From Chitinophagales bacterium (GTDB taxonomy: Bacteria; Bacteroidota; Bacteroidia; Chitinophagales; CAIOSU01): a DNA stretch of 64,000 bases. The notes under the pieces were generated by a model, which worked only from the letters and a program-made list of their open reading frames with translations, was not told where the DNA came from and searched no databases. The stretch lies in contig BPHB01000002.1 of assembly GCA_026003335.1 (NCBI GenBank), positions 983,363-1,047,362 on the forward strand, given 5' to 3'. Positions within the stretch are counted from its first letter, which is position 1, and every line of letters begins with the position of its first letter. Shown piece after piece: positions 1 through 64,000 of the stretch. Position numbers and translations under genes: made by a program.

Positions 1-155
1 TTAATCTGGCAGATGTAGCTATAACCGTAGGGGTGTTCATGATTATTCTTTTCCAGCGCAGATATTTTCGGGCTGAAGATGAAGCCGATGACAAACAGGA
101 AACCGCACATACCCCCTCAACCACAGACGTGCCTGCAGGCAGCAGCGCCTCTTAG
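1..155 (+). CDS. lspA: Lipoprotein signal peptidase (signal peptidase II), C-terminal part
   Basis: Only the last 50 or so codons lie in the window; the gene starts upstream. The visible protein opens with N-L-A-D followed by VAITVGVFMIILF. This matches the FNxAD motif of the type II signal peptidase family, whose Asp is one of the two catalytic aspartates, and the last membrane helix. A charged tail of about 30 residues rich in Asp, Glu and Thr follows, ending at TAG 153-155. LspA is an inner-membrane aspartyl protease that removes the signal peptide of lipidated prolipoproteins. The stop codon overlaps the stop of the converging gene by two bases. The identification rests on one motif plus a helix, but the match is characteristic. 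Confidence 0.8.
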   Translation, partial: NLADVAITVGVFMIILFQRRYFRAEDEADDKQETAHTPSTTDVPAGSSAS

Positions 156-883
156 AATTTCATCATCTGATCCAGCATTGACCTTACCTGCTCGGGAGTA
201 CTGTTCTGTAACATTTGTTCAATAAGCGGGGTCATATCCATTTCCATCAGTCCGGCCGGAAATTCAAACAACTTGTCCTCTACCGGCTTCTTTTCCACGC
301 TGACCTGAAAAGCATTAACCTCGCCTGTGGTAAGATTTTTGGTTGTTGCCTGCATGGGGAAGGCTCCTTTTAGCTCCTTATCCAGATACTCTGTTTTCAC
401 CAGCATATTCATCAACGGCTCCAGCGAGAGCGGCACATCATTGGTAACCCAAAGGGTAGTTTCCTCCTTCTTGTTTTTAATCAGGTATTTTTTGCAGGAA
501 TAGCCGTTTATTGTTTGGGTTTCAGAAGTAGCGTGCACTTTAGTGTCACTGTCGTTGGCGTTACCCCAATAACTGCCAAACGGACCCAGGAAGGAAGGCA
601 AATTGCCCAGGCTGCTGAATATGCCCAGATTCAGCTTTACAATTGTTTGCTGATTACCTTGCCGGATAATCGTTTTTAAGTCGCCATTGCTGATGTTAAG
701 CAACAGAGGTTGTCCTTCAGGGCCGGCAAAAGCCATCTGGTCGTTCTTAACTACCATAGTGAGTTTGCCCGTATCTGCTCCGTTTTTGGTAGTGGATATA
801 GTAATGTTGCCTGTAAAGCTATTGCCCGCAAAGGATGCAGTTGCAATGAAAAGGGTAAGGCTTAAGACAGATAGTTTTTTCAT
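152..883 (-). CDS. Secreted DUF4412-type protein
   Basis: A 243-residue protein if translation starts at MKKLSVLSLTLF (ATG at 883), which gives a typical Sec signal peptide ending near ASFAG. An in-frame ATG 12 codons upstream would put extra residues before the signal peptide and is less likely. The mature part is mostly beta: it has the G-Y-S-C-K-K-Y element and the following T-L-W-V-T strand seen in DUF4412 periplasmic or outer-membrane proteins of Bacteroidota. The C-terminus (EQMLQNSTPEQVRSMLDQM) is helical and amphipathic. The function of the family is unknown; a LolA-like lipid or lipoprotein binding fold is sometimes suspected but cannot be shown here. It converges on lspA with overlapping stops. 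Confidence 0.65.
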   Translation of the reverse strand: MKKLSVLSLTLFIATASFAGNSFTGNITISTTKNGADTGKLTMVVKNDQMAFAGPEGQPLLLNISNGDLKTIIRQGNQQTIVKLNLGIFSSLGNLPSFLGPFGSYWGNANDSDTKVHATSETQTINGYSCKKYLIKNKKEETTLWVTNDVPLSLEPLMNMLVKTEYLDKELKGAFPMQATTKNLTTGEVNAFQVSVEKKPVEDKLFEFPAGLMEMDMTPLIEQMLQNSTPEQVRSMLDQMMKF

Positions 884-999
884 CGTGAATGATTTTACAG
901 GTTGTAACTGAAAGAACACTCCCCGGAACGCCTCACGGAAAGCTTTTCTCTCCCACTGCCGGCTGATCTTTCCGTATTAATCGGGTTGTTTCTTTGCGT

Positions 1000-1007
1000 C
1001 AAATTTA
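1000..1007 (-). promoter_or_regulatory. Candidate -7 promoter element for the DUF4412 gene
   Basis: Read on the minus strand this is TAAATTTG, an exact match to the Bacteroidota -7 consensus TAnnTTTG. It lies about 117 bases before the ATG at 883, and no clear TTTG is seen 19 bases upstream. It is the only good match in the gap between the RRM gene and this gene. Weak evidence. Confidence 0.3.
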
Positions 1008-1076
1008 GACAATAAACGCACACTCCGGCATATTTAATCTATGCCGGACAAGCGATCCAAACAAGAAGGAGCTTCT

Positions 1077-1328
1077 TTATCTTCCTTTGGAGGGGCGGGC
1101 TTCGTTCACTACGAGATTACGCTGCTGGAACTCTACCCCATTCAGCTTGGAAATGGCCTCACGAGCTTCCGCGTCATTAGGCATTTCCACAAAGCCGAAG
1201 CCGCGGCTTCTGCCTGTTTCGCGATCCGTAATGATTTTTACCGAAGTTACTTCTCCGTACTGCTGAAACAGTTCCTGAAGTTGTTCTTCCTTAGCCCGGA
1301 AGTTGATGTTAGCGATATAAATGTTCAT
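1077..1328 (-). CDS. RRM-domain RNA-binding protein
   Basis: An 83-residue single RNA recognition motif protein starting at MNIYIANINF (ATG at 1328; the frame stays open eight codons further, but the family starts here). RNP2 is I-Y-I-A-N-I (residues 3-8) and RNP1 is R-G-F-G-F-V-E-M (residues 42-49), both with the aromatic residues that stack on RNA bases. The domain fills nearly the whole protein, leaving a short basic tail RPSKGR. Small one-RRM proteins of this type are common in Bacteroidota and cyanobacteria and are thought to bind single-stranded RNA, sometimes in cold adaptation; the target is unknown. It stands alone on the minus strand. Confidence 0.9.
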   Translation of the reverse strand: MNIYIANINFRAKEEQLQELFQQYGEVTSVKIITDRETGRSRGFGFVEMPNDAEAREAISKLNGVEFQQRNLVVNEARPSKGR

Positions 1329-1349
1329 GAGAAAAAAAATAACAAAAAT

Positions 1350-1357
1350 CAAAGCTA
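1350..1357 (-). promoter_or_regulatory. Candidate -7 promoter element for the RRM gene
   Basis: The minus strand reads TAGCTTTG, an exact TAnnTTTG match 22 bases before the ATG at 1328, which is a sensible spacing for a short leader. No convincing -33 TTTG is present. Confidence 0.35.
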
Positions 1358-1428
1358 CCGAAAAGAGTTTGGATTATGGTAAAAATATTTCTCAGGCGGC
1401 AATTTCGTTGATAGGCATGAAAGGGCAC

Positions 1429-1800
1429 TCAGCTCCAGCCGAAGAAATATTTCCAGAAAACAATTGTTCCCGCAGCTGCAGCGGCAATAGCGGCAATCAA
1501 TACCGCTGCCGATGCCATATCTTTTATTTTGCCCGCCAGCGGATGATACTGAGGCTGTGCCAGATTGGTCAGCTGTTCCACCGCAGAGTTCATGGCTTCA
1601 AGGGATGTTACCATCCCCATGCAAATAATTACAATGCACCATTCTTCCTGCGTAATACGGAAATAAAAGCCTGCTGCCGTAACCAATATGGCGGCAAGTA
1701 CGTGCACGCGCATGTTTTGTTCATCCATAACCACCATCTTCAACCCTTTAAAGGCAGGCAGAAAGCTTCTCACCAGTTTTTTGATATTCAGAAATGGCAT
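1429..1800 (-). CDS. Diacylglycerol/undecaprenol kinase family membrane protein
   Basis: With the start at MPFLNIKKLV (ATG 1800) the protein has 123 residues, the usual length of the DgkA family; an open extension of 26 codons upstream has no family similarity. The sequence has an N-terminal amphipathic segment (FLPAFKGLKMVV), then three membrane helices. Between helices 2 and 3 is the signature E-A-M-N-S-A-V-E-Q-L, holding the Glu/Asn/Glu residues used for Mg-ATP binding and catalysis, followed by H-P-L-A-G-K-I-K-D-M-A-S-A-A-V-L. Family members phosphorylate diacylglycerol or, in many Gram-positives and Bacteroidota, undecaprenol. Which lipid is used cannot be told from sequence. Confidence 0.88.
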   Translation of the reverse strand: MPFLNIKKLVRSFLPAFKGLKMVVMDEQNMRVHVLAAILVTAAGFYFRITQEEWCIVIICMGMVTSLEAMNSAVEQLTNLAQPQYHPLAGKIKDMASAAVLIAAIAAAAAGTIVFWKYFFGWS

Positions 1801-1918
1801 ATCGGATAGTCGGTTTTTCAAATGCAATCTGCACTGAAAGACAACCTGAAGTTTCAGGCAGATTCCTGATGCATGCATAGCAGCCCCACAACTTTTGCAT
1901 CCTTATGCCGGAGGGGCT

Positions 1919-4900
1919 TTACAATCTTCCGGCCACTACACAGGTTTTTTTATACAGCCGTTTCTCTCCTTTCAGATTAAACAATTCTGCTACCACAACA
2001 TGATAGCCCAACCGTGCTTTGCGCCCATCATCGGTAATACCGTCCCAAACTATCACATCCTCTTTGCCTAAAAGCCAGTTTTTAACCAGCTGTCTGGTAA
2101 CTCGGCCGGCATCATCAAAAATGGTCACATTCACCACATAGCCGGGTTCGTCAAGCATAAAATAAATCTGAAGAAAATCTTCAAACCCGTCATTATCGGG
2201 AGAAAAAATTTCCGGTTTCAGAACAACTGTAGCCATTGTTGAGCCGGCCTCGCTCCACTGGGAATTCTGGTAGGCTGGGGTAGCGTATCCAACGGCTGAA
2301 GCCGCTGAATGCCAGTTATACTCATCCTGGGTTGGCCTATCAAAGCTTATGCGTTCAAGAGAAACTCCTTCTTCATCATCCAGCAAGTCTAAGTGCCAGT
2401 CTTCATGATAATGCAGTTTATCAAAAACCCTTCCCTGGGGGTACAACCCGGAAGTATCCAGCAGCAAGACCACCCCCTCTTTATCAGGATAGTTGGGCAT
2501 TCCATTTACTTTTAGTAGTCCTTTGTAGTGAGGAGTATAGTACTGTGACAGTAGGACATCCGGATTGCTGGTTAAAGCCACATATGCTTTAGGCAGCAGC
2601 TGAAAACCGGTAGTAGTAATACGGGCATATTCCAGCAGGGAATCCTGAAATAAGACATCGCCCTCGGCAATGATGCATTCTTTTAAGTCAATCACCTTGG
2701 AAGACCGGTTATATAATTCCACGAAATCCACGCCTCCGGAATAGGGATTAAAGAGCACTTCATTGATGATGACATCTCCGCTATCGGCAGGCTGGGGCAG
2801 GCCAAAGCGCACAGCGTTTTCAACTCCGATAGGGTTGCCGGAACAATCGGTAAGATGCTCTGCAGTAAGGGTGTAAACAGTTCCCTCCATCAGCGGGGCG
2901 TGTAGAGTAAGATGTATCTGATTATAGGCCGGTTGCTGACCCGTGATGAAGGCAATGCCGGGGTTGTCCGGCTCTATAACCCAATGCGCATCATTGAAGG
3001 AAGACGGGTCAAGTGATTCATCAAAATAAAGTATCACGGTAAAAGGATCGGTCACAACAGCCCTAACCAGAGTAGGTGCCGTCTCATCGGGATTAATACC
3101 AGCAACAGAGTTCATGGCACCGGGAGTGCCTCCGATAGGAGCTATTGATTCCCGCCAGTTGTTGCGTCCCGTGCAAGGGTTATTATAGTCTACCATCTCC
3201 AGACTAAAGCCTCCGTTCATTTTAATCGCTGAGGTGTACCACGTATCGGAGTACTCTACATGATGGATAACGATTCCCTGACTGTTCCGTAGTGTCAGGG
3301 GTTCTCCTGCATTAGTCAATGCGGGCAAGTTAGTTCCTTGCACCCGCCCATAAGTGCCCAACGCCTCTACAGCCTGCAGACCACACAGGATGACATATTC
3401 ATCGGGCAGCAACAGCTGATAGCTCAGATTGACACTTTGTGATGCATCTGAAAAAATCAAATCACTCAATGTGATGATTTTGTCACTTCTATTATATAGC
3501 TCCACATATTCGTAAGGGGGCAGGCCATAGGTTGGTTCGGGATCAGCCATGATTTCCGTTATCAGCACATCATAGGCTGCGGGCATCCGGGGCACTCCAA
3601 ACCGTATCATTGCCGATTGTACAGGGTTACCCGGGCAATCGGTCACCGTTCCTATCTGCAGTTGATAGAGTTGCAACGTATCAAAGGGGACAGCAAATAC
3701 CAGCCACACTTCAGAGCTACCGGATTTCAGAACTTCCATCGGGTTACCAATGCCGTTGTCCACCGAATAATTGGAAGGCATTAAGGCTGTCAGGCTGTCT
3801 ATTTCTTCGCTGAAAACTATTTTCAAAGTATCCGGTGGGGCTATTCTCACGGAGACCAGTTGCGGGGCAATGGTGTCTTTGTATACTCCGTGTATACTGT
3901 TGCGCCTGCCGGGCGTACCCCCTGAAACATCCACCGAGGCGGCCCAGTTACCGGCAGCCGGACACAGAAAATCAGGATCTATACGCTCCAGCGTCCAGCC
4001 TCCATCGCTTTTGGTGTCGTCCCGATACCAGCTATCAGAATAATTTACCTGATCAATCATGACTCCCCGGTCATTGTAAAGTGAGAAAACATCACCACTG
4101 TTATTTAAGGAAGGCAAACTCAGACCCATTACTTTTCCATAATATTGAAAGGAACTTTTATCAGCTGTAGGGCAAAGAATAACATAATCTCCGGGGAACA
4201 TGGTCATGTTGGTGAGTACTGCTGAGGAAGTGGCATCCCGGATCATCCACCCTCCCAGATTGATCACCTTTGCGCTGCGGTTGTATAACTCCACAAATTC
4301 AGAGGAAGGTAAGCCTACCGAAGGGTCGGGGTCAGGAATGAGTTCATTGAATATGATGTCAAACGGTTCAGCAAGTTCGGGGAGGGCAAAAATTACTTGT
4401 GTTGTACTGTTGTTACCAGAGCAGTCGGCTATGCCGGTCAACGTAAGCGTGTAAATAGTGCCAGAGTCAAACGGCTGTGGAAAGTAGAGTGTTGCCTCCC
4501 TGAAAGGGAATAAGGCAACCACACTATCGGGATTACCAATGCCATTATCTACTGCATAAACAGAGGGATTGCGCAGCAAGGAGCTGTCGGCCTGTTCGTT
4601 TAAAACAATTTTTAATGTAAGGGGGGAGAGTACCACTACCTCTGTTACTGATGGGGCAATGGTGTCTGTGATTACTCCTGATACACTGTTGATTTTTCCG
4701 GGTGTTCCTCCGGAGGTATCGGCAGATGCCTTCCAGTTTATGCTGTCTTCGCAGGGATAATTTGGATCAATGCGCTCCAGTGTCCAGCCCCCGTTTTCTT
4801 TTGCCGCATCGCGATACCAACTATCGGTATAGCTTACGCGGTCAATCAGCAGACCTTGATTAGTTTTCAGTGTAATGTTATCTCCGGTATTATTCAGCGA

Positions 4901-6133
4901 AGGGAAAGAAGATACCCCCAGCACACTGCCGAAAGGAGTAAAAGCACTGACGGCCGCGGAGGGGCATACAATGAGATATTCTCCGGGAAACAGAATCCTG
5001 CTCCCCAGCACTGCATTGCTTGAGCCGTCTGAAAGCACCCAGCCGCTGAGATCAAATACTTTGGAACTGCGGTTGAACAGTTCCACAAATTCAAAAGCGG
5101 GCAGCTGCACCGGAGGATCGGGGTCAGGGAGCAATTCATTGATAATTACATCCAGCAGTGCAGGAGTGTCCGGAATGAAAAACAGAAAATCCCGCGAATC
5201 GGATGCGAGAACATTGCCGCGTATATCTTGCACATTGCTGACGGTGAGCGTATGCAAAACGCCATTGGTAAAGGAACCGGCAAATACCAGGTGCACAACT
5301 GCTGAATCCGAAGTATCGCGCTGTGCAGTAGTAGGGGCGCCTATACCCTGGTTAACGAAATAATTTGCAGTCAGCTCAGAGCTGAGCTTCTCTACTGGTT
5401 CAGTGAATAACACATCCAGCGTAGCCGAAGAGGTCACTACTACGCTGGCGATGCGTGGAGGCACCGTATCTTCTACAATGGGTCCCACATAAAAATCATC
5501 AAAATAGTGTTTCTGGAAAAAGCTGGCCGTGGACTGAACCACGTAAACACCGAAATAGCTACCCGAAAGAATAGACGCATCGGTCACCGTGCCTTCGGTA
5601 ACGTAAGAGTTGCCCGTTCCGGTGATATCTCTTTCCAGTGTCCATACATTCGCTGTATCCCGGGTTACTCTTATTTTCAGTAGGTTATTGGATGTATTGG
5701 TAAGCCCGTCAGTGCCATCAACAATTTTGGTGACGGTAGTCCCCGTTTTTCTGTATAAAGAAACTTCGTCTGCCGTGTTGCCGATCCTCACAAAATAGCC
5801 ATTGTTGGAAGCTGCCCGCAGGTCAGCTGAATCGGAAGTCAGATAAATATCTACATAGTTGGCACTTGAGGTATTAAAGGCCAGATGCACAAAAAACTCC
5901 CACTGGCAATTGGTGACAAGGCTGCTTGCCGTGCTCAGGTAAAAATCTGAAGATGCTACGGTGGAGTTAGAGCGTAGCCGGTTGTTGCCCGCTACATTCA
6001 CAACTACAAATGCAGAATCTATACCCTGCCAGGCAGGATTGGAAGTAAAGTCACCATCACCGAAATCATCTGTAAACTGTGCGGTGAGCGCCAGCGGCAT
6101 CAGTAAGACGAAAAGAATCAACGCACGGATCAT
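1919..6133 (-). CDS. Large secreted lamin-tail-domain protein with Ig-like repeats
   Basis: A 1404-residue surface or secreted protein. Signal peptide MIRALILFVLLMPLALTAQ, then a concanavalin/LamG-like region (about 20-215, beginning DDFGDGDF). Next come four alternating pairs: an SbsA-type Ig-like domain (each with a P-x-hydrophobic-L-x-I-V-F-x-E strand and D/N-x-G-I-G-N/A-P) followed by a lamin-tail domain starting near residues 327, 591, 854 and 1121 (V-I-I-N-E-L-x-P-D-P-x-P, then F-V-E-L-Y-N-R-S). The end (about 1301-1404) is a FlgD-like Ig domain: F-S-P-D-N-D-G-F-E-D-F, then V-I-V-W-D-G. Lamin-tail domains occur in many secreted nucleases and adhesins of Bacteroidota; no catalytic domain is visible, so an adhesive or structural role is inferred. 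A standard T9SS type A tail is not obvious, so the export route is open. Confidence 0.8.
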   Translation of the reverse strand: MIRALILFVLLMPLALTAQFTDDFGDGDFTSNPAWQGIDSAFVVVNVAGNNRLRSNSTVASSDFYLSTASSLVTNCQWEFFVHLAFNTSSANYVDIYLTSDSADLRAASNNGYFVRIGNTADEVSLYRKTGTTVTKIVDGTDGLTNTSNNLLKIRVTRDTANVWTLERDITGTGNSYVTEGTVTDASILSGSYFGVYVVQSTASFFQKHYFDDFYVGPIVEDTVPPRIASVVVTSSATLDVLFTEPVEKLSSELTANYFVNQGIGAPTTAQRDTSDSAVVHLVFAGSFTNGVLHTLTVSNVQDIRGNVLASDSRDFLFFIPDTPALLDVIINELLPDPDPPVQLPAFEFVELFNRSSKVFDLSGWVLSDGSSNAVLGSRILFPGEYLIVCPSAAVSAFTPFGSVLGVSSFPSLNNTGDNITLKTNQGLLIDRVSYTDSWYRDAAKENGGWTLERIDPNYPCEDSINWKASADTSGGTPGKINSVSGVITDTIAPSVTEVVVLSPLTLKIVLNEQADSSLLRNPSVYAVDNGIGNPDSVVALFPFREATLYFPQPFDSGTIYTLTLTGIADCSGNNSTTQVIFALPELAEPFDIIFNELIPDPDPSVGLPSSEFVELYNRSAKVINLGGWMIRDATSSAVLTNMTMFPGDYVILCPTADKSSFQYYGKVMGLSLPSLNNSGDVFSLYNDRGVMIDQVNYSDSWYRDDTKSDGGWTLERIDPDFLCPAAGNWAASVDVSGGTPGRRNSIHGVYKDTIAPQLVSVRIAPPDTLKIVFSEEIDSLTALMPSNYSVDNGIGNPMEVLKSGSSEVWLVFAVPFDTLQLYQLQIGTVTDCPGNPVQSAMIRFGVPRMPAAYDVLITEIMADPEPTYGLPPYEYVELYNRSDKIITLSDLIFSDASQSVNLSYQLLLPDEYVILCGLQAVEALGTYGRVQGTNLPALTNAGEPLTLRNSQGIVIHHVEYSDTWYTSAIKMNGGFSLEMVDYNNPCTGRNNWRESIAPIGGTPGAMNSVAGINPDETAPTLVRAVVTDPFTVILYFDESLDPSSFNDAHWVIEPDNPGIAFITGQQPAYNQIHLTLHAPLMEGTVYTLTAEHLTDCSGNPIGVENAVRFGLPQPADSGDVIINEVLFNPYSGGVDFVELYNRSSKVIDLKECIIAEGDVLFQDSLLEYARITTTGFQLLPKAYVALTSNPDVLLSQYYTPHYKGLLKVNGMPNYPDKEGVVLLLDTSGLYPQGRVFDKLHYHEDWHLDLLDDEEGVSLERISFDRPTQDEYNWHSAASAVGYATPAYQNSQWSEAGSTMATVVLKPEIFSPDNDGFEDFLQIYFMLDEPGYVVNVTIFDDAGRVTRQLVKNWLLGKEDVIVWDGITDDGRKARLGYHVVVAELFNLKGEKRLYKKTCVVAGRL

Positions 6134-6163
6134 GAGAATGCACTCTCCCTAAAAATAATAAAC

Positions 6164-6171
6164 TATTTTTG
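6164..6171 (+). promoter_or_regulatory. Candidate -7 promoter element for asd
   Basis: TATTTTTG matches TAnnTTTG and ends 17 bases before the asd ATG at 6189. No TTTG is seen at the -33 position. The opposite strand of the same AT-rich gap carries a one-mismatch version (TATTTTTA) that could serve the divergent lamin-tail gene. Confidence 0.35.
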
Positions 6172-6188
6172 CCCGAAAATTTTATTGC

Positions 6189-7226
6189 ATGCGCGTTGCT
6201 GTTGTTGGCGCCACCGGCCTGGTAGGCAGCAAGATGCTGCAGGTGCTGGAAGAGCGCAATTTTCCGGTAAGCGAACTGATTCCGGCAGCCTCGGAGAAGT
6301 CGGCAGGAAAAGAAATTACCTTCAAAGGGCGGCCCATACGCGTGAGGACGGTGGAAGATGCCGTGCAGGCGCGCCCGCATCTTGCGCTTTTTTCTGCCGG
6401 ATCAGGTCCTTCCAAAGAGTGGGCCCCGCGCTTTGCCGAGGCCGGCACTTATGTGGTGGACAATTCCTCCTGCTGGCGCATGGACCCTCAGGTGCCTCTG
6501 GTTGTGCCGGAAGTTAATGCCGACACCCTTACGCAGGAGAAGCGGATTATTGCCAACCCGAACTGTTCAACCATACAAATGGTCGTAGCACTCAATCCGC
6601 TCCATAAGAAATACCGGATAAAGAGAATAGTAGTCTCTACTTATCAAAGCGTTACAGGCACAGGCAAAAAAGCAGTTGACCAGCTGATGGGCGAACGGGA
6701 AAAAGCCGTAAAAGGCACTGCCCCGCATTATCCGATGGCATATCCCTATCCCATTGACCTGAACATCATACCGCATATTGATGTGTTTCTGGAAAACGGT
6801 TATACCCGTGAAGAAATGAAGATGGTAAATGAAACCAAAAAGATTATGCAGGATGAAAGCATAGCAGTCACTGCAACCACCGTACGCATTCCGGTAATTG
6901 GCGGCCATTCGGAATCCATCAATGTGGAATTTGAGAAAGAATTTGACCTTTCTGAAGTCAGAGCCCTGCTTGCCGCGGCTCCCGGAGTGATATTAACCGA
7001 TGACATTGCTTCCCTCAAATACCCTATGCCTATAGATGCCCACGAAAAGGATGAGGTGTTTGTAGGACGCATCAGACGCGATGCATCACAACCCAAAACC
7101 CTAAACCTTTGGGTGGTTGCCGACAACCTGCGCAAGGGAGCCGCCACCAATGCAGTTCAGATAGCGGAACATCTGATTGCCCGTGGAATAATTGCTGTGC
7201 CCGTTGCGGAGGCAAGCAGCCGCTGA
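6189..7226 (+). CDS. asd: Aspartate-semialdehyde dehydrogenase
   Basis: A 345-residue enzyme that reduces aspartyl-4-phosphate to aspartate semialdehyde with NADPH, the branch point to lysine/diaminopimelate, threonine and methionine. N-terminal NADP-binding motif V-G-A-T-G-L-V-G-S (residues 6-14). The catalytic cysteine lies in N-P-N-C-S-T (Cys126) and the acid/base histidine in G-G-H-S-E-S (His240). Length and motif spacing fit the Gram-positive/Bacteroidota branch of the family. The start at ATG 6189 gives MRVAVVGATG, the usual N-terminus. It is followed 21 bases downstream by a small cytochrome b5-like gene, probably co-transcribed. High certainty. Confidence 0.96.
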   Translation: MRVAVVGATGLVGSKMLQVLEERNFPVSELIPAASEKSAGKEITFKGRPIRVRTVEDAVQARPHLALFSAGSGPSKEWAPRFAEAGTYVVDNSSCWRMDPQVPLVVPEVNADTLTQEKRIIANPNCSTIQMVVALNPLHKKYRIKRIVVSTYQSVTGTGKKAVDQLMGEREKAVKGTAPHYPMAYPYPIDLNIIPHIDVFLENGYTREEMKMVNETKKIMQDESIAVTATTVRIPVIGGHSESINVEFEKEFDLSEVRALLAAAPGVILTDDIASLKYPMPIDAHEKDEVFVGRIRRDASQPKTLNLWVVADNLRKGAATNAVQIAEHLIARGIIAVPVAEASSR

Positions 7227-7247
7227 TTGTTTGTGCAATAGATATTG

Positions 7248-7496
7248 ATGGATCAGCCGGAGTTTCCCTCCTATACACCTGCTCAGCTGGCATTACGCAA
7301 CGGTCAGGACAAACCGGAAATCTGGGTTGCTTACCGGGGGGTCATTTATGACGTTTCCGGGAGCACATTGTGGCGCAACGGGCACCATTATGAACACTGG
7401 GCGGGCCAGGATCTGACCGATGAGCTCACCCATGCCCCGCATACAGATGCTGTATTTGAAGAGCTCCCGGTTGTCGGAAGGTTAAAGCTCTCCTGA
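7248..7496 (+). CDS. Small cytochrome b5-like haem/steroid-binding protein
   Basis: An 82-residue single-domain protein. ATG 7248 is chosen over a TTG directly before it. The sequence follows the prokaryotic Cyt-b5 pattern: Y-T-P-A-Q-L-A-x-x-N-G, then V-A-Y-R-G-V-I-Y-D-V-S-G-S-x-L-W, N-G-H-H-Y (one candidate haem-ligand histidine), A-G-Q-D-L-T-D-E-L and A-P-H-T-D (second candidate histidine), ending L-P-V-V-G-R-L. There is no signal peptide or membrane segment, so it is probably cytosolic. In such short members haem binding has rarely been shown, and some family members bind steroids instead. It lies just behind asd, but no shared pathway is evident. Confidence 0.82.
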   Translation: MDQPEFPSYTPAQLALRNGQDKPEIWVAYRGVIYDVSGSTLWRNGHHYEHWAGQDLTDELTHAPHTDAVFEELPVVGRLKLS

Positions 7497-7553
7497 GGTC
7501 CTTGCAGTTTGGCCAATAAGTGCCAGGAAAAGTAATTCCGTCCCCAGGGGTTG

Positions 7554-9773
7554 TCAATTTGCCATTTCCGAGAGGAATTTAATCTGCATCAGACGCAGCT
7601 CTTCCATGGTAACGCCTTCGTGTTTCAGACTGGAATAGGCCGTTTCCAGGTTGTCCGTTTCGGCCTGCATGAAGTAGTCATAAATAATATCCTGCAGGTC
7701 GGGGTCAATGAGCTCATCTACGCAATAATCAATTGACAGCTTGGTTCCGGAATCCACAATAGTTTTCATTTCTGCATAGAGCTCATCCATACTCAGCCCT
7801 TTGGAGCTTGCAATGTCCTCAAGGGGTATTTTCTTGTCAATATTCTGAATAATATACACTTTCAGAGCGCTCTTGTTGACGATGCTTTTCACCACCATGT
7901 CGGTGCTACGCTCAATCTCGTTTTCATCTACATATTTCTTTATCACCTCAAGAAAGGGCTTGCCGTATTTGAGGGCTTTGCCTTTGCTCACTCCATAGAT
8001 GTTGGCCAGCTCATCGGTAGTAACAGGATACTGAGTGGCCATATCCTCCAGTGACGGATCCTGAAAGATGACATAAGGCGGGAGGTTATGCTGACGGGCA
8101 ACTTTTTTCCGGAGCTCCCGCAGCATACTGAGCAGCACCGTATCCAGGGCTGAAGGGCGTGCCATGCTGGCTTCTTCATCCATTTCGGCCGCTTCTTTTT
8201 CGTAATCGTGATTCAGTGCTATGGAAACCGAAAAAGGCCTGGTGATGAATTTGCGTCCTGCTGGTGTTAACTTAAGGATGCCATACTGCTCAATATCCTT
8301 GTTGAGAAATTTTTGCAGCATTGCCTGACGATAAACCGAATTCCAGAACGACTCACTGTGGTCAGCGCCCTGTCCGAAAACGTCTAAGGTGTTGTATCCA
8401 AAGTTTACCAGTTCCTGCGATTTTTTGCCAACTATGATATTGACAAGGTCCTGAATACCATGACTCTCCTTCACCGCAGCTACGGTGCGCAAGGCCAGAT
8501 GTATAAACGGCTTCCCTTCCATGGCTTCCTTGGGATTGAGGCAATTGTCACAGGCTCCGCAATTTTCCTGAGCATAATCTTCGCCAAAATAATGGAGCAG
8601 AAATTTTCTGCGGCACACAGGCGTTTCGGCATAAGCAATCACCTCATTGAGGAGCTGATTACCCATTTCCCGCTCGGTGAGATTTTTGTCGCGAAGAAAT
8701 TTTTCCAGCTTGTAAATGTCTTTGTAGGAGTAGTAGGCAATACACTTGCCTTCCAGTCCATCTCGTCCTGCTCGCCCCGTTTCCTGATAGTAGTTTTCAA
8801 TGCTCTTGGGAATGTCGTAATGGATGACAAAGCGCACATCCGGCTTGTCAATACCCATTCCAAAAGCAATGGTAGCTACAATGACATCAATCTCCTCCAT
8901 GAGAAACTGATCCTGTACCTGGGCCCGTTGCGCCTGCTCCAGACCGGCATGATAAGGCGCTGCCTTGATACCGTTTACATGGAGAAACTGGGCAATCTCT
9001 TCGGTGCTCTTGCGGCTCAACACGTAAATAATGCCTGATTTGCCCGCATGAGCCTTTACAAACTGCGCGATAGATTTTAGTACATGTTCTTTCTTTCCCT
9101 TGGGCCGCACCTCATAATGCAGGTTGGGCCGGTTAAATGAGGAGATAAAAATGTTTGGTTTGTTTAGCTGCAGGGTCTTTATGATGTCCGACTGGACTTT
9201 GGGCGTGGCCGTAGCAGTAAGGGCCATCACCGGCACTTTCTGCCCGATCATTTCCAGCATATCCCGGATGCGCCTGTATTCAGGCCGGAAATCATGCCCC
9301 CACTCGGAAATACAGTGCGCTTCATCCACAGCAACCATGGATATTTTGACGTCTTTAAGAAAAGATATGTTTTCCTTCTTCGTCAGGGATTCCGGAGCCA
9401 CATACAGCAGCTTGGTAACGCCCTGCAGAATATCTTCTTTTACTTTTTTAACCTGCTGGCGGGTAAGGGACGAGTTGAGCACATGGGCAATGGTTTCATT
9501 GCTGCTGTAGCCCCGCACCAGGTCAACCTGGTTTTTCATTAGGGCAATAAGGGGGCTAATCACAATGGAGGTGCCCTTGCTCAGCATAGCCGGCAACTGA
9601 TAGCAAAGCGATTTGCCTCCACCGGTAGGCATGATGACAAACGTGTCTTTACCTGAAAGAATACTTCGGATAATAGCTTCCTGATCTCCTTTAAATGATT
9701 TAAAGCCGAAATACTCATGCAGGGCTTCCTTCAGTTTTCCGTTCGTAAGAGGCATGGCGGCTATTGTGGACAT
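7554..9773 (-). CDS. recQ: ATP-dependent DNA helicase RecQ
   Basis: A 739-residue 3'-5' DNA helicase acting in recombination and fork repair. Order of parts: helicase lobe 1 with Walker A P-T-G-G-G-K-S (Lys54) and D-E-A-H (150-153); lobe 2 with the Q-E-T-G-R-A-G-R-D-G motif VI; a RecQ zinc cluster (Cys in P-V-C-R-R, then C-G-A-C-D-N-C); an RQC winged helix; and an HRDC domain (A-R-Q-H-N-L-P-P-Y-V-I-F), then a helix-turn-helix-rich tail of about 120 residues. It is longer than E. coli RecQ (609 residues) because of this tail, a common feature in Bacteroidota. An AGGAG sits eight bases before ATG 9773 and supports that start; Shine-Dalgarno sites are uncommon in this phylum. Confidence 0.96.
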   Translation of the reverse strand: MSTIAAMPLTNGKLKEALHEYFGFKSFKGDQEAIIRSILSGKDTFVIMPTGGGKSLCYQLPAMLSKGTSIVISPLIALMKNQVDLVRGYSSNETIAHVLNSSLTRQQVKKVKEDILQGVTKLLYVAPESLTKKENISFLKDVKISMVAVDEAHCISEWGHDFRPEYRRIRDMLEMIGQKVPVMALTATATPKVQSDIIKTLQLNKPNIFISSFNRPNLHYEVRPKGKKEHVLKSIAQFVKAHAGKSGIIYVLSRKSTEEIAQFLHVNGIKAAPYHAGLEQAQRAQVQDQFLMEEIDVIVATIAFGMGIDKPDVRFVIHYDIPKSIENYYQETGRAGRDGLEGKCIAYYSYKDIYKLEKFLRDKNLTEREMGNQLLNEVIAYAETPVCRRKFLLHYFGEDYAQENCGACDNCLNPKEAMEGKPFIHLALRTVAAVKESHGIQDLVNIIVGKKSQELVNFGYNTLDVFGQGADHSESFWNSVYRQAMLQKFLNKDIEQYGILKLTPAGRKFITRPFSVSIALNHDYEKEAAEMDEEASMARPSALDTVLLSMLRELRKKVARQHNLPPYVIFQDPSLEDMATQYPVTTDELANIYGVSKGKALKYGKPFLEVIKKYVDENEIERSTDMVVKSIVNKSALKVYIIQNIDKKIPLEDIASSKGLSMDELYAEMKTIVDSGTKLSIDYCVDELIDPDLQDIIYDYFMQAETDNLETAYSSLKHEGVTMEELRLMQIKFLSEMAN

Positions 9774-10023
9774 AGAATAAACTCCTGTGATTAATTAAAA
9801 AAGAAGAAAAAAACGGTAACCAACTTATCAGACCCATGAACTACTTCAGCATCCTAAATTCTCAACTCCGTGTACAAGGTTAAAATGTAAATTTGTGGCG
9901 CTAGTTATCTGATTTTCTCAGATGAAAGTTCTAAGCGCAATATACTCAAAAAAGCGGCATTTTCAACGATAATGTTTTTGAAAACTTGAGGTTTTAGCTG
10001 ATTTTAACAAATAATATTTCTGC
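9774..10023. other. Intergenic region between recQ and the guanylyltransferase gene
   Basis: This 250-base AT-rich divergent gap holds no open frame of note. On the plus strand TAAATTTG at 9888-9895 matches the -7 consensus TAnnTTTG and could start a transcript with a leader of about 120 bases for the rightward gene. No hairpin or known RNA motif was recognised. Confidence 0.4.
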
Positions 10024-11112
10024 ATGAATGATAATCAAGACCACTATGTGGCAATTATGGCTGGAGGTGTAGGCAGCCGCTTCTGGCCTAAAAGCCGCGC
10101 TGCGCTTCCCAAACAATTTCTGGATATCCTGGGCACCGGTCAAACTCTGCTGCAGCTTACGTATGAACGGTTTAAGCCCATCGTTCCGCAGGAAAACATT
10201 TATGTAGTAACCCATGAGCAATATGCAGACCTTGTGCGGCAACAACTTCCCGAGCTCAAAGAATCGCAGGTGCTTAGCGAACCGCAGAGAAAAAATACAG
10301 CCCCCTGCATAGCCTATGTCGCATTCAAAATAAAAAAACTGAATCCCTATGCCAGCATGGTGGTATCGCCCTCTGATCATCTAGTACTGAAAGCCGATGT
10401 GTTTGCCCAAACAGTCAGCAGGGCATTACATTTTGCAGACGAGTCAAGCGCTCTGATTACACTGGGTATAGTGCCCACCCGTCCCGATACGGGCTACGGA
10501 TATATTCAATACATTGACAATCACCGCAGCGGAGATATCTTTAAAGTAAAAACCTTTACAGAAAAGCCTAATCTGGAGCTCGCAAAAAGTTTTATTAAAA
10601 GCGGTGACTTTCTGTGGAACTCGGGTGTATTTATCTGGAATGTGCGTACCATACTGGCAGCATTCAAAAAAAACCTCCCCGAAATTTACGAGGCATTTGA
10701 AGAAGGGGCCGAAAAGCTGAATACTCCGGAGGAAAAGCCCTATATCACCCATGCCTATTCGCTGTGTAAAAGTATTTCTGTGGACTTCGGTATCATGGAA
10801 AAAGCAGAAAATGTATTCGTCATACCTGCTGACATCGGCTGGACTGATCTGGGAACCTGGCAGTCACTCTATGAGCTGAGCCCTAAGGATGCGCGTGCCA
10901 ATGCAATACAAGGGCAGCATGTCCTGTTGTTTGACACCGATAACTCGCTGATAATTGCTCCGGAGAACAAACTGGTTGTGCTGCAGGGCCTTGACGGCTA
11001 TTTTGTAATTGATACTGCTGATGCCTTACTGGTGTGCAAAAATGACCAGGAACAAAAAATAAAAGATATCATTGCCACCGTAAAAAAAGAACATGGAGAA
11101 AAATTCCTGTAA
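10024..11112 (+). CDS. manC: Mannose-1-phosphate guanylyltransferase
   Basis: A 362-residue nucleotidyltransferase that makes GDP-mannose from mannose-1-phosphate and GTP. The nucleotide-binding signature is A-G-G-V-G-S-R-F-W-P-K-S-R (near residues 13-25). Further family motifs are V-S-P-S-D-H, G-Y-G-Y-I-Q, F-T-E-K-P, L-W-N-S-G-V-F-I-W and D-I-G-W-T-D-L-G-T-W. The length fits the short GMP-only form: there is no C-terminal cupin phosphomannose isomerase domain as in the fused AlgA/ManC enzymes. GDP-mannose would feed polysaccharide or glycoprotein synthesis, possibly linked to the glycan genes near 49-54 kb. Start ATG 10024. The function is clear; the gene symbol is by family. Confidence 0.93.
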   Translation: MNDNQDHYVAIMAGGVGSRFWPKSRAALPKQFLDILGTGQTLLQLTYERFKPIVPQENIYVVTHEQYADLVRQQLPELKESQVLSEPQRKNTAPCIAYVAFKIKKLNPYASMVVSPSDHLVLKADVFAQTVSRALHFADESSALITLGIVPTRPDTGYGYIQYIDNHRSGDIFKVKTFTEKPNLELAKSFIKSGDFLWNSGVFIWNVRTILAAFKKNLPEIYEAFEEGAEKLNTPEEKPYITHAYSLCKSISVDFGIMEKAENVFVIPADIGWTDLGTWQSLYELSPKDARANAIQGQHVLLFDTDNSLIIAPENKLVVLQGLDGYFVIDTADALLVCKNDQEQKIKDIIATVKKEHGEKFL

Positions 11113-11217
11113 CACCTTTACGTTTTCAGAAACGATGGCATTGCAAGTTGACGAATGTACACTCTTTATACTATTGCACACTCCGAAGAGGAGCGTTGCC
11201 TGTTAAACTAATCTTCT

Positions 11218-13026
11218 ATGATGAGAATTTTACTTCCCCTTTTGCTGCTTTTTTTCAGTATCTCTCTTATCTCTGCACAATCTAATACAGAACAAAACCT
11301 GGCTTTTCAGTATTACCAGGATGGCGACTACGAAAAAGCCGCCAGCCTCTTTTTGAAGTTATATGACAAAGACCCTACTCCAGCCAATTACCGCTATCTG
11401 TATAACTCCCTGTTATTTACAAAAAACTATGAAACCCTGGAAAAACTCATTCGCAAAAACATCAAAAAGGAACCCGATAACCTGACCTATCTAGTAGATC
11501 TGGGATATTACTATAATCAAACCGGCAATCTCACGAAAGGCAAAAGTGAATACGAAACCGCCCTGAAAAATCTCAAGCCCGATGAGACCCGCATTATTCA
11601 GCTGGCCAGTGCCTTTCAAAACTACGGAGAGCTGGAAATGGCTGCCCAAACCTATGAAAAAGGCCGCAATCTGCTGGGCTATCCGGGTCACTTTGCCCTT
11701 GAGCTGGCTTCATTGTATTCAGATTTAAATAATCCCAAAAAAGCTATTGAAAATTATCTGGACTACTTTGAACTCAATCCGGGTGGTGCCCAAACGGTGA
11801 AAAATCTCCTGCAAGGCGTTTTGCAGAAAAAAGCATTTGCCGATGAACTCCATACCCAATTGCTCCAGAGGATACAGAAAAACCCTCAGGCCGTTTTTTA
11901 TGCCGAGCTGCTTATATGGCATTTCATTCAGCAGAAAAACTTTAAGGCCGCTGCCCTGCAGGCCAAAGCCCTGGACAAGAGGCTTCGGGAAAATGGGTAT
12001 CGCCTCATAAATATTGCCCGCTTTGCAGCAGCTGAAAACGATTATGATCAGGCTATGGAGGCTTACGATTATGTGATTGAAAAAGGAATAAACGGCCCAT
12101 TCTACAAAACTGCCAGGGAAGAAAAGCTGCTTGCCTACAAGAAAAAAATTACCCAGTCCTATGACTACAGCGAAAACGATTTGCTTACCCTGGATGCGGA
12201 GTTTGATCAGTTCCTCAACGAGTTCGGAATTACCAGCCAGACGGCTGAAGTAGTACGCCAGAAAGCCGAACTGCAGGCTTTTTATCTGAATAATTACGAT
12301 AAAGCTATTAGCCTGCTGGATAATCTCATTCAAAACCGCAGTGTTGAACCCCGTCTCAGGGGAGAATTCAAGCTACTGCTGGGAGATTTTTACATCATGA
12401 AGGATGAACTCTGGGAGGCCTCCCTGCTTTACGGTCAGGTAGACAAGGAATTTAAAGATGAGCCTTTGGGTGAACTGGCGCGCTTTAAGCAAGCTAAGCT
12501 CTCTTATTATCGGGGAGACTTTGAATGGGCACAGGCGCAGTTGGATATTCTGAAATCCGCCACTACCCAGCTCATATCCAATGACGCTATCAGCCTTTCG
12601 GTGTTTATCACCGATAATCTCGGATTGGATACTACTACATGGCCCATGCTGAAATTCGCCCGTGCTGACCTGATATTCTATCAAAACAAGTTAAGCGATG
12701 CCCTGCAGGAGCTGGATTCCATTCTGCATGTTTTCCCCACACATCCGCTTACCGATGATGTGTACTTTATGAAGGCCAAAATACTCATGAAGAAACATGA
12801 CTACACAGGCGCAGCAGCCTTCCTGGAAAAAATTATCACTGACTATGCAAATGACCTGCTGGGCGATGACGCGTTATTTAAACTTGCTGAACTCCAGGAA
12901 ACCGTATTTCAGGATAAGGAAAAGGCTATGCAGCTCTATCAGCAACTCCTCTTTAATTACAAAGACAGCATTTACCTCATTGAAGCCAGAAAACGATTCA
13001 GAAAGCTGCGCGGAGACCAGTTATAG
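11218..13026 (+). CDS. Secreted tetratricopeptide-repeat protein
   Basis: A 602-residue protein with signal peptide MMRILLPLLLLFFSISLISAQ, so periplasmic or outer-membrane associated. Nearly all the rest is helical TPR-like repeats: Y-Y-Q-D-G-D-Y-E-K-A-A-S-L-F near the start, and late units such as M-K-K-H-D-Y-T-G-A-A-A-F-L-E-K and the last F-Q-D-K-E-K-A-M-Q-L-Y. Such proteins act as scaffolds for envelope complexes. It has no recognisable catalytic domain. It begins about 105 bases after the guanylyltransferase gene on the same strand, so co-transcription is possible but not shown. Confidence 0.8.
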   Translation: MMRILLPLLLLFFSISLISAQSNTEQNLAFQYYQDGDYEKAASLFLKLYDKDPTPANYRYLYNSLLFTKNYETLEKLIRKNIKKEPDNLTYLVDLGYYYNQTGNLTKGKSEYETALKNLKPDETRIIQLASAFQNYGELEMAAQTYEKGRNLLGYPGHFALELASLYSDLNNPKKAIENYLDYFELNPGGAQTVKNLLQGVLQKKAFADELHTQLLQRIQKNPQAVFYAELLIWHFIQQKNFKAAALQAKALDKRLRENGYRLINIARFAAAENDYDQAMEAYDYVIEKGINGPFYKTAREEKLLAYKKKITQSYDYSENDLLTLDAEFDQFLNEFGITSQTAEVVRQKAELQAFYLNNYDKAISLLDNLIQNRSVEPRLRGEFKLLLGDFYIMKDELWEASLLYGQVDKEFKDEPLGELARFKQAKLSYYRGDFEWAQAQLDILKSATTQLISNDAISLSVFITDNLGLDTTTWPMLKFARADLIFYQNKLSDALQELDSILHVFPTHPLTDDVYFMKAKILMKKHDYTGAAAFLEKIITDYANDLLGDDALFKLAELQETVFQDKEKAMQLYQQLLFNYKDSIYLIEARKRFRKLRGDQL

Positions 13027-13088
13027 ACCGGCAATACCCCCTCAGTAGCTCATTGCTATAATCATCATAGTAGCACGCGGACGCTGGC

Positions 13089-13706
13089 TCAATGTAAGGC
13101 AGGCCGCAGAGGTAAGGCGTCCAGAATAATTCCTTCCTGAGCCACCAGTTCGTGCACACGTTGATGAATCTGCTGTTCTTCAAAATAGCAACGCGCCATT
13201 TCCAGATACACATTGCCGTGGTTTACTTCCGACTCATAGAGTCTGCGGTAAAAATCTTTTAACCTGGCATCTTGCAGCGCATCAGCCACCAACCGAAACC
13301 TTTCGGCCCCTCGACATTCGACCACGGCCGCAATCAGCAGGCGATCAAGCAACCGTTCATCGCGCCCGGTACGACATAAAGAGAGCAACTGCCTTATGTA
13401 AGGATCCTGAGTTAACTCATGGGTCAGCGGTACCCCACGCTTCTCCATAATTCTGTAAACCTGCTGAAAGTGTCTCAGTTCCTCCAGAGCAGTTGCAATG
13501 AGACCGGGGATAATTGCTTTCCGATCCGGATATTTGGCAACAAAACTCAGCGCCATTGCCGAAGCCTTTCGTTCACAGTCGGCATGATCTTGCAGAAAAG
13601 CATTGAAGTCACCCAGCACGGTGTCCACCCACGCGGGGCTGGTAGCAACGGTCAATTGAATTTCGGTGGTGTTCATCATCCTGCTCAAAGCTATTAAAGA
13701 TTTCAT
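13089..13706 (-). CDS. miaE: tRNA-(ms2io6A)-hydroxylase, MiaE type
   Basis: A 205-residue ferritin-like diiron monooxygenase that hydroxylates the isopentenyl group of ms2i6A37 in tRNA. The four-helix bundle carries the expected iron ligands: Glu45 in D-C-E-R-K-A-S-A, E-E-L-R-H (Glu75/Glu76, His79), Glu130 in V-V-E-C-R-G-A-E-R-F, and Glu160 with His163 in S-E-V-N-H. Spacing and length agree with MiaE. The start could be ATG 13706 or a methionine ten codons in (13676), since the family usually begins close to T-S-P-A-W-V. The gene is divergent from pdxH. Matching MiaA/MiaB genes are not in the window. Confidence 0.9.
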   Translation of the reverse strand: MKSLIALSRMMNTTEIQLTVATSPAWVDTVLGDFNAFLQDHADCERKASAMALSFVAKYPDRKAIIPGLIATALEELRHFQQVYRIMEKRGVPLTHELTQDPYIRQLLSLCRTGRDERLLDRLLIAAVVECRGAERFRLVADALQDARLKDFYRRLYESEVNHGNVYLEMARCYFEEQQIHQRVHELVAQEGIILDALPLRPALH

Positions 13707-13770
13707 TTAGTGCTTACACGTTCTCTTTTATGGTTTATTTTTATATGCCCGCATAAGCAAATGGTAAAGC

Positions 13771-14370
13771 ATGTTGTCTGAAGAAACTATAGAAAAAAAC
13801 CCTTTTGACCAGTTTGAAAAATGGTTTAACGATGTACTGAAGGCCAACTTCAAAGAACCCACGGCTGTTGCACTGGCCACCTGCAGCCGGGATTTAAAGC
13901 CCTCTGTACGTATGGTGCTGATGAAAGATTTCAGCCGCGAAGGGTTTGTGTTTTATACCAACTATATGAGCCGCAAGGGGCGTGAGATTGAGGAAAATCC
14001 CAAAGCTGCCCTTTTATTTTATTGGGATATCCTGGAACGACAAGTGCGCGTGGAAGGACTGATTGAGAAAGTGCCGGATTCTGTTTCGGATAAATATTTT
14101 GACAGTCGCCCGCGGGAAAGCCGTATTGGTGCGCTGGCTTCTCCTCAAAGCCAGGTGATTGCATCCAGAGAGGTGCTGGAACAAAAAGTAGCAGAGCTGC
14201 AAAAACAATTCGGTGATAATGAAAAAATACCCCGCCCTCCGCACTGGGGTGGTTATGTGCTGAGCCCACGTTACTTTGAATTCTGGGAATCCCGTCCCAG
14301 CCGGCTTCATGACCGGATTGCCTACGTACTGAGCGACAAAACATGGAAGATTTTCAGATTGGCCCCTTAG
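13771..14370 (+). CDS. pdxH: Pyridoxine/pyridoxamine 5'-phosphate oxidase
   Basis: A 199-residue FMN-dependent oxidase forming pyridoxal 5'-phosphate from PNP or PMP. Family motifs are present in order: N-P-F-D-Q-F, A-x-A-L-A-T-C-S, S-V-R-M-V-L-M-K-D-F, F-Y-T-N-Y-x-S-R-K-G (FMN phosphate contacts), F-Y-W-D-x-L-E-R-Q-V-R-V-E-G, F-x-S-R-P-R-E-S-R-I-G-A-L-A-S-P-Q-S, P-R-P-P-H-W-G-G-Y and the terminal R-L-H-D-R with R-L-A-P. Length is slightly below E. coli PdxH (218) through a shorter N-terminus. Its last 28 bases overlap the next gene in another frame. Confidence 0.96.
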   Translation: MLSEETIEKNPFDQFEKWFNDVLKANFKEPTAVALATCSRDLKPSVRMVLMKDFSREGFVFYTNYMSRKGREIEENPKAALLFYWDILERQVRVEGLIEKVPDSVSDKYFDSRPRESRIGALASPQSQVIASREVLEQKVAELQKQFGDNEKIPRPPHWGGYVLSPRYFEFWESRPSRLHDRIAYVLSDKTWKIFRLAP

Positions 14371-15626
14371 CCCGCCTTTCAGCCTCACACAGGGCTTATT
14401 TCATACACCGCCTGTACAAACCCATCCAGATTGATGCTCCCCTGCCGCCAGGTTTAAAAATTATTGTTGTTATTCCCTGCTATGCTGAACCTCATGTGCT
14501 TGCCACACTGCAATCTTTACACGCCTGCAATGCACCCCGGGGAGCAGTAGAAGTCATTCTGGTAATTAATGAGCCGGAAAATGCAGGCAGCGACATACGT
14601 CAGCAAAACCAGAAAACACTGCAGGAGGCGCAGCAATGGCAGCACTCGCTTTCTGCAACACATCTTAATCTTTTTATTCTTCGGGAAATTTTTCCCGCAC
14701 GACAGGCCGGTGTGGGTCTGGCACGTAAAATAGGCATGGACGAAGCCGCTTTCCGTCTTCTGCGGGCTGGTCACGATGGAATCATCGTGTGCCTGGATGC
14801 CGATTGTACCGTTTCCCCCAACTATCTGACCGCCATTGAAAAGCATTTTCTGCAACCAGAGTCTCAGGCTGCCATCATACACTTTGAGCATGCGTTGGAT
14901 CAAATACAAAATGCCCGTGCCCTGGCAGGTATTATTCAATATGAGATCTATCTTAGATATTATAAGCATGCCCTGCGTTATTGCGGCTATCCGTTTTATC
15001 ATCACACCATTGGTTCGTGCATGGCCGTGAGAAGTTCTGTATATGTTAAATCCGGTGGAATGAACCGCAAAAAGGCAGGAGAAGATTTTTATTTTCTTCA
15101 TAAGATCATGCCCCTCGGTGGATGCATGGCACTGACTGAGGCCACCGTGTATCCTTCTGCCCGTGTTTCACTGCGCGTTCCTTTCGGCACTGGAAAAGCC
15201 ATGCACACGTGGATGCAAAGTGCGTCAGAGGAATTGGAAGTGTATCACCCCCGGATTTTTGATGACCTGAAGGTCTTTCTAAATTTAGTTCCTCAGCTTT
15301 ACAAGCAACCCTATCCGGAAAACATTTTGCAACAGGTGCCACACACCGTTGCCCAATACCTTGAACAATGCGACTTTATGGAAAAATTACAGGAGATGGA
15401 TGCACATTCCCGCAGCCCTGCAACCTTTCTGAAAAGATTCTATTTCTGGCTGGATGGTCTCAGAATATTAAAAATAGTTCACTACATGCGTGACCGCTTT
15501 TACCCCAACATTCCCATCTGCATAGCGGCCCGACAGCTTTTGGAGAAGCTGCATATTTCTTGTCCATCCTCCAGTGCCTCCGATGTGCTTGAGAAATTGC
15601 GCTGGCTGGACAAAACTGACAGGTAA
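14343..15626 (+). CDS. Family 2 glycosyltransferase
   Basis: A 427-residue GT-A fold enzyme. The first strand is I-I-V-V-I-P-C-Y-A-E-P (around residue 40), and the nucleotide/metal site is V-C-L-D-A-D-C-T-V-S-P (D-x-D type). Later it has G-S-C-M-A-V-R and G-G-M-N-R-K-K-A-G-E-D-F-Y-F-L, the acceptor-side E-D motif of GT2 enzymes. No clear membrane helix is seen, so it is likely cytosolic or peripheral. The only in-frame ATG before the catalytic core is at 14343, inside the end of pdxH, implying translational coupling with a 28-base overlap. Donor and acceptor sugars are unknown. Confidence 0.82.
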   Translation: MEDFQIGPLARLSASHRAYFIHRLYKPIQIDAPLPPGLKIIVVIPCYAEPHVLATLQSLHACNAPRGAVEVILVINEPENAGSDIRQQNQKTLQEAQQWQHSLSATHLNLFILREIFPARQAGVGLARKIGMDEAAFRLLRAGHDGIIVCLDADCTVSPNYLTAIEKHFLQPESQAAIIHFEHALDQIQNARALAGIIQYEIYLRYYKHALRYCGYPFYHHTIGSCMAVRSSVYVKSGGMNRKKAGEDFYFLHKIMPLGGCMALTEATVYPSARVSLRVPFGTGKAMHTWMQSASEELEVYHPRIFDDLKVFLNLVPQLYKQPYPENILQQVPHTVAQYLEQCDFMEKLQEMDAHSRSPATFLKRFYFWLDGLRILKIVHYMRDRFYPNIPICIAARQLLEKLHISCPSSSASDVLEKLRWLDKTDR

Positions 15627-15627
15627 T

Positions 15628-15807
15628 CTACTCTGCCTTTTTACTCTTTCGTGAGGAAGCCTTCGTCTTCTGCTCCTGCGCAACAGGGGCTGCATTGCCG
15701 GCTGTTACCGCAGCCACTCGTTTCTTCTTTGGTTTATGCGGGCGGGAATTCCCGAATGAGCCGAGAAACAACTTGCCCCGCCTTGTTCGCCTGTCTCCCT
15801 TTCCCAT
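15628..15807 (-). CDS. 30S ribosomal protein THX
   Basis: A 59-residue very basic protein, too short for most gene finders. From ATG 15807 it reads M-G-K-G-D-R-R-T-R-R-G-K-L-F-L-G-S-F-G-N, then SRPHKPKKKR and an Ala/Lys-rich tail ending KSKKAE. The opening M-G-K-G-D-x-x-T-R-R-G-K-x-x-x-G-S-x-G is the signature of the Thermus THX family, a small 30S protein that stabilises the head of the subunit and is widespread in Bacteroidota. The tail is longer than in Thermus (about 27 residues), as usual in this phylum. The stop TAG lies two bases from the end of the converging glycosyltransferase gene. Confidence 0.9.
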   Translation of the reverse strand: MGKGDRRTRRGKLFLGSFGNSRPHKPKKKRVAAVTAGNAAPVAQEQKTKASSRKSKKAE

Positions 15808-15880
15808 ATGTGCCTGATTTCGGTTTTAATGAAGTATTTAGGCTGCGCAAGTTAGTAAGTTTTCAGACGTAATGAAATGC

Positions 15881-15907
15881 AAAAAAAAGAGCAGGCCAGG
15901 CCTGCTC
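15881..15907 (-). terminator. Rho-independent terminator of the HU gene
   Basis: GAGCAGGC and GCCTGCTC (15889-15896 and 15900-15907) form an 8-bp GC-rich stem with a three-base loop. On the minus strand the stem is followed directly by a run of eight T (15881-15888). It stands 25 bases beyond the HU stop codon, a textbook intrinsic terminator. Confidence 0.85.
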
Positions 15908-15931
15908 CTTGGCTATTCACCTGCTGATGAG

Positions 15932-16201
15932 TTAAACAGCTGAAGCAAATTCCTTCCCTGCCTTGAATTTAACAACCTTCTTGGCGGGAATTTTAATGGT
16001 AGCTCCGGTTTGGGGGTTTCTGCCTTTTCTGGCAGCTCTCTTTGTCACAGAGAAAGTACCGAACCCTACCAATGTAACCTTGTCGCCCTTTTTAAGCCCC
16101 TTCACTACTGCATTCAGCATGGAGTCAAGAGCCTTACCAGCCTGGGCTTTGCTCAGTCCGGCTTCCGCGGCAACTTTGTTAATTAAATCTCCTTTGTTCA
16201 T
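15932..16201 (-). CDS. hup: HU-family DNA-binding protein
   Basis: An 89-residue HU histone-like protein: [11 protein letters not shown], then [12 protein letters not shown] and the beta-arm signature V-G-F-G-T-F-S-V[11 protein letters not shown], with the intercalating proline arm [12 protein letters not shown] dimers bend DNA and compact the nucleoid. It is flanked by a strong candidate promoter (16237-16267) and an intrinsic terminator (15881-15907), so it is probably a single-gene transcript. A second, more divergent HU-like gene is at 57311. Confidence 0.96.
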
Positions 16202-16236
16202 TTTGAAAAAAATTTTGGGTTAAGAAATAGCTATCA

Positions 16237-16267
16237 CAAATATAAAAGAAGGGGGCACTCCTCCAAA
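16237..16267 (-). promoter_or_regulatory. Promoter of the HU gene (Bacteroidota consensus)
   Basis: On the minus strand TTTG (16267-16264) is followed after exactly 19 bases by TATATTTG (16244-16237). This is a full match to the Bacteroidota primary sigma consensus TTTG-N19-TAnnTTTG. The predicted start site near 16230 leaves a leader of about 30 bases before ATG 16201. Confidence 0.65.
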
Positions 16268-16509
16268 TCATGCTATACCCTGAAAGTGTTGATAACTACG
16301 GGCTTCAGAACTATTTAATATTAAATTAATGCATTTTCATTTGGTCAGCAACAACTTAGTAAACCATCTTGCGGAGATCTCCTACCCCGGCTGTTGAAAC
16401 TTGGTGTACAACTCCATGTCCGCTTTCCGTGGGAATCAAGCTCCTTTCTTTGTAACGACAGTGTCCGGTACTGTTATTAAGCTTAAATTCGAAAATAAAT
16501 TTTACTTAT
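16268..16509. other. Intergenic region upstream of the Crp/Fnr gene
   Basis: Together with the HU promoter this makes a gene-free stretch of 308 bases. It is AT-rich at both ends with a GC-richer middle (16370-16450). TAAATTTT just before the Crp/Fnr ATG is one base off the -7 consensus. No tRNA fold, open frame or strong hairpin was recognised. Confidence 0.4.
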
Positions 16510-17100
16510 ATGGCTGACTCAAAAGTTGCATTGAAGGCCTTTTTCAATCAGATTGTCAAACTTACCGATGAAGAAGCCGAAGACATCAGCAGATATTTCA
16601 AGCCCCTTACGCTGAAAGAGGGTCGGTTTCTGGTAGAAAAGGGAGAGGTCTGCAACCGCATAGCATTTATCCGGAAAGGATTTATGCGTGCTTTTTATGA
16701 AATCAATGATGAGGTGGAAGTCACCAAGTATATCCAGCCCAAACATACCCTTATCACTGCTTTTACAAGTTTCATTTCCCGTCAACCTTCGGAAGAATAT
16801 ATTCAGGCATTAACTGACTGCGATCTCTGGGTAATTGACTATAAAAGCATGCAGCACCTGTATGCCAAGTATCCCAAATGGCAGGAGTTGGGCCGCATCA
16901 TCATGGAACAGATTTATCAGTATATGGAAAAGCGCATTCTTTCTTTTCTGACGTTAAATGCGGAGCAGCGCTATAAGAGTTTGCTTGAAGAAAATCCACG
17001 CCTTATTCAGGATGTCCCTTTGCGGTATATCGCATCCATGCTTGGCATCACTCCGGAAACGCTTTCCCGCATCAGGCAAAAAGTGCATCAGCCCGCCTGA
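16510..17100 (+). CDS. Crp/Fnr family transcriptional regulator
   Basis: A 196-residue regulator with an N-terminal cyclic-nucleotide-binding-like beta roll (about 25-120: L-K-E-G-R-F-L-V-E-K-G-E-V-C-N-R-I-A-F-I) and a C-terminal winged helix whose recognition helix is near I-A-S-M-L-G-I-T-P-E-T-L-S-R-I-R. The phosphate-binding cassette for cAMP (G-E-x-x-x-R-x-A-x) is not present, so a different or no ligand is likely. There is no Cys cluster for an Fnr-type iron-sulphur centre. This short type is common in Bacteroidota. The next gene starts only 12 bases after its stop, so the two may form a transcript. Confidence 0.88.
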   Translation: MADSKVALKAFFNQIVKLTDEEAEDISRYFKPLTLKEGRFLVEKGEVCNRIAFIRKGFMRAFYEINDEVEVTKYIQPKHTLITAFTSFISRQPSEEYIQALTDCDLWVIDYKSMQHLYAKYPKWQELGRIIMEQIYQYMEKRILSFLTLNAEQRYKSLLEENPRLIQDVPLRYIASMLGITPETLSRIRQKVHQPA

Positions 17101-17112
17101 TATATACCCCAG

Positions 17113-18051
17113 ATGTATCCTTACATTAGAGTAACCACACCCCTATTGATTGCCTGCTTTGGGGCAAACTTTCGTGCTGGCATGGCCTTGCTTTTTTCGG
17201 TGAGTGTTTTAACGTCTGCTTCAGCCCAAGGGCTTACTCCGAAAGAAATCTGCAAACTGGACCCCCACCTGCAGGAGACGTCCGGCCTGGTGATAACCGG
17301 TTCAAAAATCTGGACCCATAATGACAGCGGCAATCCGCCCGTACTCTACGGAATGAATGAAAGCTGTCGCGTGACGAACATTCTTTATTTGAATGCAAAA
17401 AATACCGACTGGGAAGAAATCACAAAAGATGAAGAAGGAAGCATTTACATCGGGGATTTTGGAAATGGCGGCAACAACAGACGCGACCTGCGCATATATA
17501 AGATTCCTGATCCGGCTACCATTAGCGGTACAATTGTGCAACCGGAAATCATTCAGTTCTCCTATGCCGACCAGCGAAGATTCCCTCCGCTGCCATCCAA
17601 TCAGAATTATGATATGGAGGCAATGATATATTACAAAGGCAACCTCTACCTATTCAGCAAAAACCGAACGGAGCCATTCAATGGCTACACCAAGTTATAC
17701 CGCTTGCCTGCACGACCGGGCACCCACGTAGCCGAACTGTTGGACAGCATCTACCTTGGCCCGCCCCCCATGATGCAAAGCTGGGTAACTGCTGCCGCAC
17801 TCAGTCCGGATAAAACCAAACTGGCGCTCCTTTCCTCTGACAGGATATGGCTCTTCACCTGTTTTACGGATGATCGGTTTTTTTCTGGTAAGATGAAGAC
17901 AATTGAGCTAACATCATTTACCCAGAAAGAAGCGGTGTGCTTTAAAAATAACTACGAATTGCTGATAACCGATGAACTGAGCAATAAAGTTTTCGGGGGA
18001 CGACTTTATAGTCTTGATTTGAGACAAGTTGTTTTTGATCCTTGTCCTTAA
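17113..18051 (+). CDS. Secreted beta-propeller-like protein of unknown function
   Basis: A 312-residue protein whose hydrophobic segment MALLFSVSVLTSASAQG (residues 24-40) looks like a signal peptide; the start may be ATG 17113 or ATG 17182. The mature part has repeated four-stranded-sheet character with the recurring pattern E-T-S-G-L, W-T-H-N-D-S-G-N-P, D-W-E-E-I, I-Y-I-G-D-F-G-N-G and R-x-D-L-x-I-Y-K-I, then D-M-E-A-M and L-Y-L-F-S-K-N-R. These motifs recur in uncharacterised secreted propeller proteins of Bacteroidota (SdiA-regulated/esterase-like families). No T9SS tail is seen. It may be co-transcribed with the Crp/Fnr gene. Function unknown. Confidence 0.6.
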   Translation: MYPYIRVTTPLLIACFGANFRAGMALLFSVSVLTSASAQGLTPKEICKLDPHLQETSGLVITGSKIWTHNDSGNPPVLYGMNESCRVTNILYLNAKNTDWEEITKDEEGSIYIGDFGNGGNNRRDLRIYKIPDPATISGTIVQPEIIQFSYADQRRFPPLPSNQNYDMEAMIYYKGNLYLFSKNRTEPFNGYTKLYRLPARPGTHVAELLDSIYLGPPPMMQSWVTAAALSPDKTKLALLSSDRIWLFTCFTDDRFFSGKMKTIELTSFTQKEAVCFKNNYELLITDELSNKVFGGRLYSLDLRQVVFDPCP

Positions 18052-18057
18052 GCTGAA

Positions 18058-21000
18058 CTATCGTATGAGCGTCAGGCTGCCTTTTCGATGCTGCAGGTAG
18101 GATGGTGGAATGTTTACCCGCTCTATAAATTTGATGTCAAGATAATAGACGTATACTCCAGGCATCATGAGCTCTCCGTGGTATGTACCGTCCCATCCTA
18201 CTGAGGGATCACGGGATTCAAAAAGCTTTTCTCCCCAGCGGTCAAATATCAGCAATCTGAAGGAAGCGTAGTCGGTCAATTCTACACGGAACACATCATT
18301 ATGGTTATCACCGTTGGGGGAAAATGCATTCGGCACATAAAATATCGGATCAATATCACCCGAAGGATTTACAGGATTCAGTACATCCAGGAAGACGCTG
18401 ATTGTATCGCTGCAGCCATATGCATCCGTAGCAATAACCATATAAAAAGTGTCCCTAAGTGGGGTGATATATGGGGTAGGACAATCCGAGCAGCTCAATC
18501 CCACAGCCGGTATCCATTGGTAGGAAAGCTGTACCCCCGAATCGCTCAGCACCTGCACCTGCACACTTTCTCCGCGCTGCAGCGTAGAGTCATACGGCAA
18601 TACATACAAGTTGATAGAAGGATAGCTATATACTGCATACCACACCGAGGCGGTGCATCCTGCATCATCTGTAACAGAAAGCTCATAAAGCCCCACGCCC
18701 GCGGTTATGGCAGAAGCGGTCTCCCCTCCGGGCATCCACAAATAGGTTTCATAACCACCGCCTCCATGCAGAATCGTTTCTTCGCCATCGCAGATAAAAG
18801 TGGTATCTCCCACCAGTTCAGATAGCCTGACAGACAAATGTAAAATCACGGTGCTGTCGCAGCCAGCTGAAGAGGTTAGCACTTCTGTATAAGTACCCGA
18901 AGTAGTTTGATATGCTCCTGCAACAAAAAGGCTATCGCCAAGGCAGAGAAATGTATCCACAACAGTAGTAACTGCAGGCATCACCGAGAGTTCTGTTACC
19001 ACTATACTGTCGCACCCACTGGCTGTCGTAAGGGTATCGTAATAATTACCAGGGGTTGTCTGCAACGCCCCTCCGGCATAATAACTTTCTCCTTCACAAA
19101 TGGTAGCAGAAATGTTAGCATAGTAAGCAGTCACAAAACTGAGGGTAGTTTCAATGATGCTGTCACAGCCCCCTGATGCCACGAGTGAATCTATATAGAT
19201 CCCATCAGTATGCTGATACGCTCCTCCGGCATAAAAACTATCGGAATGACACAAGGTGAAGTCTTGCTGCACAAAATAGAAATTCACCACATCCAGATCG
19301 GTTTGAATGACGCTGTCACAACCAGCTGCAGTAACCAAAGAATCATAATATATCCCTGAAACTGTCTGATAAACACCTCCCGCTAAAAGGCTATCCCCAG
19401 CACAAATGGTTGCCTGGCGATGTATATGATAAGCCGGATGCACAATAAGGATTGTTTCAAGCAGGCTATCGCAGCCATTGAGTGCTGACAGGGTATCGTA
19501 ATAAGTGCCCGAAATATTTTGGTAGCTCCCTCCGGCATATACAGAGTCGTTTCCGCAAATAGTTATTGTTCTGGAGGAAACTGTCACCGGCAACACAGTT
19601 AAATGGGTTTGTACAATACTGTCGCACCCTCCTGAAGTAACCAATGAATCGGTATATACTCCTGAAGTATTTTGAAAACCTCCACCGGCATAGTAGGTTT
19701 CATTGCTGCATATAGTTACATCATTTACCACATGATATGCTGTAACCACACTCAGCTGGGTTTCTATAATACTGTCACAATTCTGGGATGAAATCAGGGT
19801 ATCATAATATATCCCCGGCACGTTCTGATAGGCTCCACCCACCCAAAGGCTATCTCCCGCGCAAATCGTGGCTGTTCTTGTTTCCAGTACATAGGAGACA
19901 AAAGTCAAATCGGTGATAACTACACTATCGCAACCGTTATTGGCAACAAGGGTATCGTAATATGTCCCTGAAATAGTTTGGTTAGCCCCTCCTACGTAGT
20001 AGCTCTGCTCACAGGTGGATACATTTACCTGATGGGATATTAACGGGGGCTCATTGATTGAAATACTGAGTGTGGCTACACATCCGCTATCATCGCTCAC
20101 CGTCAATGTATAGCTGCCTGCCACCAATCCGTTCTGGTCTTCACTCACCGCTCCATCGCTCCAATTGTAACTGTAAGGGGGCGTGCCCCCGCTGACCGTC
20201 ACATCTATGCTCCCGCTGTTGCCCCCGTGACACCCTACATCTACCTGCGTGCTGCTGACCTGCAAGGGCGCTGGCTCGCTGATGGTCACATTTAGCGTGG
20301 CTACACATCCGCTGTCATCGCTCACCGTCAATGTATAGCTGCCTGCCACCAATCCGCTCTGGTCTTCACTCACCGCTCCATCGCTCCAATTGTAACTGTA
20401 TGGGGGCGTGCCCCCGCTGACCGTCACATCTATGCTCCCGCTGTTGCCCCCGTGACACCCTACATCTACCTGCGTGCTGCTGACCTGCAAGGGCGCTGGC
20501 TCGCTGATGGTCACATTTAGCGTGGCTACACATCCGCTGTCATCGCTCACCGTCAATGTATAGCTGCCTGCCACCAATCCGCTCTGGTCTTCACTCACCG
20601 CTCCATCGCTCCAATTGTAACTGTATGGGGGCGTGCCCCCGCTGACCGTCACATCTATGCTCCCACTGTTGCCCCCGTGACATCCTACATCTACCTGCGT
20701 GCTGCTGACCTGCAAGGGCGCTGGCTCGCTGATGGTCCACATGAGGGAGCCGGTGCATGCATAAGCATCAGATACAGTAAGACTGTATGTTCCTGCAGGG
20801 AGATTACTTAAATCTTCGCTTAACGATCCGGTATTCCATAAGTATTGATAAGGTGGCACACCTCCCCCTACGGTTATATTAATGAATCCGGAAGAATCAC
20901 TGTAGCACCTGACATCCTGGTGTATACTGTTTATCGTCAGACCCGGAAGCAGCGTTAGCGTTACAGATAGTGTATCCATACACCCTTGAGCATCCACAAT

Positions 21001-24000
21001 GGTAAGTCCGTAGGTGCCTACAGACAAAGAGCTAATATCTTCAGTAGTATCCCCATTGCTCCATATAAAAGAATAAGGAGGCGTCCCCCCGGTTGTGGTA
21101 ACGTCAATAGAACCAGAAGGAGCATTCAGACATGCCACATCATTATGTATTTCACTCACTTGTAAAGGCGTTGGCTCGCTGATGGTCACATTCAGCGTGG
21201 CTACACATCCGCTGTCATCGCTCACCGTCAATGTATAGCTGCCTGCCACCAATCCGTTCTGGTCTTCACTCACCGCTCCATTGCTCCAATTGTAACTGTA
21301 TGGGGGCGTGCCCCCGCTGACCGTCACATCTATGCTCCCGCTGTTGCCCCCGTGACATCCTACATCTACCTGCGTGCTGCTGACCTGCAAGGGCGTTGGC
21401 TCGCTGATGGTCACATTTAGCGTGGCTACACATCCGCTGTCATCGCTCACCGTCAATGTATAATTGCCTGCCACCAATCCGCTCTGGTCTTCACTCACCG
21501 CTCCATCGCTCCAATTGTAACTGTAAGGGGGCGTGCCCCCGCTGACCGTCACATCTATGCTCCCGCTGTTGCCCCCGTGACACCCTACATCTACCTGCGT
21601 GCTGCTGACCTGCAAGGGCGCTGGCTCGCTGATGGTCACATTTAGCGTGGCTACACATCCGCTGTCATCGCTCACCGTCAATGTATAGCTGCCTGCCACC
21701 AATCCGCTCTGGTCTTCACTCACCGCTCCATCGCTCCAATTGTAACTGTAAGGGGGCGTGCCCCCGCTGACCGTCACATCTATGCTCCCGCTGTTGCCCC
21801 CGTGACATCCTACATCTGCCTGCGTGCTGCTGACCTGCAAGGGCGTTGGCTCGCTGATGGTCACATTCAGCGTGGCTACACATCCGCTGTCATCGCTCAC
21901 CGTCAATGTATAGCTGCCTGCCACCAATCCGCTCTGGTCTTCACTCACCGCTCCATCGCTCCAATTGTAACTGTAAGGGGGCGTGCCCCCGCTGACCGTC
22001 ACATCTATGCTCCCACTGTTGCCCCCGTGACATCCTACATCTACCTGCGTGCTGCTGACCTGCAAGGGCGCTGGCTCGCTGATTGTCACATTCAGCGTGG
22101 CTACACATCCGCTGTCATCGCTCACCGTCAATGTATAACTGCCTGCCACCAATCCGTTCTGGTCTTCACTCACCGCTCCATTGCTCCAATTGTAACTGTA
22201 AGGGGGCGTGCCCCCGCTGACCGTCACATCTATGCTCCCACTGTTGCCCCCGTGACATCCTACATCTACCTGCGTGCTGCTGACCTGCAAGGGCGCTGGC
22301 TCGCTGATGGTCACATTCAGCGTGGCTACACATCCGCTGTCATCGCTCACCGTCAATGTATAGCTGCCTGCCACCAATCCGCTCTGGTCTTCACTCACCG
22401 CTCCATCGCTCCAATTGTAACTGTAAGGGGGCGTGCCCCCGCTGACCGTCACATCTATGCTCCCACTGTTGCCCCCGTGACACCCTACATCTACCTGCGT
22501 GCTGCTGACCTGCAAGGGCGTTGGCTCGCTGATGGTCACATTCAGCGTGGCTACACATCCGCTGTCATCGCTCACCGTCAATGTATAGCTGCCTGCCACC
22601 AATCCGCTCTGGTCTTCACTCACCGCTCCATCGCTCCAATTGTAACTGTAAGGGGGCGTGCCCCCGCTGACCGTCACATCTATGCTCCCACTGTTGCCCC
22701 CGTGACACCCTACATCTACCTGCGTGCTGCTGACCTGCAAGGGCGCTGGCTCGCTGATGGTCACATTCAGCGTGGCTACACATCCGCTGTCATCGCTCAC
22801 CGTCAATGTATAGCTGCCTGCCACCAATCCGCTCTGGTCTTCACTCACCGCTCCATTGCTCCAATTGTAACTGTAAGGGGGCGTGCCCCCGCTGACCGTC
22901 ACATCTATGCTCCCGCTGTTGCCCCCGTGACACCCTACATCTACCTGCGTGCTGCTGACCTGCAGGGGCGCTGGCTCGCTCAGGACAATGGCTGCAGAAG
23001 CCTGGCATCCGTTCGTATCCGTAACGGTAACAGTATAACTACCAGGCGCCAGATTCTGCTGATGCCCGAAAGGAGGCAGTCCTCCACTCCATAGGAAGCC
23101 ATACGCTGGCGTGCCCCCGGCTATGGACAGGTTTATACTTCCATCGTTTGCTCCGAAGCAGGAAATGCCCGTGCTTTCAGCAAGGAGAATAAGAGAGTCG
23201 GGCTGTGTCAGAATGATACTATCTCTGACCGAACAACCACTCACGGTGTCCGTGACGAAAACATAGTATGTATCGGCCGGAATATTGAACAGATCTTCCA
23301 CGAAAACAATGTTACCCGGCAACCACTCATAGACAAAAGGCGGAGTGCCGTTGGTAACGGTTAAATCAACAGAGCCATCGCTGGCGCCAAAGCAGCTTAC
23401 GTTCCAACCTCCCGGATACACGGATGGAGTAAGAGAAGTCAGCAGTGGAGGCGGATTTAAATTCAGAGTAACAACGGATGATGCAGTACAGCCGTTTTGG
23501 TCGCTTACAGTTACCGAGTAAGTACCTAGTGGCAAACCAATTGCTGTGGATGATATTTGCCCGTTACTCCAGCTGTAGGCAAACGGAGCTCTTCCTCCGG
23601 ATACAGAAGTAAATATCTGCCCATTGGTATAATTATGGCAGGATACATGATATCCGTTGGCATAGACATAAGGTGTGAGCGAAACACTGAGGGGTCCGGG
23701 CTCGGTGATATTCACAGAAGTAGAGGCTGTACACCCATTGGCATCCGTTACGGTAACCGTATATGTGCCGGCAGACAGGTTGCTAAGATTTTGGGTGGTG
23801 TAGGCTCCGTTATTCCATGAAAAATTCAGCGGAGGAGTCCCTCCGCTTACGGAGAGGTTAATATGGCCGTCCTGGGCTCCGAAACAGCTAATATCCTGAT
23901 ATGTTCGGGATATGGTTATAGAGGTAAGGGAGGAGACGGTGACCTGTCTCGGTCCGGAGGAACAGCCGTTAGCGTCTCTCACTTCCACAGAATAGGTGCC

Positions 24001-26646
24001 CGGGCAAAGATTATTCAACGTTGCACTGGTTGCTCCGGCAATAGCCACGTTACCTGCATTATACCATTGATAGGAATAGCCCCCCGCTCCACCGCTAACT
24101 GTGGCTGAGGCTGTACCTGTGCATTGCCCTGCACATTGCACATCGGTGGAAGATACAGAAACATTCAAAGCGGTAGGCTGCGTAATGTTCACCGCAGGAG
24201 ATGTAACCACACATCCTGTGGACGATGTAACCCTCGCGAAATAGGTTCCCGCACAAAGGTTAAAGATAGATTGTCCGGTTTGTCCGGGTATGGCATTTCC
24301 GGCAGCATTAAGCCATTCATATGTGAAGGGACCGCTACCTCCATTGATATCCACCGTGATGGAACCATTGCACGCTGCATTGCAGGTTACATTACTTTTT
24401 ATTGTGGAGATAGAAAAATTGTAAGGAAGTACAGTAAGATTTTGCGTCACATTGCAGCCGGCAAAGTCTGTAACCCTCACACGATAATTTCCCGGACAGA
24501 GGTTGCTGATGGTGGGATTTGTTTGAAAAGCCAGAGGATTGCCATTGCCATCCTGCCACTGATAGGTATAGGGAGGAGAGCCTCCTGAAGGAGTAACCGC
24601 AGCGCCTCCGTCACAGATGTTGCCGCACGATTGATGGGTTACACTCACTACCGCAGAAATGTTTGTCGGGGCCGAGATGGTGAAGCTACGGGTAGATATA
24701 CAGTTCTGTCCATTTCTTACTTCCACAGCGTAATTGCCGGTACAGAGGCTACCAATTGTGGCAGACCCCGACCCGATCACTCCTCCATTACTGTTTCGCC
24801 AGGTAATAGTACAGGGTGGATTAGCACACCCGCCCACAAGGGTCACTGTGGCTGAGCCATTACAGGCTACAGGGCATGATGCATTCGTGGTGGAAACGGT
24901 GATGTTCTGGCCATTCACATTACTGATAGATACGGGGAAGGTTTTTGAGCATCCGGGAGTAGCAACGTCTGACACCGTCAGGGTAACGATGCCGGCACAA
25001 AGGTTATTAGCCGCGGCCCCTGTTTGAGGGGGGGGCGACCAACTATAGGAAAAGGACCCGCTGCCGCCTGAGACAGAAGCTGTAGCACTACCAGTACATA
25101 CTCCACAGGCGGTTGTTGTGGTAGTAAAATTGGCCGTTATGGGAGGGGGCTGCGTGATGGTGGCGGAAGCTGCGATCGTGCAGCCATTGGCATCGGTTGC
25201 GGTTACCGAATAGGTGCCGGGGAAAAGGTTGGAGATAGATTGTGTTGTACCCCCATTGGACCAGGCATAGGAATAAGGCTGAGTGCCCCCAAAAGTAGCT
25301 AACACAGCTGTTCCCGTATTCCATCCATTGCAGCCAATATTTGTTACGGATATCGTTCCGGTGAATTGTGTGGGTTCTGTTATAGTAACATTATGCGTGC
25401 GGGTACAGCCATTCTGGTCGGTGACCGTCACGGCATAATTGCCCGGAGGCAGGTTGCTGCGATCCTGGGTGCTGGCAGGGGGATTCCAGGTGTAAGTATA
25501 TTGAGGTGTTCCCCCCGAAACGGTCAGGTCAATGGATCCATTATTAAATCCGTAACAGGAGATATTCACAGGAGTAACCGATGACACCAGAGGCGGAGGT
25601 TGCGTTATAGTAAAGCTAACTGCAGCAGAACATCCATACGTGTCGGAGACAGTAAGGGAATAACTTCCCGGGCCCAAACCTGTAGTTGTGTTACCTGTTG
25701 TTTGTCCATTGCTCCACGTATAGGTATAAGGAGCAATACCTCCGTTTACTGTGATGTTAACGGAACCGTTGGATGCTCCGTTGCAGGTCACGTTACTGAC
25801 TGAAGCCACACTGGCGCTCATAGTGTAGCTGGTGGACGAATAGACTACCCATATTATCGCATTCTGTACGTTGCAACAGGTCCACGGATGACAGGAGCAC
25901 TGATTATACTCTGTGCATACATGCACACAGCAGGGATCAGAGGCCAACGGAGAACAATCCCGCGGGCAGCACCAGGCCTGTATCCCGTTACATGCTTCGG
26001 TTACATTTTGCGCCATGTATTCCCTTTCCACCCAATAGCAGCAATCGCCTGAAAATGTTCTGGTATTGCCGGTAAATACATAGCCGCTTGCAGGAGGTGA
26101 TTGCACATTGGGGCATCCTCCCGGTAACCGGTATCCCACCATACCTGATTCTGCTCCCCCCGCACCCTGCTGCTCATCGCCACCAGGATTAAAGGGATAG
26201 CTTTTCACTGTGGAGGACGAATAAAAAAAGGTGTTGTCAGACCGTATATTTTTTATCCGGAACCAGAAATTCCTTTCATTAAACTCGTAGCCTTCAATGA
26301 TATCGTTGTAAATAAACCTTTCAGAACCGCTTTCCGTGCTGAACAGCACTTTCTCATAATAGTTGATGCTGTCTGGATAGTTGTGTAGGTGAATATCAAA
26401 AAGGTGGTCTCCGGGTTCCACGCTGTCTACCGGAAAGAAGTCATTGCCATTGTAGCTTTTTTCCACCACATATTTTATGACCTTCTCTGACCGATGCGCC
26501 TCCCATACCAAATGTAAAGAAGATTCATCACCCCCCAGGTAGATAAACTGCTTTTCATCCACTTGCCCATGAGGCAGAATCTGGGCTTTAAGTCCAATTA
26601 GGCCAATCCAATAATACACCAATATGATACCTGCTATTCTGATCAT
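18058..26646 (-). CDS. Giant SprB-repeat cell-surface adhesin with gliding-motility C-terminal domain
   Basis: A 2862-residue surface protein. Signal peptide MIRIAGIILVYYWIGLIGLKAQ. Residues about 25-165 are fibronectin/Ig-like. Residues about 177-260 are cysteine-rich (14 Cys). From about 279 to 2198 there are some 25 SprB repeats, each with a pattern C-x-G-x-x-x-G-S-I-x-V-x-V-S-G-G-T-P-P-Y-x-Y-x-W and then G-S-Y-T-L-T-V-x-D-x-x-G-C; eleven are almost identical. Residues about 2199-2605 are eight repeats of 51 residues with G-D-S, G-x-Y-x-D and G-C-D-S-I. The end (about 2767-2862: N-A-F-S-P-N-G-D-N-H-N-D-V-F, I-F-D-R-W-G-E, G-W-D-G-T, G-V-Y-V-Y) is the gliding-motility/T9SS type B domain. 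SprB of Flavobacterium is the mobile adhesin of gliding. Here an adhesive role is inferred; gliding itself cannot be shown. Confidence 0.9.
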   Translation of the reverse strand: MIRIAGIILVYYWIGLIGLKAQILPHGQVDEKQFIYLGGDESSLHLVWEAHRSEKVIKYVVEKSYNGNDFFPVDSVEPGDHLFDIHLHNYPDSINYYEKVLFSTESGSERFIYNDIIEGYEFNERNFWFRIKNIRSDNTFFYSSSTVKSYPFNPGGDEQQGAGGAESGMVGYRLPGGCPNVQSPPASGYVFTGNTRTFSGDCCYWVEREYMAQNVTEACNGIQAWCCPRDCSPLASDPCCVHVCTEYNQCSCHPWTCCNVQNAIIWVVYSSTSYTMSASVASVSNVTCNGASNGSVNITVNGGIAPYTYTWSNGQTTGNTTTGLGPGSYSLTVSDTYGCSAAVSFTITQPPPLVSSVTPVNISCYGFNNGSIDLTVSGGTPQYTYTWNPPASTQDRSNLPPGNYAVTVTDQNGCTRTHNVTITEPTQFTGTISVTNIGCNGWNTGTAVLATFGGTQPYSYAWSNGGTTQSISNLFPGTYSVTATDANGCTIAASATITQPPPITANFTTTTTACGVCTGSATASVSGGSGSFSYSWSPPPQTGAAANNLCAGIVTLTVSDVATPGCSKTFPVSISNVNGQNITVSTTNASCPVACNGSATVTLVGGCANPPCTITWRNSNGGVIGSGSATIGSLCTGNYAVEVRNGQNCISTRSFTISAPTNISAVVSVTHQSCGNICDGGAAVTPSGGSPPYTYQWQDGNGNPLAFQTNPTISNLCPGNYRVRVTDFAGCNVTQNLTVLPYNFSISTIKSNVTCNAACNGSITVDINGGSGPFTYEWLNAAGNAIPGQTGQSIFNLCAGTYFARVTSSTGCVVTSPAVNITQPTALNVSVSSTDVQCAGQCTGTASATVSGGAGGYSYQWYNAGNVAIAGATSATLNNLCPGTYSVEVRDANGCSSGPRQVTVSSLTSITISRTYQDISCFGAQDGHINLSVSGGTPPLNFSWNNGAYTTQNLSNLSAGTYTVTVTDANGCTASTSVNITEPGPLSVSLTPYVYANGYHVSCHNYTNGQIFTSVSGGRAPFAYSWSNGQISSTAIGLPLGTYSVTVSDQNGCTASSVVTLNLNPPPLLTSLTPSVYPGGWNVSCFGASDGSVDLTVTNGTPPFVYEWLPGNIVFVEDLFNIPADTYYVFVTDTVSGCSVRDSIILTQPDSLILLAESTGISCFGANDGSINLSIAGGTPAYGFLWSGGLPPFGHQQNLAPGSYTVTVTDTNGCQASAAIVLSEPAPLQVSSTQVDVGCHGGNSGSIDVTVSGGTPPYSYNWSNGAVSEDQSGLVAGSYTLTVSDDSGCVATLNVTISEPAPLQVSSTQVDVGCHGGNSGSIDVTVSGGTPPYSYNWSDGAVSEDQSGLVAGSYTLTVSDDSGCVATLNVTISEPTPLQVSSTQVDVGCHGGNSGSIDVTVSGGTPPYSYNWSDGAVSEDQSGLVAGSYTLTVSDDSGCVATLNVTISEPAPLQVSSTQVDVGCHGGNSGSIDVTVSGGTPPYSYNWSNGAVSEDQNGLVAGSYTLTVSDDSGCVATLNVTISEPAPLQVSSTQVDVGCHGGNSGSIDVTVSGGTPPYSYNWSDGAVSEDQSGLVAGSYTLTVSDDSGCVATLNVTISEPTPLQVSSTQADVGCHGGNSGSIDVTVSGGTPPYSYNWSDGAVSEDQSGLVAGSYTLTVSDDSGCVATLNVTISEPAPLQVSSTQVDVGCHGGNSGSIDVTVSGGTPPYSYNWSDGAVSEDQSGLVAGNYTLTVSDDSGCVATLNVTISEPTPLQVSSTQVDVGCHGGNSGSIDVTVSGGTPPYSYNWSNGAVSEDQNGLVAGSYTLTVSDDSGCVATLNVTISEPTPLQVSEIHNDVACLNAPSGSIDVTTTGGTPPYSFIWSNGDTTEDISSLSVGTYGLTIVDAQGCMDTLSVTLTLLPGLTINSIHQDVRCYSDSSGFINITVGGGVPPYQYLWNTGSLSEDLSNLPAGTYSLTVSDAYACTGSLMWTISEPAPLQVSSTQVDVGCHGGNSGSIDVTVSGGTPPYSYNWSDGAVSEDQSGLVAGSYTLTVSDDSGCVATLNVTISEPAPLQVSSTQVDVGCHGGNSGSIDVTVSGGTPPYSYNWSDGAVSEDQSGLVAGSYTLTVSDDSGCVATLNVTISEPAPLQVSSTQVDVGCHGGNSGSIDVTVSGGTPPYSYNWSDGAVSEDQNGLVAGSYTLTVSDDSGCVATLSISINEPPLISHQVNVSTCEQSYYVGGANQTISGTYYDTLVANNGCDSVVITDLTFVSYVLETRTATICAGDSLWVGGAYQNVPGIYYDTLISSQNCDSIIETQLSVVTAYHVVNDVTICSNETYYAGGGFQNTSGVYTDSLVTSGGCDSIVQTHLTVLPVTVSSRTITICGNDSVYAGGSYQNISGTYYDTLSALNGCDSLLETILIVHPAYHIHRQATICAGDSLLAGGVYQTVSGIYYDSLVTAAGCDSVIQTDLDVVNFYFVQQDFTLCHSDSFYAGGAYQHTDGIYIDSLVASGGCDSIIETTLSFVTAYYANISATICEGESYYAGGALQTTPGNYYDTLTTASGCDSIVVTELSVMPAVTTVVDTFLCLGDSLFVAGAYQTTSGTYTEVLTSSAGCDSTVILHLSVRLSELVGDTTFICDGEETILHGGGGYETYLWMPGGETASAITAGVGLYELSVTDDAGCTASVWYAVYSYPSINLYVLPYDSTLQRGESVQVQVLSDSGVQLSYQWIPAVGLSCSDCPTPYITPLRDTFYMVIATDAYGCSDTISVFLDVLNPVNPSGDIDPIFYVPNAFSPNGDNHNDVFRVELTDYASFRLLIFDRWGEKLFESRDPSVGWDGTYHGELMMPGVYVYYLDIKFIERVNIPPSYLQHRKGSLTLIR
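18830..20040 (-). repeat. Eight 51-residue Cys-pair repeats inside the giant adhesin
   Basis: In the C-terminal third of the adhesin, eight diverged units of about 153 bases each encode the pattern T-I-C-x-G-D-S-x-x-x-G-G-x-Y-Q-x-x-S-G-x-Y-Y-D-S-L-x-x-x-x-G-C-D-S-I-x-x-T-x-L. Each unit holds two cysteines that could pair. Unlike the neighbouring SprB block they are clearly diverged at DNA level, so the expansion is old. Confidence 0.75.
20041..20715 (-). repeat. Block B: three near-identical 225-bp SprB units
   Basis: The landmark GGGCGCTGGCTCGCT recurs at 20266, 20491 and 20716, exactly 225 bases apart, and the units between differ by only a few bases. Each unit encodes one 75-residue SprB repeat. 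The lowest unit is diverged at its edge, where it joins the next repeat family. Confidence 0.9.
20716..21165 (-). repeat. Two diverged SprB units separating the homogeneous blocks
   Basis: Exactly 450 bases (2 x 225) lie between block B and block A. They encode two SprB repeats that keep the 75-residue length but have clearly different sequences (E-I-H-N-D-V-A-C-L-N-A-P-S-G and S-I-H-Q-D-V-R-C-Y-S-D-S-S-G). Confidence 0.85.
21166..22970 (-). repeat. Block A: eight near-identical 225-bp SprB units
   Basis: The same landmark recurs at 21166, 21391, 21616, 21841, 22066, 22291, 22516, 22741 and 22966, a perfect 225-base period. Copies differ by scattered single bases, for example Pro-Ala/Pro-Thr at the E-P-A/T-P joint, Asp/Asn in W-S-D/N-G and Ser/Asn in D-Q-S/N-G. 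The combinations are shuffled among copies, as expected from recent duplication with recombination or conversion. Confidence 0.92.
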
Positions 26647-26851
26647 GTAACCCCGTTGTTTTCTGTGTTTTTATTTTGTTCAGGTGCCTTAAGGGCCCAT
26701 AAAAACAAGCTAACTTCCTTTTTCCGGTTAAAATAGCAATTTTATCTGCTTGCTTCAATCCATTTTTCGCAATAAGCAGACAACCTTTAAAGAGCTTTTG
26801 CGTAAAAAGTACACAGGTTGTATTTGGTGAGGAAAATGAGGGGATGTAACT
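26647..26851. other. Divergent intergenic region between adhesin and Hpt genes
   Basis: A 205-base AT-rich gap. No exact TAnnTTTG element was found on either strand close to the two start codons; TAAAATTG on the minus strand near 26738 is a one-mismatch candidate for the adhesin gene. No hairpin terminator is expected in a divergent gap, and none is seen. Confidence 0.35.
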
Positions 26852-27238
26852 ATGCGTACGAAAAATTGCCATACGGGTGCTGATTTTGTTTGCACCATCG
26901 CACCACCCAAACTGGATTATCTGCGTGAGTTGTCAGGCGGAGATGCGGGTTTCATGAAAGAAATCATAGAAATGTTTATCCTAGAAGCTCCCCGGGCCCT
27001 GGAGCAGGCTCAGGCCTGTCTTCTGGAAAAGAATCTGGAACAACTCCGGATGATTGTACACAAGCTGAAATCTTCCGTACAGGTAGTAGGCGGGCAGCAC
27101 CTTACTGACCTGATTGTACGTATTGAATCCTGGTCGGGCGAGACTAATGAAGAACTGTGCCGGATGGTGCAGATGCTGGAAGAAGGCATACAGGATATGA
27201 TCGGCCATCTCCAGCAGGAGCTGATAGCTCTGACCTGA
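26852..27238 (+). CDS. Stand-alone histidine phosphotransfer (Hpt) domain protein
   Basis: A 128-residue helical protein fitting a single Hpt domain: an N-terminal L-x-x-L-S-G-G-D-x-x-F-M-K-E-I-I-E-M-F and the phosphorylation site H-K-L-K-S-S (His70) followed by V-Q-V-V-G, then L-x-x-L-I-V-R-I-E. Hpt proteins relay phosphoryl groups between hybrid sensor kinases and response regulators. No kinase or receiver gene lies nearby, so its partners are elsewhere in the genome. Start ATG 26852 gives 20 residues before the domain. Confidence 0.85.
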   Translation: MRTKNCHTGADFVCTIAPPKLDYLRELSGGDAGFMKEIIEMFILEAPRALEQAQACLLEKNLEQLRMIVHKLKSSVQVVGGQHLTDLIVRIESWSGETNEELCRMVQMLEEGIQDMIGHLQQELIALT

Positions 27239-27318
27239 ACAAAGTCCTTTTCTGATTTGCGTTTATCCTGCTCCTGTGCAGGTGGGATAAGTATCCTCAT
27301 TATACCCGTTAAAATCCA

Positions 27319-27326
27319 TAACTTTG
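27319..27326 (+). promoter_or_regulatory. Candidate -7 promoter element for the outer-membrane protein gene
   Basis: TAACTTTG is an exact TAnnTTTG match 28 bases before ATG 27355. No TTTG at the -33 position. Confidence 0.4.
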
Positions 27327-27354
27327 CCCTCTTTATTCACAAACTATCATCCGA

Positions 27355-28086
27355 ATGCCAATGATGCGGCCAAAGCCTATGTTGTCGATTATTTGCCTGC
27401 TATGCAGTTTGGCGGTTACCGCACAACAAGACAGTGCTGACGTCAAGAAACAAGAAAAAAGAAAATACGAAAATGAGGCCCGCGACCGTCTGGTGCTGGG
27501 CTTTTCTTTTGACAACTGGTTCCATAACATGAAGGACAGCGTGAAGACCAAATGGAACTCGTGGGGTTGTCATGTGTACTACATGTACGACATACCCCTT
27601 CGCAAATCACCCATCAGTTTTGCTCCCGGAGCGGGTTTCAGTGCCAGCTGGGTTAAACACAATTCCTATGTAGATGACACTCTGATGGGGCAAACCGTTT
27701 TTCGTCCGCATCCGGATTCGGTATCCTTTAAGAGAAACAGCTTTGTCACGGCATTTTTTGAAGTTCCGCTGGAATTGCGCTACCGTTCAAAGCCAGATGC
27801 CGGAGGCAGGAGTTTTAAACTGGGCATTGGCGTAATTGGAGGCGTGCAAATACACAACCATTTCAAAATAAAAACCGATGATGATCCGTGGGTAAACTCC
27901 GGGGATAAACAAATCATTAAGATTGCAGGGTTTGATGCTGTTGAGCGCTGGAAATTTGCTGGCACGTTCCGTATCGGTTACGGGGCTGTCAATCTGTTCT
28001 TTTCCTATACCATTACGAATCTGTTTAAAGACGAGGGACCCAAGGTGCATCCTTTCTCAGCAGGGTTTTCCATCAATGGCCTTTAA
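27355..28086 (+). CDS. Outer-membrane beta-barrel protein (PorT-like)
   Basis: A 243-residue protein. Signal peptide MPMMRPKPMLSIICLLCSLAVTAQ, then a short charged segment (KKQEKRKYENEARDR) and alternating hydrophobic strands with aromatic girdle residues, for example P-I-S-F-A-P-G-A-G-F-S-A-S-W and F-R-I-G-Y-G-A-V-N-L-F-F-S-Y. It ends G-F-S-I-N-G-L. The layout fits the eight-stranded PorT/OmpA-like barrels of Bacteroidota. The role is unknown. It converges with the enoyl-CoA hydratase gene, leaving 13 bases between the stops. Confidence 0.65.
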   Translation: MPMMRPKPMLSIICLLCSLAVTAQQDSADVKKQEKRKYENEARDRLVLGFSFDNWFHNMKDSVKTKWNSWGCHVYYMYDIPLRKSPISFAPGAGFSASWVKHNSYVDDTLMGQTVFRPHPDSVSFKRNSFVTAFFEVPLELRYRSKPDAGGRSFKLGIGVIGGVQIHNHFKIKTDDDPWVNSGDKQIIKIAGFDAVERWKFAGTFRIGYGAVNLFFSYTITNLFKDEGPKVHPFSAGFSINGL

Positions 28087-28099
28087 AGCCCGGCTGCAT

Positions 28100-28879
28100 T
28101 TATTCTCCCGTAAAACGGGGTTTTCTTTTTTCAAGAAAAGCAGCTACGCCTTCTTTGTAATCTTTCGAACGCCCGGCTATTTCCTGATAACAGGCTTCTG
28201 CTTCCAGCATGGTATCCAGATCAGAATGGAAGGATTGGTTCAGCAGCTTCTTGATTAATCCAATGGCTTTTGTGGGGGCACTGGCATAATAGGCTACCCG
28301 CTCGCCCACTGCCTTATCCAGTTCATCCGCAGGTACAACCTGATTCACCAACCCGTATTGAAGTGCCTCCCGGGCTGTTATCTTTCTTCCGGTGGTAGCC
28401 AGTTCAAAGGCTCTTGCCATGCCCGTCAATCTGGGAAGAAAGAAAGAAGAACCCGAATCCAGCACCAAACCGATGTTTACAAATGCTTCCAGCAGTGCTG
28501 CCTCTTCGGATGCTATAATCATATCACACGCCAGCGCCAGCGAGCAACCCGCACCGGCTGCTATGCCATTCAGCCTGCAAATGATGGGTTTGGGCAGGTT
28601 GCGCATGGCTCTGATGAGGGGATTATACCGCTGCTGCACGGAATCCATCAGGCTTCGTTGCCCGGCTGCCTGCACCTCCTTTAGATCCTGCCCGGAGCAA
28701 AACGCCTTTCCGGCACCTGTGATGACCAGCACTCTTACGGCTTTGTTTTTGGCAACTTCTTTTATGGCTCCCTGCAACTCAAAACTCATTTCCGTGTTAA
28801 ACGCATTATACACTTCAGGACGATTTAGCGTGATGGTGGCTTTGTTGTCCGAGATTTCCAACACGATGGTTTTGTACAT
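28100..28879 (-). CDS. Enoyl-CoA hydratase/isomerase family protein (PaaG-like)
   Basis: A 259-residue crotonase-fold enzyme. Oxyanion-hole strands are V-L-V-I-T-G-A-G-K-A-F-C-S-G-Q-D-L-K-E and G-A-G-C-S-L-A-L-A-C-D-M. The region after F-V-N-I-G-L-V-L-D-S-G-S-S-F-F-L-P-R-L has an Asp rather than the Glu typical of plain hydratases, which is the pattern of the phenylacetate-pathway isomerase PaaG (ring-epoxide/oxepin-CoA isomerase) and related isomerases. No other paa genes are nearby, so a general acyl-CoA role is equally possible. Start ATG 28879 gives M-Y-K-T-I-V-L-E. Confidence 0.85.
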   Translation of the reverse strand: MYKTIVLEISDNKATITLNRPEVYNAFNTEMSFELQGAIKEVAKNKAVRVLVITGAGKAFCSGQDLKEVQAAGQRSLMDSVQQRYNPLIRAMRNLPKPIICRLNGIAAGAGCSLALACDMIIASEEAALLEAFVNIGLVLDSGSSFFLPRLTGMARAFELATTGRKITAREALQYGLVNQVVPADELDKAVGERVAYYASAPTKAIGLIKKLLNQSFHSDLDTMLEAEACYQEIAGRSKDYKEGVAAFLEKRKPRFTGE

Positions 28880-28932
28880 AGCTTTTTTTCGGCAAAATAA
28901 GCAAAGAAATCGGGTGTCCGTAGGTAACCGGC

Positions 28933-29547
28933 TTATATGAAGCGAATTGCCATCATCATGCCCAGTACACCAGTGGCATAGCCACTGTAGATTTCCAGCG
29001 AAGTATGTGCCCGAAGATACATCCGCGATGAACCGATAACTCCCGAAAGTATCATTACACCTATCAGCAAAGCCTCTATGTTGTAAGGAGACGCACTGGC
29101 AAGCAGTATGGTAAAAAAAGTAAATAGCCCTGCTCCTGCTGTATGGGCACTAATTTTCATAAAGAGATTCAAAAAAAAGCAGGCAAACACGGTGATGGCA
29201 GCACCCAGAAAAAATGTCGTAATCAGCGTATCCAGTTCCAGACTCCGCACCACCATAAAAGTCCAGAAAAAAAACATGCTTAAAGCAACGTAGGGTAGGG
29301 TGCGCTCTTCCCGCTCAGATAAAGTGATGTGTCTGACCAGATTGAGGCGCCACAGCAGTAAAACGGCCAGCACAGGAAAACAAAAGGTATTCATAGCAAC
29401 CATCCCAAAAAATTTCAGTTTCCTGGAATAGTCTAGTCCGGCAAATCTGTAAGGGTCAGCGTAATCGGTAAGCAGCAACGTGTAGGTGGGCAGCAGCAGG
29501 GGATGAAAAACAACCGAAAAAATCCAAGCTACAATCCTGAGCATCAC
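28933..29547 (-). CDS. PAP2-like integral membrane protein
   Basis: A 204-residue protein with about six membrane helices. The C-terminal half carries K-I-S-A-H-T-A-G and then S-R-M-Y-L-R-A-H-T-S-L-E-I-Y-S-G-Y, which resemble the second and third motifs (S-G-H and S-R-x5-H-x3-D) of the PAP2 acid phosphatase superfamily. The first motif (K-x6-R-P) is not evident, and the last catalytic Asp appears as Glu. It may be a lipid phosphatase acting on undecaprenyl or phosphatidic-acid type substrates, or a degenerate relative. Its ATG overlaps the rpoN stop (ATGA), so it is translated with rpoN. Confidence 0.55.
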   Translation of the reverse strand: MMLRIVAWIFSVVFHPLLLPTYTLLLTDYADPYRFAGLDYSRKLKFFGMVAMNTFCFPVLAVLLLWRLNLVRHITLSEREERTLPYVALSMFFFWTFMVVRSLELDTLITTFFLGAAITVFACFFLNLFMKISAHTAGAGLFTFFTILLASASPYNIEALLIGVMILSGVIGSSRMYLRAHTSLEIYSGYATGVLGMMMAIRFI

Positions 29548-31010
29548 AATTCTTTCCTGAGCCGGGCCACCGGAATACCCAGTTGCTCGCGATACTTGGC
29601 TACCGTTCTGCGGGCGATGTTGTAGCCTTTTTCATTGAGCATGCGGGTTAACTTCTGATCAGAATAGGGCTTTTTCTTATTTTCCGAAGCAATGATATCC
29701 GAAAGTATTTTTTTTACCTCTCGGGTAGAAACCTCTTCTCCCGTGTCGGTAGAAAGCGCTTCGGAGAAAAAGTGTTTGAGCGGGAATATGCCGAATTCGG
29801 TCTGCACATATTTGCTGTTGGCCACACGGGAGACCGTGGAGATATCCAGGCCGGTTTTTTCTGCAATATCTTTCAGAATCATGGGCCTCATGCGTGTTTC
29901 ATCTCCAGTAGTGAAGAAATCTTTCTGATAATCCAAAATAGCCTGCATGACCAGCGTCAATGTGTGCTGTCTTTGGCGTATAGCATCAATAAACCATTTG
30001 GCCGAATCAATTTTTTGCTTAATAAAAGAAATAGCGTCTTTCTGCTGGCGCGTTTTATGTTTTGACTTGTCATAGGCCTCCAGCATTTCCCGAAACTCAC
30101 GGCTAATACGCAGCTCCGGGGCGTTGCGGCCGTTAAGCTGCAGCTGCAGCTGGCCATTGTTATTCATGATAAAAAAATCCGGAACAACATATTGCTCAGA
30201 TTTAGGCCCAGAACTGTAGCCGCTCCCGGGCTTGGGATTCAGGTGCAGAATAACGTCCAACACTTCTTTGAGCTGCTCTTCCCCGATGTTAAATATTTTC
30301 TGAAGTCGGTCATAGTGTTTCCGGGTAAAATGATCAAAATGATTTTTAATTATCTCTGTAGCCACTCTGATTCTCTCATCGCCTTGATCCATCCGTAAAA
30401 GCTGAATAAGCAGGCATTCTTGCAGGTTACGGGCGCCTGTGCCGGGAGGATCCATTTCCTGAATTTTTTTTAATACCTCCTCCACTTCCTCTACTGTGGT
30501 CTGTATGCCCTGCGAAAATGCCAGATCGTCCACAATGGACTCTATTTCGCGTCTCAGATATCCGTCATCATCAATGCTACCCACTATCTGTTCGGCAATT
30601 TTCTGCTGCTTTTCATCCAGCTCCAGCAAACCAATCTGTTCCAGCAGATACTCGTGGAAAGATTCTTCTATGGCTATAGGGGGTGTTCTGTCTTCGTCCG
30701 GATCGGGGTAGTTGTTGTCCTGCAGTCTGTAGTCGGCTATTTCATCGTCACTCATATATTCGGTGACGTCAATTTCGTCTTCTTCGGCCTGACTTTCCTG
30801 CTCTTCAGCAGGGGAAGATTCTTCTGCTAATTCCTTTGTTTCTTTGTCTTCAATCTCGGGTGTGGATTCCTCCAGTGCAGGATTCACCTCCAGTTCTTCC
30901 TTGATTCGCTGTTCCAGTTGAGCGGTAGGCACCTGCAGCAGTTTCATCAACTGAATCTGTTGCGGGGATAACTTCAGGGTCTGAGTTTGCTTCAGTCCTT
31001 GTTTGAGCAT
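29544..31010 (-). CDS. rpoN: RNA polymerase sigma-54 factor
   Basis: A 488-residue alternative sigma factor. Region I: M-L-K-Q-G-L-K-Q-T-Q-T-L-K-L-S-P-Q-Q-I-Q, then a glutamine-rich stretch. Region II is very acidic (about 45-110). The core-binding domain and helix-turn-helix follow, and the RpoN box A-R-R-T-V-A-K-Y-R-E is present without change near the end, followed by L-G-I-P-V-A-R-L-R-K-E-L. It directs polymerase to -24/-12 promoters and requires AAA+ activators, none of which is in the window. It overlaps the PAP2-like gene by four bases. Confidence 0.97.
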   Translation of the reverse strand: MLKQGLKQTQTLKLSPQQIQLMKLLQVPTAQLEQRIKEELEVNPALEESTPEIEDKETKELAEESSPAEEQESQAEEDEIDVTEYMSDDEIADYRLQDNNYPDPDEDRTPPIAIEESFHEYLLEQIGLLELDEKQQKIAEQIVGSIDDDGYLRREIESIVDDLAFSQGIQTTVEEVEEVLKKIQEMDPPGTGARNLQECLLIQLLRMDQGDERIRVATEIIKNHFDHFTRKHYDRLQKIFNIGEEQLKEVLDVILHLNPKPGSGYSSGPKSEQYVVPDFFIMNNNGQLQLQLNGRNAPELRISREFREMLEAYDKSKHKTRQQKDAISFIKQKIDSAKWFIDAIRQRQHTLTLVMQAILDYQKDFFTTGDETRMRPMILKDIAEKTGLDISTVSRVANSKYVQTEFGIFPLKHFFSEALSTDTGEEVSTREVKKILSDIIASENKKKPYSDQKLTRMLNEKGYNIARRTVAKYREQLGIPVARLRKEL

Positions 31011-31046
31011 ATACTTGGGCTCCTCTTCTCTTCAAAATTATACACC

Positions 31047-31054
31047 CAAATTTA
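31047..31054 (-). promoter_or_regulatory. Candidate -7 promoter element for rpoN
   Basis: The minus strand reads TAAATTTG, an exact TAnnTTTG match 36 bases before the rpoN ATG at 31010. No -33 TTTG at the ideal distance. Confidence 0.35.
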
Positions 31055-31093
31055 TGAATTAATTTAGCGAGCACTTTGAACAAAGCTCCCCGG

Positions 31094-32611
31094 ATGAAGA
31101 CTTATATAAGCAGTTTAAAGCAGTATATTGAACAAAACGTAACCCTGGAAGGCTGGGTAGCCAATAAACGCACCGGCAAGGGTATCGTTTTCCTCATATT
31201 ACGTGACGGAACGGGCTTCGTGCAATGTGTTGTTAGCCGGCAGGATGTGTCTGCCGCAATCTTTGCAGATGCCGAAAAACTCACCCTGGAGAGTTCACTC
31301 AACGTTAGCGGTAAGGTAGTGGAAGACCCCAAACAGGAAGGCGGGCTAGAGCTGCACGTTTCATCACTGAGTATCTATAACATAGCCGAAGACTACCCGA
31401 TTGCCAAGAAGGAACATGGTGTAGAATTTTTAATGGATCACCGCCATCTGTGGTTACGCTCCCGCAGACAGTGGGCTATCATGCGTATCCGCAACCGCAT
31501 CATGCAATCCATTCATCGCTTTCTGCAAGACCGCGGTTTTATTCAGATGGACGCCCCGATTTTTACCGAAAATGCCAGCGAAGGCACCAGCACCCTGTTT
31601 CAGACGGATTTTTACGGGCAACCTGCCTACCTGTCTCAATCCGGGCAGCTTTATGGTGAAGCCATGGCCTTTGCACAGGGATTGATTTACACTTTCGGGC
31701 CTACCTTCCGTGCGGAAAAATCCAAAACACGAAGACACCTTTCCGAGTTTTGGATGATTGAGCCGGAAATGTGCTTTTACGATAATGAGATGAACATGAA
31801 CCTCATTGAGGAAATGCTAAGGTATCTCATCCGCGATACCGTTAAACATTGCAGGCCTTTGCTGGAGATAATCGGCAGAGATGTTTCCCGCCTGGAGAAA
31901 GCAGATGCTCCGTTTCCGCGCTTCACCTACGATGAGGCCGTTAGCATTTTGAAAGGAGAACAGCAGGTGAATGGATTGATCTCCTATCAGATTCTGGAAA
32001 ATGATTTGCGACAAATTCAGGAGGAGATAAAGGCGGCCAAGGAAGAGGTGCAAGAACGGGAAGCCAAGGTTAAGAGCGGCTCTCTGAAAAAGGGTGAATT
32101 AAATTTTAATATCAACAAAATCGGCCAGCTGAAGGCTGAGATAAAAGATCTGGAAGAAAGGGCTCAGAACATTCCTCAATGGATAGAATCTGCGCGCAAT
32201 TTCCGCTATGGAAACGATTTCGGAGGGTCTGATGAAACCGTTTTGACCCGTCTTTTTGATACCCCTATTATGGTCTATAACTGGCCTTATGAAGTCAAGG
32301 CATTTTATATGAAACGGGATGAAACAGGCCGGTTTGCCAAAGGGGTTGACGTGCTTGCTCCCGAAGGTTTTGGGGAAATTGTGGGCGGTGGAGAGCGGGA
32401 AACCAACCTGGATTTTCTGATTCACCAAATTCATACCCATGGGCTGCCATTGCAAGCATTTGAATGGTATCTGGACCTGCGCAGATATGGCTCGGTTAAG
32501 CATGCCGGCTTTGGGCTGGGGCTGGAGCGTTTTATTGCTTATATCTGTGGCTTGCATCATGTCCGGGAAACTATTCCTTTTCCGCGGATGTACGGTCGCC
32601 TTTCTCCGTAA
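31094..32611 (+). CDS. asnS: Asparaginyl-tRNA synthetase
   Basis: A 505-residue class II synthetase from ATG 31094; an in-frame TTG six codons earlier is less likely. N-terminal OB-fold anticodon domain (V-T-L-E-G-W-V-A-N-K-R-T-G-K-G), then the catalytic core: motif 2 F-R-A-E-K-S-K-T-R-R-H-L-S-E-F-W-M-I-E-P-E and motif 3 G-F-G-L-G-L-E-R-F. S-Q-S-G-Q-L-Y is the Asn-type substrate loop. About 80 residues (roughly 294-373) form a charged coiled-coil insertion, so the enzyme is longer than E. coli AsnRS (466). Confidence 0.96.
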   Translation: MKTYISSLKQYIEQNVTLEGWVANKRTGKGIVFLILRDGTGFVQCVVSRQDVSAAIFADAEKLTLESSLNVSGKVVEDPKQEGGLELHVSSLSIYNIAEDYPIAKKEHGVEFLMDHRHLWLRSRRQWAIMRIRNRIMQSIHRFLQDRGFIQMDAPIFTENASEGTSTLFQTDFYGQPAYLSQSGQLYGEAMAFAQGLIYTFGPTFRAEKSKTRRHLSEFWMIEPEMCFYDNEMNMNLIEEMLRYLIRDTVKHCRPLLEIIGRDVSRLEKADAPFPRFTYDEAVSILKGEQQVNGLISYQILENDLRQIQEEIKAAKEEVQEREAKVKSGSLKKGELNFNINKIGQLKAEIKDLEERAQNIPQWIESARNFRYGNDFGGSDETVLTRLFDTPIMVYNWPYEVKAFYMKRDETGRFAKGVDVLAPEGFGEIVGGGERETNLDFLIHQIHTHGLPLQAFEWYLDLRRYGSVKHAGFGLGLERFIAYICGLHHVRETIPFPRMYGRLSP

Positions 32612-32636
32612 ATTCCTTCAGCTACTTCCCGCATAA

Positions 32637-32644
32637 TATTTTTG
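32637..32644 (+). promoter_or_regulatory. Candidate -7 promoter element for the GT39-like gene
   Basis: TATTTTTG is an exact TAnnTTTG match, 46 bases before ATG 32691. No -33 TTTG. Confidence 0.35.
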
Positions 32645-32690
32645 TCCTGCCCGTAGCTGTTATCCGATACTACACGTGTATCTTCATCCC

Positions 32691-34208
32691 ATGAGCCAGT
32701 GGAAACACTACATTCTGCCTGTGGCCACACTTTTTATTTTATCGGTAATCGTGCGTCTGCCCACCCTTGACAGACCCCTGTCTAAGCATCATGAGTTTTG
32801 CACTGCTATAGCCCTGCGCATAATGCAGGTCTGGGCCGCGGGCGGCATCCACAACTACTGCTTTAACCCGGCCATGAATTATCCCGGAGCCGCCAACCGG
32901 GGGATAAACAACTTCGCCTCGGCCAGCGGAAAAATGAAAGATGCAGCCGGTAATTACTATTATGTGTCACATCCTCCGCTGGCTTATTATTTTCCCTTCT
33001 TTGTTTTCCGCCTTTTGGGGATCAAACCTGATGTGTGGGCAATGGAATCGTTTAATCTGCTTACCCACTTTCTCTGCGCGGTGACCTTGGCCGGCATAGT
33101 CTTTTTGCTGACGTCCGGTCCTATTGCTGACAGTCAACCCGCTGTTGTGATGGCTGCGGTAGCCTATCTATTCAGTCCGGGGCCGCTCTGGTTTCATTCC
33201 AATGTCTACATGGCTGATACTCTGGTGCAACTGTTCTTCACAACCGGCCTATTTGCCGCTTTAAAATATTATATCACGGGCAAAAGCCGATGGATATTGT
33301 TTTACGGATGCTTTCAGTTTCTTATGGTTTTCTCTTCCTGGCTGGGCGTTTTTGCCGCAATATCGGTACCTGTCGGGGCGCTGATAAGTGAACGATGTCG
33401 CAGAAAACACCTTTTTGCCAAAATAGCTGCCATTGCACTGCTTAGCACATTTTCTGCATTGGCTCTGACTATTTTTCAATATTCAGGCATTGCCGGATTC
33501 TCCGCCCTGCTGGAAGAATGGCAATGCAGGCTGGAGGTACGTAGCGGACTCTCCGCATTTCCCCCTTCCCTGAGTCGGCTGGCTTCAGGGAGTGCAACAT
33601 GCATTCTAAATTATCTGGCAGCCTATCTGCCGGTGCTGCTGGCTATTTTCCTGCTGGTGATATTCCGGAAAAAACAATTATCCGCGCTCATACGCCTGCC
33701 GACTTTTGTGTTTTTCTTTCTCAGTTCAGTGATACCCGTAGCGCTGCTGCACCTCGTTTTATCCAACTATGCAGGACATGATTTCACTACTCTCTATGCC
33801 GGACTTTTTCTGAGCGTGTTTTTGGGTATCGGTATGGCTTTACACAACGAAAGGAAAAAACTGCTTGCTGGTGCAGTGCTTCTTGTAATCTGCGGCACAG
33901 GGCAATATTACTTTATTAACCGGCCCGGAGCCCTTTCGCGAACCGGTGAGCCGTATGCAATCCACAAAACCATTGGAGAGCGAATAAGCCAGGTTGCAGC
34001 TCCTCATGAAGTGATTTTTATACTGAAAAATCCGAATGGTATCCCTATCATGCCGGAAACCATTTTTTATGCAGGAAGAAATATACAAACCTGTAAGTCT
34101 GAGTCTGAAGCACGAGCCTTCCTCAGACAAACAGATAACCTCCAAGGAGTGCTTCTTGAAATAACTGCTCAGGGAGAAGTGGTAGAAAAAGGACGCCTTT
34201 CTATGTAA
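32691..34208 (+). CDS. GT39/ArnT-like integral membrane glycosyltransferase
   Basis: A 505-residue membrane protein from ATG 32691 (an upstream in-frame GTG is less likely). It has about ten to twelve membrane helices. The first external loop carries R-P-L-S-K-H-H-E-F and later Y-Y-V-S-H-P-P-L-A-Y-Y, which fit the acidic/His loop and the H-P-P motif of the protein O-mannosyltransferase/ArnT superfamily. These enzymes use polyprenyl-phosphate sugars. The C-terminus is a small soluble domain. Possible substrates are lipid A, glycans or surface proteins. No adjacent partner gene. Confidence 0.72.
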   Translation: MSQWKHYILPVATLFILSVIVRLPTLDRPLSKHHEFCTAIALRIMQVWAAGGIHNYCFNPAMNYPGAANRGINNFASASGKMKDAAGNYYYVSHPPLAYYFPFFVFRLLGIKPDVWAMESFNLLTHFLCAVTLAGIVFLLTSGPIADSQPAVVMAAVAYLFSPGPLWFHSNVYMADTLVQLFFTTGLFAALKYYITGKSRWILFYGCFQFLMVFSSWLGVFAAISVPVGALISERCRRKHLFAKIAAIALLSTFSALALTIFQYSGIAGFSALLEEWQCRLEVRSGLSAFPPSLSRLASGSATCILNYLAAYLPVLLAIFLLVIFRKKQLSALIRLPTFVFFFLSSVIPVALLHLVLSNYAGHDFTTLYAGLFLSVFLGIGMALHNERKKLLAGAVLLVICGTGQYYFINRPGALSRTGEPYAIHKTIGERISQVAAPHEVIFILKNPNGIPIMPETIFYAGRNIQTCKSESEARAFLRQTDNLQGVLLEITAQGEVVEKGRLSM

Positions 34209-34376
34209 TCGTTCTGCGGATACCTGATTATATGCATAGATTAGTGGCGGGGTCGGGTTATGCATCAAAGGTTATGAGCAGGCACAAGGGCAAAAAAATG
34301 ATTATATGCACGTCCTACATGATGAATGCTGCAGCCGTCTGGAAGCCATTTTATTGGATCATCAATGGCTTGCCCG

Positions 34377-35591
34377 CTAATTACGTTCCTGCACGGTGTG
34401 GTATTTAAGTTTTTTATCCTGCAGCGCTTTCATACATTCCACTATGCCGGCAAGAGTCATCGGATACATGCGGTAATCGGTAAATTCCCGGATTATTCGG
34501 GTAGAAGCAAAGTAATCCCAGCCATGTTCGGGATTGGGGTTAATCCATGCCAGATAGGGATATTGTTGTTTAAGCCGCTGCAGCCACACAATGCCGGCTT
34601 CTGCATTGTTGTGTTCAATGCTCCCTCCCGGATGCGTGATTTCGTAAGGAGACATGGCGGCATCCCCCACTATAATTACTTTGTAGTCACTGTTGTATTT
34701 ATGCATCACGTCAAAAGTAGCAATACGTTCATGCCGTCTGCGATTGTCCCGCCATACGGTTTCATAAATACAGTTGTGGAAGTAGAAAAATTCCAGATGC
34801 CTGAATTCGTGCCTGGCTGCCGTAAAGAGCCTTTCACAGATTTCAATATGATCATCCATAGAGCCCCCGATATCAAAAAACATCAGCACCTTAACGCGAT
34901 TTCGTTCAGAAGGGATCATCTTGATATCCAGCATTCCGCCACTACGGCAGGTGCTCTGCACCGTATCGTCAATATCCAATTCTTCCGCAATACCTTCGCG
35001 GGTGAACACACGCAAACGTTTTAAAGCGAGCTTGAGGTTGCGTGTATCCAGCTCCGCATCATCCCGCAGATTGGCAAACTGACGCTGATCCCATACTTTG
35101 ACTGCACTGCGGTGGCGACTGCCACTCTGCCCTATGCGGAACCCTTCGGGATTGTATCCATATGCCCCGAAGGGAGAAGTGCCGCCTGTGCCTATCCATT
35201 TATTGCCTCCTTCGTGACGCTCCTTTTGCTCTTCCAGCAGCTGACGAAAGCGTTCCAGAAGCTTATCCAGCCCACCCAATGCCTCGATAAGGGCTTTTTC
35301 TTCTTCCGTGAGATAGCGCTCCAGGTTTTTGCGGAGCCATTCCTCTGGTATAACCCTTCCGTAAATACTGTCTGCGGCTTTTTGCATGCCCCTGAAATAT
35401 TCTCCAAAAAGTTGGTCAAACTTATCCAGATGGGTCTCATGTTTGATGAGCACGGAACGTGACAGGTAAAAAAAGTCTTCTACATTGTGGGCAGATAGGT
35501 CATCATGCAAACCCTGCAGGAGCGTTAGGTATTCCTGCAGGGAAACAGGTATGCCTGCCTGCCTGAGTCCGTAAAAAAAATCTAAAAACAT
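34377..35591 (-). CDS. VWA (CoxE-like) domain protein
   Basis: A 404-residue cytosolic protein starting M-F-L-D-F-F-Y-G-L-R-Q-A-G-I-P-V-S. The N-terminal half is helical and basic. The C-terminal half is a von Willebrand A-like domain with the MIDAS motif D-I-G-G-S in V-L-M-F-F-D-I-G-G-S-M-D-D-H and a later D-A-A-M-S-P-Y-E. The arrangement matches CoxE/YehP-like VWA proteins, which usually work with a MoxR AAA+ ATPase as a chaperone pair for enzyme or metal-centre assembly. No such ATPase is adjacent here. Confidence 0.78.
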   Translation of the reverse strand: MFLDFFYGLRQAGIPVSLQEYLTLLQGLHDDLSAHNVEDFFYLSRSVLIKHETHLDKFDQLFGEYFRGMQKAADSIYGRVIPEEWLRKNLERYLTEEEKALIEALGGLDKLLERFRQLLEEQKERHEGGNKWIGTGGTSPFGAYGYNPEGFRIGQSGSRHRSAVKVWDQRQFANLRDDAELDTRNLKLALKRLRVFTREGIAEELDIDDTVQSTCRSGGMLDIKMIPSERNRVKVLMFFDIGGSMDDHIEICERLFTAARHEFRHLEFFYFHNCIYETVWRDNRRRHERIATFDVMHKYNSDYKVIIVGDAAMSPYEITHPGGSIEHNNAEAGIVWLQRLKQQYPYLAWINPNPEHGWDYFASTRIIREFTDYRMYPMTLAGIVECMKALQDKKLKYHTVQERN

Positions 35592-35677
35592 GAGGGCATG
35601 AAGTTAGCCATTAGCGCATTATAAAGTGACTGCATTTCCGAAAATACCGGCATCCAGCACTCAGCCACTTCATTTGC

Positions 35678-37807
35678 CTACGGACCCAGACGAACAGCCT
35701 TAATCACGGCCGATCCGGTTTCGGTTGTGAGCCGGATGAAGTATATCCCCGCTGACTGCTGCCCATCCCATGTGACAACATGGGGCCCTGCCGGCAAAAA
35801 GCCATCTTTTATGGTATGCATTACTTTGCCTTCGATGTTCAGCACCTGTAGTTTTATAGGCCCTGCATCCGTGAGATTGAACCGGATTTTACCCTCATTT
35901 CTGAATGGGTTGGGAATGATTTCAAGCTGATAAGCCGCCTGTACCCTTGCCACATACGGACAGATGTCCACCTTGACAAAACTCAAAGACGAATCTGCAT
36001 CTCCATAATAATCCCATACTACTATTGCTAACCTGTAACTACCGGTATCTGCTATTGTAGGCTTCCAGAAAAACGTTGCATCTCCAACGCCATGGTATAA
36101 AAGCCCTGCAGAAGAGGAAGGCATATAGAGCGAATCTCCTGTTTCATCATACAGATAGGCGTGCATGACTAAAGTGTCTTTCTTGCCGGAAACGAGGTCA
36201 GCATCGGTTGCTGCGAAGTGCAAAGAAAAGGAGTCCCCAATACAAATTACCAGGGAATCCGGCAACGATGTGCTTAATACCGGAAGCGCATTCTGGTTTT
36301 CAATAAAAATATCTACCTCATAAAGCCAGGGAGTCATAAAATCATTCGGGTTGTTGCTGATTACCTGAAAAATAGCCTTGTGCCATCCGTTTTGAGTCAT
36401 GCCGGGAGTCCAGGAAAAGGTATAAAAAGTGGTATCGGGCGTGGGCATGGAATTAAAAGTCGCTCCCAGGGGCATTTGCACAGGAACGAGCTGAGGCTCC
36501 CCTGTTATCCATCTGCTTGCAGGAGGATAAGGCGGGACAGGAGCAGGATAGTAACCGGTCCATGCAATGAGATGCTTCACCATGGGCTGGCCTATCACTC
36601 CCTCCCAAGGTCCGCTGTCCAGTGTATCATTAACCGGCTCGGCGGCAATCATAGTGCCCAGTGTATCCACAATGGGGTCATCATAGGAACGTAGGTCAAG
36701 AACGAATTCTTCATGGTTGTATAGTCCTGCTGGGTCGTAGGTTAGATTGATTTTATATCGGGCCCACCTGCGTCCTTCTTGTGAAGGGTCACAGGGCCAG
36801 CCCTGTGCACATACTCTAAGCCATACCCAATCGCCCCGTTCTTCAAGGTCATTGGGGGTACCATCGTTAGGTTTGCCTACAGCTGCGGTTACTGTTGGGC
36901 CGGCAGCCAGAGGAATGCCTGCATCCAGTTGAAAGGTTACATTGATGTTGGTGACAGGAACATTAGAGCAGTTTTTAATACAAAGCCAAAAACACCTGAC
37001 CTGTTGACAACGGATATACACTACCTTGGGATAGTACATCTTAATACACTTTTCAGGTGGCGGAGGTCCTCCCGGTCCTCCCGGTCCCCCGGCCCCCGGC
37101 CAACCCGGCCAGCCCGGTCCTCCCGGCCAGCCCGGCCCACCCGGGCCTCCGGCACCCCCTGGCCCCCCAGGTCCTCCCGGACTTCCTCCGCCAAAAGTAT
37201 AATACCAGTCTTCCGTCTCTCCGGTAGTAAACTGATTGCTCCCCGAGCCAATATTATAGCCCGGTCCTACCGGAGTATTGGTAAGGGTAACTCTTAACCA
37301 CACCGGAAAAAGACGCAGATTGCTGCCAAAGCCAAACCAGTCAGTTACATAGCCTATAGTAGTATCTGCCGGCACCTTCACGCTCATATTTTTTACAACC
37401 CAGTTCGGATCATTCGCATCATCAAAATCAAAATCGTCATCCACATCAATGGCTACATTGATATATATGTTTTGATTGGGGTTATGCAGCGGATTGGTGG
37501 TAATAGGTATTGTCGCCTTGCAGGCGGCAGGTATGCCAAGTAACATCACAAAAAGAAAAGGCTGCCCGTCATCCATATCTGCATTAGGAATCAGTGCATC
37601 GGCTTCGGTAGTGGGCACGGTGGATCCCGGCAGTCCAAGCCAGTATGTAGTGTTTGCAGCATCCGTGTGGCGCGGACCGTTGCTGGTGTTGAGAGATGGG
37701 AAATGGTAATTTACTCCGTCTGGAGCGTCACCGTAATCCGCCATCTGGGCAGTTGCAGTGAAAAAGATAGCAAAGGGAAGCAGGATGGTTAGGAGAAAGG
37801 CTTTCAT
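35678..37807 (-). CDS. T9SS cargo with GEVED domain and collagen-like Gly/Pro segment
   Basis: A 709-residue secreted protein. Signal peptide [21 protein letters not shown]. Residues about 22-205 form a GEVED-like domain (D-Y-G-D-A-P-D near the start, G-E-T-E-D-W-Y near the end). Residues about 207-253 are a collagen-like stretch of G-G-P and G-W-P triplets. Beta-sandwich regions follow, with a cadherin/Ig-like part ([12 protein letters not shown]). The last 85 residues are a T9SS type A sorting domain (I-I-P-N-P-F, G-x-V-x-x-W-D-G, S-A-G-I-Y-F-I-R-L). The function is unknown; a structural or adhesive role is inferred. The gene stands alone. Confidence 0.85.
37045..37190 (-). repeat. GC-rich Gly/Pro triplet repeat region
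   Basis: About 145 bases of short GGN-CCN triplet repeats encode the collagen-like segment of the T9SS cargo. The coding strand is strongly G-rich with many GG/GGG runs, the other strand C-rich. Such tracts are prone to length change by slippage. Confidence 0.7.
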
Positions 37808-38002
37808 GATGGAAATATTTGTATTAGAACGGAAAACTTCAGAAAATTCTAATGAAGGTAATAAAAATATTAAACCTATCTAAAATTTCTTTAAAAATAC
37901 CCGTAACCAGATTTTCACAAACAGTATTGCCTGATGATTAAGATGAAAATAGAATGCATAGCCCCTTAGGATTTCTATCTTATACTGCCCATATTTGTAT
38001 TT
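37808..38002. other. AT-rich intergenic region before the IS relic
   Basis: This is the gap upstream of the leftward GEVED gene. It is markedly AT-rich at 37850-37900. No exact -7 element, hairpin or open frame was recognised. It ends at the left end of the IS3-like relic. Confidence 0.3.
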
Positions 38003-38045
38003 TGTCCGCTTCCCTATAATTCGGCCATTTTAAAATAGAGTTGGC
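38003..38045. repeat. Left terminal inverted repeat of the IS3-like relic
   Basis: This end matches, in inverted orientation, both the relic's own right end (38461-38500) and the lone end at 41158-41210. It is closer to the lone end in its inner part (TAGAGTTGGCGCAGTTCC against TAGAGTTGGTGCAGTTCC). Confidence 0.7.
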
Positions 38046-38103
38046 GCAGTTCCAATTGCAAATAGGAACAAGCGTAATTTTTCTAATGCTAAAAAATGGT
38101 CAC

Positions 38104-38369
38104 ATGAAAAAATCACGGTTTACCGAAAGCCAGATTGTTGCCATCCTGAAGCAGCATGAGGCAGGCATGAACGCTGCCGACCCGTGCCTGGAGCACAGCA
38201 TCCGCCATGCTACATTTTACAAATGGAAAGCCGGGTAGGCGGGATGGACACCAGCCAGCTGAAGCGCATCCGGGAATTGGAAGAAGAAAACCTGAAGTTG
38301 AAGAGAATGTATGCGGAGCTGAGTTTGGTTCACCACGCTCTGAAAGATGCAGTAGAAAAAAAGTTATAA
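38104..38369 (+). pseudogene. IS3-family transposase OrfA, frameshifted
   Basis: The first part (ATG 38104) reads M-K-K-S-R-F-T-E-S-Q-I-V-A-I-L-K-Q, then A-T-F-Y-K-W-K-A, the helix-turn-helix of IS3-group OrfA. It then hits TAG at 38236-38238. The continuation G-G-M-D-T-S-Q-L-K-R-I-R-E-L-E-E-E-N-L-K-L and K-D-A-V-E-K-K-L (stop 38367-38369) lies in another frame. One base is missing between the K-W-K-A and G-G-M-D parts, where the family normally has two residues such as Lys-Tyr. The second half is the leucine-zipper-like part of OrfA. OrfB is absent. Confidence 0.88.
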
Positions 38370-38460
38370 GCCTGTACGGAAGGGGGAGATCGCTTGCGAC
38401 ATGATACAGGAACATATTCCCGCACACCACAGATTTGTTATGAACGCTTTAACGATAAAA

Positions 38461-38500
38461 ACTCTATATTTTAAATGGTCCGAAACCGGGGAAGCTGACA
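38461..38500. repeat. Right terminal repeat of the IS3-like relic
   Basis: The end ACTCTA...AAATGGTCCGAAACCGGGGAAGCTGACA recurs, in the same orientation and almost unchanged, at 41172-41210. The two copies therefore form a direct repeat about 2.7 kb apart, on either side of the SBBP gene. Confidence 0.75.
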
Positions 38501-38556
38501 CTATATCAATCAACACAAAATTTTTTTACTATTGCAGAAACTCAAAAAACACCAAA

Positions 38557-40974
38557 ATGAAGAAGGTAATTTTTATCACTTTTTTATTTGGGGTTTTTGC
38601 AGGGGTGCAAGCCCACAGCCAGCATGCCAACAAGGCCTTAGAAAAAGCAGATAGACGCTTTTTCATTGAAAACAAAGGACAATGGCACCCGGATGTGCTC
38701 TACCTCTGCCGCATGGGCGGATTGGATGCCTGGATTACCAGGTACGGGGTCAACTATACACTTTCTACAAGTTTGAAAAAGACCCCAACGCCACCGCCAA
38801 AGACAGAAAACAAACCCATGCCCCGCGGCAAGTTTGACCGTGAAGAACAAGAAAACACCATTTTGCTCGGACACCGCGTGCTGATGAAATTACAAAACGC
38901 CAATGCTAACCCAAGCCGTGAAGGCAAGCAAAAACAGCAAGGGTATTACAATTATTTTATTGGCAACGACCCCGACAAACATGCTACCTATGTAGGTCTT
39001 TACAAAGAAGCCGTAGTGAAGGACGTGTATAACGGCATAGACCTGCGGTATTACTTTGATAAAGGAAATTTGCGGTATGATTTTGTGGTGCACCCGGGGG
39101 CAGACCCTTCGCAAATTGTTTTTAAGTTAGAAGGACAATATGAAACAAACGTAAAAGGCAACCAACTGCTGTTTACTACCCGATTTGGCGAAGTAGCCAT
39201 GGCCGATTTAAAGACCTACCAGGCAGGGGATAAAAAGCAAGTAGCCAGCCAATTTAGGCAGATAGGGCAAGGCGAATACAGCATTAGCGTAGCACATTAC
39301 GACCCCACCCAAACCCTGATCATAGACCCGCTCATTTATTCTACCTATATCGGGGGAAGTAATAATGATTATGTCAGAAGCATAGCTGTGGATGGCAGTG
39401 GCAATGCCTATGTGACAGGAAGTACACAGTCAACCGATTACGACATCACGGCTGGGGCGTTTCAAACAACGAATGTAGGAGGATTTTATGATGTTTTTGT
39501 AACGAAATTGAATGCCACAGGCACGGGCTTGGTCTATTCTACCTATATCGGGGGAAGTAGTGATGATTATGGCTATGCCATAGCCATAGATGGCAGTGGC
39601 AATGCCTATGTGACGGGGTATACAAGGTCCCTCAATTACGACATCACCCCGGGCGCGTTTCAAACGACCTATAGTGGTGGTGCTAGTTATGATGTTTTTG
39701 TTACGAAATTGAATGCCACGGGTACGGGCCTGGTGTATTCTACCTATATTGGAGGAACTAATACAGATTATGGCTTTGCCATAGCCGTAGATGACAGCGG
39801 CAATGCGTATGTGACGGGGCAGACGGTGTCAACCGATTACGACATCACCCCGGGGGCGTTTCAAACGACCTATAATAGTGGTGGAAATCCAATTGCTGAT
39901 GATGTCTTTGTTACAAAATTGAATCCCACAGGCACGGGCTTGGTATATTCTACCTATCTTGGGGGAAGTGATGAGGAATTTGGCTCTGGCATAGCCATAG
40001 ATGGCAGTGGCAATGCCTATGTGACGGGGGGTACATATTCAACCGATTACCCCACCACGCCAGGGGCGTTTCAAACGACCTTGGGAGGAGAAGTTGATGT
40101 GTTTATTACGAAATTGAATCCCACGGGCACGGGCTTGGTCTATTCTACCTATATCGGGGGAAGTAATAGTGATCAGTGCTCTGGTATAGCAATAGATGGC
40201 AGCGGGAATGCGTATGTGACCGGAAGGATAGACTCGACCGATTACGACATCACGCCGGGCGCGTTTCAAACGACACATGGAGGAGGAGCTTATGATGCTT
40301 TTGTAACGAAATTGAATGCCACGGGTACGGCTCTGGTCTATTCTACCTACATTGGGGGAAGTGATATTGATCAGGGCAATGGCATAGCCATAGACGGCAG
40401 CGGGAATGCGTATGTGACGGGGTATACAAGGTCCCTCAATTACGCCATCACCCCGGGGGCGTTTCAAACGACCTTGGCCTTTTTAGAATATACCGATGTT
40501 TTTGTTACAAAATTGAATGCCACGGGCACGGGCTTAATCTATTCTACCTATCTTGGGGGAAGTTATGATGAGAGGGGCAGTGGTATAGACGTAGACGGCA
40601 GCGGGAATGCGTATGTGACGGGGTATACATTGTCACCCGATTACGACATCACACCGAGAGCGTTTCGAACGAATTATTATGGAGGATTGTATGATGTCTT
40701 TGTTACGAAGTTGGATATGTCGGGGACTACAGGCTTATCGCAAAATGCAAGTACACAAAGTGCTTTCCACATCTATCCCAACCCCAACAACGGTCAGTTT
40801 GTAATACGAACCAAACAAGGTGGAGTATTTGACTTGGTGGATATAACAGGAAAAGTAATGGATACCTATACCTTGCAAAATACCTCTTTGCAAATCCATG
40901 AACACTTGCCCGCAGGCATGTATTTTATAATAGAGAAAACTGGAGGTTCTGTCCAAAAATTAATCATACAATAG
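38557..40974 (+). CDS. SBBP-repeat T9SS cargo protein
   Basis: An 805-residue secreted protein from ATG 38557, which gives the signal peptide MKKVIFITFLFGVFAGVQA; the frame is open upstream into the IS relic, but that part is not a plausible leader. Residues about 30-255 resemble the domain that precedes SBBP repeats (E-N-K-G-Q-W-H-P-D-V, then G-I-D-L-R-Y-Y). Seven repeats of 66-69 residues follow: S-T-Y-I-G-G-S, A-I-A-x-D-G-S-G-N-A-Y-V-T-G, T-P-G-A-F-Q-T-T and D-V-F-V-T-K-L-N, a beta-propeller type. The last 75 residues are a T9SS type A domain (H-I-Y-P-N-P-N-N-G-Q-F, L-P-A-G-M-Y-F-I). It lies between two IS3-like ends, so it may have been mobilised. Confidence 0.9.
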   Translation: MKKVIFITFLFGVFAGVQAHSQHANKALEKADRRFFIENKGQWHPDVLYLCRMGGLDAWITRYGVNYTLSTSLKKTPTPPPKTENKPMPRGKFDREEQENTILLGHRVLMKLQNANANPSREGKQKQQGYYNYFIGNDPDKHATYVGLYKEAVVKDVYNGIDLRYYFDKGNLRYDFVVHPGADPSQIVFKLEGQYETNVKGNQLLFTTRFGEVAMADLKTYQAGDKKQVASQFRQIGQGEYSISVAHYDPTQTLIIDPLIYSTYIGGSNNDYVRSIAVDGSGNAYVTGSTQSTDYDITAGAFQTTNVGGFYDVFVTKLNATGTGLVYSTYIGGSSDDYGYAIAIDGSGNAYVTGYTRSLNYDITPGAFQTTYSGGASYDVFVTKLNATGTGLVYSTYIGGTNTDYGFAIAVDDSGNAYVTGQTVSTDYDITPGAFQTTYNSGGNPIADDVFVTKLNPTGTGLVYSTYLGGSDEEFGSGIAIDGSGNAYVTGGTYSTDYPTTPGAFQTTLGGEVDVFITKLNPTGTGLVYSTYIGGSNSDQCSGIAIDGSGNAYVTGRIDSTDYDITPGAFQTTHGGGAYDAFVTKLNATGTALVYSTYIGGSDIDQGNGIAIDGSGNAYVTGYTRSLNYAITPGAFQTTLAFLEYTDVFVTKLNATGTGLIYSTYLGGSYDERGSGIDVDGSGNAYVTGYTLSPDYDITPRAFRTNYYGGLYDVFVTKLDMSGTTGLSQNASTQSAFHIYPNPNNGQFVIRTKQGGVFDLVDITGKVMDTYTLQNTSLQIHEHLPAGMYFIIEKTGGSVQKLIIQ
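39340..40725 (+). repeat. Seven tandem SBBP-encoding repeats of about 200 bases
   Basis: Each unit begins near TATTCTACCTATAT and contains GGCAGTGGCAATGCCTATGT, then GTTTCAAACGACC. Copies are similar but not identical, with small length differences (66-69 codons). Confidence 0.85.
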
Positions 40975-41030
40975 TCATAACTATTTTTCCAAAATAGCCG
41001 TTTGTTCTTTGGGCAAATTTGCACTCACCA

Positions 41031-41060
41031 AAAAGGCAGGAAACTTTCCTGCCTTCTTTA
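41031..41060 (+). terminator. Intrinsic terminator after the SBBP gene
   Basis: AAGGCAGGAAA and TTTCCTGCCTT (41033-41043 and 41045-41055) form a perfect 11-bp stem; the innermost pairs are likely to open into a small loop. It is followed by CTTTATTTG and preceded by an A run. It stands about 57 bases after the stop codon of the SBBP gene. Confidence 0.75.
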
Positions 41061-41157
41061 TTTGTAAAAAACCCCCCACTGTTGTCCCCAAAAACCATAC
41101 TTAACTTCTTCTTCATGAAAAAGAGAAAAAGCTTCCTTCATCCCCCTTTCCGATAAA

Positions 41158-41210
41158 TCGGAACTGCACCAACTCTATTTTTAAATGGTCCGAAACCGGG
41201 GAAGCTGACA
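41158..41210 (-). mobile_element. Lone IS3-like terminal end
   Basis: Read from 41210 leftwards it begins TGTCAGCTTCCCCGGTTTCG and shares its first 30 or so bases with the right end of the relic at 38500. It then continues TAGAGTTGGTGCAGTTCC like the left end at 38003. No transposase sequence adjoins it. It is inverted relative to the left end of the relic, so the two outer ends bracket 38003-41210. A 16-base palindrome TTCCGATAAATCGGAA (41148-41163) adjoins its inner edge. Confidence 0.65.
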
Positions 41211-41439
41211 GAATGATAGGGAGGCTGGCACCCTCAATGTGCTGAGCAGCTTTTAAATCATCTCTACAACAACCACATGACTTATTGAGAGGCTAAAAAA
41301 GCTACCTTATCCCTCGCTGAAATGTAGAGCTTTATTCAACCGGAGCAGAAAAAGTCGTATCCGTGTGGCACATATTTATTTAAAATAGCCATTATGCCAT
41401 TCACAATACATCCATTGCAATCTGCAGTGAAAAGCGATG
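41211..41439. other. Intergenic region downstream of the lone IS end
   Basis: About 230 bases without an open frame or clear signal. It lies between the lone IS end and the stop of the leftward hydrolase gene. No second IS fragment or target duplication was recognised. Confidence 0.35.
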
Positions 41440-42270
41440 TCAAATATGTTCTTCTATCCAGCTTTTTATCAGGGTAAGCACCTCATCGCGGCACAGGTCA
41501 TTATGTGTTTCGTGAAAGGCTCCTTCAAACAATTTAAGAGTAACGTCACCTTTTGCTTTAGACGCAAATTCCTGAGATGCCTGATAAGAGGTGATCCGAT
41601 CTGCTGTGCCATGATAAATCAGCAAAGGTATTTCCAACTCTTCGGCATGGTCCAACGCCCAGAGACCGGCTTCATATACTTCAGTAAACATCATGGCCGT
41701 GATGCGGTCATGTACCAATGGATCCTGCTCATATTTTTTTACCTCCTCTGGAATCCGTGAAATCGCCTTGGTATCCAGTCTGGTAGCCTGGCTGAATGCA
41801 GGATATATTCTGCGCATGAACCTGGCCAGGCGTACCTGAAAAGCCGGAGGCTCAAACGCCAGCCGCAGCCATGGGCTTGAAGCTATAACACCATTAAGAC
41901 GGTCGTTTTTACGCAGTGCATAATTCAGCGCCAGATTGCCGCCCATGCTGTGTCCGTAGAGTATCACAGGAGTTTCCGGAAACAGCTCCCTCCCTTTGTA
42001 TATCAGGTTTTCAACACCTTGCAACAGATGATCATAAGATGGCGTATGTCCTCTTTTCCCCTCCGATTTACCATGCCCCCGCTGATCATACGCCACCACC
42101 GCTATTCCTCCATGCGTCAAATATTCTGCCACATGGGCATAGCGCCCGCAATGTTCTCCCATACCATGTACAAGGCAAACAACTGCTTTTACGTCTTTAT
42201 CGGGTGTCCAGTATTTTCCATAAATATTCAGGTCATCAATAGAGCGCCATCGGAACTCGTCAGTGTTCAT
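41440..42270 (-). CDS. Alpha/beta hydrolase (monoacylglycerol lipase/lysophospholipase type)
   Basis: A 276-residue cytosolic hydrolase of the serine aminopeptidase S33 group. Motifs are V-H-G-M-G-E-H (oxyanion region, residues 35-40), Y-D-Q-R-G-H-G-K-S and the nucleophile elbow G-H-S-M-G-G with Ser108. The acid is probably the Asp in Y-H-G-T-A-D-R-I-T and the base the His in G-A-F-H-E-T-H-N-D. The closest known functions are hydrolysis of monoacylglycerol or lysophospholipid; the substrate is not provable here. It is transcribed divergently from the endonuclease/exonuclease/phosphatase-fold gene through a shared promoter region. Confidence 0.87.
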   Translation of the reverse strand: MNTDEFRWRSIDDLNIYGKYWTPDKDVKAVVCLVHGMGEHCGRYAHVAEYLTHGGIAVVAYDQRGHGKSEGKRGHTPSYDHLLQGVENLIYKGRELFPETPVILYGHSMGGNLALNYALRKNDRLNGVIASSPWLRLAFEPPAFQVRLARFMRRIYPAFSQATRLDTKAISRIPEEVKKYEQDPLVHDRITAMMFTEVYEAGLWALDHAEELEIPLLIYHGTADRITSYQASQEFASKAKGDVTLKLFEGAFHETHNDLCRDEVLTLIKSWIEEHI

Positions 42271-42302
42271 TAAAAAAGAAGTTTAGGTTTAAACGCCTCA
42301 AA

Positions 42303-42345
42303 CAAATATAGAAATTTAAACTGCATGTTTAAATCATTATCTTTG
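42303..42345. promoter_or_regulatory. Overlapping divergent promoters
   Basis: Minus strand: TATATTTG (42310-42303) preceded after 19 bases by TTTA (42333-42330), for the hydrolase gene. Plus strand: TATCTTTG (42338-42345) preceded after 19 bases by TTTA (42315-42318), for the rightward gene. Both -7 elements are exact TAnnTTTG matches, and both -33 elements differ from TTTG by one base. The two polymerase footprints overlap. Confidence 0.5.
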
Positions 42346-42375
42346 GCATCGGGTCTCTGTCCGAAGCACAGCGCT

Positions 42376-43449
42376 ATGAAGGCTTTCTTTCGCATGTTCG
42401 TGTCGTTGCTTTTCATAATTGCGGGCGTGGTAGTCCTATATATCGGAGGCACCCTGCTCTATGGCACGCTTACCGACTTTTCGCCTCCGGCCTCGGAAAA
42501 AGTATCTCTGGAAAAAACATCCGCGCTGCATCCTGAAGACAGCATATTTACCTTTTTAAACTGGAATATCGGTTATGCCGGGTTGGGAGACGCAGAGGAT
42601 TTTTTCTTTGATGGAGGCCGTCTGGTGCGGCCCAAAAAAGAAAGAGTGGATGCTAACCTGAAAGGTATTGTCTCATTCCTTGCTACTCAAACCGATGCCG
42701 ACTTTATCCTCCTCCAGGAAGTGGATCGGAACTCAAAAAGAAGTTATTATGTGGATGAAGTACGCGCTATTGCGGAAGAAGTGCCTTCCTATGCGTATGC
42801 TTATGCGGTAAACTACCGCGTAAACTATGTGCCGGCACCGCTCAACCGTCCCTGGGATGCTATGGGTAAAGTAGAGGCCGGACTGGTTACATTGTCCAGA
42901 TTTCAGCCTGATGAGGCTTTAAGAATTACTCTGCCGGGTGAGTTTGCGTGGCCTAAAAAAGTGTTCTGGCTTGACCGCTGTCTCCTGGTATTCCGCTTTA
43001 ATCTCAATCAGGGAAGGCAGTTAGTGATTATTAACCAGCATATGGAGGCTTATGACGAGGGGGGCTCTATAAAGAAACAACAAATGGATTTTCTTAAAAA
43101 CATATTACTGGACGAATATAGTAAAGGAAACTACATTATCGTGGGAGGCGACTGGAACCAGTGTCCCCCCGATTTTAATTACCAGCATTTTCTCCCTGAT
43201 AAAGACAGTTCCTACGTGCAATTAAATATCCCCTCTGATTTTATGCCGGGATGGACCTGGGCTTTTGACAGCAATGTTCCTACCAATCGTAAAGTCGCTA
43301 CCCCCTATAAGAAAGGCGAAACCTTTGTAACTCTGATTGACTTTTACCTGGTATCTCCCAATGTAGAAGTGCTTGAAGTAAAGGGAATCCATCTTGATTT
43401 CAAATATTCAGACCACCAACCGGTAAAACTCAAGGTGGCACTGCGTTAA
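42376..43449 (+). CDS. Membrane-anchored endonuclease/exonuclease/phosphatase family protein
   Basis: A 357-residue protein from ATG 42376. An in-frame ATG at 42325 lies upstream of the candidate -7 element and is unlikely. An N-terminal membrane helix (MFVSLLFIIAGVVVLYIGG) anchors it. The rest is a DNase I/sphingomyelinase-type fold: F-L-N-W-N-I-G-Y, L-L-Q-E-V-D (metal Glu), I-N-Q-H-M-E, G-G-D-W-N-Q and the final S-D-H-Q-P-V (catalytic His). Substrates of such anchored members may be nucleic acids, phospholipids or phosphoinositide-like molecules. It starts a run with the amidinotransferase and arginine deiminase genes. Confidence 0.85.
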   Translation: MKAFFRMFVSLLFIIAGVVVLYIGGTLLYGTLTDFSPPASEKVSLEKTSALHPEDSIFTFLNWNIGYAGLGDAEDFFFDGGRLVRPKKERVDANLKGIVSFLATQTDADFILLQEVDRNSKRSYYVDEVRAIAEEVPSYAYAYAVNYRVNYVPAPLNRPWDAMGKVEAGLVTLSRFQPDEALRITLPGEFAWPKKVFWLDRCLLVFRFNLNQGRQLVIINQHMEAYDEGGSIKKQQMDFLKNILLDEYSKGNYIIVGGDWNQCPPDFNYQHFLPDKDSSYVQLNIPSDFMPGWTWAFDSNVPTNRKVATPYKKGETFVTLIDFYLVSPNVEVLEVKGIHLDFKYSDHQPVKLKVALR

Positions 43450-43472
43450 GCAGATAACCCCATCTTACTCTT

Positions 43473-44393
43473 ATGCCTGAATTCAAAACATACTCCATTG
43501 ACCAGATACCTTTTCGCCCTGAGGAGGTCCCCCTGCGACCAGAGCCGCGCAAGGTGTTGATGTGTGCCCCGGATTTTTTTGACATTGTGGATGAAAAAAA
43601 CGTACATATGCAGGGGCAGATTGGCCACCTCGACAAGCAGCTTGCTATCCGGCAATGGCAGAGTTTGCTTGAGGTGTATCAACAATGGGAAAAAAACGGA
43701 ATCTTAGAGCAGGTAACTGTTATTCCTGGTGTGGAAGGCCTGGAAGACATGGTCTTTACGGCTAACCAGTCATTCCCTTATATCGTTGACGGCAAATATA
43801 CTGTAGTAATGAGCCGCATGAGACATCCCAGCCGCCAGCGGGAAGTACCTTACTTCAGAACATTTTTTAAAAGCATCGGCTACCGAATTATTGACCTTAG
43901 TGAATCCGTATTCTTTGAAGGCATGGGCGACCTCATTCCGCACTATGGAAGGCATCTCCTCTATGGCGGCTATGGGCATCGCACTGATCCCGGGGCATAC
44001 GATGAAATAGCGCGGTCTTTGAAAGTGCCGATAGTTTTGCTACCGCTGGAAGATCCCCGGTTTTATCATCTGGATACCTGTTTTATCCCTGCCGATGAGC
44101 ATACCGTCTTCCTTACCACGGCAGCGTTCAGTAAAACAACCCTTCATGGCATCAAAAAGCTTTTTACTCATGTCGTGGAAATTCCGGAAGAAGAGGCGGC
44201 AGGGCTTTTTGCCCTCAATGCTCATCTGGTTAATGATAAAAAAAGCGGCAAAAAAGCCGCAGTGCTACAACAAGGAACAGTAGTGATGAAACAGAAACTT
44301 GCAGCATTGGGATTTGAAGTATGGGAAGTGAACACTTCTGAGTTTATAAAATCAGGAGGCAGCTGTTTTTGCCTGAAAATGATGTATTATTAA
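43473..44393 (+). CDS. Amidinotransferase/DDAH-like guanidino-group hydrolase
   Basis: A 306-residue enzyme of the guanidino-modifying pentein superfamily. Motifs: G-L-E-D-M-V-F-T-A-N-Q, F-E-G-M-G-D, the catalytic His in Y-H-L-D-T-C-F, and the C-terminal S-G-G-S-C-F-C-L with Cys300 at the nucleophile position (families usually have G-G-S-V-x-C). This fits the dimethylargininase/arginine deiminase-related branch, which acts on arginine, methylarginine, or citrulline-like substrates. It ends four bases before an arginine deiminase gene, and the two are almost certainly one transcript, so it probably works in arginine or citrulline breakdown. Confidence 0.85.
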   Translation: MPEFKTYSIDQIPFRPEEVPLRPEPRKVLMCAPDFFDIVDEKNVHMQGQIGHLDKQLAIRQWQSLLEVYQQWEKNGILEQVTVIPGVEGLEDMVFTANQSFPYIVDGKYTVVMSRMRHPSRQREVPYFRTFFKSIGYRIIDLSESVFFEGMGDLIPHYGRHLLYGGYGHRTDPGAYDEIARSLKVPIVLLPLEDPRFYHLDTCFIPADEHTVFLTTAAFSKTTLHGIKKLFTHVVEIPEEEAAGLFALNAHLVNDKKSGKKAAVLQQGTVVMKQKLAALGFEVWEVNTSEFIKSGGSCFCLKMMYY

Positions 44394-44396
44394 AAT

Positions 44397-45632
44397 ATGG
44401 CTACAAAGTTCAATATATCTTCTGAAGTAAAGCCCCTGCGTAAAGTCATTATTCATCGTCCGGATGATGGTATAGAAATCGTTACACCGAGCAAAGCCCT
44501 TGAGCTGCTCTACGATGATATTGTTTTCCTTCCTAAAATGCAGGAAGAGCACGCAACCTTTGAACAAATTCTGAACCTCTTTCTGGGAGAAGAAAATGTT
44601 TACGACACGGAAGACTTGCTTAAAGAAGTTCTGCTTAACAGTGAAGAAGCCAAAGCAGAAGTCGTGGATCTGGTCTGCCGACTGGAGAAGTGCTCCCTTT
44701 CCGTGAAAGACAAATTACGCAGGCTGGCTGCCGAGCAATTGGTTTATACTCTCTTTACCGGAGTGCTTAATCAGGACAACCGCTATCTGTTCTCCCCCTT
44801 GCCGAATTATGTTTTCACCCGTGACATAGGTGCCGTTGTGAATGACCATATCATCATCTGCAATGCCCGCAAAAAAGCCAGAAGCAGAGAAAGCATTCTT
44901 ACCAGCACCATCATCAACTATCATCCTCTGTTCATAGACTTTATCCGCAATGACCGTGTGATTGATCTTACCCAAGAAGAAGAGGACATAAAAATTGAAG
45001 GAGGAGACATTATGGTGTATGATAAAAACCACCTTCTGATAGGCTGCAGCTCCCGTACTACATCCAAAGCCGTGGAGTTTCTGTCCGAAAAACTGTTTAA
45101 AAAAAACATCGTTACCGACATTATCCGCATAGATATTCCTAAAAAAAGAGCCTCCATGCATATTGATACCCTCTTTACCCAGGTATCCCGAAATGAGTTC
45201 GTTGTGTATGCCCCGTTGGTATGCCGTGAAAAACGACTTAAAATCCATCATTACCGCAAGAAATCAAAAGATGTCACCAGTTATCCTACATTGCGGGATT
45301 TCTTTCTGGAAATCAACAGCAACACAGAATTTATCCTGTGTGGCAATGGAAAACACCCCTACGATGAACGGGAACAATGGACAGACGGCTGCAACCTCCT
45401 TGCATTAAAAAACGGTGTAGCGATAGCTTATAATCGCAACACGCATACAGCCGAAGCGTTCAGGGAAAAAGGATACAACGTGGTAGATGCCGGACTTTTT
45501 ATTCAAGCCTGTACTGAAGGGATTGTAGCTCCTGAAAAAGTGGAGCGCACCATTATTACCATTCCCTCCACTGAGTTATCACGTGCCCGGGGAGGGCCTC
45601 ATTGCCTCAGCTTCCCCCTTGAGAGAGGATAA
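44397..45632 (+). CDS. arcA: Arginine deiminase
   Basis: A 411-residue enzyme hydrolysing arginine to citrulline and ammonia. Motifs: L-P-N-Y-V-F-T-R-D-I-G, I-E-G-G-D, M-H-I-D-T-L-F (catalytic His), D-G-C-N-L-L, and the nucleophile Cys403 in S-R-A-R-G-G-P-H-C-L-S-F-P-L. Length and motifs match bacterial ArcA. Neither ornithine carbamoyltransferase (arcB) nor carbamate kinase (arcC) follows, so a full energy-yielding deiminase pathway is not shown here. Translation is tightly coupled to the preceding amidinotransferase. Confidence 0.93.
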   Translation: MATKFNISSEVKPLRKVIIHRPDDGIEIVTPSKALELLYDDIVFLPKMQEEHATFEQILNLFLGEENVYDTEDLLKEVLLNSEEAKAEVVDLVCRLEKCSLSVKDKLRRLAAEQLVYTLFTGVLNQDNRYLFSPLPNYVFTRDIGAVVNDHIIICNARKKARSRESILTSTIINYHPLFIDFIRNDRVIDLTQEEEDIKIEGGDIMVYDKNHLLIGCSSRTTSKAVEFLSEKLFKKNIVTDIIRIDIPKKRASMHIDTLFTQVSRNEFVVYAPLVCREKRLKIHHYRKKSKDVTSYPTLRDFFLEINSNTEFILCGNGKHPYDEREQWTDGCNLLALKNGVAIAYNRNTHTAEAFREKGYNVVDAGLFIQACTEGIVAPEKVERTIITIPSTELSRARGGPHCLSFPLERG

Positions 45633-45677
45633 CACTGCGTTTCTTCCTAACTTGGAGTTTCTATTCAATCCCTTAAG

Positions 45678-46700
45678 ATGAAAGCCTTTCAGCTGGTAAA
45701 ACATGGCCGTCCCGAAGAGTCCTTCCGTCTAACACAACTGCCGGACCCTTCTCCGGCAGCCGATGAAGTAACCATTGAAGTGGAAGCCTTCGGACTAAAC
45801 TTTGCCGATATAATGGCGCGACTGGGCCTTTACCGAGAGTGCCCTCCCCTGCCGGCTGTCATCGGTTATGATGTGGTGGGGTATGTCAAAGAAATCGGAA
45901 GCCACGTTACGCATCTTAAAAAAGGTCAGCGCGTTGTTGCCCTCACGCGCTTTGGAGGATATGCCTCTTTGGTAAAGACCAAAAGTCAGGGAGCAGTCCC
46001 CCTCTCCGAAACCACTCCTGCCGGAGAAGCCTGTGCGCTGGCTACCCAATGCTGTACCGCCTATTACGCAGCAGAAGTAATGGTGCGTCTGAACCCGGGC
46101 AATCACGTACTCATTCAAGCCGCTGCAGGAGGTGTTGGTTCAGCCCTGGTGCAAATTGCCCGCCACCGGGGATGCATCATTTATGGTGCTGCCGGCTCTG
46201 AAGAAAAATTACACTACCTGAAAAGGCTTGGCGTAAATTATCCGATCAACTATCGTAAAAACGATTTCTATGAAGAAGTGAAAAAGATTATGGATGGCCA
46301 GCAGCCGGATGTCATTTTCAATTCTATCGGAGGGAGAACTGTCAGCGAGGGATTACGCCTGCTGGGGGCCGGGGGGCGTATGGTGTGCTACGGTGCAGCA
46401 GAGGCTGCCGGCAGTAAAATTCCTTTACTTGCCCAGCTAAAACTGCTCTGGGGGTTTGGGCTGATTTTACCCCCGGCTCTGGTAATGCAATCCAAATCGT
46501 TTATAGGCATCAACATGCTGCGTATCGCAGATCACAAACCATCTACACTACAACATTGTCTGCATGCCGTAGTACAATGGTATAATGACGGAGTGCTAAA
46601 ACCTCATGTCGGAGGCGTTTTCAAAGCCGAACAATTAGCCGAAGCTCATCGCCTGCTGGAAACGCGACAGTCTATCGGAAAGCTTGTGGTGCAATGGTAG
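45678..46700 (+). CDS. NAD(P)H:quinone oxidoreductase-like zinc-free alcohol dehydrogenase
   Basis: A 340-residue medium-chain dehydrogenase. GroES-like N-terminal part (E-V-E-A-F-G-L-N-F-A-D-I), then a Rossmann part with A-A-A-G-G-V-G-S-A-L-V-Q-I-A. The zinc-ligand residues of classical alcohol dehydrogenases are missing, as in quinone oxidoreductase (QOR) and VAT-1-like members. Such enzymes reduce quinones or enones with NADPH; the true substrate is unknown. It starts about 45 bases after arcA on the same strand, perhaps co-transcribed. Confidence 0.87.
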   Translation: MKAFQLVKHGRPEESFRLTQLPDPSPAADEVTIEVEAFGLNFADIMARLGLYRECPPLPAVIGYDVVGYVKEIGSHVTHLKKGQRVVALTRFGGYASLVKTKSQGAVPLSETTPAGEACALATQCCTAYYAAEVMVRLNPGNHVLIQAAAGGVGSALVQIARHRGCIIYGAAGSEEKLHYLKRLGVNYPINYRKNDFYEEVKKIMDGQQPDVIFNSIGGRTVSEGLRLLGAGGRMVCYGAAEAAGSKIPLLAQLKLLWGFGLILPPALVMQSKSFIGINMLRIADHKPSTLQHCLHAVVQWYNDGVLKPHVGGVFKAEQLAEAHRLLETRQSIGKLVVQW

Positions 46701-46738
46701 CAAAAGTCTCTCACCTGCTATTGCTGCAGTCTGATTGA

Positions 46739-46746
46739 TAACTTTG
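46739..46746 (+). promoter_or_regulatory. Candidate -7 promoter element for glpD
   Basis: TAACTTTG is an exact TAnnTTTG match 35 bases before the GTG start at 46782. A TTG lies 15 bases upstream of it, shorter than the usual 19. Confidence 0.4.
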
Positions 46747-46781
46747 CGCAATGCATTTTAAGTGATGGATAATTTTCTGCA

Positions 46782-48437
46782 GTGAGTTCAACAAACAGTC
46801 TCTCTACCTTTAGCCGTAACGAAACCCTCCAGCGGGCTGAAACCATACGTTTTGACATATTGGTTATCGGGGGTGGCATTACCGGGGCAGGCATTGCCCT
46901 GGATGCCGCTTCCCGCGGAATGCAGGTGGCACTCATCGAAAAGAACGATTTCGCCTCCGGCACCAGCAGCCGCTCCACCAAACTCATTCATGGAGGCCTG
47001 CGCTATCTTAAACAGTTTGAATTTGCTTTGGTCAGTGAGGTGGGCAAGGAACGGGAAATACTCTACCGCAATGCCCCGCATATAGTTTATCCTGAAAACA
47101 TGTTGCTCCCCATTATTGAACACGGCTCGCTGGGCAGACTCACCACCGCCATTGGCTTATCTATATATGACTGGCTTGCCGGAGTAAGCTTCTCGGAACG
47201 CAAACAAATGCTCAGTCGCAGAGCCACCCTTAGAAGAGAACCCCTCCTGAGAAAAGACATTCTGCTGGGAGGCGCCCTCTACAAAGAATACCGCACCGAT
47301 GACGCCAGGCTGGTCATTGAAGTAATGAAAACGGCAGCTGGCTTCGGAGCTGCTTGCATGAATTACGTGGAAGCTAATGAATTTATATATAAAGACGGCA
47401 CTGTCATAGGAGCCTCTGTCACCGACAATCTGGAAGGGAAAAAAACGGATATCCACGCGCGCATTACTATCAATGCAGCCGGCCCATGGGTAGATCACCT
47501 GCGTGCCAAAGACCATTCTCTCCATGGCAAAAAGCTCCATCTCACCAAAGGCGTGCACATTGTCATTCCCTACTCCAGGATGCCAATAAAACAAGCTGTC
47601 TATTTTGACGTACCAGACGGACGCATGGTCTTCGCCATTCCGCGCGGCAAAACAACTTACATCGGCACCACAGACACCAACTACTTTGACTCTCCTGACG
47701 AGCCTGCTGTTACAAAAGAAGATGCAGCCTATCTGATTAATGCGGTAAACTTTATGTTTCCCTCCGTGCAGCTTACAATGGATGACATCGTTTCATCATG
47801 GGCGGGCCTGAGACCCCTCATTCATGAAGAAGGGAAAGCGCCTTCAGAGCTTTCCAGAAAAGATGAAATATTTGTTTCCTCCACCGGATTAATCTCCATT
47901 GCCGGAGGAAAACTTACCGGCTACCGTAAAATGGCCGAGCGTGTAGTAAATCTGGCTGCCGAAAAACTGGCTGACCTGGATGGCATGTCTTTTAAAAACT
48001 GTTTCACCGACAAAATCAAACTATCAGGGGGAGATTTCAAAGACAAATACGAGCTGATGGAATACCTGGAGATGTTGCAGCAGCAATATGCCCGCAGTTC
48101 TGCCGACAGAGATATCTTGACGGAGCTCGTATATCGCTATGGCAGCAACACTGAAACTCTGTTAAATTCAGCAGCCCGTGCCGGACATCTTCCTGACAGG
48201 AAAACCCTTCTGGAAGCCGAATTACTCTATGGTCTGCAGCATGAAGCGGTAACCAGTTTGAGTGATTTTCTCATTCGCAGAACCGGCAGATTGTATTTTG
48301 ACAGGCATTCCATTATGGATGACTATGCACTACTGGAAGAAAAGATTGCCTCTGCTCTGTCATGGGACGTCACCCGCAGGAAAATGTATGACTCCGCATT
48401 CCGGAAAGTCTACGAGGCTGCCGTTAACTTCAGCTAA
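46782..48437 (+). CDS. glpD: Glycerol-3-phosphate dehydrogenase (FAD)
   Basis: A 551-residue flavoprotein oxidising glycerol-3-phosphate to dihydroxyacetone phosphate and passing electrons to quinone at the inner membrane. FAD motif: V-I-G-G-G-I-T-G-A-G-I-A-L-D-A-A-S-R-G; next T-S-S-R-S-T-K-L-I-H-G-G-L-R-Y-L (family signature). The C-terminal domain has the usual helical cap. The start is GTG 46782, as no in-frame ATG precedes the FAD motif. The next gene begins five bases after the stop, so co-transcription is likely. No glpK or glpF nearby. Confidence 0.95.
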   Translation: MSSTNSLSTFSRNETLQRAETIRFDILVIGGGITGAGIALDAASRGMQVALIEKNDFASGTSSRSTKLIHGGLRYLKQFEFALVSEVGKEREILYRNAPHIVYPENMLLPIIEHGSLGRLTTAIGLSIYDWLAGVSFSERKQMLSRRATLRREPLLRKDILLGGALYKEYRTDDARLVIEVMKTAAGFGAACMNYVEANEFIYKDGTVIGASVTDNLEGKKTDIHARITINAAGPWVDHLRAKDHSLHGKKLHLTKGVHIVIPYSRMPIKQAVYFDVPDGRMVFAIPRGKTTYIGTTDTNYFDSPDEPAVTKEDAAYLINAVNFMFPSVQLTMDDIVSSWAGLRPLIHEEGKAPSELSRKDEIFVSSTGLISIAGGKLTGYRKMAERVVNLAAEKLADLDGMSFKNCFTDKIKLSGGDFKDKYELMEYLEMLQQQYARSSADRDILTELVYRYGSNTETLLNSAARAGHLPDRKTLLEAELLYGLQHEAVTSLSDFLIRRTGRLYFDRHSIMDDYALLEEKIASALSWDVTRRKMYDSAFRKVYEAAVNFS

Positions 48438-48442
48438 CAGAA

Positions 48443-49081
48443 ATGGCTTACCGTGTTGACAACGTCCCCTTCTACCTGAAGCCATTATTTTTTGTGTACG
48501 CCTATACCACGGCATCCGTCTTGTATACCATCCTGCTTCTTTTGCATGCCAGCTGTAAAATAATCCGGGAGGGACACGAACATCCTCCACCTTTTCGTAA
48601 TCACATCTATGCCAGCTGGCATGAAAACCTTATTCCATACTTTGCCGTGTATGTGCGGTATAAAGAAAATTATGCCTGGATTAATCATCCCCTGTGGTTC
48701 ATGAAACCGGTACATATTATACTCAAGTGGATGGGCCTGAAAAAACTGTTTCTTGGCTCCAGCGGACATGGGGGCCGTGCCGCTATGTTACATGTGAGTG
48801 AACTCCTGCAGGCAGGATACAATACCTTTATTAATCCTGACGGGCCTGCCGGCCCTCCGAAAATACCGAAACCCGGAGTACTGGAAATGAGTCGCCTGTC
48901 CGGCATCCCCATTGTGCCCATACGTTTTGAGCTGAGCCATAGCTTCAGATTGCCCGGATGGGACAAAAAGAAAGTGCCCCTTCCCTTTTCGGTTATCAAA
49001 ATCATTTACGGACAACCGTTATCTGTGCATTCTGGTAAGGAGCAAGAATCCAATCAGGAGCTTATCCGGCAGCTTGGTTAA
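48443..49081 (+). CDS. Lysophospholipid acyltransferase-like protein (DUF374)
   Basis: A 212-residue protein with an N-terminal hydrophobic segment (LFFVYAYTTASVLYTILLLL). Motifs: A-S-W-H-E-N-L-I-P, G-S-S-G-H-G-G-R-A-A-M-L, N-P-D-G-P-A-G-P-P-K, and G-I-P-I-V-P-I-R. These match the DUF374 branch of the PlsC/LpxL-like acyltransferases of Gram-negative bacteria (membrane-bound, lipid A or phospholipid acylation). Its close spacing behind glpD may reflect glycerophospholipid metabolism, though that is inference. Confidence 0.78.
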   Translation: MAYRVDNVPFYLKPLFFVYAYTTASVLYTILLLLHASCKIIREGHEHPPPFRNHIYASWHENLIPYFAVYVRYKENYAWINHPLWFMKPVHIILKWMGLKKLFLGSSGHGGRAAMLHVSELLQAGYNTFINPDGPAGPPKIPKPGVLEMSRLSGIPIVPIRFELSHSFRLPGWDKKKVPLPFSVIKIIYGQPLSVHSGKEQESNQELIRQLG

Positions 49082-49152
49082 ATGTTTTATGTATCTGCAT
49101 TATCACATGTACGAATAGATATACCGATACGTACCGCTTCACCTGATTTAAT

Positions 49153-49160
49153 TATTTTTG
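49153..49160 (+). promoter_or_regulatory. Candidate -7 promoter element for the rmlA operon
   Basis: TATTTTTG is an exact TAnnTTTG match. It overlaps an alternative in-frame TTG at 49158, so that codon would lie outside the transcript; this favours the TTG start at 49182. Confidence 0.4.
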
Positions 49161-49181
49161 GGCAACCATAAAATCTTAGCG

Positions 49182-50051
49182 TTGAAAGGAATTGTATTAG
49201 CAGGTGGGTCGGGCACACGCCTTCACCCTATAACGTATGCCATTAGCAAGCAGATCATGCCGATTTATGACAAGCCGATGATTTACTACCCGCTGTCTGT
49301 GCTGATGATGGCCGGCATAAGAGATATCCTCATTATTTCCACTCCCTATGACCTCCCACATTTTGAAAGACTGCTGGGCAGCGGAGAATCTTACGGATGC
49401 CATTTTTCCTATGCCCGTCAGGAAGTGCCCAACGGCCTGGCTCAGGCTTTCGTCATCGGAGAAAATTTCATTGGCAGTGATAAGGTATGCCTTATTCTTG
49501 GAGACAATATCTTCTACGGCAGCGGACTGGAAAAAACACTCCGGGAATGCACCAATCCCGATGGAGGAATCATTTTTGCCTACCACGTAGCTGACCCGGA
49601 GCGTTATGGCGTTGTGGAGTTTGATGCAAACAAACGCGCCCTATCTATTGAAGAAAAGCCCCGCCAGCCCAAGTCTAACTATGCTGTACCAGGATTATAT
49701 TTTTACGACAACGAAGTCGTTCACATAGCAAAAAATCTTAAGCCAAGCGCCAGAGGTGAATATGAAATAACAGACGTCAACCGGCACTACCTGCAAAGGG
49801 GAAAGCTGCATGTGCGCATTCTTGGCCGCGGAACGGCTTGGCTGGATACAGGTACCTTTGATTCGCTGATGCAGGCCTCGCAGTTTGTACAACTCATTGA
49901 GCAGCGCCAGGGTCTCAAAATAGGCTGTATTGAAGAAGTAGCCTATCGCCAGGGCTTCATCACCCGAGCTGACCTGGAACAACTGGCGCGCCCCCTGATG
50001 AAAAGCGGATACGGACAATATCTGCTACGGGTTCTGGAAGAAAAATTCTGA
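49182..50051 (+). CDS. rmlA: Glucose-1-phosphate thymidylyltransferase
   Basis: A 289-residue enzyme making dTDP-glucose. From TTG 49182 it reads [16 protein letters not shown], the canonical RmlA start; eight further in-frame codons upstream are probably not translated. Other motifs: [38 protein letters not shown] and [11 protein letters not shown]. Length agrees with E. coli RmlA (293). It opens the sugar-nucleotide part of the surface polysaccharide locus and is followed after one base by an epimerase gene. rmlB, rmlC and rmlD are not in the window. Confidence 0.94.
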
Positions 50052-50052
50052 C

Positions 50053-50988
50053 ATGAAAAGAAAAATTTTAATTACCGGAGGAGCTGGTTTCATCGGCAGT
50101 AGCCTTGCCGAACGTTTGATAGCAGACGATGATAACATGGTTGTGGTGGTGGATAATTTTCTCACCGGCACCCCGGACCGGTTGCCCAAAACCCCAAAGA
50201 GCAACTGGAAGTTTATTAAATGTGACGTAAATGACTGGCTGGATATTCACCCTCTGATGGGGGCCTACTCTTTTGATTACGTATTCCATTATGCTGCCGT
50301 GGTGGGCGTTCAGCGTACTCTGGCAAATCCTGTGATGGTGCTGAACGATATTCAGGGAATTCAAAACATCCTTAAGCTAAGTAAAAACACCGGTGTAAAA
50401 CGGGTTTTCTTTGCCTCATCCTCTGAAGTCTATGGTGAACCCACCACGCTGCCACAGAATGAATACACTACTCCACTGAACTCCCGGCTGCCCTATGCCG
50501 TAGTAAAAAATGTAGGGGAAGCCTTCTGCCGTTCTTATAAAAACGAATACAACCTGGATTATACCATCTTTCGCTTCTTCAATACCTACGGACCCCGACA
50601 GAGCACCGACTTTGTTATGTCGCGATTTATTCACATGGCCCTGAAAAATGAAGACATCACCATTTACGGAGACGGTAAGCAGAAACGTACTTTCTGTTAC
50701 ATTGACGACAACATTGACGCCACCGTGAAAACGCTCTATGAAGACCTTTATATCAATGACACCGTAAATATTGGCAGCGATGTGGAAATTTCGGTTTTGG
50801 AACTTGCTCAGACCATTATCCGCATTACCGACTCCAAATCAAAAATTGTTCACCTTCCCCCGCTTAAGGAAGGCGACATGCTTCGCAGAGTTCCCGATAT
50901 TACAAAAATGAAATCCCTGCTGGGCAGGGAAATTTTACCTCTGGAAGAGGGCATAAAAAAAGTGATTGCCTCAGGATGGCTGAAGTGA
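50053..50988 (+). CDS. NAD-dependent epimerase/dehydratase (nucleotide-sugar)
   Basis: A 311-residue short-chain dehydrogenase of the extended type: G-G-A-G-F-I-G-S-S (NAD site), D-N-F-L-T-G, A-A-V-V-G-V-Q-R-T, S-S-S-E-V-Y-G, the catalytic Tyr/Lys in Y-A-V-V-K, F-R-F-F-N-T-Y-G-P-R-Q and R-T-F-C-Y-I-D-D. The G-P-R-Q and F-N-T-Y-G pattern is like UDP-glucuronate decarboxylase and related dTDP-glucose dehydratases. It follows rmlA by one base, suggesting a thymidine-linked sugar, but substrate specificity cannot be read. Confidence 0.82.
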   Translation: MKRKILITGGAGFIGSSLAERLIADDDNMVVVVDNFLTGTPDRLPKTPKSNWKFIKCDVNDWLDIHPLMGAYSFDYVFHYAAVVGVQRTLANPVMVLNDIQGIQNILKLSKNTGVKRVFFASSSEVYGEPTTLPQNEYTTPLNSRLPYAVVKNVGEAFCRSYKNEYNLDYTIFRFFNTYGPRQSTDFVMSRFIHMALKNEDITIYGDGKQKRTFCYIDDNIDATVKTLYEDLYINDTVNIGSDVEISVLELAQTIIRITDSKSKIVHLPPLKEGDMLRRVPDITKMKSLLGREILPLEEGIKKVIASGWLK

Positions 50989-51046
50989 TGCATACTGCTG
51001 TTAAGAAACCCGTGCACCCACCTATTCTGCAATAAAAACAATCAGG

Positions 51047-52096
<1,050 letters not shown>

Positions 52097-52163
52097 AACC
52101 TACCTATAAACAAGTCTTACAGCTAAGACCCACAGTAACTGAAAAGCTTGGGCTGGATGGATA

Positions 52164-52188
52164 TTTCTCATGCCCGCAGCATGAGGAA
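52164..52188. terminator. Possible shared terminator hairpin
   Basis: TTTCTCATGC and GCATGAGGAA (52164-52173 and 52179-52188) form a ten-pair stem (one G-T pair) with loop CCGCA, between the ends of the converging galE and O-antigen ligase genes. No proper T run follows on either strand, so it may be a weak or Rho-assisted end. Confidence 0.4.
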
Positions 52189-52213
52189 GCGAGTTTTCCG
52201 CTTAAATCATGCA

Positions 52214-53692
52214 TTATTCTCTTTCTACTGTAGATCCTCTGCGACCGTGCTCTAAAGCATAGTTCACCAGCAGGGCAATGTTTATAAAAAACAATGCCCC
52301 CAACTGAAAAGCTTCCACCAGATCACTCAACATCAGTTGCACATAGAATACAACCAATGAACATAAAATAGCAGCAACATAATACCGGCTACCTTTATCC
52401 GGGGTGCGATGATAGAGCCTGATGCCTTCATAAAAAATCAGAAAAGTGAACAGGATAAAAATGATCAGGCCTGGAAATCCCTGCTCAATCAGCGTCATGA
52501 GAAGATAGTTGTGCACCCCCGATTTTTCGGGATTGTCGCTTACGTATGTCTCAAATGCAGTTACCGCATACCGTTGATAATAGTAGTAAAAGCTACCGGG
52601 GCCAAAGCCGGTCACAGGATGCTCGGTGGACATCCGTACTCCGGCCACCCATCGGTAAAACCGCTCGGCAGTAGAAATATCCTGGTTCTTGAGCGTTGCT
52701 TTTAAATGATCCAGGATGTTGCCATGATAAATAGCCTTTTCATAGTCGGGTGCATATGTTATGTATTGCTTTTCGGTGGACAGGTGTACTGCAAACGCAG
52801 AGAACAAAATAACCACTCCAGCCACAGCATATTTTACCAGACGATACTTCAGCAGAACATAAAAAGCCACAGCTGTAATAAGCCCCAGCCACGCACCCCG
52901 TGCATAGGCAAAGTAGGTGGCTACCAGAAAAAGGGCTTTGGAAAAGGCGATAAAATAAGCCGGTAGCGTCTGTTTTTTATACCAGGTAGCAGCAAGCCAG
53001 ATGAAGGGCATCAGGGTAGAGATAAAGGCAGCATAATTCACATGGTTGCGGAAAAAGACGGAGCAGGCCCAGTTGATTTCTTCAAAGTCAAAAGCTGTAA
53101 GCGCATGGCGCGCTATAATCACTATGATGGCAACAACAGTTGGCGGCAACAATGCCCAAAACAGCGTACGGAAATCCCGCTGGCTCCTGACGATCAGAGC
53201 TGTCACAAAAACAAAGGTGCCGACAAACCAGCCTTTGGAAAGCAGCCATTTCAGGGAGATAAGTTTTTTTTCAGAAAAGATGACCGTAATTCCTATCCAT
53301 ATCATATGTATTAGTAAAACCTGAATAACGGGATCTCGGAAAAAATCCCTTTCAAAACGATTGGTAAGAAGATACATCAGCAGCACTCCGGTGAGCAGCA
53401 CAGCCAGCGGCTCAGCAGGAAGCTCTATGGTGAATGCCCCGGGTATGGAAAACTCCGTAGTGAACGGAATCATCAGCAGCATCAGATAATAGATCTTACT
53501 GAAGTCAGCTACTGTCAGTGCCAGCAGAATCAGAAACGGTGGGATGAGAAAGAGCAGATATTGCTGCAGCACAATTCCCCCTACCAGCATACAAAGAGTA
53601 GTTAGCGACAAGCCGAGGAATAGATTTTTCTCCGCTGCCGGAGTAAAGGGCAACAAAGCACGCGATTCCGGGCGAGTATAGCCGTCAAACAT
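52214..53692 (-). CDS. O-antigen ligase/polymerase family protein (Wzy/WaaL-like)
   Basis: A 492-residue integral membrane protein with about twelve helices. The large external loop before the last helices carries G-P-G-S-F-Y-Y-Y-Y-Q-R-Y, then S-G-V-H-N-Y-L-L-M-T-L-I-E-Q-G-F-P-G-L. The H-N-x-x-L-x-x-x-x-x-x-G pattern is diagnostic of the Wzy_C/O-antigen ligase superfamily. These enzymes join or polymerise polysaccharide units on undecaprenyl pyrophosphate at the periplasmic face. It is followed in transcription order by no further gene and is preceded by the Wzz-like gene 15 bases upstream. Confidence 0.85.
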   Translation of the reverse strand: MFDGYTRPESRALLPFTPAAEKNLFLGLSLTTLCMLVGGIVLQQYLLFLIPPFLILLALTVADFSKIYYLMLLMIPFTTEFSIPGAFTIELPAEPLAVLLTGVLLMYLLTNRFERDFFRDPVIQVLLIHMIWIGITVIFSEKKLISLKWLLSKGWFVGTFVFVTALIVRSQRDFRTLFWALLPPTVVAIIVIIARHALTAFDFEEINWACSVFFRNHVNYAAFISTLMPFIWLAATWYKKQTLPAYFIAFSKALFLVATYFAYARGAWLGLITAVAFYVLLKYRLVKYAVAGVVILFSAFAVHLSTEKQYITYAPDYEKAIYHGNILDHLKATLKNQDISTAERFYRWVAGVRMSTEHPVTGFGPGSFYYYYQRYAVTAFETYVSDNPEKSGVHNYLLMTLIEQGFPGLIIFILFTFLIFYEGIRLYHRTPDKGSRYYVAAILCSLVVFYVQLMLSDLVEAFQLGALFFINIALLVNYALEHGRRGSTVERE

Positions 53693-53707
53693 GCTTCAGT
53701 GGATGAT

Positions 53708-54583
53708 TCATTCAGCCAACACGTGCAGCACGGTAGCTCCTGCTATGAGAACAAAAAGCGTGATAAAAAATACCCCTATCACAATCAGCCAGCGGTAAGG
53801 CTCTTCTTTTTCAGGGGGTATAGCGCTTTCCATAATCCGAATAGTAGAAATATCTTCTCCGGCTATCAATTCAAACTGATCAACAAGCTTCGTGTACTTT
53901 ACAAGCTGCTCGACAGCGGCATTATATCGTATTTCAAGGGTTCTGCGTTCGGCCGGGTCAGCTATCTGTTCCATGTTACGGCTCAGCTCCAGCACTTCTT
54001 CGGCTTTGGCATCTGCATGTTGCGTCAGCGTCTTCAGCAAGCGTCTGCGTCCATCCAGCACCATCTGGCGATAAATTTTATCCGTCATGGCTACGGCTTC
54101 GTTGGCCAAGTTAGCTGCCATGTGACTGTCTTTATCAAACACATGAATCTCAATGGCCCCGTATTCGTTTTTGTAAGATTTGTAATTTTTTTTCAGCCGG
54201 CTTAAGGCAGCCAAAAGAGGAAATTCTGTTTTTTCAGGATTGATTTCGTAATGGTCTACCAGCTTAAACTGCTCCACCAGATGTTTCATCACCTGTGTGG
54301 ATTTCGCAATGGCTACCAGACGGTCCACATCCTGCTTGGTGCCGAAAAGGTCAAATTCAATATCCACAGCAGCCTGCGCATCAAAGAGATACGGACGATC
54401 CGTTAATGAGAGGTTGGCCGGGTAAAATAAGGCCACCGCTTCATATACAGGAGGCACTATCTGCAGCCGGGGGTGCGTCAAAATAAAGCTACTCACCAGG
54501 GAAATCAGGCTGATGATTACAATACTTTTCAGCCTTTTATGAACGGCCTCAATAACTGTTATCAGATTAAACTGTTTTTCCAT
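53708..54583 (-). CDS. Wzz-like polysaccharide chain-length/co-polymerase protein
   Basis: A 291-residue inner-membrane protein: N-terminal membrane helix (SIVIISLISLVSSFILTH), a periplasmic helical domain (about 40-255, with coiled-coil R-L-L-K-T-L-T-Q-H-A-D-A-K-A-E-E-V-L-E-L) and a C-terminal membrane helix (LIVIGVFFITLFVLIAGATV) preceded by P-P-E-K-E-E-P. This is the topology of Wzz polysaccharide co-polymerases, which set polymer length together with Wzy. It is transcribed with the downstream ligase/polymerase gene. Confidence 0.8.
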   Translation of the reverse strand: MEKQFNLITVIEAVHKRLKSIVIISLISLVSSFILTHPRLQIVPPVYEAVALFYPANLSLTDRPYLFDAQAAVDIEFDLFGTKQDVDRLVAIAKSTQVMKHLVEQFKLVDHYEINPEKTEFPLLAALSRLKKNYKSYKNEYGAIEIHVFDKDSHMAANLANEAVAMTDKIYRQMVLDGRRRLLKTLTQHADAKAEEVLELSRNMEQIADPAERRTLEIRYNAAVEQLVKYTKLVDQFELIAGEDISTIRIMESAIPPEKEEPYRWLIVIGVFFITLFVLIAGATVLHVLAE

Positions 54584-54619
54584 TATTAGATCCTTCTTAA
54601 AAATGCGTTCTTAAAACGG

Positions 54620-54627
54620 CAAATGTA
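54620..54627 (-). promoter_or_regulatory. Candidate -7 promoter element for the wzz/wzy-like pair
   Basis: The minus strand reads TACATTTG, an exact TAnnTTTG match 36 bases before ATG 54583. No clear -33 TTTG. Confidence 0.4.
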
Positions 54628-54689
54628 GAAAGAAAACCCCTTTAAAGCGGGCTATATGCGATATTTAGCATACCCCCGCCCCAAACTAC

Positions 54690-56237
54690 TTACACCAGCA
54701 GTTCCTCGCCCGTCTTCTGATCAAAGAAGTGATATTCGGTAAGATGATAGGAGGCATCCGAATGGATGCGTATGAGTTTTTTGTATTTCCAGCTCCACTT
54801 ATGCCGAATAGAGGGGAGGCCCTTGGTCAGATATGCAGCTATGTAGGGATGGGCGGTGATACTCACGTGATATCCTTTATCCATGAGGGCTTCAAAATCA
54901 CGCTGCAATATATCCGTTATTAAAATGGAAGCCTCTATCTGACCCGTGCCATGACAGGTGGGACAGACTTCCTGGGTAGCAATAGAGACTTCAGGCCTTA
55001 CCCGTTCACGCGTTATCTGCATAAGCCCGAACTTGCTGAGAGGAAGCACGGTATGGCGGGCTTTATCATTTTTCATCATCTCCCGCATGTAGGTATACAA
55101 GGCCTTCCGATTGGCAGGATTGCGCATATCAATAAAGTCCACCACAATGATGCCACCCAGATCACGCAGGCGCAGCTGTCGGGCTATCTCCTTTGCCGCT
55201 TCCTTGTTCACGGTTAGTGCGGTGGTCTCCTGGTCAGTTTGTTTGCTGAGCTTTTGTCCACTGTTGACATCAATGACGTGCATGGCTTCAGTACGTTCAA
55301 TAACCAGATAGGCTCCTCCGGGTATGGTTACTGTTTTGCCGAACAGCGTTTTGATTTGCCGTGTTATGCCATAGTGATCAAAGATGGGACGATTGCCCTT
55401 ATAAAGACTTACAATATTCTTTTTCTCAGGGGCAATTTTTTCAATATACTGCTGCAGTTCATCTTTCAGCCCCGGGTCATTCACTACGATGCTGTTAAAT
55501 GAGGCGTTGAGCATATCGCGGAGTATCCCCGATGTTTTGCGCAGTTCATTGTGAATTTTCACCGGTGGCACGGCCCCTTTAAGCTGACGAATGATACTTT
55601 CCCACTTCTGCACCAGATTGCTGAGGTCTTCATGCAGATCAGCGGAGCTTTTCCCTTCGGCTACGGTGCGCACGACCACTCCGAAATTTTTAGGCTTTAT
55701 GCTTTCCATCAGTCGCTGCAGCCGTTTGCGCTCTTCCTCGGATGAAACACGCTTGGAAACGCCAATAGTATTTGTAAGGGGCATCAGCACCAAATAGCGC
55801 CCCGGCAGCGATATTTCGCAGGTTAACCTGGGGCCTTTGGTACCAATAGGTTCTTTGAGTATCTGAACCAGAATTGGCTGTTTGGTCTGCAGCACTTCAT
55901 TTACCTTTCCTGTTTTGACAATTTCGGCTTCATAGTGCAGGTTATTTAGGCTGGTGTAGGAATCGTCTCCTGCTATGGACGCCTTTACTATTTTGTCTAA
56001 GGTGCGAAATTGCGGACTCAGGTCAGTATAATGCAGAAAAGCATCTTTGCTATAGCCTACATCCACAAAGGCGGCATTGAGACTTGGCGCCAGTTTGTTT
56101 ATCCTTCCCAGATAAATATCGCCTACACTGAATTCTGATTCGCCTTTCTCGTGATGCAGCTCCACCAGAGCCTTGTCTTCCAGCAAGGCGATATCTACCT
56201 TTTCGGGGCTTACATTAATGATCAGTTCCCTGTTCAC
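54690..56237 (-). CDS. rng: Ribonuclease G/E family protein
   Basis: A 515-residue endoribonuclease of the RNase E/G family, processing 16S rRNA 5' ends and mRNA. N-terminal S1 domain (V-G-D-I-Y-L-G-R-I-N-K-L, A-F-V-D-V-G-Y-x-K-D-A-F-L-H), then the DNase I-like catalytic region with the two metal Asp positions in H-V-I-D-V-N-S-G and V-V-D-F-I-D-M, and the Zn-link C-P-T-C-H-G-T-G. Length is close to RNase G (489) and lacks the long disordered RNase E tail. It is the last gene of a leftward cluster with an HU-like gene, a TPR gene and a 31-codon gene. Confidence 0.94.
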   Translation of the reverse strand: MNRELIINVSPEKVDIALLEDKALVELHHEKGESEFSVGDIYLGRINKLAPSLNAAFVDVGYSKDAFLHYTDLSPQFRTLDKIVKASIAGDDSYTSLNNLHYEAEIVKTGKVNEVLQTKQPILVQILKEPIGTKGPRLTCEISLPGRYLVLMPLTNTIGVSKRVSSEEERKRLQRLMESIKPKNFGVVVRTVAEGKSSADLHEDLSNLVQKWESIIRQLKGAVPPVKIHNELRKTSGILRDMLNASFNSIVVNDPGLKDELQQYIEKIAPEKKNIVSLYKGNRPIFDHYGITRQIKTLFGKTVTIPGGAYLVIERTEAMHVIDVNSGQKLSKQTDQETTALTVNKEAAKEIARQLRLRDLGGIIVVDFIDMRNPANRKALYTYMREMMKNDKARHTVLPLSKFGLMQITRERVRPEVSIATQEVCPTCHGTGQIEASILITDILQRDFEALMDKGYHVSITAHPYIAAYLTKGLPSIRHKWSWKYKKLIRIHSDASYHLTEYHFFDQKTGEELLV

Positions 56238-56368
56238 TGCTGATATTGTTTTAAACCTTCCTCATTGCCCCGAACCATTGACCTGTTGGCTATTCGGGCA
56301 GAGGCACTGCAGGAGGGTCACACTTTTCTGAATCGGAGAGATACGGAATACTCTTGCGGGAAGCAGTA
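56238..56368. other. Intergenic region between rng and the COX24-like mini-gene
   Basis: A 131-base gap on the minus-strand transcript. No open frame, hairpin or exact -7 element was recognised, so rng may be transcribed from upstream genes. Confidence 0.3.
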
Positions 56369-56464
56369 TTATCTTATTTTCTTTTTATGCCGATTTTTGC
56401 GTAACCGTTTTTTTCTTTTGTGTGTCGCCATTTTATGGCGTTTTCTTTTTTTTCCGCTTGGCAT
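56369..56464 (-). CDS. AURKAIP1/COX24-domain mini-protein
   Basis: A 31-residue extremely basic protein from ATG 56464 (stop TAA 56369-56371): M-P-S-G-K-K-R-K-R-H-K-M-A-T-H-K-R-K-K-R, then L-R-K-N-R-H-K-K-K-I-R. It agrees almost residue for residue with the short AURKAIP1/COX24 family proteins of Bacteroidota, related to the C-terminus of mitochondrial ribosomal protein mS38. A ribosome-associated role is therefore likely, though inferred. It lies 13 bases after the TPR gene stop and before rng, within the same leftward cluster. It is too short for usual gene calling. Confidence 0.88.
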   Translation of the reverse strand: MPSGKKRKRHKMATHKRKKRLRKNRHKKKIR

Positions 56465-56477
56465 AGTGCAATTGTTT

Positions 56478-57314
56478 TTAAGAGCCTTTTAGTTTTAAAA
56501 TATAATTATCCACTTCTTCAGTAAAATCAGGGTTTTTTACAATGCTTTTGCATTTTTCCAGCATTTCAATGGCCTCTTCGTTGCGACCGAGGCTTTCGTA
56601 TGCTTCGGCCAGGTAAAGATAGGCTTCTGCATTCAGCGAATCCAAAGAAAGCACTTTTTGCAGCCTCTGTATGGCTTTGTCAAACTGGCCGGAAATGATC
56701 CCATATCTGCCTAATATCAGATGCGCAGTGATGTTATTGGAATCCTGTTCAACTACCTCTCTGAGCAGCATCACCCCCTCCATAACCTGACTGGCTGGGC
56801 CTTCCATAAATACCATTGCCAGGTCAATTTTTGCATCTGTATTGTCGGGATTCCGCTCCAGCGCTTTTTTGTATGCAGCAGCCGCCTGACTGAGCAGATA
56901 ATCACTTAGGGACTGGTTGTCGGTGGCAAAAGCAACCTGGTGAAATCCATGAGCAGTCTGAACCCAGATAGAGTCGGTATTTATCCGTTCAGCCAGTTGC
57001 TGTTGATAAAACACACTAACCATGTGTTTTCTGTTATTTTGGAGCAGCCGGATGATTTCTTCCAGGGTTTTGTGCGCTTCACCGGAGGTATCGGTCTGAA
57101 CTCTCGCTTCCAGTTCCCGCAGCCGGGAAAGGGTATCGGCAGGAAGTGTGTTGAGCTGTGCGTTCAAAAAGCTGTCAGGGCTAAAACTGCCTGCAGGACC
57201 AGCAACCGTTTCGGGCGTAACACTCTTTTTTGCCGGCTGCAAAGGTCCGAAATAGTAAAGCGCTGCTATGCCCACCAGGAAGACTGCGATCAATATTATC
57301 TGGCCGCGGGTCAT
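56478..57314 (-). CDS. Membrane-anchored TPR protein
   Basis: A 278-residue protein with an N-terminal membrane anchor (IILIAVFLVGIAALYYFGPL) and a C-terminal tetratricopeptide array (about 140-270: A-A-A-A-Y-K-K-A-L-E-R-N-P-D-N, T-A-H-L-I-L-G-R-Y, A-Y-L-Y-L-A-E-A-Y-E-S-L-G-R-N-E-E-A-I-E). The rest faces the periplasm. Its ATG overlaps the stop of the HU-like gene (ATGA), so the two are translationally coupled. The role is unknown; a scaffold is inferred. Confidence 0.78.
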   Translation of the reverse strand: MTRGQIILIAVFLVGIAALYYFGPLQPAKKSVTPETVAGPAGSFSPDSFLNAQLNTLPADTLSRLRELEARVQTDTSGEAHKTLEEIIRLLQNNRKHMVSVFYQQQLAERINTDSIWVQTAHGFHQVAFATDNQSLSDYLLSQAAAAYKKALERNPDNTDAKIDLAMVFMEGPASQVMEGVMLLREVVEQDSNNITAHLILGRYGIISGQFDKAIQRLQKVLSLDSLNAEAYLYLAEAYESLGRNEEAIEMLEKCKSIVKNPDFTEEVDNYILKLKGS

Positions 57315-57619
57315 GAGCCGGATGATTGCCTGGGTTGCTTAACACTCTTTTTCACGGCATCGGCAAATACTTTAGCCGGTTTAAAAACCGGTATATAGTG
57401 TTCGGGTATTTCTATGGCAATGTTCTTTTTTATGTTCCTTCCTATTTTTCGGGCACGCTTCCTGACAACGAAGCTGCCAAATCCCCGGATATAGACATTT
57501 TCGCCCTCCTTCAGCGCACTTTTGATTTCTTTAAAAAACGATTCAAGAGTCACCAGCACATCCACCTTGGCAATACCGGTTTTTTCTGATATTTTGTTGA
57601 TAAGATCTGCTTTTCTCAT
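57311..57619 (-). CDS. HU/IHF-family DNA-binding protein (second copy)
   Basis: A 102-residue HU/IHF homologue: M-R-K-A-D-L-I-N-K-I-S-E-K-T-G, V-Y-I-R-G-F-G-S-F-V-V-R-K-R-A-R-K-I-G-R-N and a C-terminal extension (KSVKQPRQSSGS). The DNA-inserting arm lacks the usual N-P-x-T-G (it reads I-K-K-N-I-A-I-E-I-P), so DNA binding may differ from the canonical HU at 15932. It heads the leftward cluster with the TPR, COX24-like and rng genes. This gene order is also known from other Bacteroidota as far as memory serves, so it is probably an old operon. Confidence 0.88.
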   Translation of the reverse strand: MRKADLINKISEKTGIAKVDVLVTLESFFKEIKSALKEGENVYIRGFGSFVVRKRARKIGRNIKKNIAIEIPEHYIPVFKPAKVFADAVKKSVKQPRQSSGS

Positions 57620-57736
57620 AAGTGTTACTAAAAAGATTTATGTATAACTGTTGGGCGTTCAAATTTGATAAAAATTTTTTAAACAAAGAACCCTTCCAGA
57701 TTCTGCTGATCTTTGTGAAGCTATTTTTACGTAGTT

Positions 57737-58816
57737 GTGAAAGAGAAGGATTTCGCTAAAAAACTTTTACAATGGCATCAGACCGTAGACCGTTCTCTGC
57801 CCTGGAAAGGGGAGCGCAACCCTTATCTGGTGTGGTTATCGGAAATTATCTTACAGCAGACGCGCGCTGAACAGGGGGTGGCCTATTACCTGCGCTTTAA
57901 AGAAACATTTCCCGACCTCAAAAGCCTGGCTTTGGCAACTGAAGATGATGTACTACGCATGTGGCAGGGGCTGGGTTATTACACGCGTGCACGCAACCTG
58001 CATCATGCTGCCCGCTACATTTACCATGAGCTCGCTGGAAAATTTCCTGATAATTATACAGCGCTCAGGAAGCTGAAAGGCGTTGGACCTTACACTGCAG
58101 CAGCAATAGCTGCTTTTGCTTTCAATCAGCCTTGTGCTGTTGTGGATAGCAACGTTTACAGGGTTTTGTCCCGTATTTTTGGAATATTTGAACCGGTTGA
58201 TTCGGTTGCAGGTAAAAAATTTTTTACTTCATTGGCCGAAAGGTTGATGGACCCAAAGGCTCCTGCACTTTATAATCAGGCCATTATGGATTTTGGAGCC
58301 GTGCAATGTACTCCGCGAAACCCGTTTTGTGAAAACTGTCCTTTCAAAACCCGTTGTTATGCCTTCCAGCATCAGTGCATAGAGCTCCTACCAATAAAGA
58401 AGAAAAAACCTGCCAGGAAAGTACGTTATTTTCATTATCTCGTCCTTCGTCATCAGGGCTATACGTATCTGATGCATAGAAACGGCAAAGACATTTGGAA
58501 AAACCTGTATGAGTTTCCGATGATTGAAGGTTCGCGGAAGATGTCGCTGAAAGAGATTGTACTTCGGGCTGAACAAAACGGCTGGATACTTCGCGCTGCT
58601 GCTGTTACCGCAAGCCTATCTCCGGAATTTTCCCAAACACTTACCCATCAAAAAATACATGGGTCTTTTGCGGAAATAGTTCTTCACAAAGACGCTTCCG
58701 TTGCCGCCTTTTTACTGAAAATCCCCATTAACAGCCTGGATAATTATGCTTTCCCCGGCATTATCCGCAAATATCTGCAGCAAGCTCCTCATCTTTTCCT
58801 GCTTACCGCTGAATAA
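57737..58816 (+). CDS. mutY: A/G-specific adenine glycosylase
   Basis: A 359-residue base-excision repair enzyme removing adenine opposite 8-oxoguanine. Helix-hairpin-helix-GPD fold with Glu36 in W-L-S-E-I-I-L-Q-Q-T and Asp137 in A-V-V-D-S-N-V, the two catalytic residues at the same positions as in E. coli. The [4Fe-4S] loop is C-x6-C-x2-C-x5-C in C-T-P-R-N-P-F-C-E-N-C-P. A NUDIX-like C-terminal domain recognises 8-oxoG (from about residue 225). The start is GTG 57737. Its end overlaps the converging copper protein gene by 14 bases. Confidence 0.95.
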   Translation: MKEKDFAKKLLQWHQTVDRSLPWKGERNPYLVWLSEIILQQTRAEQGVAYYLRFKETFPDLKSLALATEDDVLRMWQGLGYYTRARNLHHAARYIYHELAGKFPDNYTALRKLKGVGPYTAAAIAAFAFNQPCAVVDSNVYRVLSRIFGIFEPVDSVAGKKFFTSLAERLMDPKAPALYNQAIMDFGAVQCTPRNPFCENCPFKTRCYAFQHQCIELLPIKKKKPARKVRYFHYLVLRHQGYTYLMHRNGKDIWKNLYEFPMIEGSRKMSLKEIVLRAEQNGWILRAAAVTASLSPEFSQTLTHQKIHGSFAEIVLHKDASVAAFLLKIPINSLDNYAFPGIIRKYLQQAPHLFLLTAE

Positions 58817-60489
58817 GAATCTTGCCCGATGCAGCCACTTGCCCTTTACTCAGCAACCTGAAGAAGTAGCAGCCATTTTTCAGATGGCTTGTATTCATCA
58901 AAAAGCGATGTTCCTGTAATGATGCCTTCCGGCTGACCTCTTCGCCCAGTGTGTTATACAGAATGAATGTGGCATCTTTCACATCAACGGCAGGCCCTAT
59001 ATGAATATATGCCCCATCCGCAGCTGGCTGCGGATATATCTTCACGTGAGCAGAATTAAACACCCGATCGGGAAGAATACCCACTGGCGTTTCAGACTTC
59101 GTGTAAAAAATGTAGGTGACGAACATTTCATCTGTCGTTTTAAGCCCAAACCCTACGGTGTCACCTGTGTTGTTATTGAATACAGCCTCATGAATCAAGC
59201 CCGCAGTCATATCCACGGAGCGCAAATGATCATACGGGTCAAAATAGCGTAGCGGAGGATGTTCCCAGTCATAAAAGCCCCTGTCATAACGATACTCCTC
59301 ATCAAAAGAGCCGTCATAAATGATAGGGCCTTTTGAGCCGTCAGGATTTCGCAGATATACGTTATAATCTCTACCCAGCTGATGAGTGTGTGCCTGAATG
59401 CTCCACAGGTTCCAGTAGAATGTAGAATCGGGATGGTACTGGACAATAGTTAAAGTGGTATCCGTGCCGGTAGGATACAACACCAGATTGAACACATCCC
59501 AGCCGCCCTGATAAACCGGGTGCCCATCATACCGAACCGGGTAGGAAAGCATAGGAATAGTGTTCGGTTGTCTGGGGCGTGTGTATATATTGAAATAGAC
59601 TTCTGCGGCAATGGTGGAATCACTGTAATTAATCAGATGGTAGCTGATATTCAACACCGCGTTGCTTTCCCAAATCAGGGCAGTGCCTTCAGGTGTTTGG
59701 ATATCCACTGGGTTGGGCCACTGCGCCACCACATCCGCACTGAAAAACAGCGATGCTGCATCTCCTATATTATTCACTTTTTTCAAACCTGGAGGTACCA
59801 GGTCTGCCTGTCCGGGATGATATTTAAACACCGCCAGGTGATGCGATTCCACGTTCATGTCCACATTCATGCGATACACTTCCACCTCCGATTCGTTAAA
59901 CAAATGGAACTTGCCGTCAAACTCCACCTCTACGCCCGGCTCCAGAAAAATGGGCCCGTAGTATATCTGATATCCCTCTGAAGTATCAGGTACCGGCAGC
60001 GGAGCAATACGTTGCTCAGCAAATCCATTGTAGTAGTCCGTTATTACCTGTTCGTTGGCCCAGGTGTAACCGGTATCGGCTGCTCCGAAGATGATCCACT
60101 GCCTGATCATTTCCCTTTCCACAAGGCTCAGGGCCGGCAAACCTTTTGGCATCGGATCGCCCTCACCTGTTTCCAAATGCACATTCGCATCCAGCCCATG
60201 ATTGATCTTTCTGAACAAGAAAACTGCGCCTTGCATCCCCAGGGAATACAAGCAGATAGCCCTTTGCAGCGGCAACGGCATTATCCGGCACCACATTCAC
60301 CAGACTATTCATCACCTGCTGTTTGCTGCCATCCAGAAGCAAATTACCGGTGGGATTGCTGCTGTTATGGCAATATGCGGCACAACTGCTCTGCAATATG
60401 CCGTAAACGCGATCATAGGTGGTCTGGGCGGAGGTTTCTTGCATTGCCAGCACCCCGAAAACACAAAGGAGTAAAAATCTGCAATTCAT
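58803..60489 (-). pseudogene. Frameshifted secreted copper type II monooxygenase-like protein with haem motif and T9SS tail
   Basis: The reading frame is broken. N-terminal part (ATG 60489, frame open to 60163): signal peptide MNCRFLLLCVFGVLAMQETSAQ, then a c-type-like haem site C-A-A-Y-C-H (Cys36, Cys40, His41) and G-N-L-L-L-D-G-S. Around 60211-60225 one extra base shifts the frame, and the rest (F-R-K-I-N-H-G-L-D-A-N-V-H, stop 58803) continues in another frame open from 60296. The C-terminal part has copper-site-like E-S-H-H-L-A-V-F, A-H-T-H-Q-L-G-R-D-Y and T-T-D-E-M-F-V-T-Y, as in peptidylglycine/dopamine hydroxylating monooxygenases, and ends in a T9SS type A domain (K-I-Y-P-Q-P, K-N-G-C-Y-F-F-R-L). 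Either a real lesion or a one-base sequencing error; if the latter, an intact gene of about 560 residues. Confidence 0.78.
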
Positions 60490-60593
60490 GATTTTACAAT
60501 TTGTCAGGTTTTTCCTATTGCACTCTGGAAATGTGTTACCGGATAAAAATAATTATTTTTACTGCGCTTACGAAGATACCAATCCTCCTCAAA

Positions 60594-61700
60594 ATGTCGA
60601 AGATCATTCTCTGTTGCTGCCTGAATATCTCTGCAGTTGCTCTGGCACAAATACCTAATGCAAATTTTGAAAACTGGACCTCAACTGGCTTTCCGTCTTA
60701 TCTAAGCCCGGATGGATGGGGCAATCTGAACGGACCTACCTGGCTGGTCGGAGTATTAACCTGCGAAAGAGCCTCCGGGACGGATGCCTATAGTGGCAAT
60801 TATGCCATAAAATTGACTTCCAAAACCGTGTTAGGGCTGGGTGACGCCCCTGGGATAGCCGTTACCGGATCTATCAATACTTCCTCGCAGGAGCTGAATG
60901 GGGGCTTCCCTTATACCATGCGGCCTGATTATCTTGCCGGCTACTACAAATATGCTCCGGTGGCAGGGGATAACGCTGAAATCAGCATCACGCTGTGGAG
61001 ATGGAACAACGGTGTACGTGAAGATGTCGGTGAAGGATCCTTATTCCCTGCAACGCCTCAGTCTTCGTTCATGCAGTTTATGGTACCCATCAGCTATACA
61101 AGCACTGCCAATCCGGATTCAGCAAGAATTCTGCTGGTTTCTACCAATACTTCCAACATACAGGTCGGCAGTGAGCTGATTGTGGATGATCTGGAATTTA
61201 TAGAGTGCCTGGGTTTATCTGTTGCCCTGGATGCAAGCGGAGTGAGCGCTCCTGGTGCATCTGACGGTTCGGTCACAGCATCTGTTTCAGGGGGAACACC
61301 TCCGATCGTATTGATATGGAGCAATGGCGATACCTCCTCCATGCTAACCAGTCTGCCGGAAGGCACCTATTGCCTTACCATCACAGATGCTGCCGGATGT
61401 ATAGACAGCGCCTGCGCGACCGTGTCTGTACCCACCGGTTTTGGATTTACCCCTGCTCAGGAAAAGAGCGTGCTGTTTGTTGCCTCCTCAAGGAACTCCA
61501 CGTTGGTGCACATAGAGGCACAGTCCGCGGGGTTGCTTATGCTCACTGACGTGCGTGGGCGCAGGGTAATGCAACGAGCCTTTGGCGCGGGTACCCAAAG
61601 AGTGGACGTCTCTTACCTGCAGCCAGGCTGCTACATTTACATGATCAGGTTTTTCTCCGCACCTGAGATATCGTATGGCAAGGTGATAATTGCCAGATAA
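60594..61700 (+). CDS. T9SS cargo with one SprB repeat
   Basis: A 368-residue secreted protein from ATG 60594; earlier in-frame TTG codons give no sensible signal peptide. Signal peptide MSKIILCCCLNISAVALAQ. Residues about 20-210 form a beta-sandwich (jelly-roll like: N-A-N-F-E-N-W, then T-S-G-T-D-A-Y-S-G-N-Y-A-I-K-L). Residues about 220-285 hold one SprB repeat (A-S-D-G-S-V-T-A-S-V-S-G-G-T-P-P, L-T-I-T-D-A-A-G-C). The last 75 residues are a T9SS sorting-like domain (L-T-D-V-R-G-R, Y-L-Q-P-G-C-Y-I-Y-M-I). It diverges from the frameshifted copper protein gene. Confidence 0.8.
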   Translation: MSKIILCCCLNISAVALAQIPNANFENWTSTGFPSYLSPDGWGNLNGPTWLVGVLTCERASGTDAYSGNYAIKLTSKTVLGLGDAPGIAVTGSINTSSQELNGGFPYTMRPDYLAGYYKYAPVAGDNAEISITLWRWNNGVREDVGEGSLFPATPQSSFMQFMVPISYTSTANPDSARILLVSTNTSNIQVGSELIVDDLEFIECLGLSVALDASGVSAPGASDGSVTASVSGGTPPIVLIWSNGDTSSMLTSLPEGTYCLTITDAAGCIDSACATVSVPTGFGFTPAQEKSVLFVASSRNSTLVHIEAQSAGLLMLTDVRGRRVMQRAFGAGTQRVDVSYLQPGCYIYMIRFFSAPEISYGKVIIAR

Positions 61701-61856
61701 ATACGTTTACTTACTATCGTCCACTAAAAACGCCAGGGCGGTTATTTTATCCACATCTTTGCCCATGTTCTTAAAAGCTTATTTTGAAGTTCGCTGACTA
61801 GTTATCTAACTTTAGCGCTTCGGTAAAGTTTATGTACATACCCTATAACGAAAACC
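61701..61856. other. Intergenic region upstream of scpB
   Basis: A 156-base gap. TAACTTTA at about 61808 is a one-mismatch -7 element about 40 bases before scpB. No hairpin terminator for the upstream gene is evident. Confidence 0.3.
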
Positions 61857-62597
61857 ATGATGCTGGAGCAACATATTGAAGCCCTGATATTCGCGAGTGA
61901 AAAACCGGTAACCCCAAAAGAAATCAAAGAAGCCCTGAAAGGGGCTTACGGCTGGGAAGTTGATGAAGAAGAACTGAGCAATGCCCTAACCGCATTGGAG
62001 GAACGATATAGGGCGGAAAAATACTCCTTCCACCTTTTGCAATGCGGAGGAGGGTATCAGTTTATGACCAAGAAGGACTTCGCCCCCCTGATAAACACAT
62101 TTTTGAATCAGCGCTCTAAAAAGCGCCTGACGCGGGCTGCTCTGGAAACTCTATCTATCATAGCCTATAAACAACCGATTACCAAAGCTGAGATAGAGCA
62201 GATTCGCGGAGTAAATTGTGATTACACCATACAGAAGCTTTTGGAAAAAGAGCTTATTGTTATAGCCGGCCGTGCTGACACACTGGGGCATCCACTGACT
62301 TACGGTACCAGCCAGCTGTTTATGGACTATTTCGGCATCAACTCTCCAGCCGACCTTCCCAAATTGCGTGAAATAGACGCTTCTCATGAAAACGAAATTG
62401 GAAACGCTCCAGCAATAGAAGAGGAAGAGCTCTTGCTGCAGGAAAACCCGCGCGAGAGCAATGATACCGGAGAACAAGAACAATCTGAGGTAGAAGAGGA
62501 CATCCCCACGAATACACGTGCAGAACGGCTGGCAGAGAGGGCAGCGGCTCTGAACCAGGCGGCTCTCAAGAGCAACAGCGCAGATGTGGTTTCCTGA
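61857..62597 (+). CDS. scpB: Segregation and condensation protein B
   Basis: A 246-residue protein of the SMC-ScpAB complex, which organises and segregates the chromosome. It starts M-M-L-E-Q-H-I-E-A-L-I-F-A-S-E-K-P-V; two winged-helix domains follow, with L-S-I-I-A-Y-K-Q-P-I-T-K-A-E-I-E-Q-I-R-G-V-N (family signature) and T-L-G-H-P-L-T-Y-G-T-S-Q. The C-terminal 65 residues are acidic and low in complexity, an extension not needed for the core fold. The start could be the first or second ATG (61857 or 61860). scpA is not next to it. Confidence 0.93.
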   Translation: MMLEQHIEALIFASEKPVTPKEIKEALKGAYGWEVDEEELSNALTALEERYRAEKYSFHLLQCGGGYQFMTKKDFAPLINTFLNQRSKKRLTRAALETLSIIAYKQPITKAEIEQIRGVNCDYTIQKLLEKELIVIAGRADTLGHPLTYGTSQLFMDYFGINSPADLPKLREIDASHENEIGNAPAIEEEELLLQENPRESNDTGEQEQSEVEEDIPTNTRAERLAERAAALNQAALKSNSADVVS

Positions 62598-62672
62598 GGC
62601 CCTCCTTGCCGGAGCAACAAAATATTATTAACGATCTCTGCTCATAAGCGCAGTTTTCCCCAACTTTATCTT

Positions 62673-63548
62673 ATGCCTGACAATAAGAACCCTTACGGAG
62701 GGAACTTTGAAAAATTTTACCGCAAGAAAAAGCGTTCTTCCGCCTCCGGTAGCGCATCACCCCAGCGTAGGAAAAAGAAAAAAAGAGCTTCCCCGCAGTC
62801 ACCCGCCCAAAGTGTAGCCTCTCCTTCGCCTGAAAAAGTAAACTACCGCCTGAACAAATACCTTGCTCATGCCGGCATAGCCTCGCGCAGGGAAGCCGAT
62901 GAGCTGATAAAACAAGGTTTGGTAACCGTAAACGGAAAGGTCATTACTCAAATGGGCTATTCCGTTCAGCCGGGAGACATCGTTCGTTTCAAAGGCAGTA
63001 TTATTAGCCCGGAGCGCAAAGTGTATATCCTTTTAAATAAACCCAAAGACTACATCACCACTACCTGTGATGAGCGTAACCGCAAAACGGTACTTGACCT
63101 GATAAAAGGGGCTACTCCCTACCGCGTGTATCCGGTGGGGCGCCTTGACCGAAATACCACCGGACTGCTGCTGTTGACCAATGATGGGGATTTGGCTCAG
63201 AAATTATCCCATCCCCGTCATGAAGTAAAAAAAGTCTATGCTGCCCGCCTGGATAAAGCACTGCATCCTGAAGATCGCCTGCAGATGATGAAGGGCATAC
63301 AGTTGGAAGAAGGACTGGCAAAAGCCGATGCTGTTGAATACACCGACCCCAATGACGCTTCCCGGATTGGCCTGGAAATACATATCGGATGGAATCGTGT
63401 CATCCGCAGAATGTTTGAGCAATTAGGCTACCAAGTGCTGCAGCTTGACAGGGTAAGCTATGCAGGCCTGACAAAAAAAAATCTGCCTCGTGGCAAATGG
63501 AGATTTCTTACGCGTAAGGAAATCATCATGCTAAAACATTTTTCCTGA
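62673..63548 (+). CDS. Pseudouridine synthase RluB/RsuA family
   Basis: A 291-residue rRNA pseudouridine synthase. Residues 1-55 are a Lys/Arg/Ser-rich extension. An S4 RNA-binding domain follows (about 57-115: L-N-K-Y-L-A-H-A-G-I-A-S-R-R-E-A-D). The catalytic part has G-R-L-D-R-N-T-T-G-L-L-L-L-T-N-D-G with Asp159 as the nucleophile, and N-R-V-I-R-R-M-F-E-Q-L-G. This pattern fits the RluB branch (23S rRNA U2605) more than RluF or RsuA, but the target is not certain. The gene is 76 bases after scpB, in the same order as seen in many Firmicutes and Bacteroidota. Confidence 0.91.
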   Translation: MPDNKNPYGGNFEKFYRKKKRSSASGSASPQRRKKKKRASPQSPAQSVASPSPEKVNYRLNKYLAHAGIASRREADELIKQGLVTVNGKVITQMGYSVQPGDIVRFKGSIISPERKVYILLNKPKDYITTTCDERNRKTVLDLIKGATPYRVYPVGRLDRNTTGLLLLTNDGDLAQKLSHPRHEVKKVYAARLDKALHPEDRLQMMKGIQLEEGLAKADAVEYTDPNDASRIGLEIHIGWNRVIRRMFEQLGYQVLQLDRVSYAGLTKKNLPRGKWRFLTRKEIIMLKHFS

Positions 63549-63605
63549 GCCTATTGCGCAAGGGCAGATGTATCCTTTTTCTGGATTACTTTGCCGAAAC
63601 AAAAT

Positions 63606-64000
63606 ATGTCACTAAAAAAACAACCGAATATCCTCGTGCTGGGTGCCGGGATGGTGGGCAGCGCCATTGCCCTTGACCTGGCTGAAACGTATCCGGTCAC
63701 AGCCGCTGACATCAGTGCTTCTGCGCTGGCTCCGTTAAAAGGACGTATAAAGACCCTGCGCTGTGACCTGTCCGATAGAACATGGTTAAAAAAGCTGGCT
63801 GCAAAATATGAGCTGGTCATCGGAGCCGTTCCCGGACATATGGGTTTTAAAACCGCGCGAACAGTGATTGAAGCCGGTCGTCCCCTGGTTGATATTTCTT
63901 TTTTTCCTGAAGATGCTTTTTTGCTTAACCGCCTTGCTGAGGCTCGGGGAGTTACTGCAATCGTGGATTGTGGCATAGCTCCCGGTTTCAGCAACATGAT
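63606..64000 (+). CDS. Saccharopine dehydrogenase-like NAD(P)-binding protein, N-terminal part
   Basis: The gene runs off the right end of the window; 131 complete codons are visible. It begins M-S-L-K-K-Q-P-N-I-L-V-L-G-A-G-M-V-G-S-A-I-A, a Rossmann NAD(P) motif, followed by T-A-A-D-I-S and V-I-G-A-V-P-G-H-M-G. The end of the visible part, D-C-G-I-A-P-G-F-S-N-M, is the signature of the saccharopine/lysine dehydrogenase group. The exact reaction (saccharopine, lysine-6- or a carboxynorspermidine-like dehydrogenase) needs the missing C-terminus. It starts 57 bases after the pseudouridine synthase gene. Confidence 0.85.
   Translation, partial: MSLKKQPNILVLGAGMVGSAIALDLAETYPVTAADISASALAPLKGRIKTLRCDLSDRTWLKKLAAKYELVIGAVPGHMGFKTARTVIEAGRPLVDISFFPEDAFLLNRLAEARGVTAIVDCGIAPGFSNM

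Follow-up and report, generated by a model that had tools for sequence, protein, structure and literature searches.

An open reading frame (ORF) of 2862 aa, lying within the 64-kb stretch of DNA analysed here (C2:983363-1047362; hereafter the window), contains thirteen tandem 225-bp SprB units, eleven of which are nearly identical in DNA, share variants in mosaic combinations and stand upstream of matches to T9SS export signals. Very likely, these units constitute the tandem stalk array of a predicted T9SS-exported surface protein, an array that was recently amplified and whose units exchange sequence by homologous recombination. In the proposed course of events, a single SprB-type Ig-like domain would have been amplified in tandem recently, after which the copies would have swapped sequence by unequal crossing-over and gene conversion and so evolved jointly, while two older diverged units remained inside the array and a hybrid unit arose at its 3' edge. 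The array would form the stalk part of the surface protein and be resized by recombination in a periscope-like manner. The ORF and its parts are arranged as follows:

18058-26646 (-): SprB-repeat protein ORF, 2862 aa (ORF listing, PF13573, TIGR04131)
25807-26646 (-): N-terminal region, aa 1-280, with a signal-peptide-like start and a Cys-rich part, without a known domain
22972-25806 (-): diverged SprB-like units upstream of the 225-bp array
21172-22971 (-): homogeneous block 1, units 0-7, 225 bp each
20722-21171 (-): diverged SprB units 8 and 9, which share 40/75 and 38/75 aa with the consensus
20047-20721 (-): homogeneous block 2, units 10-12, unit 12 being a hybrid
18787-20046 (-): seven diverged GCDS-motif repeats, mostly at 51-aa spacing
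18133-18336 (-): C-terminal T9SS type B sorting domain (PF13585 CHU_C / TIGR04131)

In a Pfam search, PF13573 (SprB repeat) matches the ORF with 855 bits over 24 stretches (cut-off, 28), and the label 'SprB units' given in the earlier note is correct as a Pfam assignment. The C-terminal domain scores 62.1 for PF13585 (cut-off, 27) and 54 bits for TIGR04131 (cut-off, 35). No Pfam family matched the GCDS-motif repeats at 18787-20046, and single-sequence folding of aa 1-280 was uninformative (pLDDT 31). Opposite the array, at 21802-23094 (+), runs an antisense open frame of 430 aa that starts with GTG; rather than being a gene, it most likely results from the in-frame 225-bp repetition. A short unlisted frame at about 26850-27290 (+), between the array gene and an OMP-barrel gene, looks HPt phosphotransfer-like by eye.

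The array runs from 22971 down to 20047 on the minus strand in thirteen in-frame units of 75 codons each, and Tandem Repeats Finder (TRF) calls it with a period of 225 and 12.9 copies at 20072-22980. The count of thirteen and the layout of eight near-identical, two diverged and three near-identical units, both proposed earlier from inspection, are borne out by the unit alignment. The strict 225-bp register is likewise exact but less remarkable than it might seem, as many other SprB arrays in the same genome share this spacing, which is widespread because 75 aa correspond to the domain plus its linker. What distinguishes the present array is the DNA identity of its units rather than their register. 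Any two of the ten units 0-7 and 10-11 are 1-8 of 225 nt apart. Unit 12 is 13-15 nt away from the other near-identical units, with nearly all of these differences falling within its last 43 nt (20047-20089): up to position 182 it is consensus-like bar one shared variant, and beyond that it is diverged. Units 8 and 9 are separated from the remaining units by 104-111 of 225 nt, and the final 16 nt of unit 9 equal the consensus. No two of the eleven near-identical units have the same sequence, each carrying its own combination of variants. Among the variable sites named in the earlier note, Asp/Asn (codon 39) and Ser/Asn (codons 47 and 53) are confirmed, whereas the supposed Pro/Thr site is in fact Ala/Thr (GCG/ACG) at codon 1; Val/Ala at codon 10 is a further one. 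The pN/pS ratio among the ten near-identical units is about 0.17; therefore, the repeat domain is under constraint. Given that each unit is exactly 75 codons long, gain or loss of whole units preserves the reading frame, and thus recombination can resize the stalk without destroying the protein.

Evidence that the units have exchanged sequence comes mainly from the combinations in which their variants occur. In the four-gamete test, 19 of 21 informative site pairs are incompatible when the first 182 nt of all eleven units are compared, as are 22 of 28 pairs in the ten full units. Random genealogies without recombination served as the null model, and in 5000 simulations they yielded means of only 0.07-0.09 incompatible pairs, with the observed values reached in none; simulations of the eleven-unit set averaged 0.07 and never exceeded 8. 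Nor are the two homogeneous blocks differentiated from each other, the between-block distance being no larger than the within-block distance (equal or larger in 152 of 165 relabellings). Such a mosaic of variants in undifferentiated blocks implies that the units have swapped sequence, beyond mere duplication. It follows that a one-off recent duplication, with point mutation alone and no exchange between units thereafter, is strongly disfavoured, and we consider it very unlikely. Although the differences among the ten full units are as few as expected of a young array, the 19 incompatible pairs far exceed anything simulated without recombination, and confining mutation to 20-40 hot sites in the ten full units likewise leaves the simulations below the observed value. 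Neighbouring units show no significant excess of similarity (P = 0.24), which pure serial duplication would have produced. Serial duplication with breakpoints inside units may partly mimic the mosaic, yet this would itself be recombination between units.

The exchange appears to be confined to the array. DNA of the array units finds only short, weak matches elsewhere in its own genome (at most 79% identity and at most 62 bp) and only weak partial matches in 59 relatives (at best 71% over 129 bp); thus, exchange is local to the array. Together with the four-gamete test, the undifferentiated blocks and the hybrid end unit, this single-locus character supports the earlier suggestion of recent expansion with continuing recombination, and the eleven copies are almost identical presumably because they keep recombining with each other. 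Had the blocks recombined by crossover, units 8 and 9, which are single copy, would have been lost or doubled, so at least part of the inter-block exchange was probably conversion without crossover. In mechanism this is concerted evolution of an ordinary sort, here in a class of proteins that has received little study.

Two other explanations concern the origin of the units and the reliability of their order. A GC-richer relative may have been the source of the near-identical unit, acquired through horizontal transfer or domain shuffling and amplified afterwards, which would agree with the third-position GC content (GC3) of the near-identical units: it is 0.69, whereas units 8 and 9 and the flanking parts of the ORF have 0.33-0.48. 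However, a match to donor DNA was found neither in the genome nor in the 59 relatives, the closest protein relatives that genome_contigs offers for the unit reach only about 58% identity, and the unit keeps the Cys/Gly/Trp pattern and the 75-aa phase of its neighbours, all of which makes such an import rather improbable. The least probable of the alternatives is that the number or order of units is wrong because near-identical repeats were collapsed or falsely expanded during assembly. In favour of this, exact repeats within the array reach 268 bp, the assembly yielded no 16S rRNA gene, and in other genomes several related arrays break off where the contig ends. Against this, the near-identical units are all distinct by their variants, which makes false duplication of one unit unlikely; an exact repeat as long as 668 bp is resolved at another place in the same assembly; and a comparable array (8 units, 98% match; L218/G249) is present in a genome assembled as a single contig. 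Given the 268-bp exact repeat and the missing 16S rRNA gene, unit order is open to assembly error, and the exact order of units in the array is moderately uncertain. Recombination between units of a recently amplified stalk array is thus retained as the preferred reading.

Several SprB-repeat matches lie at or near contig ends (L163, L164, L166, L198, L199, L259 and L261), which is consistent with such arrays breaking assemblies; short-read assemblies may accordingly misreport SprB arrays. The 668-bp exact repeat occurs at positions 3558 and 8263 of L043, about 4.7 kb apart and near two SprB-repeat ORFs, and suggests a recent duplication.

The preferred reading alone leaves the high GC3 of the units unexplained. 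In a first set of 14 arrays, which included that of the window and was the source of the GC idea, the rise in GC3 of homogenised repeats gave P = 0.0026; a second, separately fetched set of 11 arrays gave P = 0.14, with three of six positive when only SprB units were counted. Across 24 arrays, the window left out, GC3 rises in 18, by a mean of +0.043 (P = 0.0033). With SprB-unit codons grouped by repeat identity, the shift relative to non-homogenised SprB units of the same gene is -0.004 at 75-88% (n = 78), +0.043 at 88-95% (n = 16, one-sided P = 0.017) and +0.103 at 95% or more (n = 4, the window among them), although the choice of these identity classes followed earlier results and the test was run in several variants. 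A rise confined to the recently homogenised class is therefore suggestive only. GC-biased gene conversion, easier expansion of GC-rich founders and codon selection are all possible causes of the rise, and that homogenisation of SprB arrays is GC-biased seems to us doubtful. If it is true, SprB arrays would be a natural setting for testing whether gene conversion in bacteria is GC-biased.

Arrays of this kind are a recurrent minority. Class-wide, 275 of 395 Bacteroidia genomes match the array at E <= 1e-60, and SprB-repeat proteins are common in Bacteroidia yet seldom mentioned in the literature searched. In a survey of 209 SprB-like ORFs, repeats of at least 88% identity spanned 60 codons or more in 25, and repeats of 95% identity or more did so in 9; by the latter measure the array of the window ranks second, which makes it a strong instance of this recurrent minority. 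Its own genome has further repeat arrays (L032, L033 and L041), including a 237-bp array in L033 (6492-9362 of that locus, on C1) with 12.1 copies at 83% match and a higher-order period of 954 bp at 90%.

Whether the locus itself has gained or lost units was approached through homologues. The N-terminal region (aa 1-285) has no homologue in six family members, genome_contigs or viral_contigs, and the downstream neighbour protein, searched in the family, matches only itself, leaving no syntenic locus for comparison. In another genus, SprB-repeat proteins with a common N-terminal region have 13 units (G249, the single-contig genome), 12 units (G631) and 8 units (G543). The first two share 70% identity in the N-terminal region; core units taken from the same one of these genomes agree at about 98-100%, whereas a comparison across the two yields 83% at most. 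The third has a different unit type throughout. These unit counts and the homogeneity within genomes amount to concerted evolution with unit turnover between species. By this sequence comparison, made in another genus rather than at the array locus, the SprB-repeat class does undergo unit turnover with homogenisation. A pair of SprB-repeat genes in Saprospira grandis, collinear, equal in unit number and about 92.6% identical in DNA, speaks against turnover, although their repeats, only 87-91% alike, are too diverged to make the pair an informative test.

The units are predicted with high confidence to adopt an Ig-like fold. A two-unit model (AlphaFold2, alignment of 33 sequences) reached pLDDT 96.8 and pTM 0.77 with the same strand order in each unit, and the alignment reveals two conserved cysteines per unit, which possibly form a disulfide. 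Searched by sequence against the PDB, the array returned phage decoration proteins at E of about 0.001, a weak CalG1 match and nothing else.

As for export, the genome encodes SprA (TIGR04189, 2116.5 bits; cut-off, 200), has 19 PorP/SprF matches and, when taken with its neighbours in frame, a GldJ match that is barely over the cut-off (TIGR03524, 458.7 versus 458.2 bits). There are many other SprB-repeat ORFs in the genome, several of which adjoin a PorP/SprF match; of the 19 PorP/SprF matches, none lies beside the array gene or anywhere else in the 64-kb window. Elsewhere in the window, a T9SS-tailed beta-propeller protein (SBBP, DUF7948) at 38401-40974 (+) has a tandem repeat of its own of about 200 bp (6.7 copies, 77% match), and a 9-bp repeat (CCTCCCGGC) of 12.9 copies occupies 37068-37180 within an ORF at 35678-37807 (-). 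We infer that the array would be displayed at the surface as a stalk, change in length in living populations and serve in adhesion.

Among known systems, the namesake is SprB of Flavobacterium johnsoniae, a gliding adhesin of 6497 aa that is likewise large, built of PF13573 repeats and furnished with a type B T9SS signal (PMC9870892, PMC12635249). The genome shares with it SprA, a GldJ match and PorP/SprF matches, whereas the array gene is without a PorP/SprF match in its 64-kb window. Because the GldJ match is barely over the cut-off and PorP/SprF lies outside the window, the protein is named here a predicted surface stalk, not SprB. In fold, the nearest solved structures to the two-unit model are those of grappling hook protein A (GhpA) from Aureispira sp. 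CCB-QB1 (PDB 9flw and others), fragments of which occupy the five top places in the structural search (Z 9.7 to 8.9; for 9flw, rmsd 4.1 over 144 residues at 21% identity). General Ig-domain proteins follow close behind (Z about 8.4), so the similarity indicates a shared fold and is no proof of kinship. GhpA is the hook protein of Aureispira, and PMC11205867 describes the hooks of ixotrophic predation as heptamers formed by a T9SS-secreted protein.

Near-identical tandem repeats are carried by CwpV of Clostridium difficile, which belongs to a different phylum from the array protein and is anchored differently. In PMC3080850, CwpV is introduced as a cell wall protein that is antigenically variable between strains and has a conserved aggregation-promoting function. 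Another parallel is with Periscope Proteins (Sgo_0707 SHIRT, Rib and others), which are likewise single-chain surface proteins with long, near-identical tandem domains, near-identical repeat DNA and a C-terminal anchoring or export signal, and whose length is thought to be altered by intragenic recombination (PMC8201768, PMC9704523). Tandem repeats of more than 50 residues and at least 80% identity are a criterion for this group (PMC8201768), and the units of the array, 75 aa long and, for the ten full units, at most 8 of 225 nt apart, fall within those limits. The array protein differs from them in its phylum, Bacteroidota, in its use of the T9SS rather than a sortase or autotransporter and in its SprB-type Ig-like domain; neither paper has SprB or Bacteroid- in its main text. 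By analogy with Periscope Proteins, the length of the stalk probably changes over time. Variation between strains is a feature of those proteins and a prediction for the array gene, as is a difference in adhesin length between cells at this locus, which the earlier note had raised and which is plausible. Recombining SprB arrays that turn over their units would thus extend the idea of the length-variable bacterial stalk to T9SS proteins.
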